Below are positions 1 to 41,946 of a stretch of DNA of 41,946 bases, piece after piece; position 1 is the first letter of the stretch, and each line of letters opens with the position of its first letter. Position numbers and translations under genes: made by a program. The notes under the pieces were generated by a model. The model did no database searches, was not told the origin of the DNA, and was given only the letters and a program-made list of their open reading frames with translations. Origin of the DNA: a virus; the IMG/VR virus record IMGVR_UViG_3300037508_000716, positions 1 through 41,946 of that record; one strand, given 5' to 3'.

Positions 1-2
1 TA

Positions 3-632
3 AATATTGTACCAACTCCTGCTCCAACACCAGCACCAACTCCGGCTCCTACACCAGCGCCTACTCCTGCTCCGACGCCAGCGCCTACACCAGCACCAAC
101 TCCTGCGCCAACTCCACCTACACCAGCACCAACACCAGCGCCTACACCTGCTCCAACACCAGCACCAACTCCGGCTCCTACTCCTGCACCTACTCCAGCT
201 CCGACTCCTGCTCCAACACCAGCACCAACTCCGGCTCCTACACCAGCGCCTACTCCTGCACCTACTCCTGCTCCAACACCAGCACCTACACCAGCGCCTA
301 CACCAGCACCAACTCCTGCTCCATCATATGATGAGCAAGTTGCAGCAATCGGTGATGTAGATATATTTGAAAATGATGTATGGAGAATCTGCGTTCAACC
401 GGGTGCAGGTGCTATATACGTTCAAGTAACTGGAGGAGCACCTGGTACTAGATTGGATTTATCAGGTTCATTTGGTACAGGTTATGATTTCTTAGACGGA
501 TCGGGTTCATGGACATCTAACGATATTTCATCGTTTTTCGGCATAGGAACAACTGCGAGTGTTACATTTACATTTACTGCTACAGGACATACCAGAACTA
601 TTAATTTAGTAGGTGTGAATTGTAATATATAA
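3..632 (+). CDS. Pro-Thr-Pro-Ala repeat protein, 5' end cut by window
   Basis: The frame is open from the first bases and ends with TAA at 630-632, so the start lies upstream of the window. The first ~105 codons read almost entirely as PTPA units (P-T-P-A, with one P-P break), encoded by varied synonymous codons. The last ~100 residues are an ordinary Gly/Thr/Ser-rich globular-looking segment with motifs such as WRICVQPG and [12 protein letters not shown] Pro-Thr rod of this kind is typical of a rigid extended spacer. The next gene starts 4 bases later and is a fiber-like protein, so a virion surface or fiber role is the natural inference. No family was recognised. The longer-looking open frame at 7-360 in another phase is only a shadow of the repeat. 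Confidence 0.75.
9..323 (+). repeat. Degenerate 12-bp tandem repeat encoding PTPA
   Basis: About 26 units of a 12-base period (consensus like cctactcctgct with synonymous variation: cca/cct/ccg, aca/act/acg, gca/gct/gcg). Codon variation between neighbours suggests the peptide, not the DNA, is being conserved, although some longer blocks recur exactly and point to local duplication. Confidence 0.85.
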
Positions 633-636
633 AACT

Positions 637-2901
637 ATGACTAAACCAACTTGGATAACCCCAGCAGGATTTATAGGAACAGTTAGTGAACTTGTTTCTA
701 CATCAACATCTATTATTGCATCAGGGACCGGTGTAACATATAGCTTAATCAGTGGTATATTGCCTGTAGGACTTAGTATAAGTTCCGGAGGAGTTATATC
801 TGGTATACCAGAAGCAGTAGTTAATAAGGTCAGGAAAAAGTTCGTTGTAAGAGCTAAAAATATAGATGGCGTTACAGATAGAACCTTTTATATGGATGCA
901 GAAGGTCCAGATGATCCTACATGGAGTACTGCACCAGGATATCTTCCTTTGGGTTATAACGAAGAAGGTTATATACTGAATAATCAAAATATAGATTACA
1001 ATTTGGCAGCATCTGCTATCATTCCCGATGATTCCCGTATTCAATACTATATAGAAGACGGAGATGGTAGTTTGCCAAATGGTATACGTTTAGAAAAAAA
1101 TGGAAGAATACACGGTAAAGTTTATGAAGAACTACCTGCAGGATCTGTTCCTATTTTATTTCAGTTTTATGTAACAGCCACAGACGGAGTAAGTTCGACC
1201 AAACGATATTTTAAGTTTTATGTTCTAAGTCCTGACCTTTTCAGAGCCGATAGCACATTTTTCCTCTTTACTGCTTCATTTATAACAAGCTCTACCCTAG
1301 TAGCACTTACACCTACAAGCTCAACAGTTTACAGTTTTAGTTCAAACCTTAATACATTAACTGATCTTTCTTTATTGTCTATAAATGATATTGTAACATC
1401 GTCTGTTACCGGTATTCCTATTAATACTAAAATTACCGCAGTGACTACTAACTCATTTACTCTAAATAAAGCTACCACAGCGGCCATGCCTTCAGGAACA
1501 ACTCTGACATTTTCCAGAGCAGTAGGAATAGATATTCTAACTATAGATTCATTAGAAAGCAGTGTAGGGTATCTTCAACCTCCACAGTTTTTAAATGGTA
1601 CAGATTTAGGTACAGTAAGAGCTAATAACAATGAAGATATCAGTGTAGAAGCATATGATGCTGCTCCTTATAGAGGTCCTGTTACATACAGTTTAGTTAC
1701 AGGGACCACAGTGGCTACACAGTTGCCAGAAGGATTATCACTAGATAGAGAAACAGGATATATTTGGGGTAACATTCCTTATCAACCTGCTTACACAAGG
1801 ACATATTCTTTAACAGTACAAGCAACTAAAACTGACAATAGGTACGGAACAGAAGTAACAGCTACAAATACCTTCACGTTGGCGGTTAAGGGTGAAGTAG
1901 AGAGCAGCATAGCATGGGTCAGTGATTCAGACCTAGGCAGTATAGAAACAGGCACTATAAGTGAGTTAGCTGTAGAGGCACGGCAGATATCTAGTGAGTA
2001 CTCTATAAAATATAGTGTTATTTCTGGGAACCTTCCGCAAGGATTATCTTTAGCCAGAGACGGAACTATAACAGGTATGGTTAGTTATAATCAAACTGGT
2101 ACATTCATCTTCGATGTATTAGCTAGCGATGTTTACGAACTTAGTTGGATAACAAGAACATTTAGTCTAAATGTTACAGAAACCTCTAATAAAGAATATA
2201 CAAAAATCTATTGTAGACCATTCTTAGCCAAGGAAAAAAGAACATTATATACTGAATTTACAAGTAACAACTTTACTTTTGATCCTAGTTTAATTTATAG
2301 ATATTATGATCCAAACTTTGGTGTACAATCTAGTTTGAAAATCTATTTAGAATTTGGCATAGAAAAAGTAGATTTAGAATCATATGCAAACGCTCTGACA
2401 GAAAACTTTTATAGAAGAAAGTTATATTTTGGAAATATTAAAAAGGCCATAGCAAAAAACAGCGCAGGCATAACTGTATATGAAATAGTCTATGTAGATG
2501 TAGTAGATGATATGATTACGAGCACTGGAACCAGTGTTAGTAAGCAGATTACAATGAACAATAATACTTACTTTCCTGCAAGTATAACAAATATGCGTTC
2601 AAAGTTAGAAAGTATAACATTACCAGATTCTAGTATTATTTCAGTAAATCCAGATTTACTACCTCGATTTATGAATACGGCACAAACAGGATCATATCAG
2701 TTTCCGGGATATATGAGAGTGATTCCATTATGTTATGCGTTACCTGGTCAAGGGGATCGAATCATTAGTAGAATAAAACTGTCGAACTTTGACTTGAAGT
2801 TACTGGATTTTGAAATAGATAGAATAATAGTGGAGAGTAGTACAGATAGCACATCTGCTAAATATCTGTTACTGGGACAGCAAAACCTTTCAGGATACTA
2901 A
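637..2901 (+). CDS. Ig-like repeat virion/fiber protein
   Basis: This 754-residue protein carries at least four putative-Ig (He_PIG-type) repeats, each with the pattern Y-S-[LV]-x-S/T-G-x-LP-x-GL-S-L-x-x-x-G-x-I-x-G. They lie near residues 34-58, 137-162, 350-381 and 458-490. The C-terminal ~220 residues are a different, non-repetitive domain (from about TKIYCRPFLAKE onward). Such cadherin/Ig-like modules are common in phage tail and fiber proteins that contact the host surface. It sits between the PTPA-rod protein and the collagen-like fiber, 6 bases before the latter. No signal peptide is seen. A structural role is well supported by context; the exact position in the virion is not. Confidence 0.7.
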   Translation: MTKPTWITPAGFIGTVSELVSTSTSIIASGTGVTYSLISGILPVGLSISSGGVISGIPEAVVNKVRKKFVVRAKNIDGVTDRTFYMDAEGPDDPTWSTAPGYLPLGYNEEGYILNNQNIDYNLAASAIIPDDSRIQYYIEDGDGSLPNGIRLEKNGRIHGKVYEELPAGSVPILFQFYVTATDGVSSTKRYFKFYVLSPDLFRADSTFFLFTASFITSSTLVALTPTSSTVYSFSSNLNTLTDLSLLSINDIVTSSVTGIPINTKITAVTTNSFTLNKATTAAMPSGTTLTFSRAVGIDILTIDSLESSVGYLQPPQFLNGTDLGTVRANNNEDISVEAYDAAPYRGPVTYSLVTGTTVATQLPEGLSLDRETGYIWGNIPYQPAYTRTYSLTVQATKTDNRYGTEVTATNTFTLAVKGEVESSIAWVSDSDLGSIETGTISELAVEARQISSEYSIKYSVISGNLPQGLSLARDGTITGMVSYNQTGTFIFDVLASDVYELSWITRTFSLNVTETSNKEYTKIYCRPFLAKEKRTLYTEFTSNNFTFDPSLIYRYYDPNFGVQSSLKIYLEFGIEKVDLESYANALTENFYRRKLYFGNIKKAIAKNSAGITVYEIVYVDVVDDMITSTGTSVSKQITMNNNTYFPASITNMRSKLESITLPDSSIISVNPDLLPRFMNTAQTGSYQFPGYMRVIPLCYALPGQGDRIISRIKLSNFDLKLLDFEIDRIIVESSTDSTSAKYLLLGQQNLSGY

Positions 2902-2907
2902 GAACTA

Positions 2908-4341
2908 ATGCCTATTGCTCCATTACCACAGCTGACTAATCCTACTCCAGGTGAGACTCTTATCCTGGTTCAAGATTCATCTATAAACCAATATGTTACA
3001 GTAGCTCAATTTACACAACTATTAGCTCTTGCAGGATATCCAGAAGGACCACAAGGACCACAAGGCCCTCAAGGAGTTATTGGCCCACAAGGACCCAGCG
3101 GACCAGAAGGAGCAACAGGTGCAACAGGACCGCAAGGGCCACAGGGACCGCAAGGTCCGCAAGGGCCACAAGGACCACAAGGCGCAACTGGACCACAAGG
3201 ACCACAAGGACCGCAAGGTGCTACTGGACCACAAGGACCTATGGGACCACAAGGTGCAACTGGGCCACAAGGACCTACAGGTTTTCAAGGTGCCACAGGA
3301 CCAATGGGTCCACAAGGCGCAACTGGACCACAAGGACCCGATGGACCATCAGGGCCAACCGGACCTTCAGGTGCAGATAGTACAGTACCCGGGCCGCAAG
3401 GCCCACAAGGACCGCAGGGACCACAAGGAGTAACTGGACCGCAGGGACCACAAGGCGCAACAGGTCCACAGGGACCACAAGGACCGCAAGGACCACAAGG
3501 CGCAACAGGACCGCAAGGACCACAAGGTGTAACTGGCGGAGTAGAACTAACAGTTACTAACAACGGATCAAGCGATTATGTTATAAATGGATCAAACGAT
3601 CCTAATCTAACACTTATAAAAGGGTTCACTTACTACTTTAATATTTCAGCGTCCGGTCATCCATTTTGGATTAAGACAGCGCAGGTAACTGGAACAGGTA
3701 GCGCATACACATCGGGAATAACAAATAACGGCACAGATAATGGTATACTAACATTTACAGTGCCATTTGATGCGCCCGCTACTTTATATTATATTTGTCA
3801 ATTTCATAGTTCAATGTCAGGTGCTATTAGCACTAGCGATGTGGGACCGCCCGGGCCACAAGGGCCACAAGGGCCTCAAGGAGTTACTGGACCACAAGGA
3901 CCTAGTGGACCAACAGGACCGGATGCTAATCAGTCACTGAATACTTCCAATGATGTACAGTTTAATAGTTTAGGAGTAGGCACAACAGCAAGTGGCGTTA
4001 CAGGTGAAATAAGAGCTACTGATGAAATCACTGCGTTTTATGCTTCCGATATAACATTAAAAGAAAATATTATTAATATAGAAAATCCTATAGAAAAACT
4101 TTTCAAAATTAGAGGTGTGAAATTCGATTGGAAAGACGATTATATACAGAAGCGCGGAGGTGAAGATGGCTACTTTGTTCGCAAAAAAGATGTAGGCATT
4201 ATAGCACAAGAAGTAGAATCTATACTTCCTGAAATCGTAGGTCAACGAAAAGATGGTATTAAGGCTGTACGATATGAAAAACTTATTGCTCTTTTAATAG
4301 AGGCAGTTAAGGAACTAACACATCGTATTGATAAAAAATAA
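2908..4341 (+). CDS. Collagen-like tail fiber with cupredoxin-like domain and S74 chaperone
   Basis: The 477-residue protein has a short N-terminal head (1-45), a collagen-like Gly-X-Y rod rich in GPQ (about 47-210), and a beta-rich domain (212-311). A second short GPQ stretch (312-339) and a C-terminal S74 intramolecular chaperone domain (about 377-477) follow. The S74 domain shows the expected Ser-x4-Lys pair (S380, K385), which in this family drives self-cleavage after trimer folding, and ends in a helix likely to form a coiled coil. The 212-311 domain has H251, then C297, H300 and M303 in the arrangement Y-x-C-x2-H-x2-M, which resembles copper-ligand sets of cupredoxins. Fiber identity is strong; copper binding is inference. 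It follows the Ig-repeat protein by 6 bases. Confidence 0.85.
3043..3537 (+). repeat. Collagen-like Gly-Pro-Gln 9-bp repeat
   Basis: A 9-base period (ggaccacaa and synonymous variants such as gggccgcaa) encodes Gly-Pro-Gln triplets with GAT, GVT, GPM, GPS and GPT interruptions. A shorter block recurs at about 3841-3927 after the beta-rich domain. Trimeric collagen-like rods are usual in phage fibers. Confidence 0.9.
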
Positions 4342-4361
4342 AGTACAATGATAATTAATCC

Positions 4362-4369
4362 AATAAATA
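4362..4369 (+). promoter_or_regulatory. T4-type late promoter-like motif AATAAATA
   Basis: AATAAATA lies 22 bases before the GTG start of the tail-collar gene. T4 late promoters use TATAAATA recognised by gp55 with no -35 box; this is a one-mismatch version in a 50-base intergenic gap before a virion gene. A GGAG ribosome site follows at 4380-4384. Confidence 0.4.
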
Positions 4370-4391
4370 TCTTGTCAATTGGAGTCTTATA

Positions 4392-6125
4392 GTGTCTAGC
4401 ACAGCTACAACTTATCTAGGTAAAGTTAACCAAAACTTCCCTGTAAAAGGTCAGGATAATGATTCACAGGGGTTTAGGGATAACTTTCATAACCTTGTTG
4501 AAGCTATACGTGCTGTAGATGAACGAGCAGACAACCTAGAACTTTATGCTATTAAAACGGATAGTTCTGCTACCTTTTTAGGTAACACATTTGAAGATGT
4601 TAACTTCAAAAATACATCTAAAGAACTTTACGAATACGACCAACAAAACGGTTTTATTACTATAAATTATGAACTAGGACATTATCATAAGTTTGAAGTA
4701 GGCAGCGGTTCGCATACTGTAGACATTACAAACTGGCCCATAAGTGGCAAGTCTGGAAGATTGACTATAAGTATTTCAACACCCGCAGGTGTTAGCGCAA
4801 GTGTAACATTTAATAACAGTATAAGTTTAGGACCTGATGATAATCCTTTTGATTTGTTACCCGGGGACACTACCGTATTTGAAGTATGGAATGAAGGCGA
4901 ACAAACATTATGTTATGTTAAAAAGATAAATGATTTCGTCTTTGATGGAAGCACAACCACAACTCGTGTTTGGATGAATGAGCTGCTACTAGGTAATATT
5001 AATGATGCTGGTAGCAGTAACCTATTTGTTACCGGAACCAACAATGTAACAGTTGTCAGCAATAGTTTACGCTTCGGTGAACTGGCTCTAGTTCCAAATA
5101 GAATAACAGTAGAGGTTATTGATGCCATAACAGATAGTCCTACAGATACTAGTGCTACCGTATTCGCTGTTAATACAACAACAAATATTCAGCCCGGAGC
5201 ATTTGTTAACTTTGATACCACATATGCTACATCTACAGTTACATCAGTAGACAGTGTTAATAACCAAGTTACTGTTTTCCCTGCGTTCCCAGTTGGTATA
5301 GGCACAGGCACTATTACTTTTACTAACCCAACATTTGGATTGCAACCAGTCGTTGTTACTATGGTGGAAACTGCGGCATCTGCAGAAACTGGTAGAATAG
5401 GTAACTACAAAGGAAGTATATACGCTAGAAAAAACAACTTAGAAATAACGTTTGCAGAGTTCGGAGGCAACCAAACACAGGCAAATACTAATACATTTGT
5501 TGTATCAACTATGCCTGATCATACTGATGTTTATAATACCAGTACAGATTTAGCCAGTGCTAGTTTTGTGCATAACATACTACCATTTGGTTCAATAATC
5601 ATGTGGTACGGAATATCTAGTAATGTTCCCACAGGATGGCAAATATGTGACGGAACTAACGGCACGCCAGACTTAAGAAATAGATTCGTTATCGGTGCAG
5701 ATGCAGACAATGGTACAACTGCTACAACTAGTGTAACAGGCACTAATGCTATTATAGGCGGTAGCGCAGATGCTACTCTTGTAGAGCATACACACGTGGG
5801 GTCCAGTGCTGCTGCATCAGGTGGTACCCCAAGTGGTAATGTTGCTGTAACAGTAGTAGATGAAGGGCACAGTCACGTAATAAGTAACCAAAGTAATGAT
5901 GAAGCAGGTAGCGGTAAAGTTGCTGTAGGTAGTAATACCCCAGAAGGCGAAGATCCTGTAACTAATGTGGCCTACACAAACATTAGTGTAGCAGCAGAGT
6001 TTTTAGGAGATGAACTTGCTGAACACGAACATACGCTAACTATTAACACAGCAGGTAGTTCTGCAACTGGTATGAACTTACCCCCATTCCGTGCTCTTTA
6101 TTATATTATGAAGATGGCAGGGTAA
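4392..6125 (+). CDS. Short tail fiber / tail collar protein
   Basis: The start is GTG at 4392, preceded by GGAG with suitable spacing. The 577-residue protein begins like a conserved T4-like fiber (STATTYLGKVNQNFPVKGQD). Its C-terminal part has a phage tail-collar domain: from about residue 399, FGSIIMWYG...PTGWQICDG...TPDLRNRFVIGAD. The tail after it is rich in His/Gly, with motifs such as VEHTHVGSS and EHEHTLTI. In T4 gp12 such His residues bind metal in the receptor-binding tip, so the same may hold here. It ends MNLPPFRALYYIMKMAG, typical of collar fibers. The stop overlaps the next ATG by one base (TAATG), suggesting coupling. Confidence 0.85.
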   Translation: MSSTATTYLGKVNQNFPVKGQDNDSQGFRDNFHNLVEAIRAVDERADNLELYAIKTDSSATFLGNTFEDVNFKNTSKELYEYDQQNGFITINYELGHYHKFEVGSGSHTVDITNWPISGKSGRLTISISTPAGVSASVTFNNSISLGPDDNPFDLLPGDTTVFEVWNEGEQTLCYVKKINDFVFDGSTTTTRVWMNELLLGNINDAGSSNLFVTGTNNVTVVSNSLRFGELALVPNRITVEVIDAITDSPTDTSATVFAVNTTTNIQPGAFVNFDTTYATSTVTSVDSVNNQVTVFPAFPVGIGTGTITFTNPTFGLQPVVVTMVETAASAETGRIGNYKGSIYARKNNLEITFAEFGGNQTQANTNTFVVSTMPDHTDVYNTSTDLASASFVHNILPFGSIIMWYGISSNVPTGWQICDGTNGTPDLRNRFVIGADADNGTTATTSVTGTNAIIGGSADATLVEHTHVGSSAAASGGTPSGNVAVTVVDEGHSHVISNQSNDEAGSGKVAVGSNTPEGEDPVTNVAYTNISVAAEFLGDELAEHEHTLTINTAGSSATGMNLPPFRALYYIMKMAG

Positions 6126-6367
6126 TGTATCATCCGTTATTAGAACCAGCTATCAAACTAAAAGATCAAGAACTAGAAAATAGAATATTAGATCTTACTA
6201 AAAAATATCACATAGCGGCAAATATGGGTCAGGGCGGAGTATGTCAACAAATCTTATGTGCTTTGCAAATGTACAAAGATGAAATGAACAAGCGACAACA
6301 AGCGGCACTAAAATCATCAATCAAAAAACAAGATAAGGACTTCGATGATCTAATAAATGTAAATTGA
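6125..6367 (+). CDS. Small hypothetical protein (80 aa)
   Basis: It starts at the ATG overlapping the collar-gene stop (TAATG). The protein is short, charged and mostly helical-looking, with MGQGGVCQQILCALQMYKDE in the middle and a Lys/Asp-rich C terminus. No membrane segment or signal peptide is visible and no family was recognised. Its coupling to the fiber gene suggests an assembly-related role, but that is context only. Confidence 0.65.
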   Translation: MYHPLLEPAIKLKDQELENRILDLTKKYHIAANMGQGGVCQQILCALQMYKDEMNKRQQAALKSSIKKQDKDFDDLINVN

Positions 6368-6368
6368 T

Positions 6369-6902
6369 ATGAGTACATTTATTTGGCCTACAAACTTTAT
6401 TTCTAATGTTATAATAGATAAAAAAATAATACCTAATAACTACTCCTTACAGGTCTGTATGGAGCCATTAGAAAGCAGATCAAAAATATCTTTAGGATTT
6501 AAAAAGTTAAAATACTTTGTAGACTATCATTTACATAACTCTATTTTGATAGATGTTAATAATACAAAATTAGAACTTATTAAAAATTTCGACAACAATA
6601 TAATTGAGTTTCCTTCAGAGCCATGGGATTATGTGATTGGCATAATATTATTGAAAAAATTTAACCAAATAGCCAACAAATATCTCATTATACATTATAT
6701 GACTATTGACAGTGTAATGGGCGAGAATGTAAAATATAACATACATGATGAACTAGATTTAGATATGGAACTCGAACCTAACTGCTGGTGGGATAAAGAC
6801 AGTCCTTCGACTAATAGTAAAAATCTAAGTTGGGAAGATTTCAACATAAAAGATAGTGGTAACTTTAAACCAAGAATTATACAAGGCGGTATTCAACCAT
6901 AA
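6369..6902 (+). CDS. Hypothetical protein (177 aa)
   Basis: An acidic 177-residue protein rich in Ile/Asn with a Trp-rich C-terminal stretch (CWWDKDSP, SWEDF) and no signal peptide. It lies between two small genes, starts one base after the preceding stop, and its TAA overlaps the next ATG by one base. No family was recognised. Composition and tight packing support a real gene; function unknown. Confidence 0.65.
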   Translation: MSTFIWPTNFISNVIIDKKIIPNNYSLQVCMEPLESRSKISLGFKKLKYFVDYHLHNSILIDVNNTKLELIKNFDNNIIEFPSEPWDYVIGIILLKKFNQIANKYLIIHYMTIDSVMGENVKYNIHDELDLDMELEPNCWWDKDSPSTNSKNLSWEDFNIKDSGNFKPRIIQGGIQP

Positions 6903-7435
6903 TGGAAATAGATAAGTTTGGTAGAGTTATTATAGACACAGATCAGGCATTTGATCTACTTTACAAAGGCAAAATAAAAAGTCTAAGTGAAATCTTCTTT
7001 GTAGATAACGATTTAGTTCGTCAATATAATACTTCTAAAAAACGCAATGCAGATGATATTCCAACATTACGGGTAGTATCAGATATAGGCAGTTTGGAAG
7101 AGTTCGATAAAGCTAATCAAAATACATGGTTTATGCCCGAAGAGTACTGTGATATGGATATAGAAGGTTATCTAGTTCATGTATGTCCAAAGGAAAACTA
7201 TCAAAGACTTATTGAAGAATTAAGATTATTTAAAAAGTATAACATGATGGATCTTCTTAAGTATTTGAAATATCTAGTGGATGTTATGAGAGAAAATAAT
7301 GTAGTGTGGGGTGTAGGAAGAGGAAGTAGTGTAGCAAGTTATACATTATTTTTATTAGGAATCCATAAAATAGACAGCATTAAATATAAATTAGACATGA
7401 ATGAATTCCTAAAGGAGAATGAACATGGTATATAG
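6902..7435 (+). CDS. Protein with bacterial Pol III alpha (C-family) palm motif
   Basis: The last ~45 of 177 residues contain VVWGVGRGSSVASYTLFLLG followed by IHKIDSIKYKLDMNEFL. This closely follows the C-family polymerase (DnaE) palm segment, whose typical form is [33 protein letters not shown]. The Gly-Arg-Gly-Ser-Ser motif is at residues 139-143. The rest of DnaE (PHP, other palm aspartates, fingers, OB) is absent, so this is not a polymerase by itself. Residues 1-90 resemble nothing I know. The phage has its own B-family polymerase at 30103. The end overlaps the next gene by 11 bases. Confidence 0.6.
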   Translation: MEIDKFGRVIIDTDQAFDLLYKGKIKSLSEIFFVDNDLVRQYNTSKKRNADDIPTLRVVSDIGSLEEFDKANQNTWFMPEEYCDMDIEGYLVHVCPKENYQRLIEELRLFKKYNMMDLLKYLKYLVDVMRENNVVWGVGRGSSVASYTLFLLGIHKIDSIKYKLDMNEFLKENEHGI

Positions 7436-7712
7436 AACAATGCAGGGTAAAGTTATTGACTTAGAAAAACTTATGCGTCAGAATGAACTAACACCTGCCG
7501 TAGGTAATATGAAAGTAAATGCAAGAGGCGATGCTATAGGGCAGGGCGGAAAGATTGTTAAAAAGCGAGAAGATATTGTAGCAGAATACTACGCAGATAA
7601 CCCTAATGCTAAACCACGTAGAACACAGCCAAATGTAAAGCCGCAAACTAAAATAGAAGAAGTAGTTAAAGAAACTATATCTAGATCTAAAAAACAACAA
7701 ACAGAGGAATAA
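7425..7712 (+). CDS. Conserved marine-phage hypothetical protein (95 aa)
   Basis: The start is set at ATG 7425 rather than 7419 because the ribosome site AAGGAG (7412-7417) is 7 bases from 7425 but only 1 from 7419. The protein starts MVYRTMQGKVIDLEKLMRQN and has a Gly-rich stretch (NARGDAIGQGGKIV) followed by a basic, Pro/Gln/Lys-rich, probably disordered tail. I recall similar short proteins from T4-like marine phages, but no function. It overlaps the Pol III-like gene by 11 bases and abuts the GroES-like gene. Confidence 0.65.
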   Translation: MVYRTMQGKVIDLEKLMRQNELTPAVGNMKVNARGDAIGQGGKIVKKREDIVAEYYADNPNAKPRRTQPNVKPQTKIEEVVKETISRSKKQQTEE

Positions 7713-8051
7713 ATGAAAGTAAAAGGAACTATTAAACCATTACGTGATAGAGTATTTGTAACAGAAATGCAGTTCGGAGAAGAACGAACACGCAGCGGTA
7801 TCTTTATTCCGGGTGCAGATGGAAAAACACAGGGTATTATGCCAAGATGGGGTAAGGTATGGGCTCTCGGTCCTGAGCAATCTGAACTGTCTATTGGGCA
7901 ATGGGTTCTTATTGAACATGGTAGATGGACCAGAACGGTGGAGTTTGAAGATGAAAAGGGCGAGATTACTGAAGTTAGAATGATAGACAACAACGCTATC
8001 ATTGCAACAAGCGATGAAAAACCAAATGACGTTTATAGAGCAGTAGCATAA
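7713..8051 (+). CDS. GroES-like co-chaperonin
   Basis: The 112-residue protein has the Cpn10 fold signature: an N-terminal IKPLRDRVFVTEMQF strand and a mobile-loop-like ERTRSGIFIPGADGKTQG (about residues 24-42). A beta-rich core follows with WGKVWALGPEQ and the basin strand IGQWVLIEHGRWTR. GroES proteins cap GroEL; T4 encodes gp31 for the same job to fold its large capsid protein. It starts directly after the previous stop, and its TAA overlaps the next ATG. The probable partner is host GroEL, as no chaperonin gene is in the window. The mobile-loop hydrophobic triplet GIFIP resembles the GroEL-contact IVL region. Confidence 0.85.
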   Translation: MKVKGTIKPLRDRVFVTEMQFGEERTRSGIFIPGADGKTQGIMPRWGKVWALGPEQSELSIGQWVLIEHGRWTRTVEFEDEKGEITEVRMIDNNAIIATSDEKPNDVYRAVA

Positions 8052-8293
8052 TGGGCTTTCAAAAACGGTGGGATGTTTCAGACATTTACAGTCAAGTTAG
8101 AGCTATGAGCACAGAAATAAACAGTCATTACAATGACGGATTTACAGCTTTTTATACAAAGCAAGAGTTATACCAAATAAAATGGTTTATAGATGATACT
8201 TTAAAAAACTGTATATCATTTTCAAATGAAGCTGAATGGCTTAAGGAAGAAAATAAAAAGAGGTTAGTCAAAATCCTTAAAGATGAAATGTAA
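8051..8293 (+). CDS. Small hypothetical protein (80 aa)
   Basis: It starts at the ATG overlapping the groES-like stop. The protein is helical-looking and aromatic (MGFQKRWDVSDIYSQVRAMS, FYTKQELYQIKWFIDDTL) with a Lys/Glu-rich end. No membrane segment, no family recognised. The last 11 bases overlap the next small Cys-rich gene. Confidence 0.6.
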   Translation: MGFQKRWDVSDIYSQVRAMSTEINSHYNDGFTAFYTKQELYQIKWFIDDTLKNCISFSNEAEWLKEENKKRLVKILKDEM

Positions 8294-8438
8294 TGTTTGT
8301 CATAAAGAATACAATCCCGACTGCGATTTTAAACAAGGGCGCTGCCCTCATCATCCACCTACAATTACACCAATACTCATTGACAAATACAAGATGAGAT
8401 TTTATACTCTATTACGTAAGTTAATAGGGTTAAAATGA
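8283..8438 (+). CDS. Small Cys-rich protein (51 aa), possible zinc knuckle
   Basis: The ATG at 8283 lies inside the end of the previous gene and the frame runs to TGA at 8436-8438. The start reads MKCNVCHKEYNPDCDFKQGR followed by CPHHPP, giving C3, C6, C14 and C21 plus H7, H23 and H24, a spacing suited to one zinc ion. The C terminus is basic (MRFYTLLRKLIGLK). Short zinc-ribbon-like proteins of this type occur in T4-like marine phages. Its stop overlaps the ATG of the nucleotidyltransferase remnant (ATGA), as one would expect for the original gene order before the endonuclease insertion. Confidence 0.6.
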   Translation: MKCNVCHKEYNPDCDFKQGRCPHHPPTITPILIDKYKMRFYTLLRKLIGLK

Positions 8439-8506
8439 TTTTCAATAAAATAAAAGAACTTAAGGCAGCAGGCCTTAAGATAGGAATAACCTTCTCTATA
8501 GGTTAA
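8435..8506 (+). pseudogene. 5' remnant of a nucleotidyltransferase gene cut by homing endonuclease insertion
   Basis: The 23-codon frame reads MIFNKIKELKAAGLKIGITF then SIG and stop. It aligns with the N terminus of the intact gene at 9223 (MIFNKMKDLKTEGKKIGIVF then SSFDLFHAGH), with about 15 of the first 21 residues identical, and breaks just before the conserved FD-x2-HAGH motif. The GIY-YIG endonuclease gene starts 28 bases later. The remnant keeps the translational overlap with the upstream Cys-rich gene. The simplest reading is that the endonuclease invaded this gene and brought a replacement 5' end. Confidence 0.75.
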
Positions 8507-8519
8507 ATGTAGTCAATGT

Positions 8520-8527
8520 GATAAATA
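8520..8527 (+). promoter_or_regulatory. Late promoter-like GATAAATA before endonuclease gene
   Basis: GATAAATA is followed 6 bases later by the ATG at 8534. If used as a T4-type late promoter, the transcript would be nearly leaderless; no ribosome site is seen between. Weak evidence, based only on the motif. Confidence 0.25.
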
Positions 8528-8533
8528 CATATC

Positions 8534-9226
8534 ATGTTCGGATACATTTATAAAACAACAAATTTAATAAACAATCGAGTTTATATAGGAAAAAAGAAAA
8601 GCACATCATTTATTTCTGATTATTATGGATCAGGAATCGCACTTAAAGAGGCAATTAAAAAATATGGTAAATCCAATTTTGTTATAGAAATTTTAGAATG
8701 GGCTGATACAAAGAAAGAGTTAGATGATTTAGAAATTAAAAATATATCATTTTTTTCATCCATATATAATTTGTATAACATAGCGAAAGGTGGCGATGGC
8801 GGTGATACCCTCTCTCATCACCCTAATAAAGAAGCAATATACAGAAAACGTTCAGAAAGTCTTAAAAACTGGCATTCATCTTTAACAAGTGAAGTTAAAA
8901 GAGAATATAACAAAAAAATAAGCAACTCTAAAAAAGGCAAGTCTAATGGGCACGAAGGTCTGAAACATTCAAAAGAAACTAAAGAAAAAATACGTTTAAG
9001 TAATATTAATTTAGATAAAGGCAATGACCCAGAATGGATTAATGCTCATAAAGAAGCAATGGCTAAAAGAAAGGGTAAACCTTTACCAGCAAAATATAAA
9101 CCTGTAATCGTAAATGGTGTAGAATACGAATCAATTAAAATGGCTCAGGAATTATTAGGCATAAAACACAGGGCTACATTTTACAAGAAGGTAAAACAAG
9201 GACATATATTATTGGAATACAAATGA
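8534..9226 (+). CDS. GIY-YIG homing endonuclease
   Basis: The 230-residue protein opens with the GIY-YIG module: GYIYKTTN (residues 3-10) and VYIGKK (16-21). YYGSGIALKEAIKKYGKSNF (30-49) and a likely catalytic Glu in LEIKNI (about residue 67) follow. Next comes a NUMOD3-like DNA-binding region (about 129-165, SNSKKGKSNG and KHSKETKEKIRLSN). A C-terminal NUMOD1-like helix-turn-helix (190-222, VIVNGVEYESIKMAQELLGI) ends it. This is the layout of free-standing phage endonucleases such as T4 Seg proteins. It sits exactly between a truncated and a complete copy of the start of the same nucleotidyltransferase gene, and its stop overlaps that gene's ATG (ATGA). It probably cuts endonuclease-free relatives within this gene. 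Confidence 0.9.
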   Translation: MFGYIYKTTNLINNRVYIGKKKSTSFISDYYGSGIALKEAIKKYGKSNFVIEILEWADTKKELDDLEIKNISFFSSIYNLYNIAKGGDGGDTLSHHPNKEAIYRKRSESLKNWHSSLTSEVKREYNKKISNSKKGKSNGHEGLKHSKETKEKIRLSNINLDKGNDPEWINAHKEAMAKRKGKPLPAKYKPVIVNGVEYESIKMAQELLGIKHRATFYKKVKQGHILLEYK

Positions 9227-9702
9227 TTTTTAATAAAATGAAAGATTTGAAAACTGAAGGTAAAAAAATCGGTATAGTTTTTTCTTCGTTCGATCTATTT
9301 CATGCAGGACATGTAGCAATGTTAGCAGAGGCTAAAAACCACTGTGATTACTTAATTGCTGCTTTACAAACTGATCCTACTATAGATAGACCAGATACCA
9401 AAAATAAACCAATACAAAGTATTGTAGAACGGCAAATACAACTTAGCACTAATCGTAATGTGGACGAAGTTGTAGTATATCAGACAGAAAAAGATCTAGA
9501 AGACCTCTTGCTTATTCTGCCTGTAGATGTTAGAATATTAGGAGTTGAATATGCAGACAAAGAATTCACAGGCAAATCAATATGTCGCGACAGGGGCATT
9601 GACATCGTATACAATAAACGCGACCACAGCTTCTCTAGTTCGAGTCTTAGGAAGCGGGTCACCCAAGCAGAAACCAAAAGTAAGGAAACAAATGGGCATT
9701 AA
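9223..9702 (+). CDS. Cytidylyltransferase-like nucleotidyltransferase
   Basis: The 159-residue protein has the HxGH-type nucleotidyltransferase fold: IGIVFSSFDLFHAGH (residues 16-30, H27 and H30) and the C-terminal SSSSLRKR (138-145) equivalent of the ISxTxxR motif. Length and motifs fit the RfaE C-domain / TagD / FAD-synthetase-like group, which move a nucleotidyl group onto a phosphorylated small molecule; the substrate cannot be named. The ATG overlaps the endonuclease stop. The first ~20 residues are duplicated in the upstream remnant at 8435. Confidence 0.8.
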   Translation: MIFNKMKDLKTEGKKIGIVFSSFDLFHAGHVAMLAEAKNHCDYLIAALQTDPTIDRPDTKNKPIQSIVERQIQLSTNRNVDEVVVYQTEKDLEDLLLILPVDVRILGVEYADKEFTGKSICRDRGIDIVYNKRDHSFSSSSLRKRVTQAETKSKETNGH

Positions 9703-9976
9703 ATATAGTTTTAAAAACTGGGTTCGTCGTTGGTTAACTGAAGATGAGGCAGTGAAAGAATTAAAACCCTCTAGATTAGTCGAGTCTACAGACTTAGACT
9801 CAAACCAGCCTATGCGTATTACTATTCATAGAGCAGCAGGTGGTTTGGTTATAGAAACTCGTACCTATGACCGTGTTAAAGATCGTCAGAATCAAAACCT
9901 GCATATTATTACTCATGAACAAGACCTAGCAGAATCATTAAGTAAAATCATCACAATGGAGTCCCTACGTGGCTAA
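9692..9976 (+). CDS. Conserved hypothetical protein (94 aa)
   Basis: The start is set at ATG 9692 (MGIKYSFKNWVRRWLTEDEA) because AAGGA at 9682-9686 is well spaced; the longer frame from 9545 would overlap the preceding gene by 158 bases and reads as a shadow there. The protein is basic at the start, then has RITIHRAAGGLVIETRTYD and a helical end. It overlaps the gp44 start by 8 bases. No family recognised. Confidence 0.65.
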   Translation: MGIKYSFKNWVRRWLTEDEAVKELKPSRLVESTDLDSNQPMRITIHRAAGGLVIETRTYDRVKDRQNQNLHIITHEQDLAESLSKIITMESLRG

Positions 9977-10895
9977 AGAACTTTGGGTAGAAAAGTATCG
10001 TCCAAAACAACTTGAAGAATATGTTTTCAAAGATGTAACTCAAAAACGTCAGGTGGAAACTTGGGTAAAAGAAAAATCCTTTCCGCATTTGTTGTTAAGT
10101 GGCTCTGCAGGTATTGGCAAAACTACTCTAGCAAAAGTTTTAATAAATGAAGTCGGTATTGAACATTATGATATTCTAGAAATCAATGCGTCTAGAGATA
10201 ATAATGTAGAAACTGTAAGAGATAAAATAATTAACTTTGTTCAAATGATTCCATTTGGACCTTTCAAGGTGGTATTATTAGATGAAGCAGACTATCTCAC
10301 ACCTAATGCGCAGGCTATTCTCCGGGGTGTCATGGAAACCTATTCCAATCATAGTAGGTTTATACTTACTTGTAACTACCCTAACCGTATTATCCCAGCT
10401 CTCCATTCCAGATGTCAAGGGTTTCATGTTGAACGGACTGATAGCACTGAATTTACTGCTCGTGTTGCTACTATTCTCGTCGAGGAAAAAGTAGACTTTG
10501 AACTAGATGACTTAGATTCATATGTTAAAATAACCTATCCAGACCTTCGCAAATGCATCAATATGGTCCAACAAAATGTAAGGGATGGTGTTTTACACAG
10601 TCCTAGTAAAAACTCGGACGAAGGTGGCGGAGATTGGAAAATAGATATGGTGGAACTCTTTAAGGCAGGCAAGATTGAAGAGGCAAGAAAACTGCTGTGT
10701 GGTAGAGTTCCTCCTGAGGAAATTGAAGGCATCTATGTTTGGATGTACCAGAACTTAGACTTATTTGGAGATACTGAACAAAAGAAAGACAGTGTTCTTC
10801 TTGTCATAAAACAAGGTCTAGTAGACCATACACTAATAGCTGATCCAGAAATTAACTTGGCTGCAACATTGATTAAAATAGCGCGATTACAGTAA
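9969..10895 (+). CDS. 44: Sliding clamp loader ATPase subunit (T4 gp44-like)
   Basis: The start is GTG. The AAA+ ATPase has Walker A GSAGIGKT (residues 45-52), Walker B LLDEAD (103-108), sensor-1-like FILTCNYPNR and the arginine-finger SRC (147-149). The first residues, ELWVEKYRP, are a hallmark of clamp loaders. At 308 residues it is close to T4 gp44 (319). The complex opens the gp45 ring (encoded at 32827) and loads it at primer ends for gp43 (30103). The small loader subunit gp62 is not in the window. It overlaps the preceding gene by 8 bases and is convergent with phoH. Confidence 0.93.
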   Translation: MAKELWVEKYRPKQLEEYVFKDVTQKRQVETWVKEKSFPHLLLSGSAGIGKTTLAKVLINEVGIEHYDILEINASRDNNVETVRDKIINFVQMIPFGPFKVVLLDEADYLTPNAQAILRGVMETYSNHSRFILTCNYPNRIIPALHSRCQGFHVERTDSTEFTARVATILVEEKVDFELDDLDSYVKITYPDLRKCINMVQQNVRDGVLHSPSKNSDEGGGDWKIDMVELFKAGKIEEARKLLCGRVPPEEIEGIYVWMYQNLDLFGDTEQKKDSVLLVIKQGLVDHTLIADPEINLAATLIKIARLQ

Positions 10896-10935
10896 TTGTG
10901 TGGTCTTTGCAGGTCAAAAGTTCTTGACCACACAA
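10896..10935. repeat. Perfect 10-bp inverted repeat between convergent gp44 and phoH
   Basis: TTGTGTGGTC (10896-10905) pairs perfectly with GACCACACAA (10926-10935) across a 20-base loop. A competing shorter hairpin, GGTCAA (10912-10917) with TTGACC (10924-10929), shares half of the right arm. It begins right after the gp44 stop. There is no T-run, so it is not a standard intrinsic terminator in either direction; a bidirectional transcription barrier, processing site or protein site is possible. Confidence 0.5.
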
Positions 10936-11743
10936 TCCTGGCTCCTAGACTAATCGCTAATCAATCTCCTTATATATAGAAAGAATTTCCTTTACTACAG
11001 GATGTCGTTCAACATCCCCGGTGCTGAACCTTGCCATAGCGAGCATACGATAATCACCTCCTTGGCCGTATAAATCGCAGAATTCAGCAAGACCGTTATC
11101 CCGTGGACGGTCAGCCTGGTTCAAGTCACCGGTTACTACCATACGACTATTTTCCCCTAGTCGTGTAAGCAGCATTTTCATCTGTGAAGGGGTTGCGTTC
11201 TGCATTTCATCAGCAATGATGAATGCATTTTTAAAAGTCCTACCACGCATGTAGGCCAGTGGTGATATCTCAATCACCCCATCTTCTAACATACCCGCGA
11301 TTTCTCTTGGGTGGAAATAATCTTCAAAAACATCGAAAATAGGTCTTGTCCAGGGCTCCATTTTTTGATTAAGTGTTCCTGGTAAGAACCCGTGCTCCTC
11401 GTCAACTGATACAGCCGGTCTAGTCACTACTATTTTACTAATCACCCCCTCTTTTAGTAGCTTGATTGCCATCTGTACACCTAACATAGTTTTACCGGTA
11501 CCCGCCGGTCCTATGGCAAAAACTATGTATTTTTTAGGATTTTTCAACATTTCTAGATAGTTTTCCTGCGATAGATTGCGAGGAACTATTAGAACTTGTT
11601 GTTTTCTTTTTAGATAAGGCTTGATCTGTATTAAGTTATTAACTGAGTCAAAACGTGGATCTCTTGTCACGTTCAACTCTTTTTCGCGTCTTCTTGCTTT
11701 AGGCAATTTTTACCTCCGAAAAATAGAAGATCGACCTGCAAAG
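10905..11743. repeat. 11-bp inverted repeat flanking phoH
   Basis: CTTTGCAGGTC occurs at 10905-10915 and its reverse complement GACCTGCAAAG at 11733-11743, just outside both ends of phoH. The copy near gp44 overlaps the hairpin loop there. The pair could be protein-binding sites, or traces of how the inverted gene was inserted. Confidence 0.45.
10957..11706 (-). CDS. phoH: PhoH-like P-loop ATPase
   Basis: One of only two supported minus-strand genes. Walker A is GPAGTGKT (residues 66-73), followed by the PhoH signatures VVTRPAVSVDEEHGFLPG, SPLAYMRGRTFKNAFIIADE and MVVTGDLNQ. Length (249 aa) is normal for phage PhoH. The likely start is TTG at 11706, because GGAGGT lies just upstream and no ATG exists nearby. 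PhoH is widespread in marine phages; its biochemical role is unsettled (ATPase, sometimes with a ribonuclease-linked context). The gene is flanked by an 11-bp inverted repeat and is divergent from the gene at 11842. Confidence 0.93.
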   Translation of the reverse strand: MPKARRREKELNVTRDPRFDSVNNLIQIKPYLKRKQQVLIVPRNLSQENYLEMLKNPKKYIVFAIGPAGTGKTMLGVQMAIKLLKEGVISKIVVTRPAVSVDEEHGFLPGTLNQKMEPWTRPIFDVFEDYFHPREIAGMLEDGVIEISPLAYMRGRTFKNAFIIADEMQNATPSQMKMLLTRLGENSRMVVTGDLNQADRPRDNGLAEFCDLYGQGGDYRMLAMARFSTGDVERHPVVKEILSIYKEID

Positions 11744-11816
11744 GTATTTACAGACCAAAATAAAAATATAGCAGATAACACTGGTTTTTGAACCAAGAGT
11801 TATGTAAGCAGTTTGC

Positions 11817-11824
11817 AATAAATA
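11817..11824 (+). promoter_or_regulatory. Late promoter-like AATAAATA
   Basis: One mismatch from T4 TATAAATA, 17 bases before the ATG at 11842, in the 135-base gap divergent from phoH. The AGGA ribosome site lies between. The same gap contains a small TGGTT-TTTG-AACCA hairpin (11782-11795) of unknown meaning. Confidence 0.4.
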
Positions 11825-11841
11825 AAGTATAGGAAACAACT

Positions 11842-12372
11842 ATGGCAACAGATATTATTGATGTAATTAAAAACCTACAAACGCTTAGTGAAAATAACTC
11901 TGCCTTTCAAGTTTTAAAAGACTTCGAAAGAGTGTTGGATGAACTAGATGTTTATGTATATGAAAACTGGGAAGAAGGTGAGCTTATAAGCGGTCCTCAT
12001 GTGAATAGGTATACCGTTACCTGTAAGTTTATGTGGGAAGAAAAAGAAATGCCTGACCCTAAAGCAGGTATGAGACTTCATGACTACGGTTGTAAGGTTA
12101 CTTACATTAAGGAAAATATTCTTATTCCTAGAAAAATTAATGATCCCGATGACTTCCGTCCGGGTACTAAGAAGGGTAAAATAGACAGTCACCCTATTTG
12201 GACAGTAGTTATAGAGATGCCAAAAAAACTAATGCAGGATGTTTATACAGGTAAAGAAAATAAAGAAAATAATGTTATGGCAGAACTGATGAAATATAAT
12301 CAAGGAGCTATGTTAAGTTCGGACGAAGCAGCACAGGAGGCACCAATAGATGCAGAACAACCAGCAGCTTAA
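11842..12372 (+). CDS. Conserved hypothetical protein (176 aa)
   Basis: A 176-residue soluble protein. The centre is beta-rich (NRYTVTCKFMWEEKEMPDPK, DYGCKVTYIKENILIPRKI) and is followed by a helical segment. It ends in an Ala/Glu/Pro-rich acidic tail. A late-type motif precedes it, and the next gene starts inside its last 23 bases, preceded by GGAGG. Genes of this type sit in T4-like marine phage genomes without assigned function; I did not recognise a domain. Confidence 0.65.
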   Translation: MATDIIDVIKNLQTLSENNSAFQVLKDFERVLDELDVYVYENWEEGELISGPHVNRYTVTCKFMWEEKEMPDPKAGMRLHDYGCKVTYIKENILIPRKINDPDDFRPGTKKGKIDSHPIWTVVIEMPKKLMQDVYTGKENKENNVMAELMKYNQGAMLSSDEAAQEAPIDAEQPAA

Positions 12373-13099
12373 TGAAGGACTAAGGTCCGGTGATCTCAGA
12401 AACTTTGTTAACGACGTTTTTACTGTTGACCAGTATCGCAGTAAAATGGGCGAAGATAGAGATATAGTAGTCTTAGGATTTAGAGTAAGAGAAAAACATC
12501 CTGCCATAGACTTAATGGAGTTTATTGAAAAAGGATACGACTTCATACTTGATGCAGATATGAGCGCCGGCGAAGAACATGATGGCAAATATCAAGTATT
12601 TGCAGAGCTAGAACGCACTCCTAAATTACCTGAACAACTTGCTGAACTTTTAGGTGGTGTAGGACAACTATGTGATTGTCGTAGTTGGAAATACAAATAT
12701 CAGAAATCCGTTGAAAGTATATCGTTTGATAAAGATACTGTTACAGAACATATACCAACAACACCATTAGAATACGAATCTAAAATACTAGAGTTCAAGA
12801 ATAATGATGTAAAAGAGTTTTTTGACCAAGGCAGTGTAGATATTGAACTAGACGAATCAAATACATTGACCTTTTCTAAGCCGTATAGCGGCTCTATCCA
12901 GGCCAAGTTTGTCTCTATCGGAGATTATAACGATGTGAAACAGACCCTTCCTGGTAAATTAAGTCTAGACGAAAGTAGTCAAAGCCAATGTCTATTTCTA
13001 ACAAAATATCTAGGCAAATACGATATTGACAAGATTGGCACAAAGTTTTTAATAAGGAATGGTAGTAAAGCCGTAGTAATAGAAAAAGAGAGGTGGTAA
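12350..13099 (+). CDS. Conserved hypothetical protein (249 aa)
   Basis: The start ATG at 12350 has a good GGAGG (12336-12340) inside the previous gene. The N-terminal third looks like a conserved T4-like marine phage domain (FRVREKHPAIDLMEFIEKGY, DFILDADMSAGEEHDGKY); the remainder is mixed alpha/beta with no recognised motif. No signal peptide or membrane segment. Translationally linked to the 11842 gene and directly ahead of the lysis cassette. Confidence 0.65.
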   Translation: MQNNQQLNEGLRSGDLRNFVNDVFTVDQYRSKMGEDRDIVVLGFRVREKHPAIDLMEFIEKGYDFILDADMSAGEEHDGKYQVFAELERTPKLPEQLAELLGGVGQLCDCRSWKYKYQKSVESISFDKDTVTEHIPTTPLEYESKILEFKNNDVKEFFDQGSVDIELDESNTLTFSKPYSGSIQAKFVSIGDYNDVKQTLPGKLSLDESSQSQCLFLTKYLGKYDIDKIGTKFLIRNGSKAVVIEKERW

Positions 13100-13100
13100 T

Positions 13101-13646
13101 ATGGGTCAACTACTTTACTTGCTAAGTTTTTTACCTGATTGGTTTTGGGGATTAATATTAACTGTAGGTATACTAGCAACTCTAGCAGCATGGGTATTAA
13201 GGATGATTCCATTTGTTAAGACATATAGTCTACCCTTAAATGTTGCAGGTGTTTTGTTAACACTGTCTGGAGTATACTATCAAGGTGTGATAGCTAACGA
13301 AGAAAAATGGATGCAGCGTATAGACGAGCTAGAAGAAGCAGTAAAAGAAGCAGAATCGAAGGCTAAAGAAACTAACACTGTAATCCAAAAAGAAATAGTT
13401 TACCAAGACCGTGTGATAAAAGAAAAGGGTCAAAAACAGATTCAATACATTGACAGAATCGTTCAAGGAGATACTATAAAAGAAACTATAGTAAAGGATA
13501 TGTCTCCAGAACAAAAGGCAGCTTTTGAGAAAGAGCTAGAAGCACTGAAACATAATATTAAAAACTGCCCAGTTCCAAAAATAGTTATAGATGAACATAA
13601 TAAGGCAGCAGTAAATCCAACACCTGCTAAAGGAGAGAAGAAATGA
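13101..13646 (+). CDS. i-spanin-like inner-membrane protein (Rz-like)
   Basis: The 181-residue protein has two N-terminal hydrophobic segments (about 4-33 and 44-63), then a long charged coiled-coil region (about 68-135, EELEEAVKEAESKAKE-type heptads). It ends in a Pro/Lys-rich tail. Its stop overlaps the start of a small Pro-rich lipoprotein gene (ATGA), and an endolysin gene follows, the classic Rz/Rz1 setting. Spanin pairs bridge inner and outer membranes and finish lysis of Gram-negative hosts. A usual i-spanin has one membrane segment; here there are two, so topology is atypical. Confidence 0.7.
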   Translation: MGQLLYLLSFLPDWFWGLILTVGILATLAAWVLRMIPFVKTYSLPLNVAGVLLTLSGVYYQGVIANEEKWMQRIDELEEAVKEAESKAKETNTVIQKEIVYQDRVIKEKGQKQIQYIDRIVQGDTIKETIVKDMSPEQKAAFEKELEALKHNIKNCPVPKIVIDEHNKAAVNPTPAKGEKK

Positions 13647-13942
13647 AAAAACTTATGATTTTCACTTTAGCTCTTACCTTATCAGGATGCGGAATGTTAC
13701 AGCGATTTGCTCCTGTTCCTCCTCCACCTTTTCCAGAACCTATTAAGGAACTAACAGAAAAGTGTCCGGATCTAAAACAGATAGAAGGTAACGAAGTTGC
13801 TATTACCGAGTTATTGAAAACCATAGTTCATAACTACAATATGTATTATCTATGTAGTCTTAAGAACGATGGTTGGAATGACTGGTATGTTAAACAACGT
13901 GAAATATACGAAAGCAAGTTACGTAAAGATGCAAAAAAATAG
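13643..13942 (+). CDS. o-spanin-like lipoprotein (Rz1-like)
   Basis: The 99-residue protein has a lipoprotein signal peptide with lipobox LSGC (C16), followed at once by a Pro-rich stretch (PVPPPPFPEP). That is typical of Rz1-type outer-membrane spanins. The rest (about 45-99) is a small charged domain with Trp/Tyr residues. The ATG overlaps the i-spanin stop by 4 bases and the endolysin gene follows after 8 bases. At 99 aa it is longer than many o-spanins. Together these imply a Gram-negative host. Confidence 0.75.
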   Translation: MKKLMIFTLALTLSGCGMLQRFAPVPPPPFPEPIKELTEKCPDLKQIEGNEVAITELLKTIVHNYNMYYLCSLKNDGWNDWYVKQREIYESKLRKDAKK

Positions 13943-13950
13943 GAGCATAG

Positions 13951-14574
13951 ATGAGTGATTTTATTTTAACTAGAGCACAACTAGCACAGCTAATACCAGG
14001 TAACCCTTACGTAGACTATTGGTATAGTGCTATGGAAAGATGTTTACCTGACTATGACATTAATACGCCACAGCGTATTGCCATGTTTGTAGCTCAATGT
14101 GCTCACGAAAGTGGTAACTTTAGAGTATTAAAAGAGAACCTAAACTATCGTGCAGAAAGTCTTATGAAAGTTTGGCCAAGACATTTCCCATCATTAGATG
14201 TAGCTAAACAGTATGCTCATAATCAAGAAGCTATTGCAAACAAAGCATATGCTAATCGTATGGGCAACGGTCCTGAGGAATCGGGCGATGGTTGGAGATA
14301 CTGCGGTAGAGGACTGATTCAACTTACAGGCAAAATAAACTATCAAAACTTTGCTATGAGTATAGAAACACCTGTAGAAGAAATACCAGCATATTTGGGA
14401 ACATTTGAAGGAGCAGTTCAAAGTGCTTGTTGGTTCTGGGAAGCTAATAACCTAAATGCGCCATCAGATAACGGTGATGTTTTAACTGTAACCAAAAAAA
14501 TAAATGGCGGAACTATTGGCCTAGCAGATCGTCAAAAACACTACCAACACGCACTACACGTATTAGGTGCCTAA
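13951..14574 (+). CDS. GH19 (chitinase-like) endolysin
   Basis: The 207-residue protein is a glycoside hydrolase family 19 lysozyme. CAHESGNF (50-57) carries the likely catalytic E53, and a second conserved acid may be E62. WRYCGRGLIQLTGKINYQNF is the family's substrate-cleft signature, and SACWFWEANNLN follows. It degrades the glycan strands of peptidoglycan. No signal peptide is seen, so release to the periplasm should need a holin, and candidates follow directly. GGAG-type ribosome site (aggagc) precedes the start. Confidence 0.9.
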   Translation: MSDFILTRAQLAQLIPGNPYVDYWYSAMERCLPDYDINTPQRIAMFVAQCAHESGNFRVLKENLNYRAESLMKVWPRHFPSLDVAKQYAHNQEAIANKAYANRMGNGPEESGDGWRYCGRGLIQLTGKINYQNFAMSIETPVEEIPAYLGTFEGAVQSACWFWEANNLNAPSDNGDVLTVTKKINGGTIGLADRQKHYQHALHVLGA

Positions 14575-14591
14575 AATAAAAAGGAGCAAAA

Positions 14592-15125
14592 ATGAGCACA
14601 GAAACTAAACCAGAAGTAAAACCTTTAACACGTAGCGAAAAAGAAGCTAAGATTAAAGATAAAGCAGGTTTCGTTATTGTATTTTTAGCAGCACTATTGG
14701 CTATTAATACCATGATCGGGGGATCAAATAGCAGTAAGATACAGAACAATACTATTCAAGCTAACAATATGTGGGCCTGGTATCAGGCCAAAAACGTTCG
14801 TGGTGTTCTGTATGAAATCAGTGCTGCCGAGGCACAGAAGCCAGAAAATGCTGAAAAGTTTAAGGCCGAAGCTCAACGTATGAGCGATGACAAAAAAGAA
14901 ATAATGGAAAAAGCGAAGGCTTTAGAAGCAGAACGTGATGAAGCTAAGAAACGTTCACCTTGGTTTACCTGGGGTGGTAGTATTCTACAGATCAGCATTG
15001 TTTTACTTACAGCCAGTATTTTAGCAGCCAGTATGCCAATGTTTTATGTCAGCACAGTGGTAGGCTTACTAGGTTCGGTTATTGTTAGCCAAGCCTTATG
15101 GATGTGGTTACCATTAGGAGCATAA
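14592..15125 (+). CDS. DUF4337-like membrane protein in lysis cassette
   Basis: The 177-residue protein has one hydrophobic segment near 26-43, then a soluble helical part with the DUF4337-like pattern NNMWAWYQAKNVRGVLYEIS (about 57-76). Two further hydrophobic segments lie at about 127-148 and 152-176, with a charged helix between. The three-segment layout and position between endolysin and a holin-like gene make it a candidate lysis regulator or second holin; that role is inferred from context only. AGGAG precedes the ATG, and the next gene starts one base after its stop. Confidence 0.65.
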   Translation: MSTETKPEVKPLTRSEKEAKIKDKAGFVIVFLAALLAINTMIGGSNSSKIQNNTIQANNMWAWYQAKNVRGVLYEISAAEAQKPENAEKFKAEAQRMSDDKKEIMEKAKALEAERDEAKKRSPWFTWGGSILQISIVLLTASILAASMPMFYVSTVVGLLGSVIVSQALWMWLPLGA

Positions 15126-15126
15126 C

Positions 15127-15678
15127 ATGGCTGAAGAAAAAGCAACTGAAGAAAAGAAGCCTGACGAAGAGAAGAAAAAAGAAGATTTTATGAATGCCAA
15201 ATGGCGTCCGGCCATGGGCTGGATGTATATGACCGTTTGTGCATTTGACTTCATAGTGTTTCCTATTATGTTTACTATCGTGCAGTTTTGGGAAACTGAA
15301 GCAGCCAACGATGCTTTTCGTCAATGGCAACCACTGACATTGGCAGGAGCAGGATTGTTCCATATGGCCATGGGAGCAGTATTAGGTATTGCAGCATATG
15401 GTAGGACACAGGAAAAACTAGGTGGGGCTAATAACGGTGGCATACAACCAAGTGGTCCAAGTTTACCTTCACCTGGCATGGGTGGTAGTAACTTCGGTGG
15501 ATCTAGTATGGGTGGTAATAGCTTCGGAGGAGCTGGAATGGGCAGCAACTTTAACGCAAGTTCTGTAGGTCCGGGTGCATTTGCCAGCAGCACCATGCCA
15601 ATGAATGATCCAGGAGGTGTTATTGTAGGCCCGGGCGGTAAACCAGGTCCTGCACCATTACCGGATCCGATGAGATAA
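15127..15678 (+). CDS. Holin-like protein (3TM-holin family resemblance)
   Basis: A charged N terminus (Lys/Glu-rich, 1-20) leads to NAKWRPAMGWMYMTVCAFDF with a hydrophobic segment (about 28-50). QWQPLTLAGAGLFHMAMGAV with a second segment (about 66-90) follows. The W-R-P motif and spacing resemble GTA/3TM-type holins. The remaining ~90 residues are an unusual Gly/Ser/Met/Asn/Pro-rich tail (GMGGSNFGGSSMGGNSFGGA), probably disordered and cytoplasmic. It sits immediately after the endolysin and the DUF4337-like gene, so it is the best candidate for the pore that releases the endolysin. Confidence 0.65.
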   Translation: MAEEKATEEKKPDEEKKKEDFMNAKWRPAMGWMYMTVCAFDFIVFPIMFTIVQFWETEAANDAFRQWQPLTLAGAGLFHMAMGAVLGIAAYGRTQEKLGGANNGGIQPSGPSLPSPGMGGSNFGGSSMGGNSFGGAGMGSNFNASSVGPGAFASSTMPMNDPGGVIVGPGGKPGPAPLPDPMR

Positions 15679-15687
15679 GGAAGTAAC

Positions 15688-16047
15688 ATGAAATATTTTT
15701 TTGCTGTAGTATTATCGTTAGGCATTATTAACTTAGCCGATGCTTGCGAAAAAGACCTAAAAGCAGAAGCAGGTAAAGCCGCCAAGGCCGCCAGTTCTGC
15801 TACCGCTGCTAAGGCCATAGAACCTGCTAAGGCAGCTTCAGCAGCACCTGCCGCACCTACACCTGCTCCTAAAGTAGAACATACTGATACAGCAGGCAAG
15901 GGTGAGATGAAAGAAGTTTGCATTGATAAAGTAGGAAAAGACGGCAAAGTAGTAATGGGCAAAGATGGCAAACCAGTACAGGAATGTAGGAAAATTCGTG
16001 TAAGAAAGAAATTGGAGGCCACTGAAATACCTCCCGCAAAGAAATAA
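15688..16047 (+). CDS. Secreted Ala/Lys-rich low-complexity protein
   Basis: The 119-residue protein has a probable signal peptide (about 1-19, MKYFFAVVLSLGIINLADA). An Ala/Lys/Pro-rich low-complexity segment (about 26-62) and a small basic C-terminal part with two Cys (EVCIDKVGKDGKVVMGKDG, QECRKIRVRKK) follow. It is the last gene before a strong terminator, so it probably shares the lysis-cassette transcript. No family recognised; a periplasmic role during lysis is a guess. Confidence 0.6.
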   Translation: MKYFFAVVLSLGIINLADACEKDLKAEAGKAAKAASSATAAKAIEPAKAASAAPAAPTPAPKVEHTDTAGKGEMKEVCIDKVGKDGKVVMGKDGKPVQECRKIRVRKKLEATEIPPAKK

Positions 16048-16052
16048 TTTAC

Positions 16053-16081
16053 TTGACTTAAAACTAAAGGTATAGTACAAT
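16053..16081 (+). promoter_or_regulatory. Sigma70-type promoter for dnaJ
   Basis: TTGACT (16053-16058), 17-base spacer, TACAAT (16076-16081). Predicted transcription start is about 16088, 19 bases before the dnaJ ATG. The -10 lies inside the left arm and loop of the terminator hairpin that ends the lysis operon, so stop and start signals are interleaved. Confidence 0.6.
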
Positions 16082-16100
16082 ATAGTGCTATACCTTTTTT
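16066..16100 (+). terminator. Intrinsic terminator after lysis cassette
   Basis: AAAGGTATAGTAC pairs with GTGCTATACCTTT (one G-T wobble), a 13-bp stem with loop AATATA, followed by a run of six T. It begins 18 bases after the stop of the secreted-protein gene and just before dnaJ. Confidence 0.85.
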
Positions 16101-16106
16101 CATTAC

Positions 16107-16922
16107 ATGTCAGATTACTATCAAATATTAGGCGTTCAAAAAGACGCAAGCGCAGATGATATAAAGCGAGCTTATCGTAAGCTGGCTAGTCAGCATCACC
16201 CTGACAAAGGAGGAGATGTTCAAAAGTTTCAAGAAATAGAAGAAGCCTACAGAATATTAAGCGATCCTGATAAAAGACAAGAGTACGATAATCCTAAACC
16301 TCAGTTTCAAGGCGGAATGCCTCCTGGTTTTGAAGATATTTTTAGCCAAACTTTTGGATTCGGACATCCATTTGCAGATTTTTTTGGAAGGAGGCAACCC
16401 GCACAGAGAAATAGACATCTTAACTTAGAAACACATATAACTTTAGCAGATGCATATTATGGTAAAGACCTTATAGCTAATATTAAGATGCCTAATGGAA
16501 GGGACCAAGTTCTAGAAATCAAAATACCACAGGGTATTAGAGATGGTACCACTATAAGACTAGCAGGAATGGGTGATAACTCTATACCTAATCAGCCTCC
16601 AGGTGACCTACATTTAAAGGTTAATATTGTAGCACACGAAAAATTTAGTAGAATGGATGATGATTTACATATGGATATCACTATAACCTGCATAGAAGCT
16701 ATGCTAGGAAAACCTATGACCATAGATACGTTGGATGGAAAAACCTTGGAAATTAATATATCTCCAGGTACTCAGCATGGACAAATATTGGCTATTCAAG
16801 GATATGGTATGCCCAATATGCATGATGTAAGATTCAAAGGTAGATTATTAATAAAAGTGAATATATCAATTCCTAAGTTTTTAACCGATGAGCAAAAGCA
16901 AGCGTTAACAAATCTTTTTTAG
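16107..16922 (+). CDS. dnaJ: DnaJ/CbpA-like co-chaperone
   Basis: The J domain (about 1-63) has the HPD motif at H31-P32-D33 and is followed by a Gly/Phe-rich linker (about 72-100). Two C-terminal substrate-binding beta domains and a short end follow. There is no Cys-rich zinc domain, so it is a type II (CbpA-like) J protein of 271 residues. J proteins stimulate the ATPase of DnaK, which must come from the host here. The gene has its own sigma70-type promoter and no clear ribosome site in its 19-base predicted leader. It begins a cluster with peptide deformylase and ClpA. Confidence 0.93.
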   Translation: MSDYYQILGVQKDASADDIKRAYRKLASQHHPDKGGDVQKFQEIEEAYRILSDPDKRQEYDNPKPQFQGGMPPGFEDIFSQTFGFGHPFADFFGRRQPAQRNRHLNLETHITLADAYYGKDLIANIKMPNGRDQVLEIKIPQGIRDGTTIRLAGMGDNSIPNQPPGDLHLKVNIVAHEKFSRMDDDLHMDITITCIEAMLGKPMTIDTLDGKTLEINISPGTQHGQILAIQGYGMPNMHDVRFKGRLLIKVNISIPKFLTDEQKQALTNLF

Positions 16923-16933
16923 TAAATATTTTT

Positions 16934-17431
16934 ATGAAAATAGTAACTTACCCAAATGAACTCTTAAGAGAAAATATACCAGATTTTGATTTTAGTAGAA
17001 CAGACATAGATCCTGTAGAACTAGAAAAAAGTATGATAGCAACGATGTTTGCTAATGGAGGAATAGGATTGGCAGCTAATCAAGTTGGCGTTAATGTTAG
17101 AATGTTTGTAATGGGAAGTAAAGAACTGCCTGAAACGGCTCAAGCATTTTTCAATCCTCAAGTGTTGGCAAATACTAACGAAACAGAAGATTTGGAAGAA
17201 GGATGTTTGAGTTTTCCTGGAGTATTTGTTAAAATAAAAAGACCACAAAAGATCTTAGCACGTTGGCAAAACTCAAAAGGAGAATGGCAAGAAAGTAAGT
17301 TTGAAGGGTACGATTGTAAATGCTTTTTACACGAGCTGGATCACTTAGAAGGTATTGTGTTTAAAGATCGTGTAAGTCCGCTCAAATGGGCACTAGCAGT
17401 AAAGAAAACGAAAAAAGGAAAGTTCAAATAA
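16934..17431 (+). CDS. def: Peptide deformylase
   Basis: All three deformylase motifs are present: GIGLAANQ (43-50), EEGCLSFP (88-95) and HELDH (133-137). C91, H133 and H137 are the metal ligands and E134 the catalytic acid. It removes the formyl group from nascent N-terminal Met. The 165-residue length fits a compact phage/organellar type. Marine phages carry deformylases, possibly to keep up with heavy translation during infection. Its TAA overlaps the clpA ATG by one base (TAATG). Confidence 0.95.
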   Translation: MKIVTYPNELLRENIPDFDFSRTDIDPVELEKSMIATMFANGGIGLAANQVGVNVRMFVMGSKELPETAQAFFNPQVLANTNETEDLEEGCLSFPGVFVKIKRPQKILARWQNSKGEWQESKFEGYDCKCFLHELDHLEGIVFKDRVSPLKWALAVKKTKKGKFK

Positions 17432-19695
17432 TGTTGGAACCAGATAAAGATCTAGAAAGTATTTTTGAAAATGCAGTAAAGGTAGCAAGTTTAAATGATC
17501 ATGAATACATTACTCTAGAGCATTTTTTATACAGTTTAATTAATAATGATTCATTTGCTAAACTACTTACAGACTTCGGTGCAAATGTCGAAGACTTAAA
17601 AAAGGACTTAGAAAATTTTATATCAGAAGATTTAAAGGACATTGTTAATACAGAAGTAGAAAAACCAAAGAAAACTAATACAGTAGATAGAGTGCTCAAT
17701 AGAGCTTTTACACAGGTATTGTTCAGCGGTCGCCAAATTATTGAACCTAGTGATTGCTTTATTAGCATATTTGCTGAAAAGAAAAGCTATGCTGTTCACT
17801 TTTTAAAGAAGGCTAAGATTGATCAGGAGTCATTTTTAAACTTTGTGAAAAAAGAGATTGCCAAACCTGATGATGACGAAGGAACTGTACGTAATCCTCA
17901 GTTAGAACGAATCATTATTCAGTTCTGTTCCAATCTTACAGCCAAGGCTAAGAGTAAAAAGATAGATCCGGTTATTGGTAGAGAAAAAGAAATAGAAGAA
18001 ATTGAACTAATCTTAGCAAGGCGTATTAAGGCTAACGCTATAATGATTGGGGATCCAGGAGTAGGCAAAACAGCTATAGCAGAAGGACTGGCCCGTAAAA
18101 TAGTAGAAGGTAACGTACCTAAATTTATTCAAAACCATAGTGTTTATAGCCTAGATATTAGTGCATTATTGGCAGGTAGTAAGTATCGTGGAGATTTTGA
18201 AGAACGATTGAAAGCAGTTATTCATGCTCTTGAAAAGAAAGGTAACTGTATCTTATTCATTGACGAAGCTCATATGATGAATGGTGCAGGTGCAGCTAAC
18301 GGATCTAGCAATGACATGGCTAATATGCTGAAAAGTACACTAGGTAGAGGCATTATCAAGGTTATTGCTAGCACTACTTGGGAAGAATATCGCAAGCATT
18401 TTGAAAAAGACCGTGCTCTAATGCGTCGTTTCCAACGTGTGACTATTGACGAGCCGGATGAGGCAACTGCTATTAAGATTATTAAAGGCATTAAAAAATA
18501 TTACGAAAAACATCATAAGGTAAAGATTACAAACCAAGCCGTTATCGACAGCGTAAAATACAGTGTAAAATATATTTCAGATAAAAAACTTCCAGACAAG
18601 GCTATTGATATTATCGATTGTGCCTGCGCCAGATTTAAAGTACGGGATGAAGAAGGTGGCGTAGTAGATCATGACGAGATCCTGTATGAAATAGCTAAAA
18701 TAGCTAGTTTACCTGTAGAAAATGTTTCAAATAAAGAAAACAGTCATATTGAAACATTAGAAAAGAATATGCGAGCCAAGGTATTTGGTCAAGAAAAGGC
18801 TATTGAACAACTACTAGATAAAATCTATATAAGTCAATCGGGTTTAAAAACTCCAACTAAACCAGTCGGATCGTTTTTATTCGTAGGCCCGACAGGAGTA
18901 GGTAAAACTGAAGCAGCTAAACAACTTTCTATCAACTTAGGTGTAAAGTTAGTTAGATTTGATATGAGTGAGTTTCAGGAAAAACATGCAGTAAGCAAGT
19001 TTATCGGAAGCCCTCCAGGATACATTGGTTATGAAGAAAATGCAGGACAACTTATTACTAACCTACAAGAAAATCCAAACTGTGTACTATTGTTAGACGA
19101 AGTTGAAAAAGCTCATCCTGATGTGCTTACAGTGCTCCTACAGTTAATGGACAATGGATTTATTACTGGTAGTAACGGTAAGAAGGCAGATGGTCGTAAT
19201 GCAATCATTATTATGACCAGTAACTTAGGCGCAGCAGACGCAGAACGAAATGCAGTAGGGTTCGGCAGTCTTGAAAGAGATAACGATCCTAAAGATGCAG
19301 TAAACAAATTCTTTGCTCCTGAGTTCAGAAATAGATTAGATGGTATTATTAGATTTGGTAAACTTGATAAAGATACAATGACTAAGATAGTTAAGAAGTT
19401 TATCGATGAACTTAATACCTTGGTCAAGGATAAGAATATCCATGTTAAACCAAATGCCAGTGTTATTGAATACTTAATCAAAGTAGGATTTGACAGTAAG
19501 ATGGGTGCAAGACCACTACAACGAACTATAGACGAACGTATTAAACGTCCACTAAGTAAAGAAATTTTATTTGGCAAACTACGAAACGGCGGTATAGTTG
19601 AACTAGATGTTACAAACGACGAACTTAATATTAAACTAATAGACATTTTACCAATCAAGGCAAAAAACGATGTTGAAGAAACTGAAAACAACTAA
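17431..19695 (+). CDS. clpA: ClpA-like AAA+ unfoldase
   Basis: The start is set at ATG 17431, which overlaps the deformylase stop; an upstream extension to 17386 would lie inside that gene. The 754-residue protein has an N domain (about 1-140, LEHFLYSLINND). D1 follows with Walker A GDPGVGKT (207-214) and FIDEAH, and D2 has Walker A GPTGVGKT (486-493), LLLDEVEKAH and SPPGYIGYEE. Length matches E. coli ClpA (758). In D2, VGF (609-611) occupies the position of the IGL/IGF loop that docks on ClpP, so it could recruit host ClpP. No ClpP or ClpS is in the window. Confidence 0.92.
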   Translation: MLEPDKDLESIFENAVKVASLNDHEYITLEHFLYSLINNDSFAKLLTDFGANVEDLKKDLENFISEDLKDIVNTEVEKPKKTNTVDRVLNRAFTQVLFSGRQIIEPSDCFISIFAEKKSYAVHFLKKAKIDQESFLNFVKKEIAKPDDDEGTVRNPQLERIIIQFCSNLTAKAKSKKIDPVIGREKEIEEIELILARRIKANAIMIGDPGVGKTAIAEGLARKIVEGNVPKFIQNHSVYSLDISALLAGSKYRGDFEERLKAVIHALEKKGNCILFIDEAHMMNGAGAANGSSNDMANMLKSTLGRGIIKVIASTTWEEYRKHFEKDRALMRRFQRVTIDEPDEATAIKIIKGIKKYYEKHHKVKITNQAVIDSVKYSVKYISDKKLPDKAIDIIDCACARFKVRDEEGGVVDHDEILYEIAKIASLPVENVSNKENSHIETLEKNMRAKVFGQEKAIEQLLDKIYISQSGLKTPTKPVGSFLFVGPTGVGKTEAAKQLSINLGVKLVRFDMSEFQEKHAVSKFIGSPPGYIGYEENAGQLITNLQENPNCVLLLDEVEKAHPDVLTVLLQLMDNGFITGSNGKKADGRNAIIIMTSNLGAADAERNAVGFGSLERDNDPKDAVNKFFAPEFRNRLDGIIRFGKLDKDTMTKIVKKFIDELNTLVKDKNIHVKPNASVIEYLIKVGFDSKMGARPLQRTIDERIKRPLSKEILFGKLRNGGIVELDVTNDELNIKLIDILPIKAKNDVEETENN

Positions 19696-20377
19696 ACTTT
19701 ATTACAATAAGTATTTGTATAAAATATCTACTAAAATGCAGGGACTACGTCACCTACGATATACCAAATTCATGCCGCATTATGAAAAAATGATGCAGGT
19801 AAATGGCTTTATTACATTACCCGACTCCCCTATAAACAAGCCATTATATAGAAAATACATGAGTATTATTCAACCCTTAATGGCTAATAAAGATATAAGG
19901 ATTAGGTCTGAGGATAATACAATTAATATTTTCTTAAATGATGTCCATTTATATAATAGATTGTGTAAAGACTTAGACTTTTGTATACAGCTTGTTACAG
20001 AACCTGAGAATGAGCAGGTCATAGATCTATTACAAGGTAATAAAAAGATTATTTTATGTAAAAACTATCCACACGATCGCTACAAGTTGAAAGTTACCTT
20101 TAAAAAACTGCCTGCAAACGTAAAAGAAACTATGTTAAAGTTTTCTCAAACATATCCTAAAGAGCAAATGTTACTTTCGCATTGTAGTTTAAGGTATTTG
20201 TCAAGTCCTAAAAACTTTTATTGGGAAACCTGTTATGTGCATTTAGCAGATACAAAGTTGTTTACATTAATATCTTTAGTGGCCAGTGGATATATTAAAA
20301 AAGTCGAAGAGTATGTAATCGAGTCTAGCATAAATACTGTTTCGCAGGATAAATGTTATGCAGAAATGGATGGATGA
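19670..20377 (+). CDS. Hypothetical protein (235 aa)
   Basis: It starts inside the last 26 bases of clpA. The protein is basic and rich in Tyr/Leu/Lys, beginning MLKKLKTTKLYYNKYLYKIS, a start I associate with uncharacterised marine phage proteins. No catalytic motif or membrane segment is evident. Its last 20 bases overlap the next Cys-rich small gene. Function unknown. Confidence 0.65.
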   Translation: MLKKLKTTKLYYNKYLYKISTKMQGLRHLRYTKFMPHYEKMMQVNGFITLPDSPINKPLYRKYMSIIQPLMANKDIRIRSEDNTINIFLNDVHLYNRLCKDLDFCIQLVTEPENEQVIDLLQGNKKIILCKNYPHDRYKLKVTFKKLPANVKETMLKFSQTYPKEQMLLSHCSLRYLSSPKNFYWETCYVHLADTKLFTLISLVASGYIKKVEEYVIESSINTVSQDKCYAEMDG

Positions 20378-20516
20378 TTATGGTGCCTACAGGAGATTTA
20401 CTAAGTTAAATTGCTTATGCGGCCATCTAAAACACTGTAATCAAGTGTGTGAAAAATGTCCAGAATGTAAACAGTGTGAATGCGAAGAATGTCAAATAGG
20501 CAAAGGTTATAATTAA
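20358..20516 (+). CDS. Tiny nine-cysteine protein (52 aa)
   Basis: The frame runs from ATG 20358 to TAA 20514-20516, which overlaps the next ATG (TAATG). After an aromatic N terminus (MQKWMDDYGAYRRFTK) it has nine cysteines in 25 residues with spacing C-x-C-x5-C-x3-C-x2-C-x2-C-x2-C-x-C-x2-C, plus two His. Such density suggests binding of several metal ions, like a metallothionein or a double zinc knuckle. Tight overlap on both sides supports translation. No family recognised. Confidence 0.6.
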   Translation: MQKWMDDYGAYRRFTKLNCLCGHLKHCNQVCEKCPECKQCECEECQIGKGYN

Positions 20517-20908
20517 TGCCCGCATTAAGTCAAAGTTTAGAGTTTACATATAATAATACAACTAGTGTAGCAGTAGTTTACCCAAACACTGCTACTACTA
20601 TGCTAACCTATACTAGCACAAAAGCAAAAGGTGACGGGTATTACGGTAGTTCAGACGGATTTCATACAGTAGCCTACACAGCGAATACAGATTTTGTAGG
20701 TACAATTACTATGCAGGCAACATTAGCTACTGATCCTGCAGATTCAGACTGGTTCAATATAACTGGTACTACAACAACATATACAGCTTTAAACATACGA
20801 TCAACCAGTACTGTGGATTGCCACAACTTTACTGGCAACTTTGTCTATGTAAGAGGGCAAGTTCGTATAGAAGACGGTATAGTTGAAGTAATCCACTATA
20901 ACCACTAA
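20516..20908 (+). CDS. Probable virion protein, beta-rich (130 aa)
   Basis: The protein is Thr/Ser/Asn-rich with short alternating hydrophobic strands (SLEFTYNNTTSVAVVYPNTA, FVGTITMQATLATD) and no catalytic motif, a composition typical of small capsid- or tail-associated beta proteins. Similar short proteins occur in T4-like marine phages. It is coupled to the Cys-rich gene by TAATG. A virion role is inferred from composition. Confidence 0.6.
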   Translation: MPALSQSLEFTYNNTTSVAVVYPNTATTMLTYTSTKAKGDGYYGSSDGFHTVAYTANTDFVGTITMQATLATDPADSDWFNITGTTTTYTALNIRSTSTVDCHNFTGNFVYVRGQVRIEDGIVEVIHYNH

Positions 20909-20929
20909 TCTTCCTTTACTAATCAAGGT

Positions 20930-20937
20930 AATAAATA
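20930..20937 (+). promoter_or_regulatory. Late promoter-like AATAAATA
   Basis: One mismatch from TATAAATA, 18 bases before the ATG at 20956. It would begin transcription of the putative internal-protein cluster (20956-29493), and overlaps the left arm of a hairpin that covers the ribosome site. Confidence 0.45.
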
Positions 20938-20955
20938 CTCTATACGGAGAGTATT
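20934..20955 (+). promoter_or_regulatory. Hairpin masking ribosome site of 20956 gene
   Basis: AATACTCT (20934-20941) and AGAGTATT (20948-20955) form a perfect 8-bp stem with loop ATACGG, ending exactly at the ATG. The GGAGAG ribosome site lies across the loop and right arm, so folding would block initiation. Whether the transcript includes the left arm depends on the exact late start site, since the motif at 20930 overlaps it. Confidence 0.5.
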
Positions 20956-21444
20956 ATGCGTATTCACGACATTATTACCAATGAAGAAACATTAAGAACA
21001 GGCGATGTTTTCGCTATTGAACTAGATAACGACCTCATAATTGAGTCAGTCATAGTAGGATTTACCAAAGACGGCGTGGTTATTCAAGGGGATGACGTTA
21101 TGTTATCATACCTACGAACTATACCTGTACAGGAATCTATTACAAAATACACTGCCATGCAGTTAGCAGTAATGGAAGGTGGTGGTTCGTTAGATGACTT
21201 AGCTGAAGCAGAATACCAAGGACGTAATGTTCAGCTAGGTAAACCTATGGCAGGTGATGTTAAAAAGTCTAAGGTATATGTTAAAGGACCCAAAGGTAAT
21301 GTAGTTAAAGTAAACTTCGGTGATAAGAAGATGAAGATTAAGAAATCTAATCCTAAACGCCGTAAATCATTCAGAGCTCGTCACAACTGCGACAATCCTG
21401 GTCCACGTTGGAAGGCACGCTACTGGTCATGCAGGGCTTGGTAA
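20956..21444 (+). CDS. Conserved marine-phage protein with basic Cys/Trp C terminus
   Basis: The 162-residue protein begins MRIHDIITNEETLRTGDVFA and has a basic linker. It ends in the compact motif KKSNPKRRKSFRARHNCDNP followed by GPRWKARYWSCRAW, with a Cys pair and several Arg/Trp. This C-terminal motif is one I associate with T4-like marine phages, function unknown. The short N-terminal stretch resembles those of the other proteins in this cluster. Likely a virion or nucleic-acid-associated protein. Confidence 0.65.
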   Translation: MRIHDIITNEETLRTGDVFAIELDNDLIIESVIVGFTKDGVVIQGDDVMLSYLRTIPVQESITKYTAMQLAVMEGGGSLDDLAEAEYQGRNVQLGKPMAGDVKKSKVYVKGPKGNVVKVNFGDKKMKIKKSNPKRRKSFRARHNCDNPGPRWKARYWSCRAW

Positions 21445-21445
21445 T

Positions 21446-21811
21446 ATGTTATTAAAAGAATTCTTCGGGCGCAGCCTAAATCTCAAACAAGAATCAGATA
21501 AACCAGACGATAAAGGTATGCAAGATGACCTATTTTGGTATATATTAGATCACGACCGTCTACACAAAGACTACTTTATGCCTTTAGGTAAAAAGATTAA
21601 ACGCGAACAGAAAGAAGGTGTATTAGATAATCAAAAAATAGTTAAAGAGTTTATGCCTATGGTTAACAAAGGATGCATGGAATACTATAATAAAAAGAAA
21701 ATGAAAGGGCATCCTGAAAAGTTATTCAAAAAAGAAATGCGTGAAGAACTATGCCAACGCTTATATGACCACTATTATGAAGATCTAATGAAGGGCTCAT
21801 ATAAACTATGA
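21446..21811 (+). CDS. Conserved hypothetical protein (121 aa)
   Basis: A highly charged, helical 121-residue protein. It begins MLLKEFFGRSLNLKQESDKP and contains DDLFWYILDHDRLHKDYFMP and a Lys-rich C-terminal half with two Cys. It starts one base after the previous stop and overlaps the next gene by 4 bases (ATGA). The N terminus loosely matches the KEF-type start of the neighbouring genes. No function recognised. Confidence 0.65.
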   Translation: MLLKEFFGRSLNLKQESDKPDDKGMQDDLFWYILDHDRLHKDYFMPLGKKIKREQKEGVLDNQKIVKEFMPMVNKGCMEYYNKKKMKGHPEKLFKKEMREELCQRLYDHYYEDLMKGSYKL

Positions 21812-24800
21812 AACTATTAGATTTCATTAGACCAAGAAATACTTTACTTTCTGAAGGCGGCAACCTAGCAGCAGGGCAACCTGGATGGAAAGGTGACCCA
21901 GATGCAGGTGCTGCTCAGCAGATTAACCTACAGGTAACTAATCGTAGTGTAATAGTTCCTATACTTAATGACCTATTAGCAGGAATCAACGCAGCGTATC
22001 AAGCACAATATCAACAACCTCTATGGCATCCAAAACTGCTCAAGAGTCAAAAATTCTTAAGTGGCAGTAGTCTACACTTTTTCAATGTTAAAGGTATTCC
22101 CGACAAGGTATTTGTAGAAAAGAAACCCAAGGTAGGTGACATTGATACCATGGTGGACAAGGAAAAAGAAGCAGATTTAGAGAATTTTCTAAGTGCCAAC
22201 ATAAACAAGACCATGGGCCCTGGTAAACTGTTAGGGTTTCAACGTGGCAATGAACAATTCTCAAGCCTATGGGAACTACAAGACCCACCTATTAAGATAC
22301 AGATTGATTTAGAATATGTTAAGTTTGACAAGGATGAGCCTACACCATGGAGCCGTTTTAGTCATTCAAGTGATTGGAATGACCTACAAGCAGGAGTGAA
22401 AGGTGTATTTCATAAATTCTTGATACAGAGTTTTGCTGTATTGACTAAGAGAGATTTTATCCTACGCAAAACAGGTGGTCGTGGTAAGAATAAAACATAC
22501 ATAGATGTTCCTACATCAGATTCTATGTTTAGTTTTGCTGTGAGCAGTAAAGAAGGCGGGGGTCTAAGAGCTAAGTATACACCTGTTTTAAATCCTGTTA
22601 CTAATGAACCTGAAATGCAGGATGGATTACCTGTCATGCTAGCTCTGCCTACAACAGGTTACGAACAGGAAATAGGCAAAATGTTTCAAAGCCTATTTGG
22701 AGTTAAACTAAGTCCAAAGGCTGCTGAACAACTAGCAGAAAAGTTTTGGTCATTCACTGGCCTGTTAGATGTAATGAATAAGTTATTAGAGCCAGAAGAA
22801 AAAAGTCGTGTATTGGGTAGTTTCCTTAACAAGACATTTGGTCCGGGAGCTCAAGGATTATACAAGAATGATCCAGAACGTGATTCAGCAGAAAAGATGG
22901 CTGCTATAGAATTACTAATGAAGACCACAGGTGCTAAGCCACCAGAAGGTATGGACTTAGAACAGATGCGTCAAGAATATGTCCAAGCATACAAGGTAAC
23001 CGAAGAAGCATTAGACGAAGCGGATGATATTAACGCACCACCAAAGCCAAGTTTCGCAAGACAGGGTATTCCTCATCTTTACAATAGACTGCCCGACGGG
23101 CGTGTTAGTTCTACAGAAATGAAAGATGCGGATTTTGTAGAGTTAGTAAAAGAAATAGATGCAAATGGAGGCACACTGGATGGCTTCCCTGTAACACTTA
23201 AGATAGATGGCAAGGGCATTAGATTTGGTAAGGATGACGCAGGTCGAGCATTCTTTATGACTGACAAGATTGCACAACCTTTATACAGAGATAATGAAGG
23301 TTACTTTACTAACTTTGCAAGAGAAAAAGGTCAAGACGAAGCTAATATAGCAAGAGCACAAGGCTACGATGATATTTTATCTTCTATTATCAATAGTAGG
23401 TTAGTTGAAATGCTACCCGCAGACACTATTGTAACAGCAGAATTACTATATAACCCAATGGCTGAACAGACAAAAGATGGTCTTAAGTTTATTAAGATAG
23501 CATATGATCCTAAAAAACTAGGCAAGAAAATGACCATTGCTCCTATATTTGTTAAACAATTCAGTACAGGAGAAACTAGTCCTAATCAAGATAAGATATT
23601 AGAAAGGCTAGTAAGTGCTAGCGATAATAATATTAAAGTTGTTAGTAATAAGCTACAACAAAAAGGTATCAATGTTAAGCATATCATTGCACCTGTAGTA
23701 AACATGGACAGTAATCTCGTAGCCAGTCTCGGTGCTAGGGGGACAACTCCTGAAAAGACAGAGGCTAAACAGGTTATAGATCAAGCCAAGCAGGCTCTTA
23801 GTGATGCTATTATAAACAGTCCGAAGCTGAAAGGCATAGACAGTCTAGGTCCTAATAACGAAGGTATAGTTATTAACACTCCTAGTGGCAGGATGTTTAA
23901 GGTTACCAGCAGTCAGATGAAGGGCATTATGGCTAAACAAAACGTAGAACGTGCCATGGGCAGCACCAAACCAAGAACTGCCGTAGTTGCTATAGGTAAC
24001 TTTGCGGGACATAGAGGGCACGAAGATTTAATCAACTATGCTATAAAGAAAGCACAAGAACTTAAAGGAACACCTTTTGTTTATGTAGGTGCTAAGGTTG
24101 GACCAGATGATCCTATTGACGTAGAAACTAAAGTTCATACCCTACAAAAACTATTCCCAGGCGTTCAAATACATGCAGTAGAGAATCAAGTAGGGCCAGG
24201 GGGCGAAGTTACTGCCGGCAATCATATGAAAAAGATTGAGTATGAGTTAGTTAAAAAAGAACCATACTATAATAACATCGTTATTACCGTAGGTAGTGAT
24301 CAAGCAGAAAGTATGTCTAGTTGGGCAGCAGGCTTGCAAAAGCGATTCGCCAAGTTTCCGCCATTAAGTCATGTTAAGATTTCAGTAGATAGCTTGCCAA
24401 GAGGTGCAGCACAAGGAGGCAGCGATTGGAGCACAACAAGCCTACGCAATGCTTTAAGAACTATGCCAGAAGATCAGGCCTTTCAGGTCTGGAGCAAGGC
24501 ATATAATGTGCAAAAGCTAGGAGTAGATTGGATTAAACACTTAATGGATGTAGCGAGAAAGAATATGGGATTACAAAAACAACCCCAAGCACAACCTCAG
24601 CCTGTGGCAGAAAGACTGCTAAACGCATTAATAAAAACAAATGTAACTGAGAAAATGCTGCCTAAGTCTGCATTTGCAGGTAGTAATAAAAACAAGTTAG
24701 GACCTGCTGCCCATCTAAAAGGTAAAATGAAGCGTCCTGCACGTCAAGGTGACTTAGTAGGCGACGCTCAAGAAGATTTAAACCATCCATTAGACCAACC

Positions 24801-25047
24801 TGCTACACAGACTAAACCTGTAGTAAAACCTAATGCGCAACCTCGTCCAGGTGAACCTCCTGTAGTAGCACCTACTCCAGTAGATAGATTTGGTATAGAC
24901 AAACATGCAGGTAAAACATTCTTTGAACCTAAAATAAAACAAGGTCAAGTCCAAGAAAGAAAACTAGTTCCAATAAGCGAACATTATCAACGAACTATGG
25001 ATAAACTTATTACAAAGATTTTAGAAAATGAACTTAGAAGATCTTAA
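21808..25047 (+). CDS. Giant three-domain nucleotidyltransferase-like protein
   Basis: The 1079-residue protein appears to join three nucleotidyltransferase folds. (1) Near the N terminus, SGSS (85-88) and GDID (110-113) resemble the Pol-beta/MNT fold, a weak match. (2) In the middle, KIDG (465-468), AELL (544-547), EGIVI (685-689) and FKV (697-699) match motifs I, III, IV and V of ATP-dependent DNA/RNA ligases. (3) Further on, GNFAGHRGH (730-738) and STTSLR (875-880) match the HxGH nucleotidyltransferases. The N terminus, MKLLDFIRPRNTLLSEGG, resembles a T4 capsid-targeting peptide with a possible LSE-G cleavage site. The last ~160 residues are Pro/Gln/Lys-rich. The genes on both sides overlap it. 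Domain calls are from motifs only. Confidence 0.7.
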   Translation: MKLLDFIRPRNTLLSEGGNLAAGQPGWKGDPDAGAAQQINLQVTNRSVIVPILNDLLAGINAAYQAQYQQPLWHPKLLKSQKFLSGSSLHFFNVKGIPDKVFVEKKPKVGDIDTMVDKEKEADLENFLSANINKTMGPGKLLGFQRGNEQFSSLWELQDPPIKIQIDLEYVKFDKDEPTPWSRFSHSSDWNDLQAGVKGVFHKFLIQSFAVLTKRDFILRKTGGRGKNKTYIDVPTSDSMFSFAVSSKEGGGLRAKYTPVLNPVTNEPEMQDGLPVMLALPTTGYEQEIGKMFQSLFGVKLSPKAAEQLAEKFWSFTGLLDVMNKLLEPEEKSRVLGSFLNKTFGPGAQGLYKNDPERDSAEKMAAIELLMKTTGAKPPEGMDLEQMRQEYVQAYKVTEEALDEADDINAPPKPSFARQGIPHLYNRLPDGRVSSTEMKDADFVELVKEIDANGGTLDGFPVTLKIDGKGIRFGKDDAGRAFFMTDKIAQPLYRDNEGYFTNFAREKGQDEANIARAQGYDDILSSIINSRLVEMLPADTIVTAELLYNPMAEQTKDGLKFIKIAYDPKKLGKKMTIAPIFVKQFSTGETSPNQDKILERLVSASDNNIKVVSNKLQQKGINVKHIIAPVVNMDSNLVASLGARGTTPEKTEAKQVIDQAKQALSDAIINSPKLKGIDSLGPNNEGIVINTPSGRMFKVTSSQMKGIMAKQNVERAMGSTKPRTAVVAIGNFAGHRGHEDLINYAIKKAQELKGTPFVYVGAKVGPDDPIDVETKVHTLQKLFPGVQIHAVENQVGPGGEVTAGNHMKKIEYELVKKEPYYNNIVITVGSDQAESMSSWAAGLQKRFAKFPPLSHVKISVDSLPRGAAQGGSDWSTTSLRNALRTMPEDQAFQVWSKAYNVQKLGVDWIKHLMDVARKNMGLQKQPQAQPQPVAERLLNALIKTNVTEKMLPKSAFAGSNKNKLGPAAHLKGKMKRPARQGDLVGDAQEDLNHPLDQPATQTKPVVKPNAQPRPGEPPVVAPTPVDRFGIDKHAGKTFFEPKIKQGQVQERKLVPISEHYQRTMDKLITKILENELRRS

Positions 25048-25231
25048 AAAGCTAGCAGGAGTTCGCACAAGTAGAAATACAATAAATACAGAGGGTATGA
25101 ATATATCCGTCACAGGTACAGAGAAAGCAGAGTTAATGAGGAAGCATAACATAAAACCCGGAACACAGGAATGGTTCCAGCTTTGGTTTAGCAAGCCTTA
25201 TCTAACTGGCGAAAAGCCCATAGGTAAATGA
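25028..25231 (+). CDS. Small hypothetical protein (67 aa)
   Basis: Starts inside the last 20 bases of the giant gene and ends one base before the Dps-like gene. The sequence (MNLEDLKKLAGVRTSRNTIN, then GTQEWFQLWFSKPYLTGEKP) resembles short marine phage proteins with a conserved EWF-LWFSKPYLTGEKP ending. No known function. Confidence 0.6.
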   Translation: MNLEDLKKLAGVRTSRNTINTEGMNISVTGTEKAELMRKHNIKPGTQEWFQLWFSKPYLTGEKPIGK

Positions 25232-25232
25232 C

Positions 25233-25676
25233 ATGGAAAAACTACAACAAGCAGCCAAAGTAGCATTTGCAAGCACCTTTAGTTTCTATCTAAAGGCACA
25301 TAACTATCACTGGAACGTAGAAGGCAGTGACTTCTTAGAATACCATGACCTATTTGGTAAAATATACGAAGAAGTATATGGAGCAATCGATGACTTTGCT
25401 GAAAAAATACGTGCTATGGGAACTTATGTGCCTGCTAGTTTTGCTCGATTTGATATGCTAACTAAAGTTGAAGACGAAACAGAAATCATTCCTAAGGATG
25501 AAATGGTAAAACGTCTACTTGCAGATAATGAAAAAATGGTCGCTATACTTAAGTATACATTTCAAGTCAGTGAAGAACATCAAGAATTCGGCTTCAGCGA
25601 CTTCGTAGCAGGTCGTATGGATGCACATCGTAAACATGGTTGGATGCTGAGAGCAAGCCTTAAGGGACAGGAATGA
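25233..25676 (+). CDS. Dps/ferritin-like protein
   Basis: The 147-residue protein matches the Dps family: KAHNYHWNVEGSDFLEYHDL carries the ferroxidase His residues, and FGKIYEEVYGAIDDFAEKIR the Asp/Glu ligands. The spacing is H-x5-[DE] helix typical of starvation-type Dps. Dps proteins bind DNA without sequence preference and sequester iron against peroxide. Here it lies inside a cluster of putative head-packaged proteins, so co-packaging with, or protection of, injected DNA is possible but unproven. It overlaps the next gene by 4 bases (ATGA). Confidence 0.85.
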   Translation: MEKLQQAAKVAFASTFSFYLKAHNYHWNVEGSDFLEYHDLFGKIYEEVYGAIDDFAEKIRAMGTYVPASFARFDMLTKVEDETEIIPKDEMVKRLLADNEKMVAILKYTFQVSEEHQEFGFSDFVAGRMDAHRKHGWMLRASLKGQE

Positions 25677-26005
25677 GAGCTAAAGAATTTATTACTGAAC
25701 GTGTAAAAGAATTACACAAAAATGCAAAGCGCAGCCTTCCATTTGGTCGTCAGTTCGATGGCGCTGACCAATACTACAACTATTATAGATTAGGTATTAT
25801 GGCAGCAGGATCTCCGCATCATGAAGCGCCTACAGAAGGACCTGCTAAAGATTGTCCTACTGCATGGGCATATAGTGCAGCAGACGAAGAAATCATAAAT
25901 GATGCTGCTAAGAAGATGGGGTTTGGTAATAAACTTATTGTTCAACAGGGCAGTCTAGAACCAGAGGGCACATACGCTGTTAGCCCTGTGGCTAAATGGA
26001 AATAA
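25673..26005 (+). CDS. Paralog A, T4 capsid-targeting-like N terminus (110 aa)
   Basis: It starts MRAKEFITER, close to the T4 internal-protein targeting peptide MKTYQEFIAEA, with ITE-R as a possible prohead-protease site. A body with QYYNYYRLGIMAAG and the ending TYAVSPVAKWK follow. The next gene (26007) shares the start, a YRLG-type segment and the SPV-x2-W ending, so they are paralogs. Function unknown; an internal head protein is inferred. Confidence 0.65.
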   Translation: MRAKEFITERVKELHKNAKRSLPFGRQFDGADQYYNYYRLGIMAAGSPHHEAPTEGPAKDCPTAWAYSAADEEIINDAAKKMGFGNKLIVQQGSLEPEGTYAVSPVAKWK

Positions 26006-26006
26006 T

Positions 26007-26372
26007 ATGAGAGCTCGCGAATTCCTTGCAGAAAAAACACAAGGGAAACTAAGCCCTCGTCAACAACAGCCTACTAGAGGATTACATATATTCTCAGATG
26101 GCGAACGTTGGAATGGAGATTATACACAGTTTAGACTAGGTATGGCTCTGGCCTGCGCTAATGGAAAAGATCCTATAGACATGGATTGGAAAAGCTGGAT
26201 AGGTAAGGCTAAATCTGCACATCCTTATACTGAAGAAGAAGCAGAAATGTTAAAACAAGCATACAAGGCAGTAGGTGCAAACTATACCGACCTTAATCAC
26301 GGTGACTTAGAAAGTGAAGAAATAAACAGTGTGAATACTGTTAGCCCTGTTTCAAACTGGAATAAAAAATGA
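26007..26372 (+). CDS. Paralog B, T4 capsid-targeting-like N terminus (121 aa)
   Basis: It starts MRAREFLAEKTQGKLSPRQQ, again with an EFLAE core. The centre has FSDGERWNGDYTQFRLGMAL and the end VNTVSPVSNWNKK. It shares the overall layout with the gene at 25673. The start lies one base after that gene's stop, and its own stop overlaps the polyprotein-like gene by 4 bases. Function unknown. Confidence 0.65.
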   Translation: MRAREFLAEKTQGKLSPRQQQPTRGLHIFSDGERWNGDYTQFRLGMALACANGKDPIDMDWKSWIGKAKSAHPYTEEEAEMLKQAYKAVGANYTDLNHGDLESEEINSVNTVSPVSNWNKK

Positions 26373-29254
26373 ATAAAGAATTTAAAAAGATTGTAGAAGG
26401 TAAACAAACACGCTATGTTTTAGAAAGCGCAACAGGTGGTGCTACAAGTTTAGCAGCCGTTAGCAGCAATAGTGCAGCTATTCCAGGCATGCAGAGACGC
26501 TCTAGTTTATTAACACCAGAAGCAGAACAAAAGGTTCCTCAGAAGCCACGTCAGGGTCCATTACGTCAGCAAACAGGAGCAGGTAAGCATAAAGACAAAA
26601 AGCGTGACGATAAGCAAGGTAAGGCTAAACATAAAAAACCTTTTTACGAAGATCATGAAGTAAGTATGGCCAGTAATGAACTAAAGAGTATCTACGCAGA
26701 TGCTAAAGAATTACTCGCTCTAATTCAAAAATATGGTGAACAGGGCGACTTAGAAGCATGGCAACAGAGTAAGATTACTAAGGCAGCAGATTATTTAAAT
26801 TCTGTATTACAAAGTGTCGGAGGCGAACATACTGACCTAGACGAACTTAAAATGGACAAGGCAACCGATCAAGAAAAAGTAAAGTTTTTTAAGATGCAGG
26901 CAGATCGTTTTAAACAACAAGGGTTTCCTAAGGCAGCGGATCAAGCACATCAACAGGCTAAGTCGTATCAACCAAAAAAGGTTATGGAGTTAGAAAAGCC
27001 CAGTGGAACACTCTATATCATAGTATTAAAAGATAGAAGCGACGCTGTTCGTGTAGTAGGAGACTTTGGTACATTCCCAGCAGAAGTGCAGGCTCGTGCC
27101 AGCAAGGTAGGTATTAAAGACAAAGAGGGTCGTAAAGAGCGTCCATTAAAAGTTAACTTCCTAATGACTGATGCCAGCCAGGCCCTAGCAGAACTAGACA
27201 AAGCACTAGCAGATGTGGATTTTATCGGCAGTGAAAAAGCAGAGTTTGTATTTAAGAATTCTGCTTTTGAGACAGATATTGAAGCAGAGGTGCAAGAACT
27301 ACACGATCTAATCAGTAGTGGTGCAGACGAAAGATTTAAAAACTATGAAGAACCAGAAGTAGGTAATGAACCTGCTCGAAAATTAAAAGGTGTAGATCAC
27401 TACATCGTAGACCCTATCACAGGGAAAAGAAAACTAGTAAACAAACCAACCAAACCCGGTCGTCAACTAGGAGGACACGCTGTTCAACAGCCTAAAACAT
27501 ATACATATAGGTTACAGAGAACTGACCTAGCTCCTAAACTAAGAGATATGGGATTTAAGTTTGACGGCAACAATATTATTTTAAGTAAGCAGCAACGTGA
27601 CCAACTATTGGCCAAAATGGGCGACAAGCAGTTTGGTATGATATTTGGACAGGGTGACAGATTTGCAGAAGGATGGAAAGGTGGTATGGCAGGAGCTGGT
27701 ATAGGTGCTGCTCTAACACGTTCACCCAGTGGTGCTATGACTGGTTATAAAGTAGGCAGCGCCATAGGTGATATGGTAGGCAAAAAAGAAAGCGACCAAG
27801 ATAGCGAAGAACATATGAACCAAACTGTGAGCGATCTTCACAGAGAAATATATGGGTTTGGTCCAGGTAAACAGTTTGTCTACGAATGGCAAAAAATGAG
27901 CTATGATGAAAAGGCCAAAGTATATAATAAACTAAAACACTTAGCTGGTAAACTAGAAGAAGCAAGATACAGAAGAGATAACGACCAGTTTAGCTATGGC
28001 GGTCGTCCTGATCCTACAGATAGCATACCACAAGATTCAACTGCGGGTCAGGAAAAAGTGCAGGCTATAGTTGCTCAAATGAAACAAGGCACCATCAATG
28101 ACATACTGACACTTAAACCAGGTTGGGGTCGTAGTGACTTAGCATTGATGACAGCGACTGAACTGAATCAAATACTGAGAGACCTACAGGCTGAAAGGGT
28201 AAAGAAAGGTCAGTCAGAAGGCGCACAAAAGAAACCTAATGCTACTACTCGTCATTTAAGAGATTATCCAGTTAGTGATAAGGACGTGGCCAAGCCTGTG
28301 AAGAAACCTGAAAAGAAAAAACCAGAACAAGGTGTGGCGGAAGGCTCCGGTAACAATATTACATACAAGCAACAAAAAGGTAAGAACAAGTTTTCTGTTG
28401 AAATGTTAGTTGATGGCAAATCAGCAGGTATATTCCAGTATGATGCTAACTCAGGAAGAACCATAGTTGAACTTGACCCCGAATATAGAGGACAAAAATT
28501 GGGACAGCGACTTATATTAAAGGGTATCTATACTGCGGCAATGATGGGATTAGACTATGCGGAAGATGAGTCAAGAACACAAGCATTTGACAATGCTATG
28601 GATAGTTTGGCAGACAGCGGTTATATTGTAAATGATAATGAATACTGGTATGTTACTGATAAAGGTGAACAGTTTCTAAAGCAAGGTGTGGCGGAAGGCT
28701 CATTGGAAACTGACAATATGGTATCACATATTGGTCAGGTAATACAAAGCATTTATCCACGCGGTGGTGATAAAAATACATATATGAAACTGGTGGCCCA
28801 AGAAATGCCACGTATAGTGAAAGCCAATCCTAAACTGTTTAGACGAGCATTCGGTATGGCATATGATAGATTCTTTCATATAGACCAAGATGACGATTTT
28901 GATTATACTGATTATAGTATGCGTAAGGGTGAGCGTGGTATGGAGGAAGGTGTTGCTGGCCCTAAACAGTGTTGGCCCGGACATCGCAAAGTAGGAACTC
29001 AACCAGGCACAGGCAAGAATGCAGGCAAGCGTGTAAATGATTGTGAAAAAATTAAAAAAGAAGATACCTATATGGAATCATTATGGGACCAGCTGAACAC
29101 TGTAGTCAATGAAAAGGCACCCCCAGGCGACAAGTATGAGCGTATGGTTAAGCATATCAAAAAAGGATATGCTAAAGATGGCAAAATATCTGACAAAGAA
29201 CGCAGCATTGCCTATGCCACAGCATGGAAAGCAAAAAATAAAGCAAAAAAGTAA
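26369..29254 (+). CDS. 961-aa modular polyprotein-like protein with VAE-G linkers
   Basis: The protein looks modular. The N terminus, MNKEFKKIVEGKQTRYVLES, has IVE-G and VLE-S sites. A Lys/Gln-rich disordered region (about 50-90) and a helical domain follow, then an alpha/beta region (about 210-330). A glycine-zipper-like segment (about 432-470, WKGGMAGAGIGAALTRSPSG) comes next. A GNAT-like module (about 660-770, with YRGQKLGQRLILKG) is flanked by identical QGVAEGS linkers at 654-660 and 772-778. A CWPGHRKVGTQPGTGKNAGK motif and a conserved Lys-rich end (YATAWKAKNKAKK) close it. VAE-G resembles T4 gp21 cleavage sites. The last codons form a -1 frameshift site. Confidence 0.7.
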   Translation: MNKEFKKIVEGKQTRYVLESATGGATSLAAVSSNSAAIPGMQRRSSLLTPEAEQKVPQKPRQGPLRQQTGAGKHKDKKRDDKQGKAKHKKPFYEDHEVSMASNELKSIYADAKELLALIQKYGEQGDLEAWQQSKITKAADYLNSVLQSVGGEHTDLDELKMDKATDQEKVKFFKMQADRFKQQGFPKAADQAHQQAKSYQPKKVMELEKPSGTLYIIVLKDRSDAVRVVGDFGTFPAEVQARASKVGIKDKEGRKERPLKVNFLMTDASQALAELDKALADVDFIGSEKAEFVFKNSAFETDIEAEVQELHDLISSGADERFKNYEEPEVGNEPARKLKGVDHYIVDPITGKRKLVNKPTKPGRQLGGHAVQQPKTYTYRLQRTDLAPKLRDMGFKFDGNNIILSKQQRDQLLAKMGDKQFGMIFGQGDRFAEGWKGGMAGAGIGAALTRSPSGAMTGYKVGSAIGDMVGKKESDQDSEEHMNQTVSDLHREIYGFGPGKQFVYEWQKMSYDEKAKVYNKLKHLAGKLEEARYRRDNDQFSYGGRPDPTDSIPQDSTAGQEKVQAIVAQMKQGTINDILTLKPGWGRSDLALMTATELNQILRDLQAERVKKGQSEGAQKKPNATTRHLRDYPVSDKDVAKPVKKPEKKKPEQGVAEGSGNNITYKQQKGKNKFSVEMLVDGKSAGIFQYDANSGRTIVELDPEYRGQKLGQRLILKGIYTAAMMGLDYAEDESRTQAFDNAMDSLADSGYIVNDNEYWYVTDKGEQFLKQGVAEGSLETDNMVSHIGQVIQSIYPRGGDKNTYMKLVAQEMPRIVKANPKLFRRAFGMAYDRFFHIDQDDDFDYTDYSMRKGERGMEEGVAGPKQCWPGHRKVGTQPGTGKNAGKRVNDCEKIKKEDTYMESLWDQLNTVVNEKAPPGDKYERMVKHIKKGYAKDGKISDKERSIAYATAWKAKNKAKK
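28328..28347 (+). repeat. 20-bp exact direct repeat, copy 1 (QGVAEGS linker)
   Basis: caaggtgtggcggaaggctc recurs exactly at 28682-28701, 354 bases on, in the same frame. The two copies bracket the GNAT-like module, suggesting linker-mediated module gain, loss or exchange. GCG, rare among neighbouring Ala codons, is kept in both copies. Confidence 0.85.
28682..28701 (+). repeat. 20-bp exact direct repeat, copy 2 (QGVAEGS linker)
   Basis: Identical to 28328-28347. Recombination between the two would delete exactly 118 codons in frame and leave one linker. Confidence 0.85.
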
Positions 29255-29310
29255 GTGAGCAGGAGCCTCTAGCGCCTATACAGCCTACCACAGAACCCCA
29301 GGCTCCTGCT
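29245..29310 (+). promoter_or_regulatory. Predicted -1 programmed ribosomal frameshift signal
   Basis: The slippery heptamer A-AAA-AAG (29245-29251) is in the correct phase (GCA AAA AAG TAA) at the end of the 961-aa gene. A 6-base spacer (29252-29257, beginning with the stop codon) follows. Then comes a perfect 11-bp GC-rich stem, AGCAGGAGCCT (29258-29268) with AGGCTCCTGCT (29300-29310). This is the same heptamer that E. coli dnaX uses. The -1 frame stays open for 80 codons. All three expected elements are present at expected distances; efficiency is unknown. Confidence 0.75.
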
Positions 29311-29493
29311 AGTAAGAAAATAGTTAGGTTACCTAAACTAAGGCCAGACATGCCCTTAGATTATTGGGATGCTCGTTTTCAACAGGCAGATCCTAATCGT
29401 TATCATCAATTCAAAAACAAAACACCAGAAAAGAAAAGTCAAATGGCAGTGGCAGCATTGAAACATGCTAGAGAAAAGCCCAGAAAAGTTTGA
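29251..29493 (+). CDS. -1 frame extension of the 961-aa protein (80 aa), or small overlapping gene
   Basis: The frame is open from 29242, downstream of a TAA at 29239-29241, to TGA 29491-29493. There is no ATG before 29350. It codes for a protein-like sequence: a Pro-rich linker (EPLAPIQPTTEPQAPASKK), then LPKLRPDMPLDYWDARFQQA and a basic helix with TPEKKSQMAVAALKHAREK. After -1 slippage it would extend the modular protein to 1041 residues. The alternative is a separate 47-residue gene from ATG 29350, which has only a weak upstream AAGG. The missing start in the first third favours frameshift expression. Confidence 0.6.
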   Translation, partial: VSEQEPLAPIQPTTEPQAPASKKIVRLPKLRPDMPLDYWDARFQQADPNRYHQFKNKTPEKKSQMAVAALKHAREKPRKV

Positions 29494-29518
29494 CATTCTA
29501 CACAGATTGCTATATAAT
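29490..29518 (+). promoter_or_regulatory. Consensus sigma70 promoter
   Basis: TTGACA (29490-29495), 17-base spacer, TATAAT (29513-29518): a perfect match to the bacterial consensus. Predicted start is near 29525, giving a ~13-base leader containing AAGGAG before the ATG at 29538. Its -35 overlaps the stop of the upstream frame. Confidence 0.8.
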
Positions 29519-29537
29519 AACAGACAAGGAGAAACAA

Positions 29538-29804
29538 ATGGGTAAAGCATTTGGAGCACCAGAACAGGCTAAAATTAAACAGATTGTAGCAGAAGGTGTG
29601 ACTGTCATGCAGGAAATTCAAGACCTAACAGAAGGATTGAATGATACAATCAAAGCAGTAGCAGAAGAACTTGACATTAAACCAAGCGTTATTAGAAAAG
29701 CAATTCGTATTGCACAGAAAGATCAATGGGATCAAGTATACAGAGAGTTTGACGATTTAGAGACTATTGTGGATATCAGTGGACACGCTAATATTAAAGA
29801 GTAA
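29538..29804 (+). CDS. DsbA-like double-stranded DNA-binding protein
   Basis: The start is ATG 29538, with AAGGAG at 29526-29531. The 88-residue helical protein contains GLNDTIKAVAEELDIKPSVI then RKAIRIAQKDQWDQVYREFD. That layout, including the LDIKPSVIRKAIRIA helix-turn-helix-like core and an acidic end, resembles T4 DsbA, which binds double-stranded DNA and is linked to late transcription. The match is by pattern and size, so moderate. It has a consensus promoter, consistent with strong early expression. Confidence 0.6.
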   Translation: MGKAFGAPEQAKIKQIVAEGVTVMQEIQDLTEGLNDTIKAVAEELDIKPSVIRKAIRIAQKDQWDQVYREFDDLETIVDISGHANIKE

Positions 29805-30024
29805 GAGTTTTTTATTTTGGTTCGAATGGACCTGCACAATAATATTACTAGCAGGTGTGGTTTTAACTAGTTTAAATATATTTCCATTAAACATTTGGTT
29901 TTTGTTATTAGGTAATGTAGGTTGGATTATATTGGGTATAATATGGCGCAAGGTTAGTCTAATAGTTTTACAAACTGTAATCACTATTATCTACATTGCA
30001 GGCTTGATGAATACCTATATATAA
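29767..30024 (+). CDS. Small membrane protein, about 80 aa
   Basis: It overlaps the end of the preceding gene by up to 38 bases in another frame. No ATG start exists; GTG at 29779 or TTG at 29767 are the options, and I cannot decide. After the basic KSKSFLFWFEW it has three hydrophobic stretches (TIILLAGVVLTSLN, WFLLLGNVGWIILGIIW and VLQTVITIIYIAGLM), so it is an integral membrane protein. Similar tiny proteins occur before gp43 in marine phages. Function unknown. Confidence 0.55.
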   Translation: MWISVDTLILKSKSFLFWFEWTCTIILLAGVVLTSLNIFPLNIWFLLLGNVGWIILGIIWRKVSLIVLQTVITIIYIAGLMNTYI

Positions 30025-30027
30025 ATA
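30020..30027 (+). promoter_or_regulatory. Exact T4 late promoter motif TATAAATA
   Basis: TATAAATA overlaps the stop of the membrane-protein gene and lies 75 bases before the gp43 ATG. It is the only exact copy of the T4 late consensus I found in the window. Late transcription of a polymerase gene would be surprising, so it may instead be chance or serve another purpose. Confidence 0.4.
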
Positions 30028-30043
30028 TCTATGAGAAAGGTCA

Positions 30044-30061
30044 AGCAGTCCATAATCTGCT
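30044..30061 (+). promoter_or_regulatory. gp43 leader hairpin 1
   Basis: AGCAG (30044-30048) and CTGCT (30057-30061) form a 5-bp stem with 8-base loop TCCATAAT. The loop core CCATAA is shared with the second hairpin 13 bases on. In T4 and RB69, gp43 represses its own mRNA by binding a hairpin with an 8-base loop next to the ribosome site. Confidence 0.5.
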
Positions 30062-30073
30062 AAGTGAAGGTCA

Positions 30074-30089
30074 GTGGGCCATAAACCAC
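30074..30089 (+). promoter_or_regulatory. gp43 leader hairpin 2, next to ribosome site
   Basis: GTGG (30074-30077) and CCAC (30086-30089) enclose the 8-base loop GCCATAAA, and AGGAG (30091-30095) follows directly. Loop size and position match the T4-type translational operator for gp43. Confidence 0.5.
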
Positions 30090-30102
30090 GAGGAGAAAAT
30101 AA

Positions 30103-32772
30103 ATGAGTTATGTCGATGCCATCTGGGATCGAGATAAAGACGTTGTTCGTGTCGTTGAACGCGATACAAAAAAAGGACGCCTTTATCAAGATTATCCAGC
30201 CAAATATATGTTTTACTACCCTGATGCCAGGGGAAAATACAGATCAATCTACGGCGAAAGCCTATCAAAAGTTACAGCAAAAAGTTGGAAAGAGTTTATT
30301 AAAGAACAAAAGATTCATAGCAATCATAAACTCTATGAAAGCGATATGAATCCAATCTTTCGTTGCCTTGAAGAAAACTACTTGAACAAAGATGCTCCAA
30401 AACTAAATGTAGCATTTTTTGACATCGAGGTAGACTTTGATCCAGAAAGAGGCTACGCAAGTCCGGAAGATGCTTTTATGCCTATCACTGCTATAGCTGT
30501 ACACTTACAATGGTTAGATACACTGATCTGTCTAGCAGTGCCGCCTAAAACACTTACTATGGCGCAGGCGGAAGAACAGGTTAAGGACTTTCCAAATACT
30601 ATTCTATTTGAAACTGAATATGAAATGCTAGATACATTTCTTAATCTTATAGAAGATGCAGATGTGTTAAGCGGATGGAACTCAGAAGGATATGATATTC
30701 CGTACACAGTAAATAGGGTAACTAAAGTTCTAAGTAAAGAAGATACACGCAGGTTTTGTTTGTGGGATCATTACCCTAAGAAAAGAGAATACGAAAAATA
30801 TGGTAAAACTGCCGTTACTTATGATCTTGTTGGCCGCGTCCACCTTGATAGCCTGGAGTTGTACCGAAAGTATACCTACGAAGAACGACATTCATACAGA
30901 TTGGATGCGATCGGCGAAATGGAAATCGGAGAACGTAAAACAGTCTATGAAGGAACACTGGACCAACTATATAACAATGACTTCAGAAAGTTTATTGAAT
31001 ACAATAGACAAGACTGTGCTCTCCTAAACAAACTAGATAGAAAACTTAAGTTTTTAGATCTTGCAAATACTATTGCACATGAAAATACTGTGCTACTACA
31101 AACTACAATGGGTGCCGTGGCTGTTACAGAACAGGCTATTGTAAATGAAGCACATCACAGAGGCATGATAGTGCCAAGTCGTCCACGCAGAGATGACACT
31201 AAAGATTATCAAGCGGCAGGTGCTTATGTGGCATATCCTAAAAAAGGACTACATGACTGGATCGGTTCTATGGACATTAATAGCCTGTATCCATCAGTTA
31301 TTCGTGCATTGAACATGGGCCCGGAAACTATTATAGGACAGTTAAGACCAGAATACACCAAGGCACATTTAGATGATCAAATGGCTAAAGGATCTAGCTT
31401 TGCGGCAGCATGGGAAGGTAGATTTGGCGCTATAGAATACGACCTAGTGATGCAACAGGATCGTGCAAAAGAAATAATCATAGATTGGGAAAACGGTGAA
31501 ACTTCAATAATGAGCGGAGCTCAGGTATATGAACTTATCTTTGATAGTGGTAAACCCTGGATGTTATCAGCCAACGGCACAATATTCACACACGAGCACG
31601 AAGGAATCATTCCAGGTTTACTTAAACGCTGGTATGCTGAACGTAAGGAAATGCAGGCTAAACTTAAAGATGCTATTAAGGCCGAAAACAAGATTGAGGA
31701 AGAATATTGGGACAAGCGTCAACTTGTTAAAAAGATTAATCTTAACTCCTTATACGGTGCTATTCTTAATGTTGGTTGTAGGTTTTTCGACAATCGTATC
31801 GGTCAATCTACCACACTTACAGGACGCCAGATTGCCAAACATATGGCTAGTAAAATCAATGAAGTCGTCACTGGAGAATACGACCACGTCGGAAAAGCAA
31901 TCATATACGGAGACACAGATTCAGCCTATTTCTCAGCCTACACAAGTCTTAAAAACGAAATCCAAAAAGGTGAAATCCCATGGGACAAAGAAACGGTCAT
32001 TAAACTATACGACTCAGTTGCCGCGGAAGTAAACTCGACCTTTCCAGAATTTATGTTAGATGCTTTTCACTGTCCAAAAAGCAGAGGAGAAGTTATCAAA
32101 GCTGGACGAGAAATAGTCGCACTGAAAGGCTTGTTCATTACTAAGAAACGCTATGCAGTATTATACTTTGACAAAGAAGGTAAACGATTAGATACAGAAG
32201 GCAGTCCTGGAAAAATTAAAGCTATGGGCTTAGACTTGAAGCGTTCGGATACACCTGAGTTCATGCAAGACTTCTTAAGTGAAATATTAGAACGAGTTCT
32301 TACTGGTGCTCAGGAAGAAGAAGTGCTAGAACGTATACAGGAGTTCAGAACGAACTTTAAAGCTAGACCAGGTTGGGAGAAAGGATCACCCAAACGTGCA
32401 AATAACATTACTGAATATGAAGCTAAGGAAAAGAAGTTAGGAAAAGCTAACATGCCAGGACATGTACGTGCCAGTATCAACTGGAATACGCTAAGACGGA
32501 TGCACAGTGACAAATATTCAATGCAGATAGTAGATGGTATGAAAGTTATTGTATGCAAACTTAAATCTAATCCGCTAGAGTATTCGTCAGTTGCTTATCC
32601 TGTAGACGAACTTAGACTTCCTAAATGGTTTCAAGACTTACCATTTGATCATGCAGAAATGGAAGCAACTATTATTAATAACAAACTAGAAAACCTTATA
32701 GGTGTACTAGAATGGGACTTAACATCAACTCAAGAAAATAATACATTTGGTTCATTATTCACGTTTGAATAA
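30103..32772 (+). CDS. 43: Family B DNA polymerase (T4 gp43-like)
   Basis: The 889-residue replicative polymerase (T4 gp43 is 898) has a proofreading exonuclease: FFDIEVDF with D107/E109, SGWNSEGYDIPY and EYNRQDCALL. The polymerase domain has motif A MDINSLYPS with D391, motif B KKINLNSLYGAI, and motif C YGDTDSAYF with D604/D606, followed by KKRYAV. The C terminus, NNTFGSLFTFE, resembles the clamp-binding tail of T4 gp43. It works with gp44 (9969) and gp45 (32827). AGGAG at 30091-30095 gives a 7-base spacing. The leader carries two hairpins likely to be autogenous operators. Confidence 0.96.
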   Translation: MSYVDAIWDRDKDVVRVVERDTKKGRLYQDYPAKYMFYYPDARGKYRSIYGESLSKVTAKSWKEFIKEQKIHSNHKLYESDMNPIFRCLEENYLNKDAPKLNVAFFDIEVDFDPERGYASPEDAFMPITAIAVHLQWLDTLICLAVPPKTLTMAQAEEQVKDFPNTILFETEYEMLDTFLNLIEDADVLSGWNSEGYDIPYTVNRVTKVLSKEDTRRFCLWDHYPKKREYEKYGKTAVTYDLVGRVHLDSLELYRKYTYEERHSYRLDAIGEMEIGERKTVYEGTLDQLYNNDFRKFIEYNRQDCALLNKLDRKLKFLDLANTIAHENTVLLQTTMGAVAVTEQAIVNEAHHRGMIVPSRPRRDDTKDYQAAGAYVAYPKKGLHDWIGSMDINSLYPSVIRALNMGPETIIGQLRPEYTKAHLDDQMAKGSSFAAAWEGRFGAIEYDLVMQQDRAKEIIIDWENGETSIMSGAQVYELIFDSGKPWMLSANGTIFTHEHEGIIPGLLKRWYAERKEMQAKLKDAIKAENKIEEEYWDKRQLVKKINLNSLYGAILNVGCRFFDNRIGQSTTLTGRQIAKHMASKINEVVTGEYDHVGKAIIYGDTDSAYFSAYTSLKNEIQKGEIPWDKETVIKLYDSVAAEVNSTFPEFMLDAFHCPKSRGEVIKAGREIVALKGLFITKKRYAVLYFDKEGKRLDTEGSPGKIKAMGLDLKRSDTPEFMQDFLSEILERVLTGAQEEEVLERIQEFRTNFKARPGWEKGSPKRANNITEYEAKEKKLGKANMPGHVRASINWNTLRRMHSDKYSMQIVDGMKVIVCKLKSNPLEYSSVAYPVDELRLPKWFQDLPFDHAEMEATIINNKLENLIGVLEWDLTSTQENNTFGSLFTFE

Positions 32773-32780
32773 AAAACGTA

Positions 32781-32809
32781 TTGACTTTATAACATTTTCT
32801 AAATATACT
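32781..32809 (+). promoter_or_regulatory. Sigma70-type promoter for gp45
   Basis: TTGACT (32781-32786), 17-base spacer, TATACT (32804-32809). The predicted start (~32816) falls at the edge of the ribosome site AAGGA (32816-32820), so the leader would be only about 11 bases. Confidence 0.7.
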
Positions 32810-32826
32810 ATTAAAAAGGACAAACT

Positions 32827-33561
32827 ATGAAAGACATTCTTCAAGACATTGTAGCTCATACAAACAAACTAGGCTTCCTTAACATTGTTAAGGTTACTGG
32901 TACAGATTCAAAAACACAGATTGAATCCATGGCCGAAGACAGGTCAGTTATTATGCAGGCAGAAACAACTAATCCATATCCGGAAATGATAGGAACATTT
33001 GGTATGCCACAACTTGAAAAGCTACGCTATCTATTAGACGGTAAAGAATACCAAGACGATGCAGTAATCGAACTTACGATTGCGCAGAGAAATGGCGAGA
33101 CAGTTCCTGTAGGGTTACATTTTGAAAATAAAGATGGCGACTTCAAAAACGATTATCGTTTCATGAATCACGAACTAATCAACGAAAAGTTAAAAACTGT
33201 AAAGTTCAGAGGTGTTAAGTGGGATGTAGAAGTTACACCTGCTATTAGCAGTATTCAACGTTTTCAATTTCAAGCAGGTGCTAATACAGAACATACTACT
33301 TTCCTTGCGAAAACTGATCAGACTAATCTTGTGTTTAGTTTCGGTGATGCTAGCTCACATGCAGGCGAGTTTGTATTTGCCAAAGACGTTGCAGGTAAAC
33401 TTAACAAAGGGTGGACATGGCCGGTCATGCCTATTCTTAGTATCCTTAAAGTAGCAGACGCGAATAATACAACTATGAGTTTTTCAAACGAAGGTGCTAT
33501 GCAGATTACTTTAGATAGCGGGCTAGCAGTTTACAAGTATATTATTCCTGCTCAAGCATGA
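32827..33561 (+). CDS. 45: Sliding clamp (T4 gp45-like)
   Basis: The 244-residue protein has the size and overall pattern of T4 gp45 (228), with strand segments such as EMIGTFGMPQLEKLRYLLDG, KNDYRFMNHELINEKL, KWDVEVTPAISSIQRFQFQA and a C-terminal YKYIIPAQA. It forms a ring that tethers gp43 to DNA and, in T4, also activates late transcription. It has its own sigma70-type promoter. The next ATG overlaps its stop (ATGA). Confidence 0.9.
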   Translation: MKDILQDIVAHTNKLGFLNIVKVTGTDSKTQIESMAEDRSVIMQAETTNPYPEMIGTFGMPQLEKLRYLLDGKEYQDDAVIELTIAQRNGETVPVGLHFENKDGDFKNDYRFMNHELINEKLKTVKFRGVKWDVEVTPAISSIQRFQFQAGANTEHTTFLAKTDQTNLVFSFGDASSHAGEFVFAKDVAGKLNKGWTWPVMPILSILKVADANNTTMSFSNEGAMQITLDSGLAVYKYIIPAQA

Positions 33562-33929
33562 TTATAAGCTCAATTACCGCAGGTCGTTATTTACAAATAG
33601 AAAATAGCGGCACAAGTGATCCTTATATAGGAAGTAGCCATGCTCCTATGACAGGTATGATTAGATACTGGAATAATAAGTTCGAAGTATATGACGGATC
33701 AGTTTGGATGCAGCTAGGCCAGGCATTTCCTACAATAAAGCTTCATGAAGATGCCGTAAAAGCAATAGAGTGGTCTATAAAGCAGATTGAAGCAGAAACT
33801 AAAATAAAAGAACTTTGTAAAAATCATCCTGCTGTTGAAATAGCATATCAAAATTTACAAAAGGCCTCGGATCAACTTAAAGCAACAATTATATTGAGTG
33901 AAGATGAAAGTTTGGAAACCAACAGCTAA
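33558..33929 (+). CDS. Hypothetical protein (123 aa)
   Basis: The protein begins MIISSITAGRYLQIENSGTS and has a beta-rich half with MTGMIRYWNNKFEVYDGSVW (a pattern seen in small phage fiber- or decoration-like modules). A helical C-terminal half follows with a Lys/Glu-rich segment. It is coupled to gp45 by ATGA. No function recognised. Confidence 0.6.
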   Translation: MIISSITAGRYLQIENSGTSDPYIGSSHAPMTGMIRYWNNKFEVYDGSVWMQLGQAFPTIKLHEDAVKAIEWSIKQIEAETKIKELCKNHPAVEIAYQNLQKASDQLKATIILSEDESLETNS

Positions 33930-34140
33930 CGATACCCATTATTATTGGATTGAAGATAGCGGTTTGATAATAGGCCTGGTCCATAATGTGTTTAACAGCA
34001 CTGTATGGCTGGCTAAAATATCTTCAAACGAAGATGATGTTGTTATCGGAAAATATATAACATGCGATTTTGCCAAACGAGCAGTAGAGCAGTACTGGAA
34101 CATACAAGAAAGAACATTACCCAATGACACCAACAGTTAA
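33904..34140 (+). CDS. Small hypothetical protein (78 aa)
   Basis: ATG 33904 is preferred over GTG 33898. The protein contains DTHYYWIEDSGLIIGLVHNV, FNSTVWLAKI and ITCDFAKRAVEQYWNIQER. It overlaps both the preceding and the following gene (26 and 17 bases). Pattern suggests a conserved small phage protein; function unknown. Confidence 0.6.
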   Translation: MKVWKPTANDTHYYWIEDSGLIIGLVHNVFNSTVWLAKISSNEDDVVIGKYITCDFAKRAVEQYWNIQERTLPNDTNS

Positions 34141-35671
34141 CCTAACTCCATTACAAAGAGATTATGCAGTATTTTTACCTGCTATCAGCAGTTTTTTCAG
34201 TACCTATATCAGCAAACAACGTGTAGAACAGTTTGTGCCAGATCACAGAATACCTGCACAGTTTGATAGAAAGATCGAGGGCATGAACTTTCTAAATCAT
34301 GAGCAAGGCTATTTTACTTATAAGTACGGCCTGTTCTCAGCAGGTCATGCACAACTGGATATTCAAAAAAGTCTAGTTCAAGAGTCTATGATTCAGCAAC
34401 GAGATAGATCTAATACTATGATATTAGGAGACTCAGGTGGATATCAGATTGGTAAAGGTGTATTAAAGTTTGACTGGTTAGACTTTGAAGGCCCAAAAGC
34501 CAATAAAGTTAGACACAGCATTTTAGAATGGTTAGAACTTACAGCAGATTGGTCTATGATGCTAGACGTTCCTACATGGGCCTGCGATCATGTTCATAGT
34601 CCAAAGACTGGATTGAAGACTTTTCAGGACTGTTTAGATAAAACTAAGTTTAACAACAAATATTTTCTAGACAATCGTATGGGTCATACCAAGTTCCTAA
34701 ATGTATTACAGGGTAGCGACTGGGATACAGCAGAAGAATGGTATAGAGGCGTCAAAGAGTTTAGTGACCCAAATGGTCCCTATGCAGGACGTGAAGCAGA
34801 AGGATGGGCGTTCGGTGGTGCAAACATGTGTAAAATGGATGTAACACTTAAACGTATAATGACTCTGCGGGATGAAAACTTACTTAAAGGAAAAAACTGG
34901 ATTCACTTCCTTGGCACAGCACAACTCGACTGGGCCTGTTTCTTAACTAGTATTCAACGACAAATCAGAAAGCATATTAATGAAGAAATTACCATATCTT
35001 TTGACTGCGCCTCACCGTTCATTGCCACAGCAAACGGACTCGTCTACACAAACGCACAACACACCACGAAACGTTGGGCTGTTATTATGGACAAAGCCCC
35101 AGACCTCAAAGCACTTGCAAGAACAGATTACCCATTTCCATTCGAATCAGAAATAGGTAGAAGGTTGACCTTAGGCGATATCTGTTGGTATGCTCCTGGT
35201 GATCTTAACAAAATTGGCAAGGAAGGTAAAACATCATGGGATAGTTTTAGCTATGCTCTGATGATGGCACATAATGTATACTGTCATATTGTTGCTGTAC
35301 AACGAGCTAATCAGTTAATGGATGTTGAAATACAAAAAAATAAACCTGATTGGAGATATTGGAGAAAACTAAACGCTAAGGACCAAAATAGTGACGAATA
35401 TAGTGACTGGGTACCTAGAAATGTGTTATACTTTGATAGATTCATTAAAGAACTTTTTGAAACAAAGACTAAACAAGAAGCATTTAACATGATCGATCGA
35501 GCTAGTGTGTTTTTACAAAGTCTACAAGGTGCAAGAGCTAATGGATGGGCTGCTGACAATACGTTTAACGAACTGTTTACGGTGGAACAGGTAACAAAGG
35601 CCACAGAAATAGATTTGGAAAATCCAGAAGACCCTGCATTAAGACAACTAGAAGAATCCTTAAATGTCTAA
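34124..35671 (+). CDS. TGT/DpdA-like transglycosylase (possible DNA 7-deazaguanine insertion)
   Basis: The 515-residue protein has the tRNA-guanine transglycosylase motifs in order: DSGGYQIG (103-110), MMLDVP (145-150) and LNVLQG (192-197). GWAFGGANM (227-235), HFLGTAQLD (261-269) and ISFDCASP (291-298) follow. D103 and D294 take the places of the substrate-binding and nucleophilic aspartates. The CxCxxC...H zinc site of tRNA TGTs is not seen, as in some DpdA-type enzymes. DpdA swaps guanine in DNA for a 7-deazaguanine, giving phages resistance to restriction. No preQ0-pathway gene lies in the window, so the base would be from the host or another region. Confidence 0.75.
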   Translation: MTPTVNLTPLQRDYAVFLPAISSFFSTYISKQRVEQFVPDHRIPAQFDRKIEGMNFLNHEQGYFTYKYGLFSAGHAQLDIQKSLVQESMIQQRDRSNTMILGDSGGYQIGKGVLKFDWLDFEGPKANKVRHSILEWLELTADWSMMLDVPTWACDHVHSPKTGLKTFQDCLDKTKFNNKYFLDNRMGHTKFLNVLQGSDWDTAEEWYRGVKEFSDPNGPYAGREAEGWAFGGANMCKMDVTLKRIMTLRDENLLKGKNWIHFLGTAQLDWACFLTSIQRQIRKHINEEITISFDCASPFIATANGLVYTNAQHTTKRWAVIMDKAPDLKALARTDYPFPFESEIGRRLTLGDICWYAPGDLNKIGKEGKTSWDSFSYALMMAHNVYCHIVAVQRANQLMDVEIQKNKPDWRYWRKLNAKDQNSDEYSDWVPRNVLYFDRFIKELFETKTKQEAFNMIDRASVFLQSLQGARANGWAADNTFNELFTVEQVTKATEIDLENPEDPALRQLEESLNV

Positions 35672-36506
35672 AGCCTTAGTAATAGGCCTTGGTATGGGCA
35701 TTCAGTATGTGTCATGGTTACAAGATTTGGGTTTTACAGTTACAACTATTGACACTGATCTTAATAAGAAACCTGACTATACGGATTTCGAATTCCTCTA
35801 TGACGAAGGACATAAACAAGATATCATTTATATTGGAACTCCCAACTTTACACACGAATCCATTGCTAGACAAGTGGCTAGTCATGCACAGATATTATTG
35901 ATTGAAAAGCCAGGGTTTAAAAACTACACAAATTGGATGCGATTTGTTTCCGACTTTAAAAGCACCAGGGTTATGATGGTCAAGAACAATCAGTATAGGC
36001 CTGAAGTTTCTATATGGCGTGATATGGCTGCTCGTAGTGATAAGGTAAATGTATGTTGGGAACGACAACAGGGTATACCTACAAGCACATGGTTTACTAA
36101 TCCTAAACAAAGTTATGGCGGAGTAAGCAGAGACCTGATGCCACATATGCTTAGTTATTATACCAACTTGACACTTTACGATTACGGCACTAAAATACAC
36201 ACTGTCAAAGAAGATTTAGTAGGTGTTGGAGTTGATACTCGCTGTGTTATGGAGTTTGTTGCTGCAAATGACAAAAAAACTGAATGGACACTAGTAACTA
36301 ACTGGCAAACAGATGAATACGACAGCGCATATATAGAGTTCATTATAGATGAACACAGCCATATCTATGACTTGGGTGCTTTATGTCCTGCTGAACCTTA
36401 TAAGGACATGATTACAACTGCAATAAAAAACATAGACAACAATGAGTTTTGGAATAGTCAATATGACCAAGATGTATGGATTCACAAACAAATAGGATTG
36501 TTATGA
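35664..36506 (+). CDS. Gfo/Idh/MocA-type oxidoreductase
   Basis: The 280-residue protein has an N-terminal Rossmann nucleotide-binding site (ALVIGLGMG, 4-12). IIYIGTPNFTHESIARQVAS (55-74) and ILLIEKPG (77-84) follow, where EKP is the family signature (K82). The C-terminal half is alpha/beta, with few recognisable residues. These enzymes use NAD(P) on sugar-like substrates. It overlaps the transglycosylase-like gene by 8 bases and the alcohol-dehydrogenase-like gene by 4, so it shares their operon. The substrate is unknown; a nucleotide sugar or modified-base side chain is possible. Confidence 0.75.
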   Translation: MSKALVIGLGMGIQYVSWLQDLGFTVTTIDTDLNKKPDYTDFEFLYDEGHKQDIIYIGTPNFTHESIARQVASHAQILLIEKPGFKNYTNWMRFVSDFKSTRVMMVKNNQYRPEVSIWRDMAARSDKVNVCWERQQGIPTSTWFTNPKQSYGGVSRDLMPHMLSYYTNLTLYDYGTKIHTVKEDLVGVGVDTRCVMEFVAANDKKTEWTLVTNWQTDEYDSAYIEFIIDEHSHIYDLGALCPAEPYKDMITTAIKNIDNNEFWNSQYDQDVWIHKQIGLL

Positions 36507-37423
36507 TTACAAAAATATTGGCTACAAAAGGGCAGGGATATTTTTATGAAACTGTATACGAATATCCAGAAACATTTAACGAAGGAATCATTGTAAAAAA
36601 CATAATGACTGGCGTTTGCACTAGCGATATCGCTATGATGAAAGGTAACTTTGGTCCATTACCATTGCATATGCAAGGACATGAAGGCCTGGGTGAAGTT
36701 ATCAGCGTAGGGAATACTGTAAGAACTGAAGTTAAAGTCGGCGATTATGTTGCGACCCGAGGAGAACCTGCGTATGCTGATTACTATACAGTACGTGAAG
36801 GAGAGTTTGTAGTTGTACCAGAGGCACATCCTAGGTATATAATTGAACCTGTAGCCTGTGGTATTAACATTGTAGAAGGCGATATTACGGAAATAGAAGG
36901 CAGAAGTTATGCTAAAGACAACGCCAAACTATTAATTGTTGGCAGTGGGTTTTTATCTTATGTGGCATATAAAACACTTAAGTTACATCAAACAGAATAT
37001 CATATTGACGTAGTAGGCAGTAGTAATAAAGATATTTGGCAACAAGATAATGTTGAACTAAAAAAATGGCCTAGCTCTAACTACGAAGTTATTATTATGT
37101 TGAATGATAAGCCAAAATACTTAGAAAGTCCTAATATTATTAACGATAATGGATTGCTGATTGATGCAGTAAGCAGAGATATCAGCAAAAAAGAAAGCGA
37201 AAACCTATTATGGCATGCTGTTACTACAAGTAGACCTAGTCCGAGACGGCCCTTATTTTTAGATTGCATGGAACAAGGCGTAGAATGGATTAGAACCGGA
37301 AAACTTAATGTTGACAGATTTTGGACTAGAAGTTATAATAGAACTACAGAATGGAAGCAAGCATTTTCGGATGGCGCAAATAGACCATCAAACTATAGTA
37401 GAGGATATATTACATGGCTTTAA
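36503..37423 (+). CDS. Zinc-type alcohol dehydrogenase-like (MDR) protein
   Basis: The start is ATG 36503, overlapping the previous stop (ATGA). The 306-residue protein follows the medium-chain dehydrogenase/reductase layout: TGVCTSDIAMMKG (36-48, C39), GHEGLGEVISVG (59-70, H60/E61), VGDYVATRGEP, IEPVACG and a Rossmann segment LLIVGSGFLSYVAYKTLKLH. The structural zinc lobe of four Cys is missing. It resembles threonine/sorbitol dehydrogenase or BchC-like enzymes; the substrate is unknown. It overlaps the next gene by 10 bases. Confidence 0.75.
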   Translation: MITKILATKGQGYFYETVYEYPETFNEGIIVKNIMTGVCTSDIAMMKGNFGPLPLHMQGHEGLGEVISVGNTVRTEVKVGDYVATRGEPAYADYYTVREGEFVVVPEAHPRYIIEPVACGINIVEGDITEIEGRSYAKDNAKLLIVGSGFLSYVAYKTLKLHQTEYHIDVVGSSNKDIWQQDNVELKKWPSSNYEVIIMLNDKPKYLESPNIINDNGLLIDAVSRDISKKESENLLWHAVTTSRPSPRRPLFLDCMEQGVEWIRTGKLNVDRFWTRSYNRTTEWKQAFSDGANRPSNYSRGYITWL

Positions 37424-37932
37424 ACACCCAAGAACGTCAAGCAGTTGTTTATTTTACAGGGTATGAAGTAGAACATACTGTATGTCATGGTATGTATACA
37501 CTATTTGTTGTAGGTACTCCACCCTTAGACGAAATATTGGAACAGGCTAAAAAGTTTGAAGTAAAACAGATATACTTCGGAACTAGTCAAAGCTTCAATC
37601 CTAAATCTGTTAGCAAAGAAGAATATGCCCCATGGGATAAAGTAATTAACGGCTGTCTAAATGCAGGGTACTGGGTAACTTTAGATTTTGATGTAAAACA
37701 TATAGATGGTGTTCACGATTCAGGTTATTGCGAACATGATAAGTTCGTTCCTATGATTAGCGTTAAACTCCCATATATAAGTCTTTTGAATTATAATGCA
37801 ACGCTGAAGTTAGATGACATTACTTGGGGTAAAACGAATCCTGGAGTTTGGACGCATCATTTAACTGAGCTTATGCACAAAGACAAGTATACTTATTGGG
37901 ATCAGTATACTGAAGACACAGATGTACGTTAG
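37414..37932 (+). CDS. Hypothetical protein in the TGT-like operon (172 aa)
   Basis: A 172-residue protein beginning MALNTQERQAVVYFTGYEVE, with EVKQIYFGTSQSFNPK, GCLNAGYWVTLDFDVKHIDG and KFVPMISVKLPYISLLNYNA. It is soluble, with many aromatic residues and several His/Asp that could bind a metal. I recall similar T4-like marine phage proteins but no function. Its stop overlaps by 4 bases the stop of the minus-strand gene that follows (convergent). Confidence 0.65.
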   Translation: MALNTQERQAVVYFTGYEVEHTVCHGMYTLFVVGTPPLDEILEQAKKFEVKQIYFGTSQSFNPKSVSKEEYAPWDKVINGCLNAGYWVTLDFDVKHIDGVHDSGYCEHDKFVPMISVKLPYISLLNYNATLKLDDITWGKTNPGVWTHHLTELMHKDKYTYWDQYTEDTDVR

Positions 37933-38204
37933 TCTTTACTACCTGAATAATACTTGTTTGGGCCACCGAACTTTTCGCTTTTAATGTATCTACCTCGCTG
38001 TGTTTTGCCGCTGCCTTTTACACCTTGTCTACCAGTTCCATCAGTATGATCACTGTCGTGTTTAAGCCAACCGCGTCCTACACATTGGGCATATCTAACA
38101 TTGCTCAATCGAGACCTGCCTACACTGCACTCGCTCTTTTTAGGAGCAGCCAGTTTTTTTTCAGAAAGAATATCAGAAAGTAGTTCAGAAATTTTCATAA
38201 CCAT
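37929..38204 (-). CDS. Small Gly/Lys-rich minus-strand protein (91 aa)
   Basis: The start is ATG at 38204 or the next at 38198 (MKISELLSDILSEKK). The start resembles the capsid-targeting-like N termini of the 20956-29254 cluster, with LSE-K. A Cys/Arg-rich segment (SNVRYAQCVGRGWLKHDSDH) and GTGRQGVKGSGKTQRGRYIK follow, typical of basic small virion proteins. A GATAAATA late-type motif stands just upstream on this strand. It is convergent with the 37414 gene and divergent from the early gene at 38308. Confidence 0.6.
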   Translation of the reverse strand: MVMKISELLSDILSEKKLAAPKKSECSVGRSRLSNVRYAQCVGRGWLKHDSDHTDGTGRQGVKGSGKTQRGRYIKSEKFGGPNKYYSGSKD

Positions 38205-38205
38205 T

Positions 38206-38213
38206 TATTTATC
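38206..38213 (-). promoter_or_regulatory. Late promoter-like GATAAATA (minus strand)
   Basis: One mismatch from TATAAATA, right upstream of the minus-strand ATG at 38204, so the transcript would have almost no leader. Motif-only evidence. Confidence 0.35.
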
Positions 38214-38254
38214 CTGTTTTTTGTTCAAAGTTAGATTATTTTCACTACCGATGC

Positions 38255-38283
38255 TTGACAGGATAAATTATTTAAGTTATAGT
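38255..38283 (+). promoter_or_regulatory. Sigma70-type promoter
   Basis: TTGACA (38255-38260), 17-base spacer, TATAGT (38278-38283), followed by AAGGAG and the ATG at 38308. It is divergent from the late-type motif of the minus-strand gene. Confidence 0.75.
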
Positions 38284-38307
38284 TATATTACATAAGGAGA
38301 ACTTTAA

Positions 38308-38478
38308 ATGATTACAACAAAAGTAACTAAAGGTGCTGTAAAAGAAAGTACAGAAGAACGTCTGTTCAAACTGCTAGAAAGTATTGATTGGAAGTTATGG
38401 GAAATGATGAACATGATGAAAAACCAAACTTCTGATAATAAATCAGCAGCCCGTAAACTCAAAAAAGACGAAGAATAA
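38308..38478 (+). CDS. Small early hypothetical protein (56 aa)
   Basis: The frame from ATG 38308 to TAA 38476-38478 gives MITTKVTKGAVKESTEERLF then KLLESIDWKLWEMMNMMKNQ and a Lys/Asp-rich end. AAGGAG lies 8-13 bases upstream and a sigma70-type promoter before that. The stop overlaps the next ATG (TAATG). Short, charged, helical; function unknown, with host-directed early protein as one possibility. Confidence 0.65.
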   Translation: MITTKVTKGAVKESTEERLFKLLESIDWKLWEMMNMMKNQTSDNKSAARKLKKDEE

Positions 38479-38858
38479 TGGAAAAATCTATGATTTGGGT
38501 AACCTTCAACAAAGAAGGTATCCATATGTACCCGGCAGCAGCATCTGATCCTAAACTAAAAACAGGAGATGAGTATGATGTTAGTTTTTTAGGTACTCCG
38601 CATAGACACATCTTTCACTTCAAAGTATATATCGAAGTGTTTCATGATGACAGAGATATTGAATTCATTCAGTTTAAACGTTGGTTGGAAAAACTGTACA
38701 GCGAAGGTACACTCCAACTTAACTACAAATCCTGCGAGATGATTAGTCGTGACCTTCACGCTACTATCACAGCAAGATATCCAAGTCGCGAGATTTGGAT
38801 TTCAGTAAGTGAAGACAACGAAAATGGTTGCTTCATTAAATTTCCATCAACTCTTTAA
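38478..38858 (+). CDS. Conserved T4-like marine phage hypothetical (126 aa)
   Basis: The protein has MIWVTFNKEGIHMYPAAASD, YDVSFLGTPHRHIFHFKVYI, IEFIQFKRWLEKLYSEGTLQ, then LNYKSCEMISRDL. I associate this arrangement with a conserved cyanophage-type protein of unknown function. The clustered His residues (HRHIFH) could bind metal. It is coupled to the 38308 gene through TAATG. Confidence 0.7.
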   Translation: MEKSMIWVTFNKEGIHMYPAAASDPKLKTGDEYDVSFLGTPHRHIFHFKVYIEVFHDDRDIEFIQFKRWLEKLYSEGTLQLNYKSCEMISRDLHATITARYPSREIWISVSEDNENGCFIKFPSTL

Positions 38859-38871
38859 TATTAAAAATTAA

Positions 38872-39102
38872 ATGGCACTTTCACCAAATATTCAAAAAAC
38901 CCTTCGTATTAAACCAGAAGTACATAAAATCTTCGATGACTTGGAAGCATGGTTGGATCATTGCAGGTTTAACCTTCTTCCTTTTAATCCACATGACTTA
39001 TACAAGTCAAGAGAATGGAAGGAGTTTCAAAAGGGGCGCGAATACCTAGAACGTAAGGCACGTAGAGAAAGCAAGGCTAATCGTCAAGAACAAAATGGCT
39101 AA
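38872..39102 (+). CDS. Small hypothetical protein (76 aa)
   Basis: A charged, helical 76-residue protein starting MALSPNIQKTLRIKPEVHKI, with LEAWLDHCRFNLLPFNPHDL and a Lys/Arg/Glu-rich end. No family recognised. Its stop lies within the next gene's start (8-base overlap). Confidence 0.6.
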   Translation: MALSPNIQKTLRIKPEVHKIFDDLEAWLDHCRFNLLPFNPHDLYKSREWKEFQKGREYLERKARRESKANRQEQNG

Positions 39103-40195
39103 GATCTTTCTAGTAGACTTAGAAAGCGTAGAGACCCGCTATACAGGACAGTGGAAACACCATGTACCCGAAATTCTTACAAGACAAGGACATGAGGTTC
39201 ACGTTATCTCTGGTCCTACGGATATTCCTAGCGCCACTACTCCTGGCGCTTTTCTTAATTTTGGTGGCACCAATATATATAAGTCTAGCCAGGTTGAACA
39301 AATGGGTAGGCTTTTTTGTGATGGAGCCGTTAAACCTGGCGACCATTTTATTTTTACTGATGCTTGGCATCCAGGCATCATAAACTTAAAATATATGAGT
39401 TCTTTACTGAATATCCCAGTAAAGATTCACGCACTGTGGCACGCCGGGTCATACGACCCTCAGGACTTTTTAGGACGTCTTATTGGCAATAGTCCATGGG
39501 TAAGACATGCTGAGAAAAGCTTCTTTAATGCTATCGACCATAACTACTTTGCCACAAACTTTCATATTGAGATGTTTGTTCGTAACTTGTTAAACGACGG
39601 ACTAGATGAAAATCCTTGGATTGACGAAGATATAGAAGATGCTCTATATGGAAAAAGACCCTACTTTGTAAGGTCAGGTTGGCCCATGGAGTATATGCAG
39701 GAAACTCTGTCTCCGTTTAAAAATCTTAAAAAACGTAACCTTATATTGTTCCCGCATCGTCTCGCTCCAGAAAAACAGCTAGAGATATTCAAAGACTTAG
39801 AACTCATCTTACCTCAATATGAGTTTATAGTATGTCAGGAAAAGACCTTGAGTAAAGATGAATATCATAAACTGTTAGGTCAAGCCAAAATGGTATTTTC
39901 AGCTAACCTACAAGAGACACTGGGTATTAGCTGTTACGAAGGATGCTTAGTTGATGCTATTCCATTCGTTCCAGATAGACTAAGTTACAAGGAAATGTAT
40001 TATGAAGGCTTTAAATATCCTTCTAAATGGACAGAGAGTTGGGATAGTTATCTTGCTCATAGACAGGATATTTGCTATAATATCATTACACTGATGGAGA
40101 ACTATGAGAAACAAATACCTCAAATCCGTAAACAGGCTGAGGATTTGACTCAAAACTTTTTCAGTGCCACTAATCTTTTCGCCAACTTAAAATAG
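39095..40195 (+). CDS. GT-B-type glycosyltransferase
   Basis: The 366-residue protein has a two-Rossmann GT-B look. The N half has IFLVDLESVETRYTGQWKHH, GHEVHVISGP and HFIFTDAWHPG. The C half has LILFPHRLAPEKQLEIFKDL, YEFIVCQEKTLSKDEYHKLL and the E-x7-E-like segment ETLGISCYEG, typical of GT4-type retaining enzymes. The sugar donor and acceptor are unknown; phage DNA or a surface glycan are both possible. It overlaps the previous gene by 8 bases. Confidence 0.75.
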   Translation: MAKIFLVDLESVETRYTGQWKHHVPEILTRQGHEVHVISGPTDIPSATTPGAFLNFGGTNIYKSSQVEQMGRLFCDGAVKPGDHFIFTDAWHPGIINLKYMSSLLNIPVKIHALWHAGSYDPQDFLGRLIGNSPWVRHAEKSFFNAIDHNYFATNFHIEMFVRNLLNDGLDENPWIDEDIEDALYGKRPYFVRSGWPMEYMQETLSPFKNLKKRNLILFPHRLAPEKQLEIFKDLELILPQYEFIVCQEKTLSKDEYHKLLGQAKMVFSANLQETLGISCYEGCLVDAIPFVPDRLSYKEMYYEGFKYPSKWTESWDSYLAHRQDICYNIITLMENYEKQIPQIRKQAEDLTQNFFSATNLFANLK

Positions 40196-40203
40196 GATTT
40201 CCT

Positions 40204-41946
40204 ATGAAACTAAAAATCTTAGCAGCAAGTATTGCTCTTGCCTGCGGTTCACTCTATGCGCAATCTCTAACTCAACAAGCATTTGAAACTGGAGAATATG
40301 GTAGAAGCAGAGCATTGCCCAGTGTTAATGCCAGTGCTGCCTATGCCCGGGGATATACAGGCAAAGGCTCAGTGATTGCAGTTTTAGATTCTGGCATCGA
40401 TGTTAATCATGCAGAGTTCGTGAATAAGATTTTGATGGTAAAAGACTTTAGTAACTCAGGAACTATAGCAGATAGAGTAGGACACGGCACCTATGTTGCA
40501 GGAGTTGCTGCCGCAGCTAAAAACAATATCGGTGCCCATGGTGTAGCCTATGACGCTAAACTTATTGTTGGTAAGGTAACTAATACAGGTGTCATTACCA
40601 GCACTAATGCTTTAAATGCAGCTAGTTGGGCGGCTCAAACTGGTGCAGATGTAGCAAACATGAGTTTGAACTTTACCCTATCTTCAAACAATCTTAAACC
40701 TACCTTGATTGCACCGGGTGTATATAAAACAGCATATACCAATACGGGTAACTTGCCTTTATCTTTCAATGCTACACAATGGCGTAACAGCATTCCTGGA
40801 GACATGGTTATTGTAGTTGCATCAGGAAATGATGGCACTGCGTGGTCTGGAGGACTAAGTCAACTTGCCACAGCAACAGATAGTAACGGTAATCTAATGC
40901 TAGGCGGGCGTATGATTATTGCAGGAAACTGGAATAGTCAAACTAATAAAGGAACTGGTAGCGGCAATAATGGCGCTGCTCATTTATGTATGATAATGAC
41001 AAATAACGTTTGTCAAGACAAATATAGAATGAGTGATTTCTATTTGCTTGCACCTGGAGTGGGCATTACTAGCATTGATACTAGAGCACGATCTGGAACG
41101 TCATTCGCTGCTCCTACAATCAGCGGTGGTGTTGCTATTATTCATCAAATGTGGCCCCAGATGACTGGTGCTAATGTTGCAAAACTTTTGTTATCCACTG
41201 GTAATAAAAATATCGCAGGCTATAATGTTGTGCTACATGGGCAAGGGCTAATGGACTTAGATCGAGCTACTCGTCCTGTTGGTATGGTAGGTATTCCTAC
41301 CACAGGTAGATTGTCAGGTCCAATCATCCCCGGAGCAGATCCTTTATTGCTTACAGGTGGTTCAGCTAGCACAGGTGGACTTACTGGCATTATGGTAGTG
41401 GATGATTTCCAACGTGACTTTTATATTAAAGGTAAGGCATTTACAGCATATACCAGAGGACTTGACTTTAATCCTAAACAGGCATTGATGCCCTACGAGA
41501 CTAAAAATCTTTACACACAGTTTAACTCATATGTAGATAGAACTCACGCCTCTGTTAATAACTTTGAAATGTCCATCTACAGTGACGCTAATCAAATGAT
41601 TACGGCTCCTACTATGTTTGAAACTGCCTATACAGTAAAAACAAGTCAAGGAGATATTAGACTGAGCGGAGGGACGTTTACTGAGTTTAATACATGGTTA
41701 GGCAATAGTGTAAACAGTTTTACAGGATCTGCTCGTAATACTGAAAGTGCCACACATTTCTTAGGCTTAGGATATTCTAAAGAACTTAGTGATACCACTG
41801 TATATGCTAACATGCAACATGGGTTTACTAGAACTAATGCAAACAGCGCCAACATTGCTAAACTAGGTACAGTTCGTAGCTATAGTTGGACATTAGGTGC
41901 AGAACATAAACTGACTAAAAACAACAGCGTAGGCGTTATGGCTTAT
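40204..41946 (+). CDS. Secreted subtilisin-like serine protease, 3' end cut by window
   Basis: The frame is open to the last base, so only 581 residues are visible. A signal peptide (MKLKILAASIALACGSLYAQ, likely cleavage after A19) is followed by an S8 peptidase domain with the complete triad: D62 in VLDSGID, H94 in GHGTYVAG and S300 in GTSFAAP. After about residue 420 the sequence is Thr/Ser/Gly-rich and beta-like, and the last visible part (HFLGLGYSKEL, YSWTLGAEHKL) looks like the start of an autotransporter-type outer-membrane barrel. Expression in the infected cell, or acquisition from a host gene, are possibilities. The ATG is 8 bases after the glycosyltransferase stop. Confidence 0.85.
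   Translation, partial: MKLKILAASIALACGSLYAQSLTQQAFETGEYGRSRALPSVNASAAYARGYTGKGSVIAVLDSGIDVNHAEFVNKILMVKDFSNSGTIADRVGHGTYVAGVAAAAKNNIGAHGVAYDAKLIVGKVTNTGVITSTNALNAASWAAQTGADVANMSLNFTLSSNNLKPTLIAPGVYKTAYTNTGNLPLSFNATQWRNSIPGDMVIVVASGNDGTAWSGGLSQLATATDSNGNLMLGGRMIIAGNWNSQTNKGTGSGNNGAAHLCMIMTNNVCQDKYRMSDFYLLAPGVGITSIDTRARSGTSFAAPTISGGVAIIHQMWPQMTGANVAKLLLSTGNKNIAGYNVVLHGQGLMDLDRATRPVGMVGIPTTGRLSGPIIPGADPLLLTGGSASTGGLTGIMVVDDFQRDFYIKGKAFTAYTRGLDFNPKQALMPYETKNLYTQFNSYVDRTHASVNNFEMSIYSDANQMITAPTMFETAYTVKTSQGDIRLSGGTFTEFNTWLGNSVNSFTGSARNTESATHFLGLGYSKELSDTTVYANMQHGFTRTNANSANIAKLGTVRSYSWTLGAEHKLTKNNSVGVMAY

Follow-up and report, generated by a model that had tools for sequence, protein, structure and literature searches.

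The gene for a 961-aa modular protein in this phage DNA very probably ends in a programmed −1 ribosomal frameshift signal, by which a share of its product would gain a conserved C-terminal module. This reading rests on sequence comparison, without protein, ribosome-profiling, or reporter data, and both the actual slippage and its frequency are inferred. The preliminary description of the locus had proposed such a frameshift, and comparison with relatives supported the proposal: the signal was conserved and selected, and the −1 frame was found to encode a selected module.

The window, meaning the whole 41,946-base IMG/VR virus fragment that was analyzed, carries tail-fibre-like, clamp-loader, and family-B DNA polymerase genes. 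The named polymerases closest to that of the window shared about 51% identity or less with it and came from jumbo phages, Sinorhizobium phage Phosso being one example, and the longest related contigs reached 221 kb. The source is a large, uncultured T4-like phage of a group that probably consists of jumbo phages. In the contigs that were long enough, the shared gene order was a 121-aa gene, the modular gene, the module, a DsbA-like gene, and the DNA polymerase gene. The features of the locus in the window are as follows.

26007–26372, + strand: syntenic gene upstream of the modular gene; N-terminus MRAREFLAE followed by K, similar to a T4 capsid-targeting propeptide
26369–29254, + strand: 0-frame modular, "polyprotein-like" gene, 961 aa; N-terminus MNKEFKKIVEGKQTRYVLE followed by S; ends GCA AAA AAG TAA
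28334–28345, + strand: internal linker VAEG, copy 1 (EQGVAEGS)
28688–28699, + strand: internal linker VAEG, copy 2 (KQGVAEGS)
29245–29251, + strand: slippery heptamer A_AAA_AAG, in phase with the 961-aa gene
29251–29259, + strand: junction codons V-S-E, an inferred candidate prohead-protease site (hydrophobic-x-E)
29251–29490, + strand: −1 frame extension, 80 codons, stop at 29491–29493; predicted shifted product 961 + 80 = 1041 aa
29252–29254, + strand: 0-frame stop TAA, directly 3′ of the heptamer; kept in 33/33 loci of the shift-A form described below
29252–29257, + strand: 6-nt spacer TAAGTG, which includes the stop codon
29258–29268, + strand: 5′ arm of the stimulatory stem, AGCAGGAGCCT; AGCAGG unchanged across all 28 distinct signals
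29300–29310, + strand: 3′ arm of the stimulatory stem, AGGCTCCTGCT; CCTGCT invariant
29335–29490, + strand: conserved C-terminal module, L..D.W...F..ADP..Y.QFKNKTPEKK; predicted to form a small helical fold
29538–29804, + strand: syntenic downstream gene, 88 aa; classed by PHROG as a transcriptional regulator, with the position and size of a DsbA-like gene

The stem in the window began 6 nt past the heptamer, with 11 of 11 positions paired around a 31-nt loop. Its fold (−21.0 kcal/mol) was equalled by 5 of 200 dinucleotide shuffles, and the z-score of the stem against synonymous recodings of the −1 frame was −3.5. On recheck, the previously described coordinates of the heptamer, stop, spacer, stem, loop, and 80-codon −1 frame were all exact, as was the absence of ATG from the first 33 codons of that frame: the earliest ATG there is codon 34, and a stop in the same frame precedes GTA AGT by three codons. 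A ribosome arriving at GCA AAA AAG TAA would hold two lysyl-tRNAs on AAA-AAG with the stem-loop 6 nt ahead. A share of the ribosomes would slip one base back to AAA-AAA, bypassing TAA, and would read 80 codons from GTA AGT GAG to give a 1041-aa protein alongside the 961-aa one.

Relatives were sought in IMG/VR with the module query alone (41 loci), a profile search (73), and a DNA-pattern search (35), and the matches were collapsed into 59 distinct module loci, which took three forms: shift-A (33), shift-B (4), and fused (22). All 33 shift-A loci had A_AAA_AA[A/G], which fits the X_XXY_YYZ pattern in the 0 frame, directly before TAA (A_AAA_AAG in 28 and A_AAA_AAA in 5); next come [V/I]xEQE, a linker rich in proline, and finally the module. 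The shift-B loci (L078, L079, L081, and L101) had an A9G run, no EQEP linker, and no detectable stem (mean z −0.62); in L101, the 0-frame stop was TAG, one codon further on. In the fused form, found at 22 syntenic loci, the module was in frame and the signal was absent. The preliminary description had listed fusion of the two frames in related phages as a finding that would refute the frameshift. Such fusion does occur, but it does not amount to refutation, because the fused loci lack the signal and 33 others keep it; the module is therefore a genuine C-terminal part of the gene. When the window and related loci were surveyed together, A6[A/G] plus a stop occurred at 31 of 374 distinct ends of open frames of at least 120 aa; the −1 frame was open for at least 50 codons at 26 of these 31 ends, almost all of which were the shift signal.

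When fusion and shift were mapped on the polymerase tree, at least five changes of state were required, two of them forced by well-supported branches; this was a quick tree, to which recombination may add noise. A dsbA-anchored survey, which had no bias towards the module, covered 75 newly fetched loci and yielded 11 shifted and 10 fused forms. The remainder had no module by pattern, often because the contig starts past the relevant region; a few of these loci ended in more diverged fused modules. Since the loci are related, their counts do not represent independent events. In several loci (L004/L044/L114, L008/L047/L112, L055, and L079), the −1 frame extended beyond the module, and the segments past it, for example those resembling ENFADGKNPQDKGDSKRHGINTK...MAHWLANMKAGRAKK, also terminate other genes of these phages. 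No relatives of the module were found among INPHARED phages, and none were confirmed in GTDB genomes.

Selection on the signal was examined in a codon alignment of 31 of the shift-A loci. Both AAA codons and the GAG and CAG codons never varied (31/31), and the other two-fold codons of the module varied freely. For comparison, GAG is a minor codon in the polymerase genes (19% of Glu) and CAG accounts for 36% of their Gln; at the matching junction Glu of the fused loci, GAA was used 14 times and GAG eight times. AGCAGG was paired with CCTGCT in the minimum-energy fold of all 28 distinct signals, 5–6 nt past the heptamer and so within the distance of about 5–9 nt required for such a structure, with loops of varying length among relatives. 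The stem was more stable than synonymous recodings of the same peptide (mean z −2.85; p < 0.05 in 25 of the 28 signals), and the same test gave −0.05 for the downstream module and +0.19 for the fused junctions, which served as controls. Six of the 11 stem pairs never varied, and changes on both sides were seen at only two pairs, namely G-C to A-U in L055 (G-U in L132) and C-G to G-C in L077. As these compensatory changes are few, support for the stem comes from synonymous conservation and energy. The residues before the heptamer were exchanged between loci (WKAKNKAKK, GYKSHKAKK, VEELAKK, or LPEKNKSKK), with the signal and module kept. The persistence of the heptamer and stem while flanking codons drift, named beforehand as the sign of selection, was thus borne out: the upstream coding sequence is swapped and synonymous sites of the module are near saturation, while the heptamer, stop, GAG-CAG, and stem core are invariant. 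As judged from these alignments, the signal is a fixed joint that connects a variable modular protein to a constant tail.

Slippage of RNA polymerase on the A run, which would give mixed mRNAs with both frames fused in some of them, is an improbable source of the extended product in the window. Five loci do have A7 runs, and the four shift-B loci have A9. Because the A9 loci have neither a detectable stem nor the EQEP linker, slippage there may be transcriptional, and the A9G run without a clear stem may represent another way of joining the module to this gene. A six-A run ended by G, however, is kept in 28 of the shift-A loci, the window among them (seven A in L132), and a run of six is normally too short for strong transcriptional slippage. 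Moreover, the in-phase heptamer, the fixed spacing, and the stem are all kept, none of which is needed for slippage during transcription.

Synonymous sites of the module were near saturation (mean pS 0.73, mean pN 0.23). The median dN/dS was 0.15 among the unsaturated pairs, which made up about half of all pairs, and that between the window and its nearest relative was 0.013. By these estimates, the module is under purifying selection. Searches of Pfam and PHROGs with the module gave no match, and its predicted fold (mean pLDDT 71) had no meaningful match in the PDB (best E 6.5). Re-initiation or coupling past TAA, with the −1 frame as a gene in its own right, is a very unlikely route to the module. 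An ATG is present at the codon equivalent to codon 34 in 24 of 31 aligned loci, and AGGAG occurs within the 5′ arm of the stem, but no start codon lies consistently at a usable spacing from AGGAG, and VSEQEP is conserved far upstream of the codon-34 ATG. In five loci (L074, L027, L077, L075, and L121), ATG, GTG, and TTG are all absent from the −1 frame before the conserved Trp; without a start codon upstream of the core, re-initiation cannot make the module there. The in-frame fusion of the module in other loci also argues against a separate gene. Almost no room is left for reading the −1 frame as a relic in decay or an artefact of assembly, with TAA as the plain end of the gene. The sequence does come from a metagenome assembly, but 33 distinct loci, drawn from many independent metagenomes, share this heptamer and stop, and the module is under purifying selection; both findings already contradict such a reading.

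The modular protein that the frameshift would extend is probably a T4-type internal head protein; its role and packaging in the head are inferred without virion proteomics, and its head-packaged status is supported only indirectly. Genes upstream of the modular gene start with MRAxEF[IVL]xE in relative after relative, and these starts closely resemble the propeptide, ten residues long, that targets T4 internal proteins to the capsid. Consecutive small genes with such starts were observed at 25673–26372 of the window and at the same place in related loci, which suggests that genes for internal head proteins, possibly injected ones, are clustered immediately ahead of the DNA polymerase gene. In T4, capsid-targeting propeptides direct proteins into the head, gp21 cleaves these propeptides off at L/I-X-E, and Alt has a C-terminal propeptide (PMC9026906). 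An N-terminal motif of the type YVLE followed by S/T was kept in the modular protein. The C-terminal segment of the 961-aa protein was similar to short hypothetical (DUF6321) proteins from Synechococcus phages. Elsewhere in the window, a 1079-aa protein (21808–25047) has a nucleotidyltransferase-like domain (PHROG cytidyltransferase) and an N-terminus resembling LLSE followed by GG; it is perhaps another packaged enzyme.

Candidate protease sites were found at the internal linkers and at the junction. VAEG occurred 60 times across the family against 0.7 expected, and several VAEG linkers shared one conserved DNA sequence. The string CAAGGTGTGGCGGAAGG, which encodes QGVAEG, was observed at 28330–28350 and 28684–28704 of the window and in 54 of 139 loci, some of them overlapping; this linker looks like a recombination point for the exchange of protein modules and also a prohead-protease site. 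At the start of the module, hydrophobic-x-E was present in 59 of 59 loci, as VSE, VIE, IKE, VKE, or IDE in the shifted forms and as LAE, VAE, VLE, VSE, MVE, MLE, or MME in the fused forms. Since V/I in shift-A is forced by the heptamer and TAA, only the E, together with the fused and shift-B forms, provides independent evidence. Compared with the L/I-X-E of gp21, the candidate sites were mostly V-x-E and some L/I/M-x-E. An S77 T4-type prohead protease (PF03420) was encoded in eight of 13 related fragments, including the contig of the nearest relative.

On the simplest model, the module would serve as a C-terminal tag of an internal head protein, releasable at V-S-E by the prohead protease, and the frameshift would set the share of tagged copies; these are inferences, with cleavage, packaging, and the ratio untested. 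A further step, which we offer only as a speculation that is unlikely to hold, is that the frameshift sets the fraction of a modular effector polyprotein bearing a C-terminal, protease-removable capsid-targeting tag, a single gene thereby giving one form retained in the infected cell and another that is packed into the head for injection into the next host.

A_AAA_AAG is the site used in E. coli dnaX (tau/gamma), where a simple 3′ stem-loop likewise lies a few nt downstream, and it is among the most shift-prone heptamers in E. coli (PMC5009743). In contrast to dnaX, the slip in the phage would lengthen the protein rather than shorten it, the stop directly follows the heptamer, and the gene is unrelated. 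The phage signal also differs from the dnaX type in having no conserved upstream Shine-Dalgarno stimulator: such an element was present in some clades only and absent in the window, and elements at or below −5 kcal/mol were found in 39% of loci versus 14% of control positions. The frameshift of tail assembly chaperone genes (lambda gpG/gpGT type) similarly leads, in tailed phages, to a minority product that is extended at its C-terminus. A tail assembly chaperone pair was considered for this locus and rejected, as neither the protein nor the module had a chaperone match in Pfam or PHROGs, and the gene has internal-head-like genes on one side and the DsbA-like and DNA polymerase genes on the other, with no adjoining tape-measure gene.

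Most of the well-known frameshifts in phages affect tail assembly chaperone or major capsid genes. Frameshifts are known in head genes, namely the major head protein of phage A2, the capsid protein of Listeria phage PSA (+1), and T7 gp10, each likewise extending a head protein at its C-terminus; in view of A2 and PSA, this kind of signal is already known. In contrast to these, the gene described here encodes not the major capsid protein but a modular, probably processed internal protein. It is like the gp21-processed T4 internal proteins and Alt in the starts of neighboring genes, the hydrophobic-x-E sites at linkers and junction, and the S77 protease of relatives, but no frameshift was described for the T4 proteins in the literature searched. 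No earlier report of the present signal was found in a literature search limited to open-licence papers. What is new is the class of gene involved, the fact that fused and shifted forms interchange, and a junction that resembles a protease site.

The gene that carries the signal is hypervariable and probably encodes an internal head protein; it belongs to T4-like phages that are abundant, uncultured, and probably jumbo, and the extension is overlooked by standard annotation. Fused and shifted relatives constitute a natural experiment on why a two-product ratio is kept. If the module is a packaging tag, the frameshift would be a testable means of controlling the dose of injected proteins.
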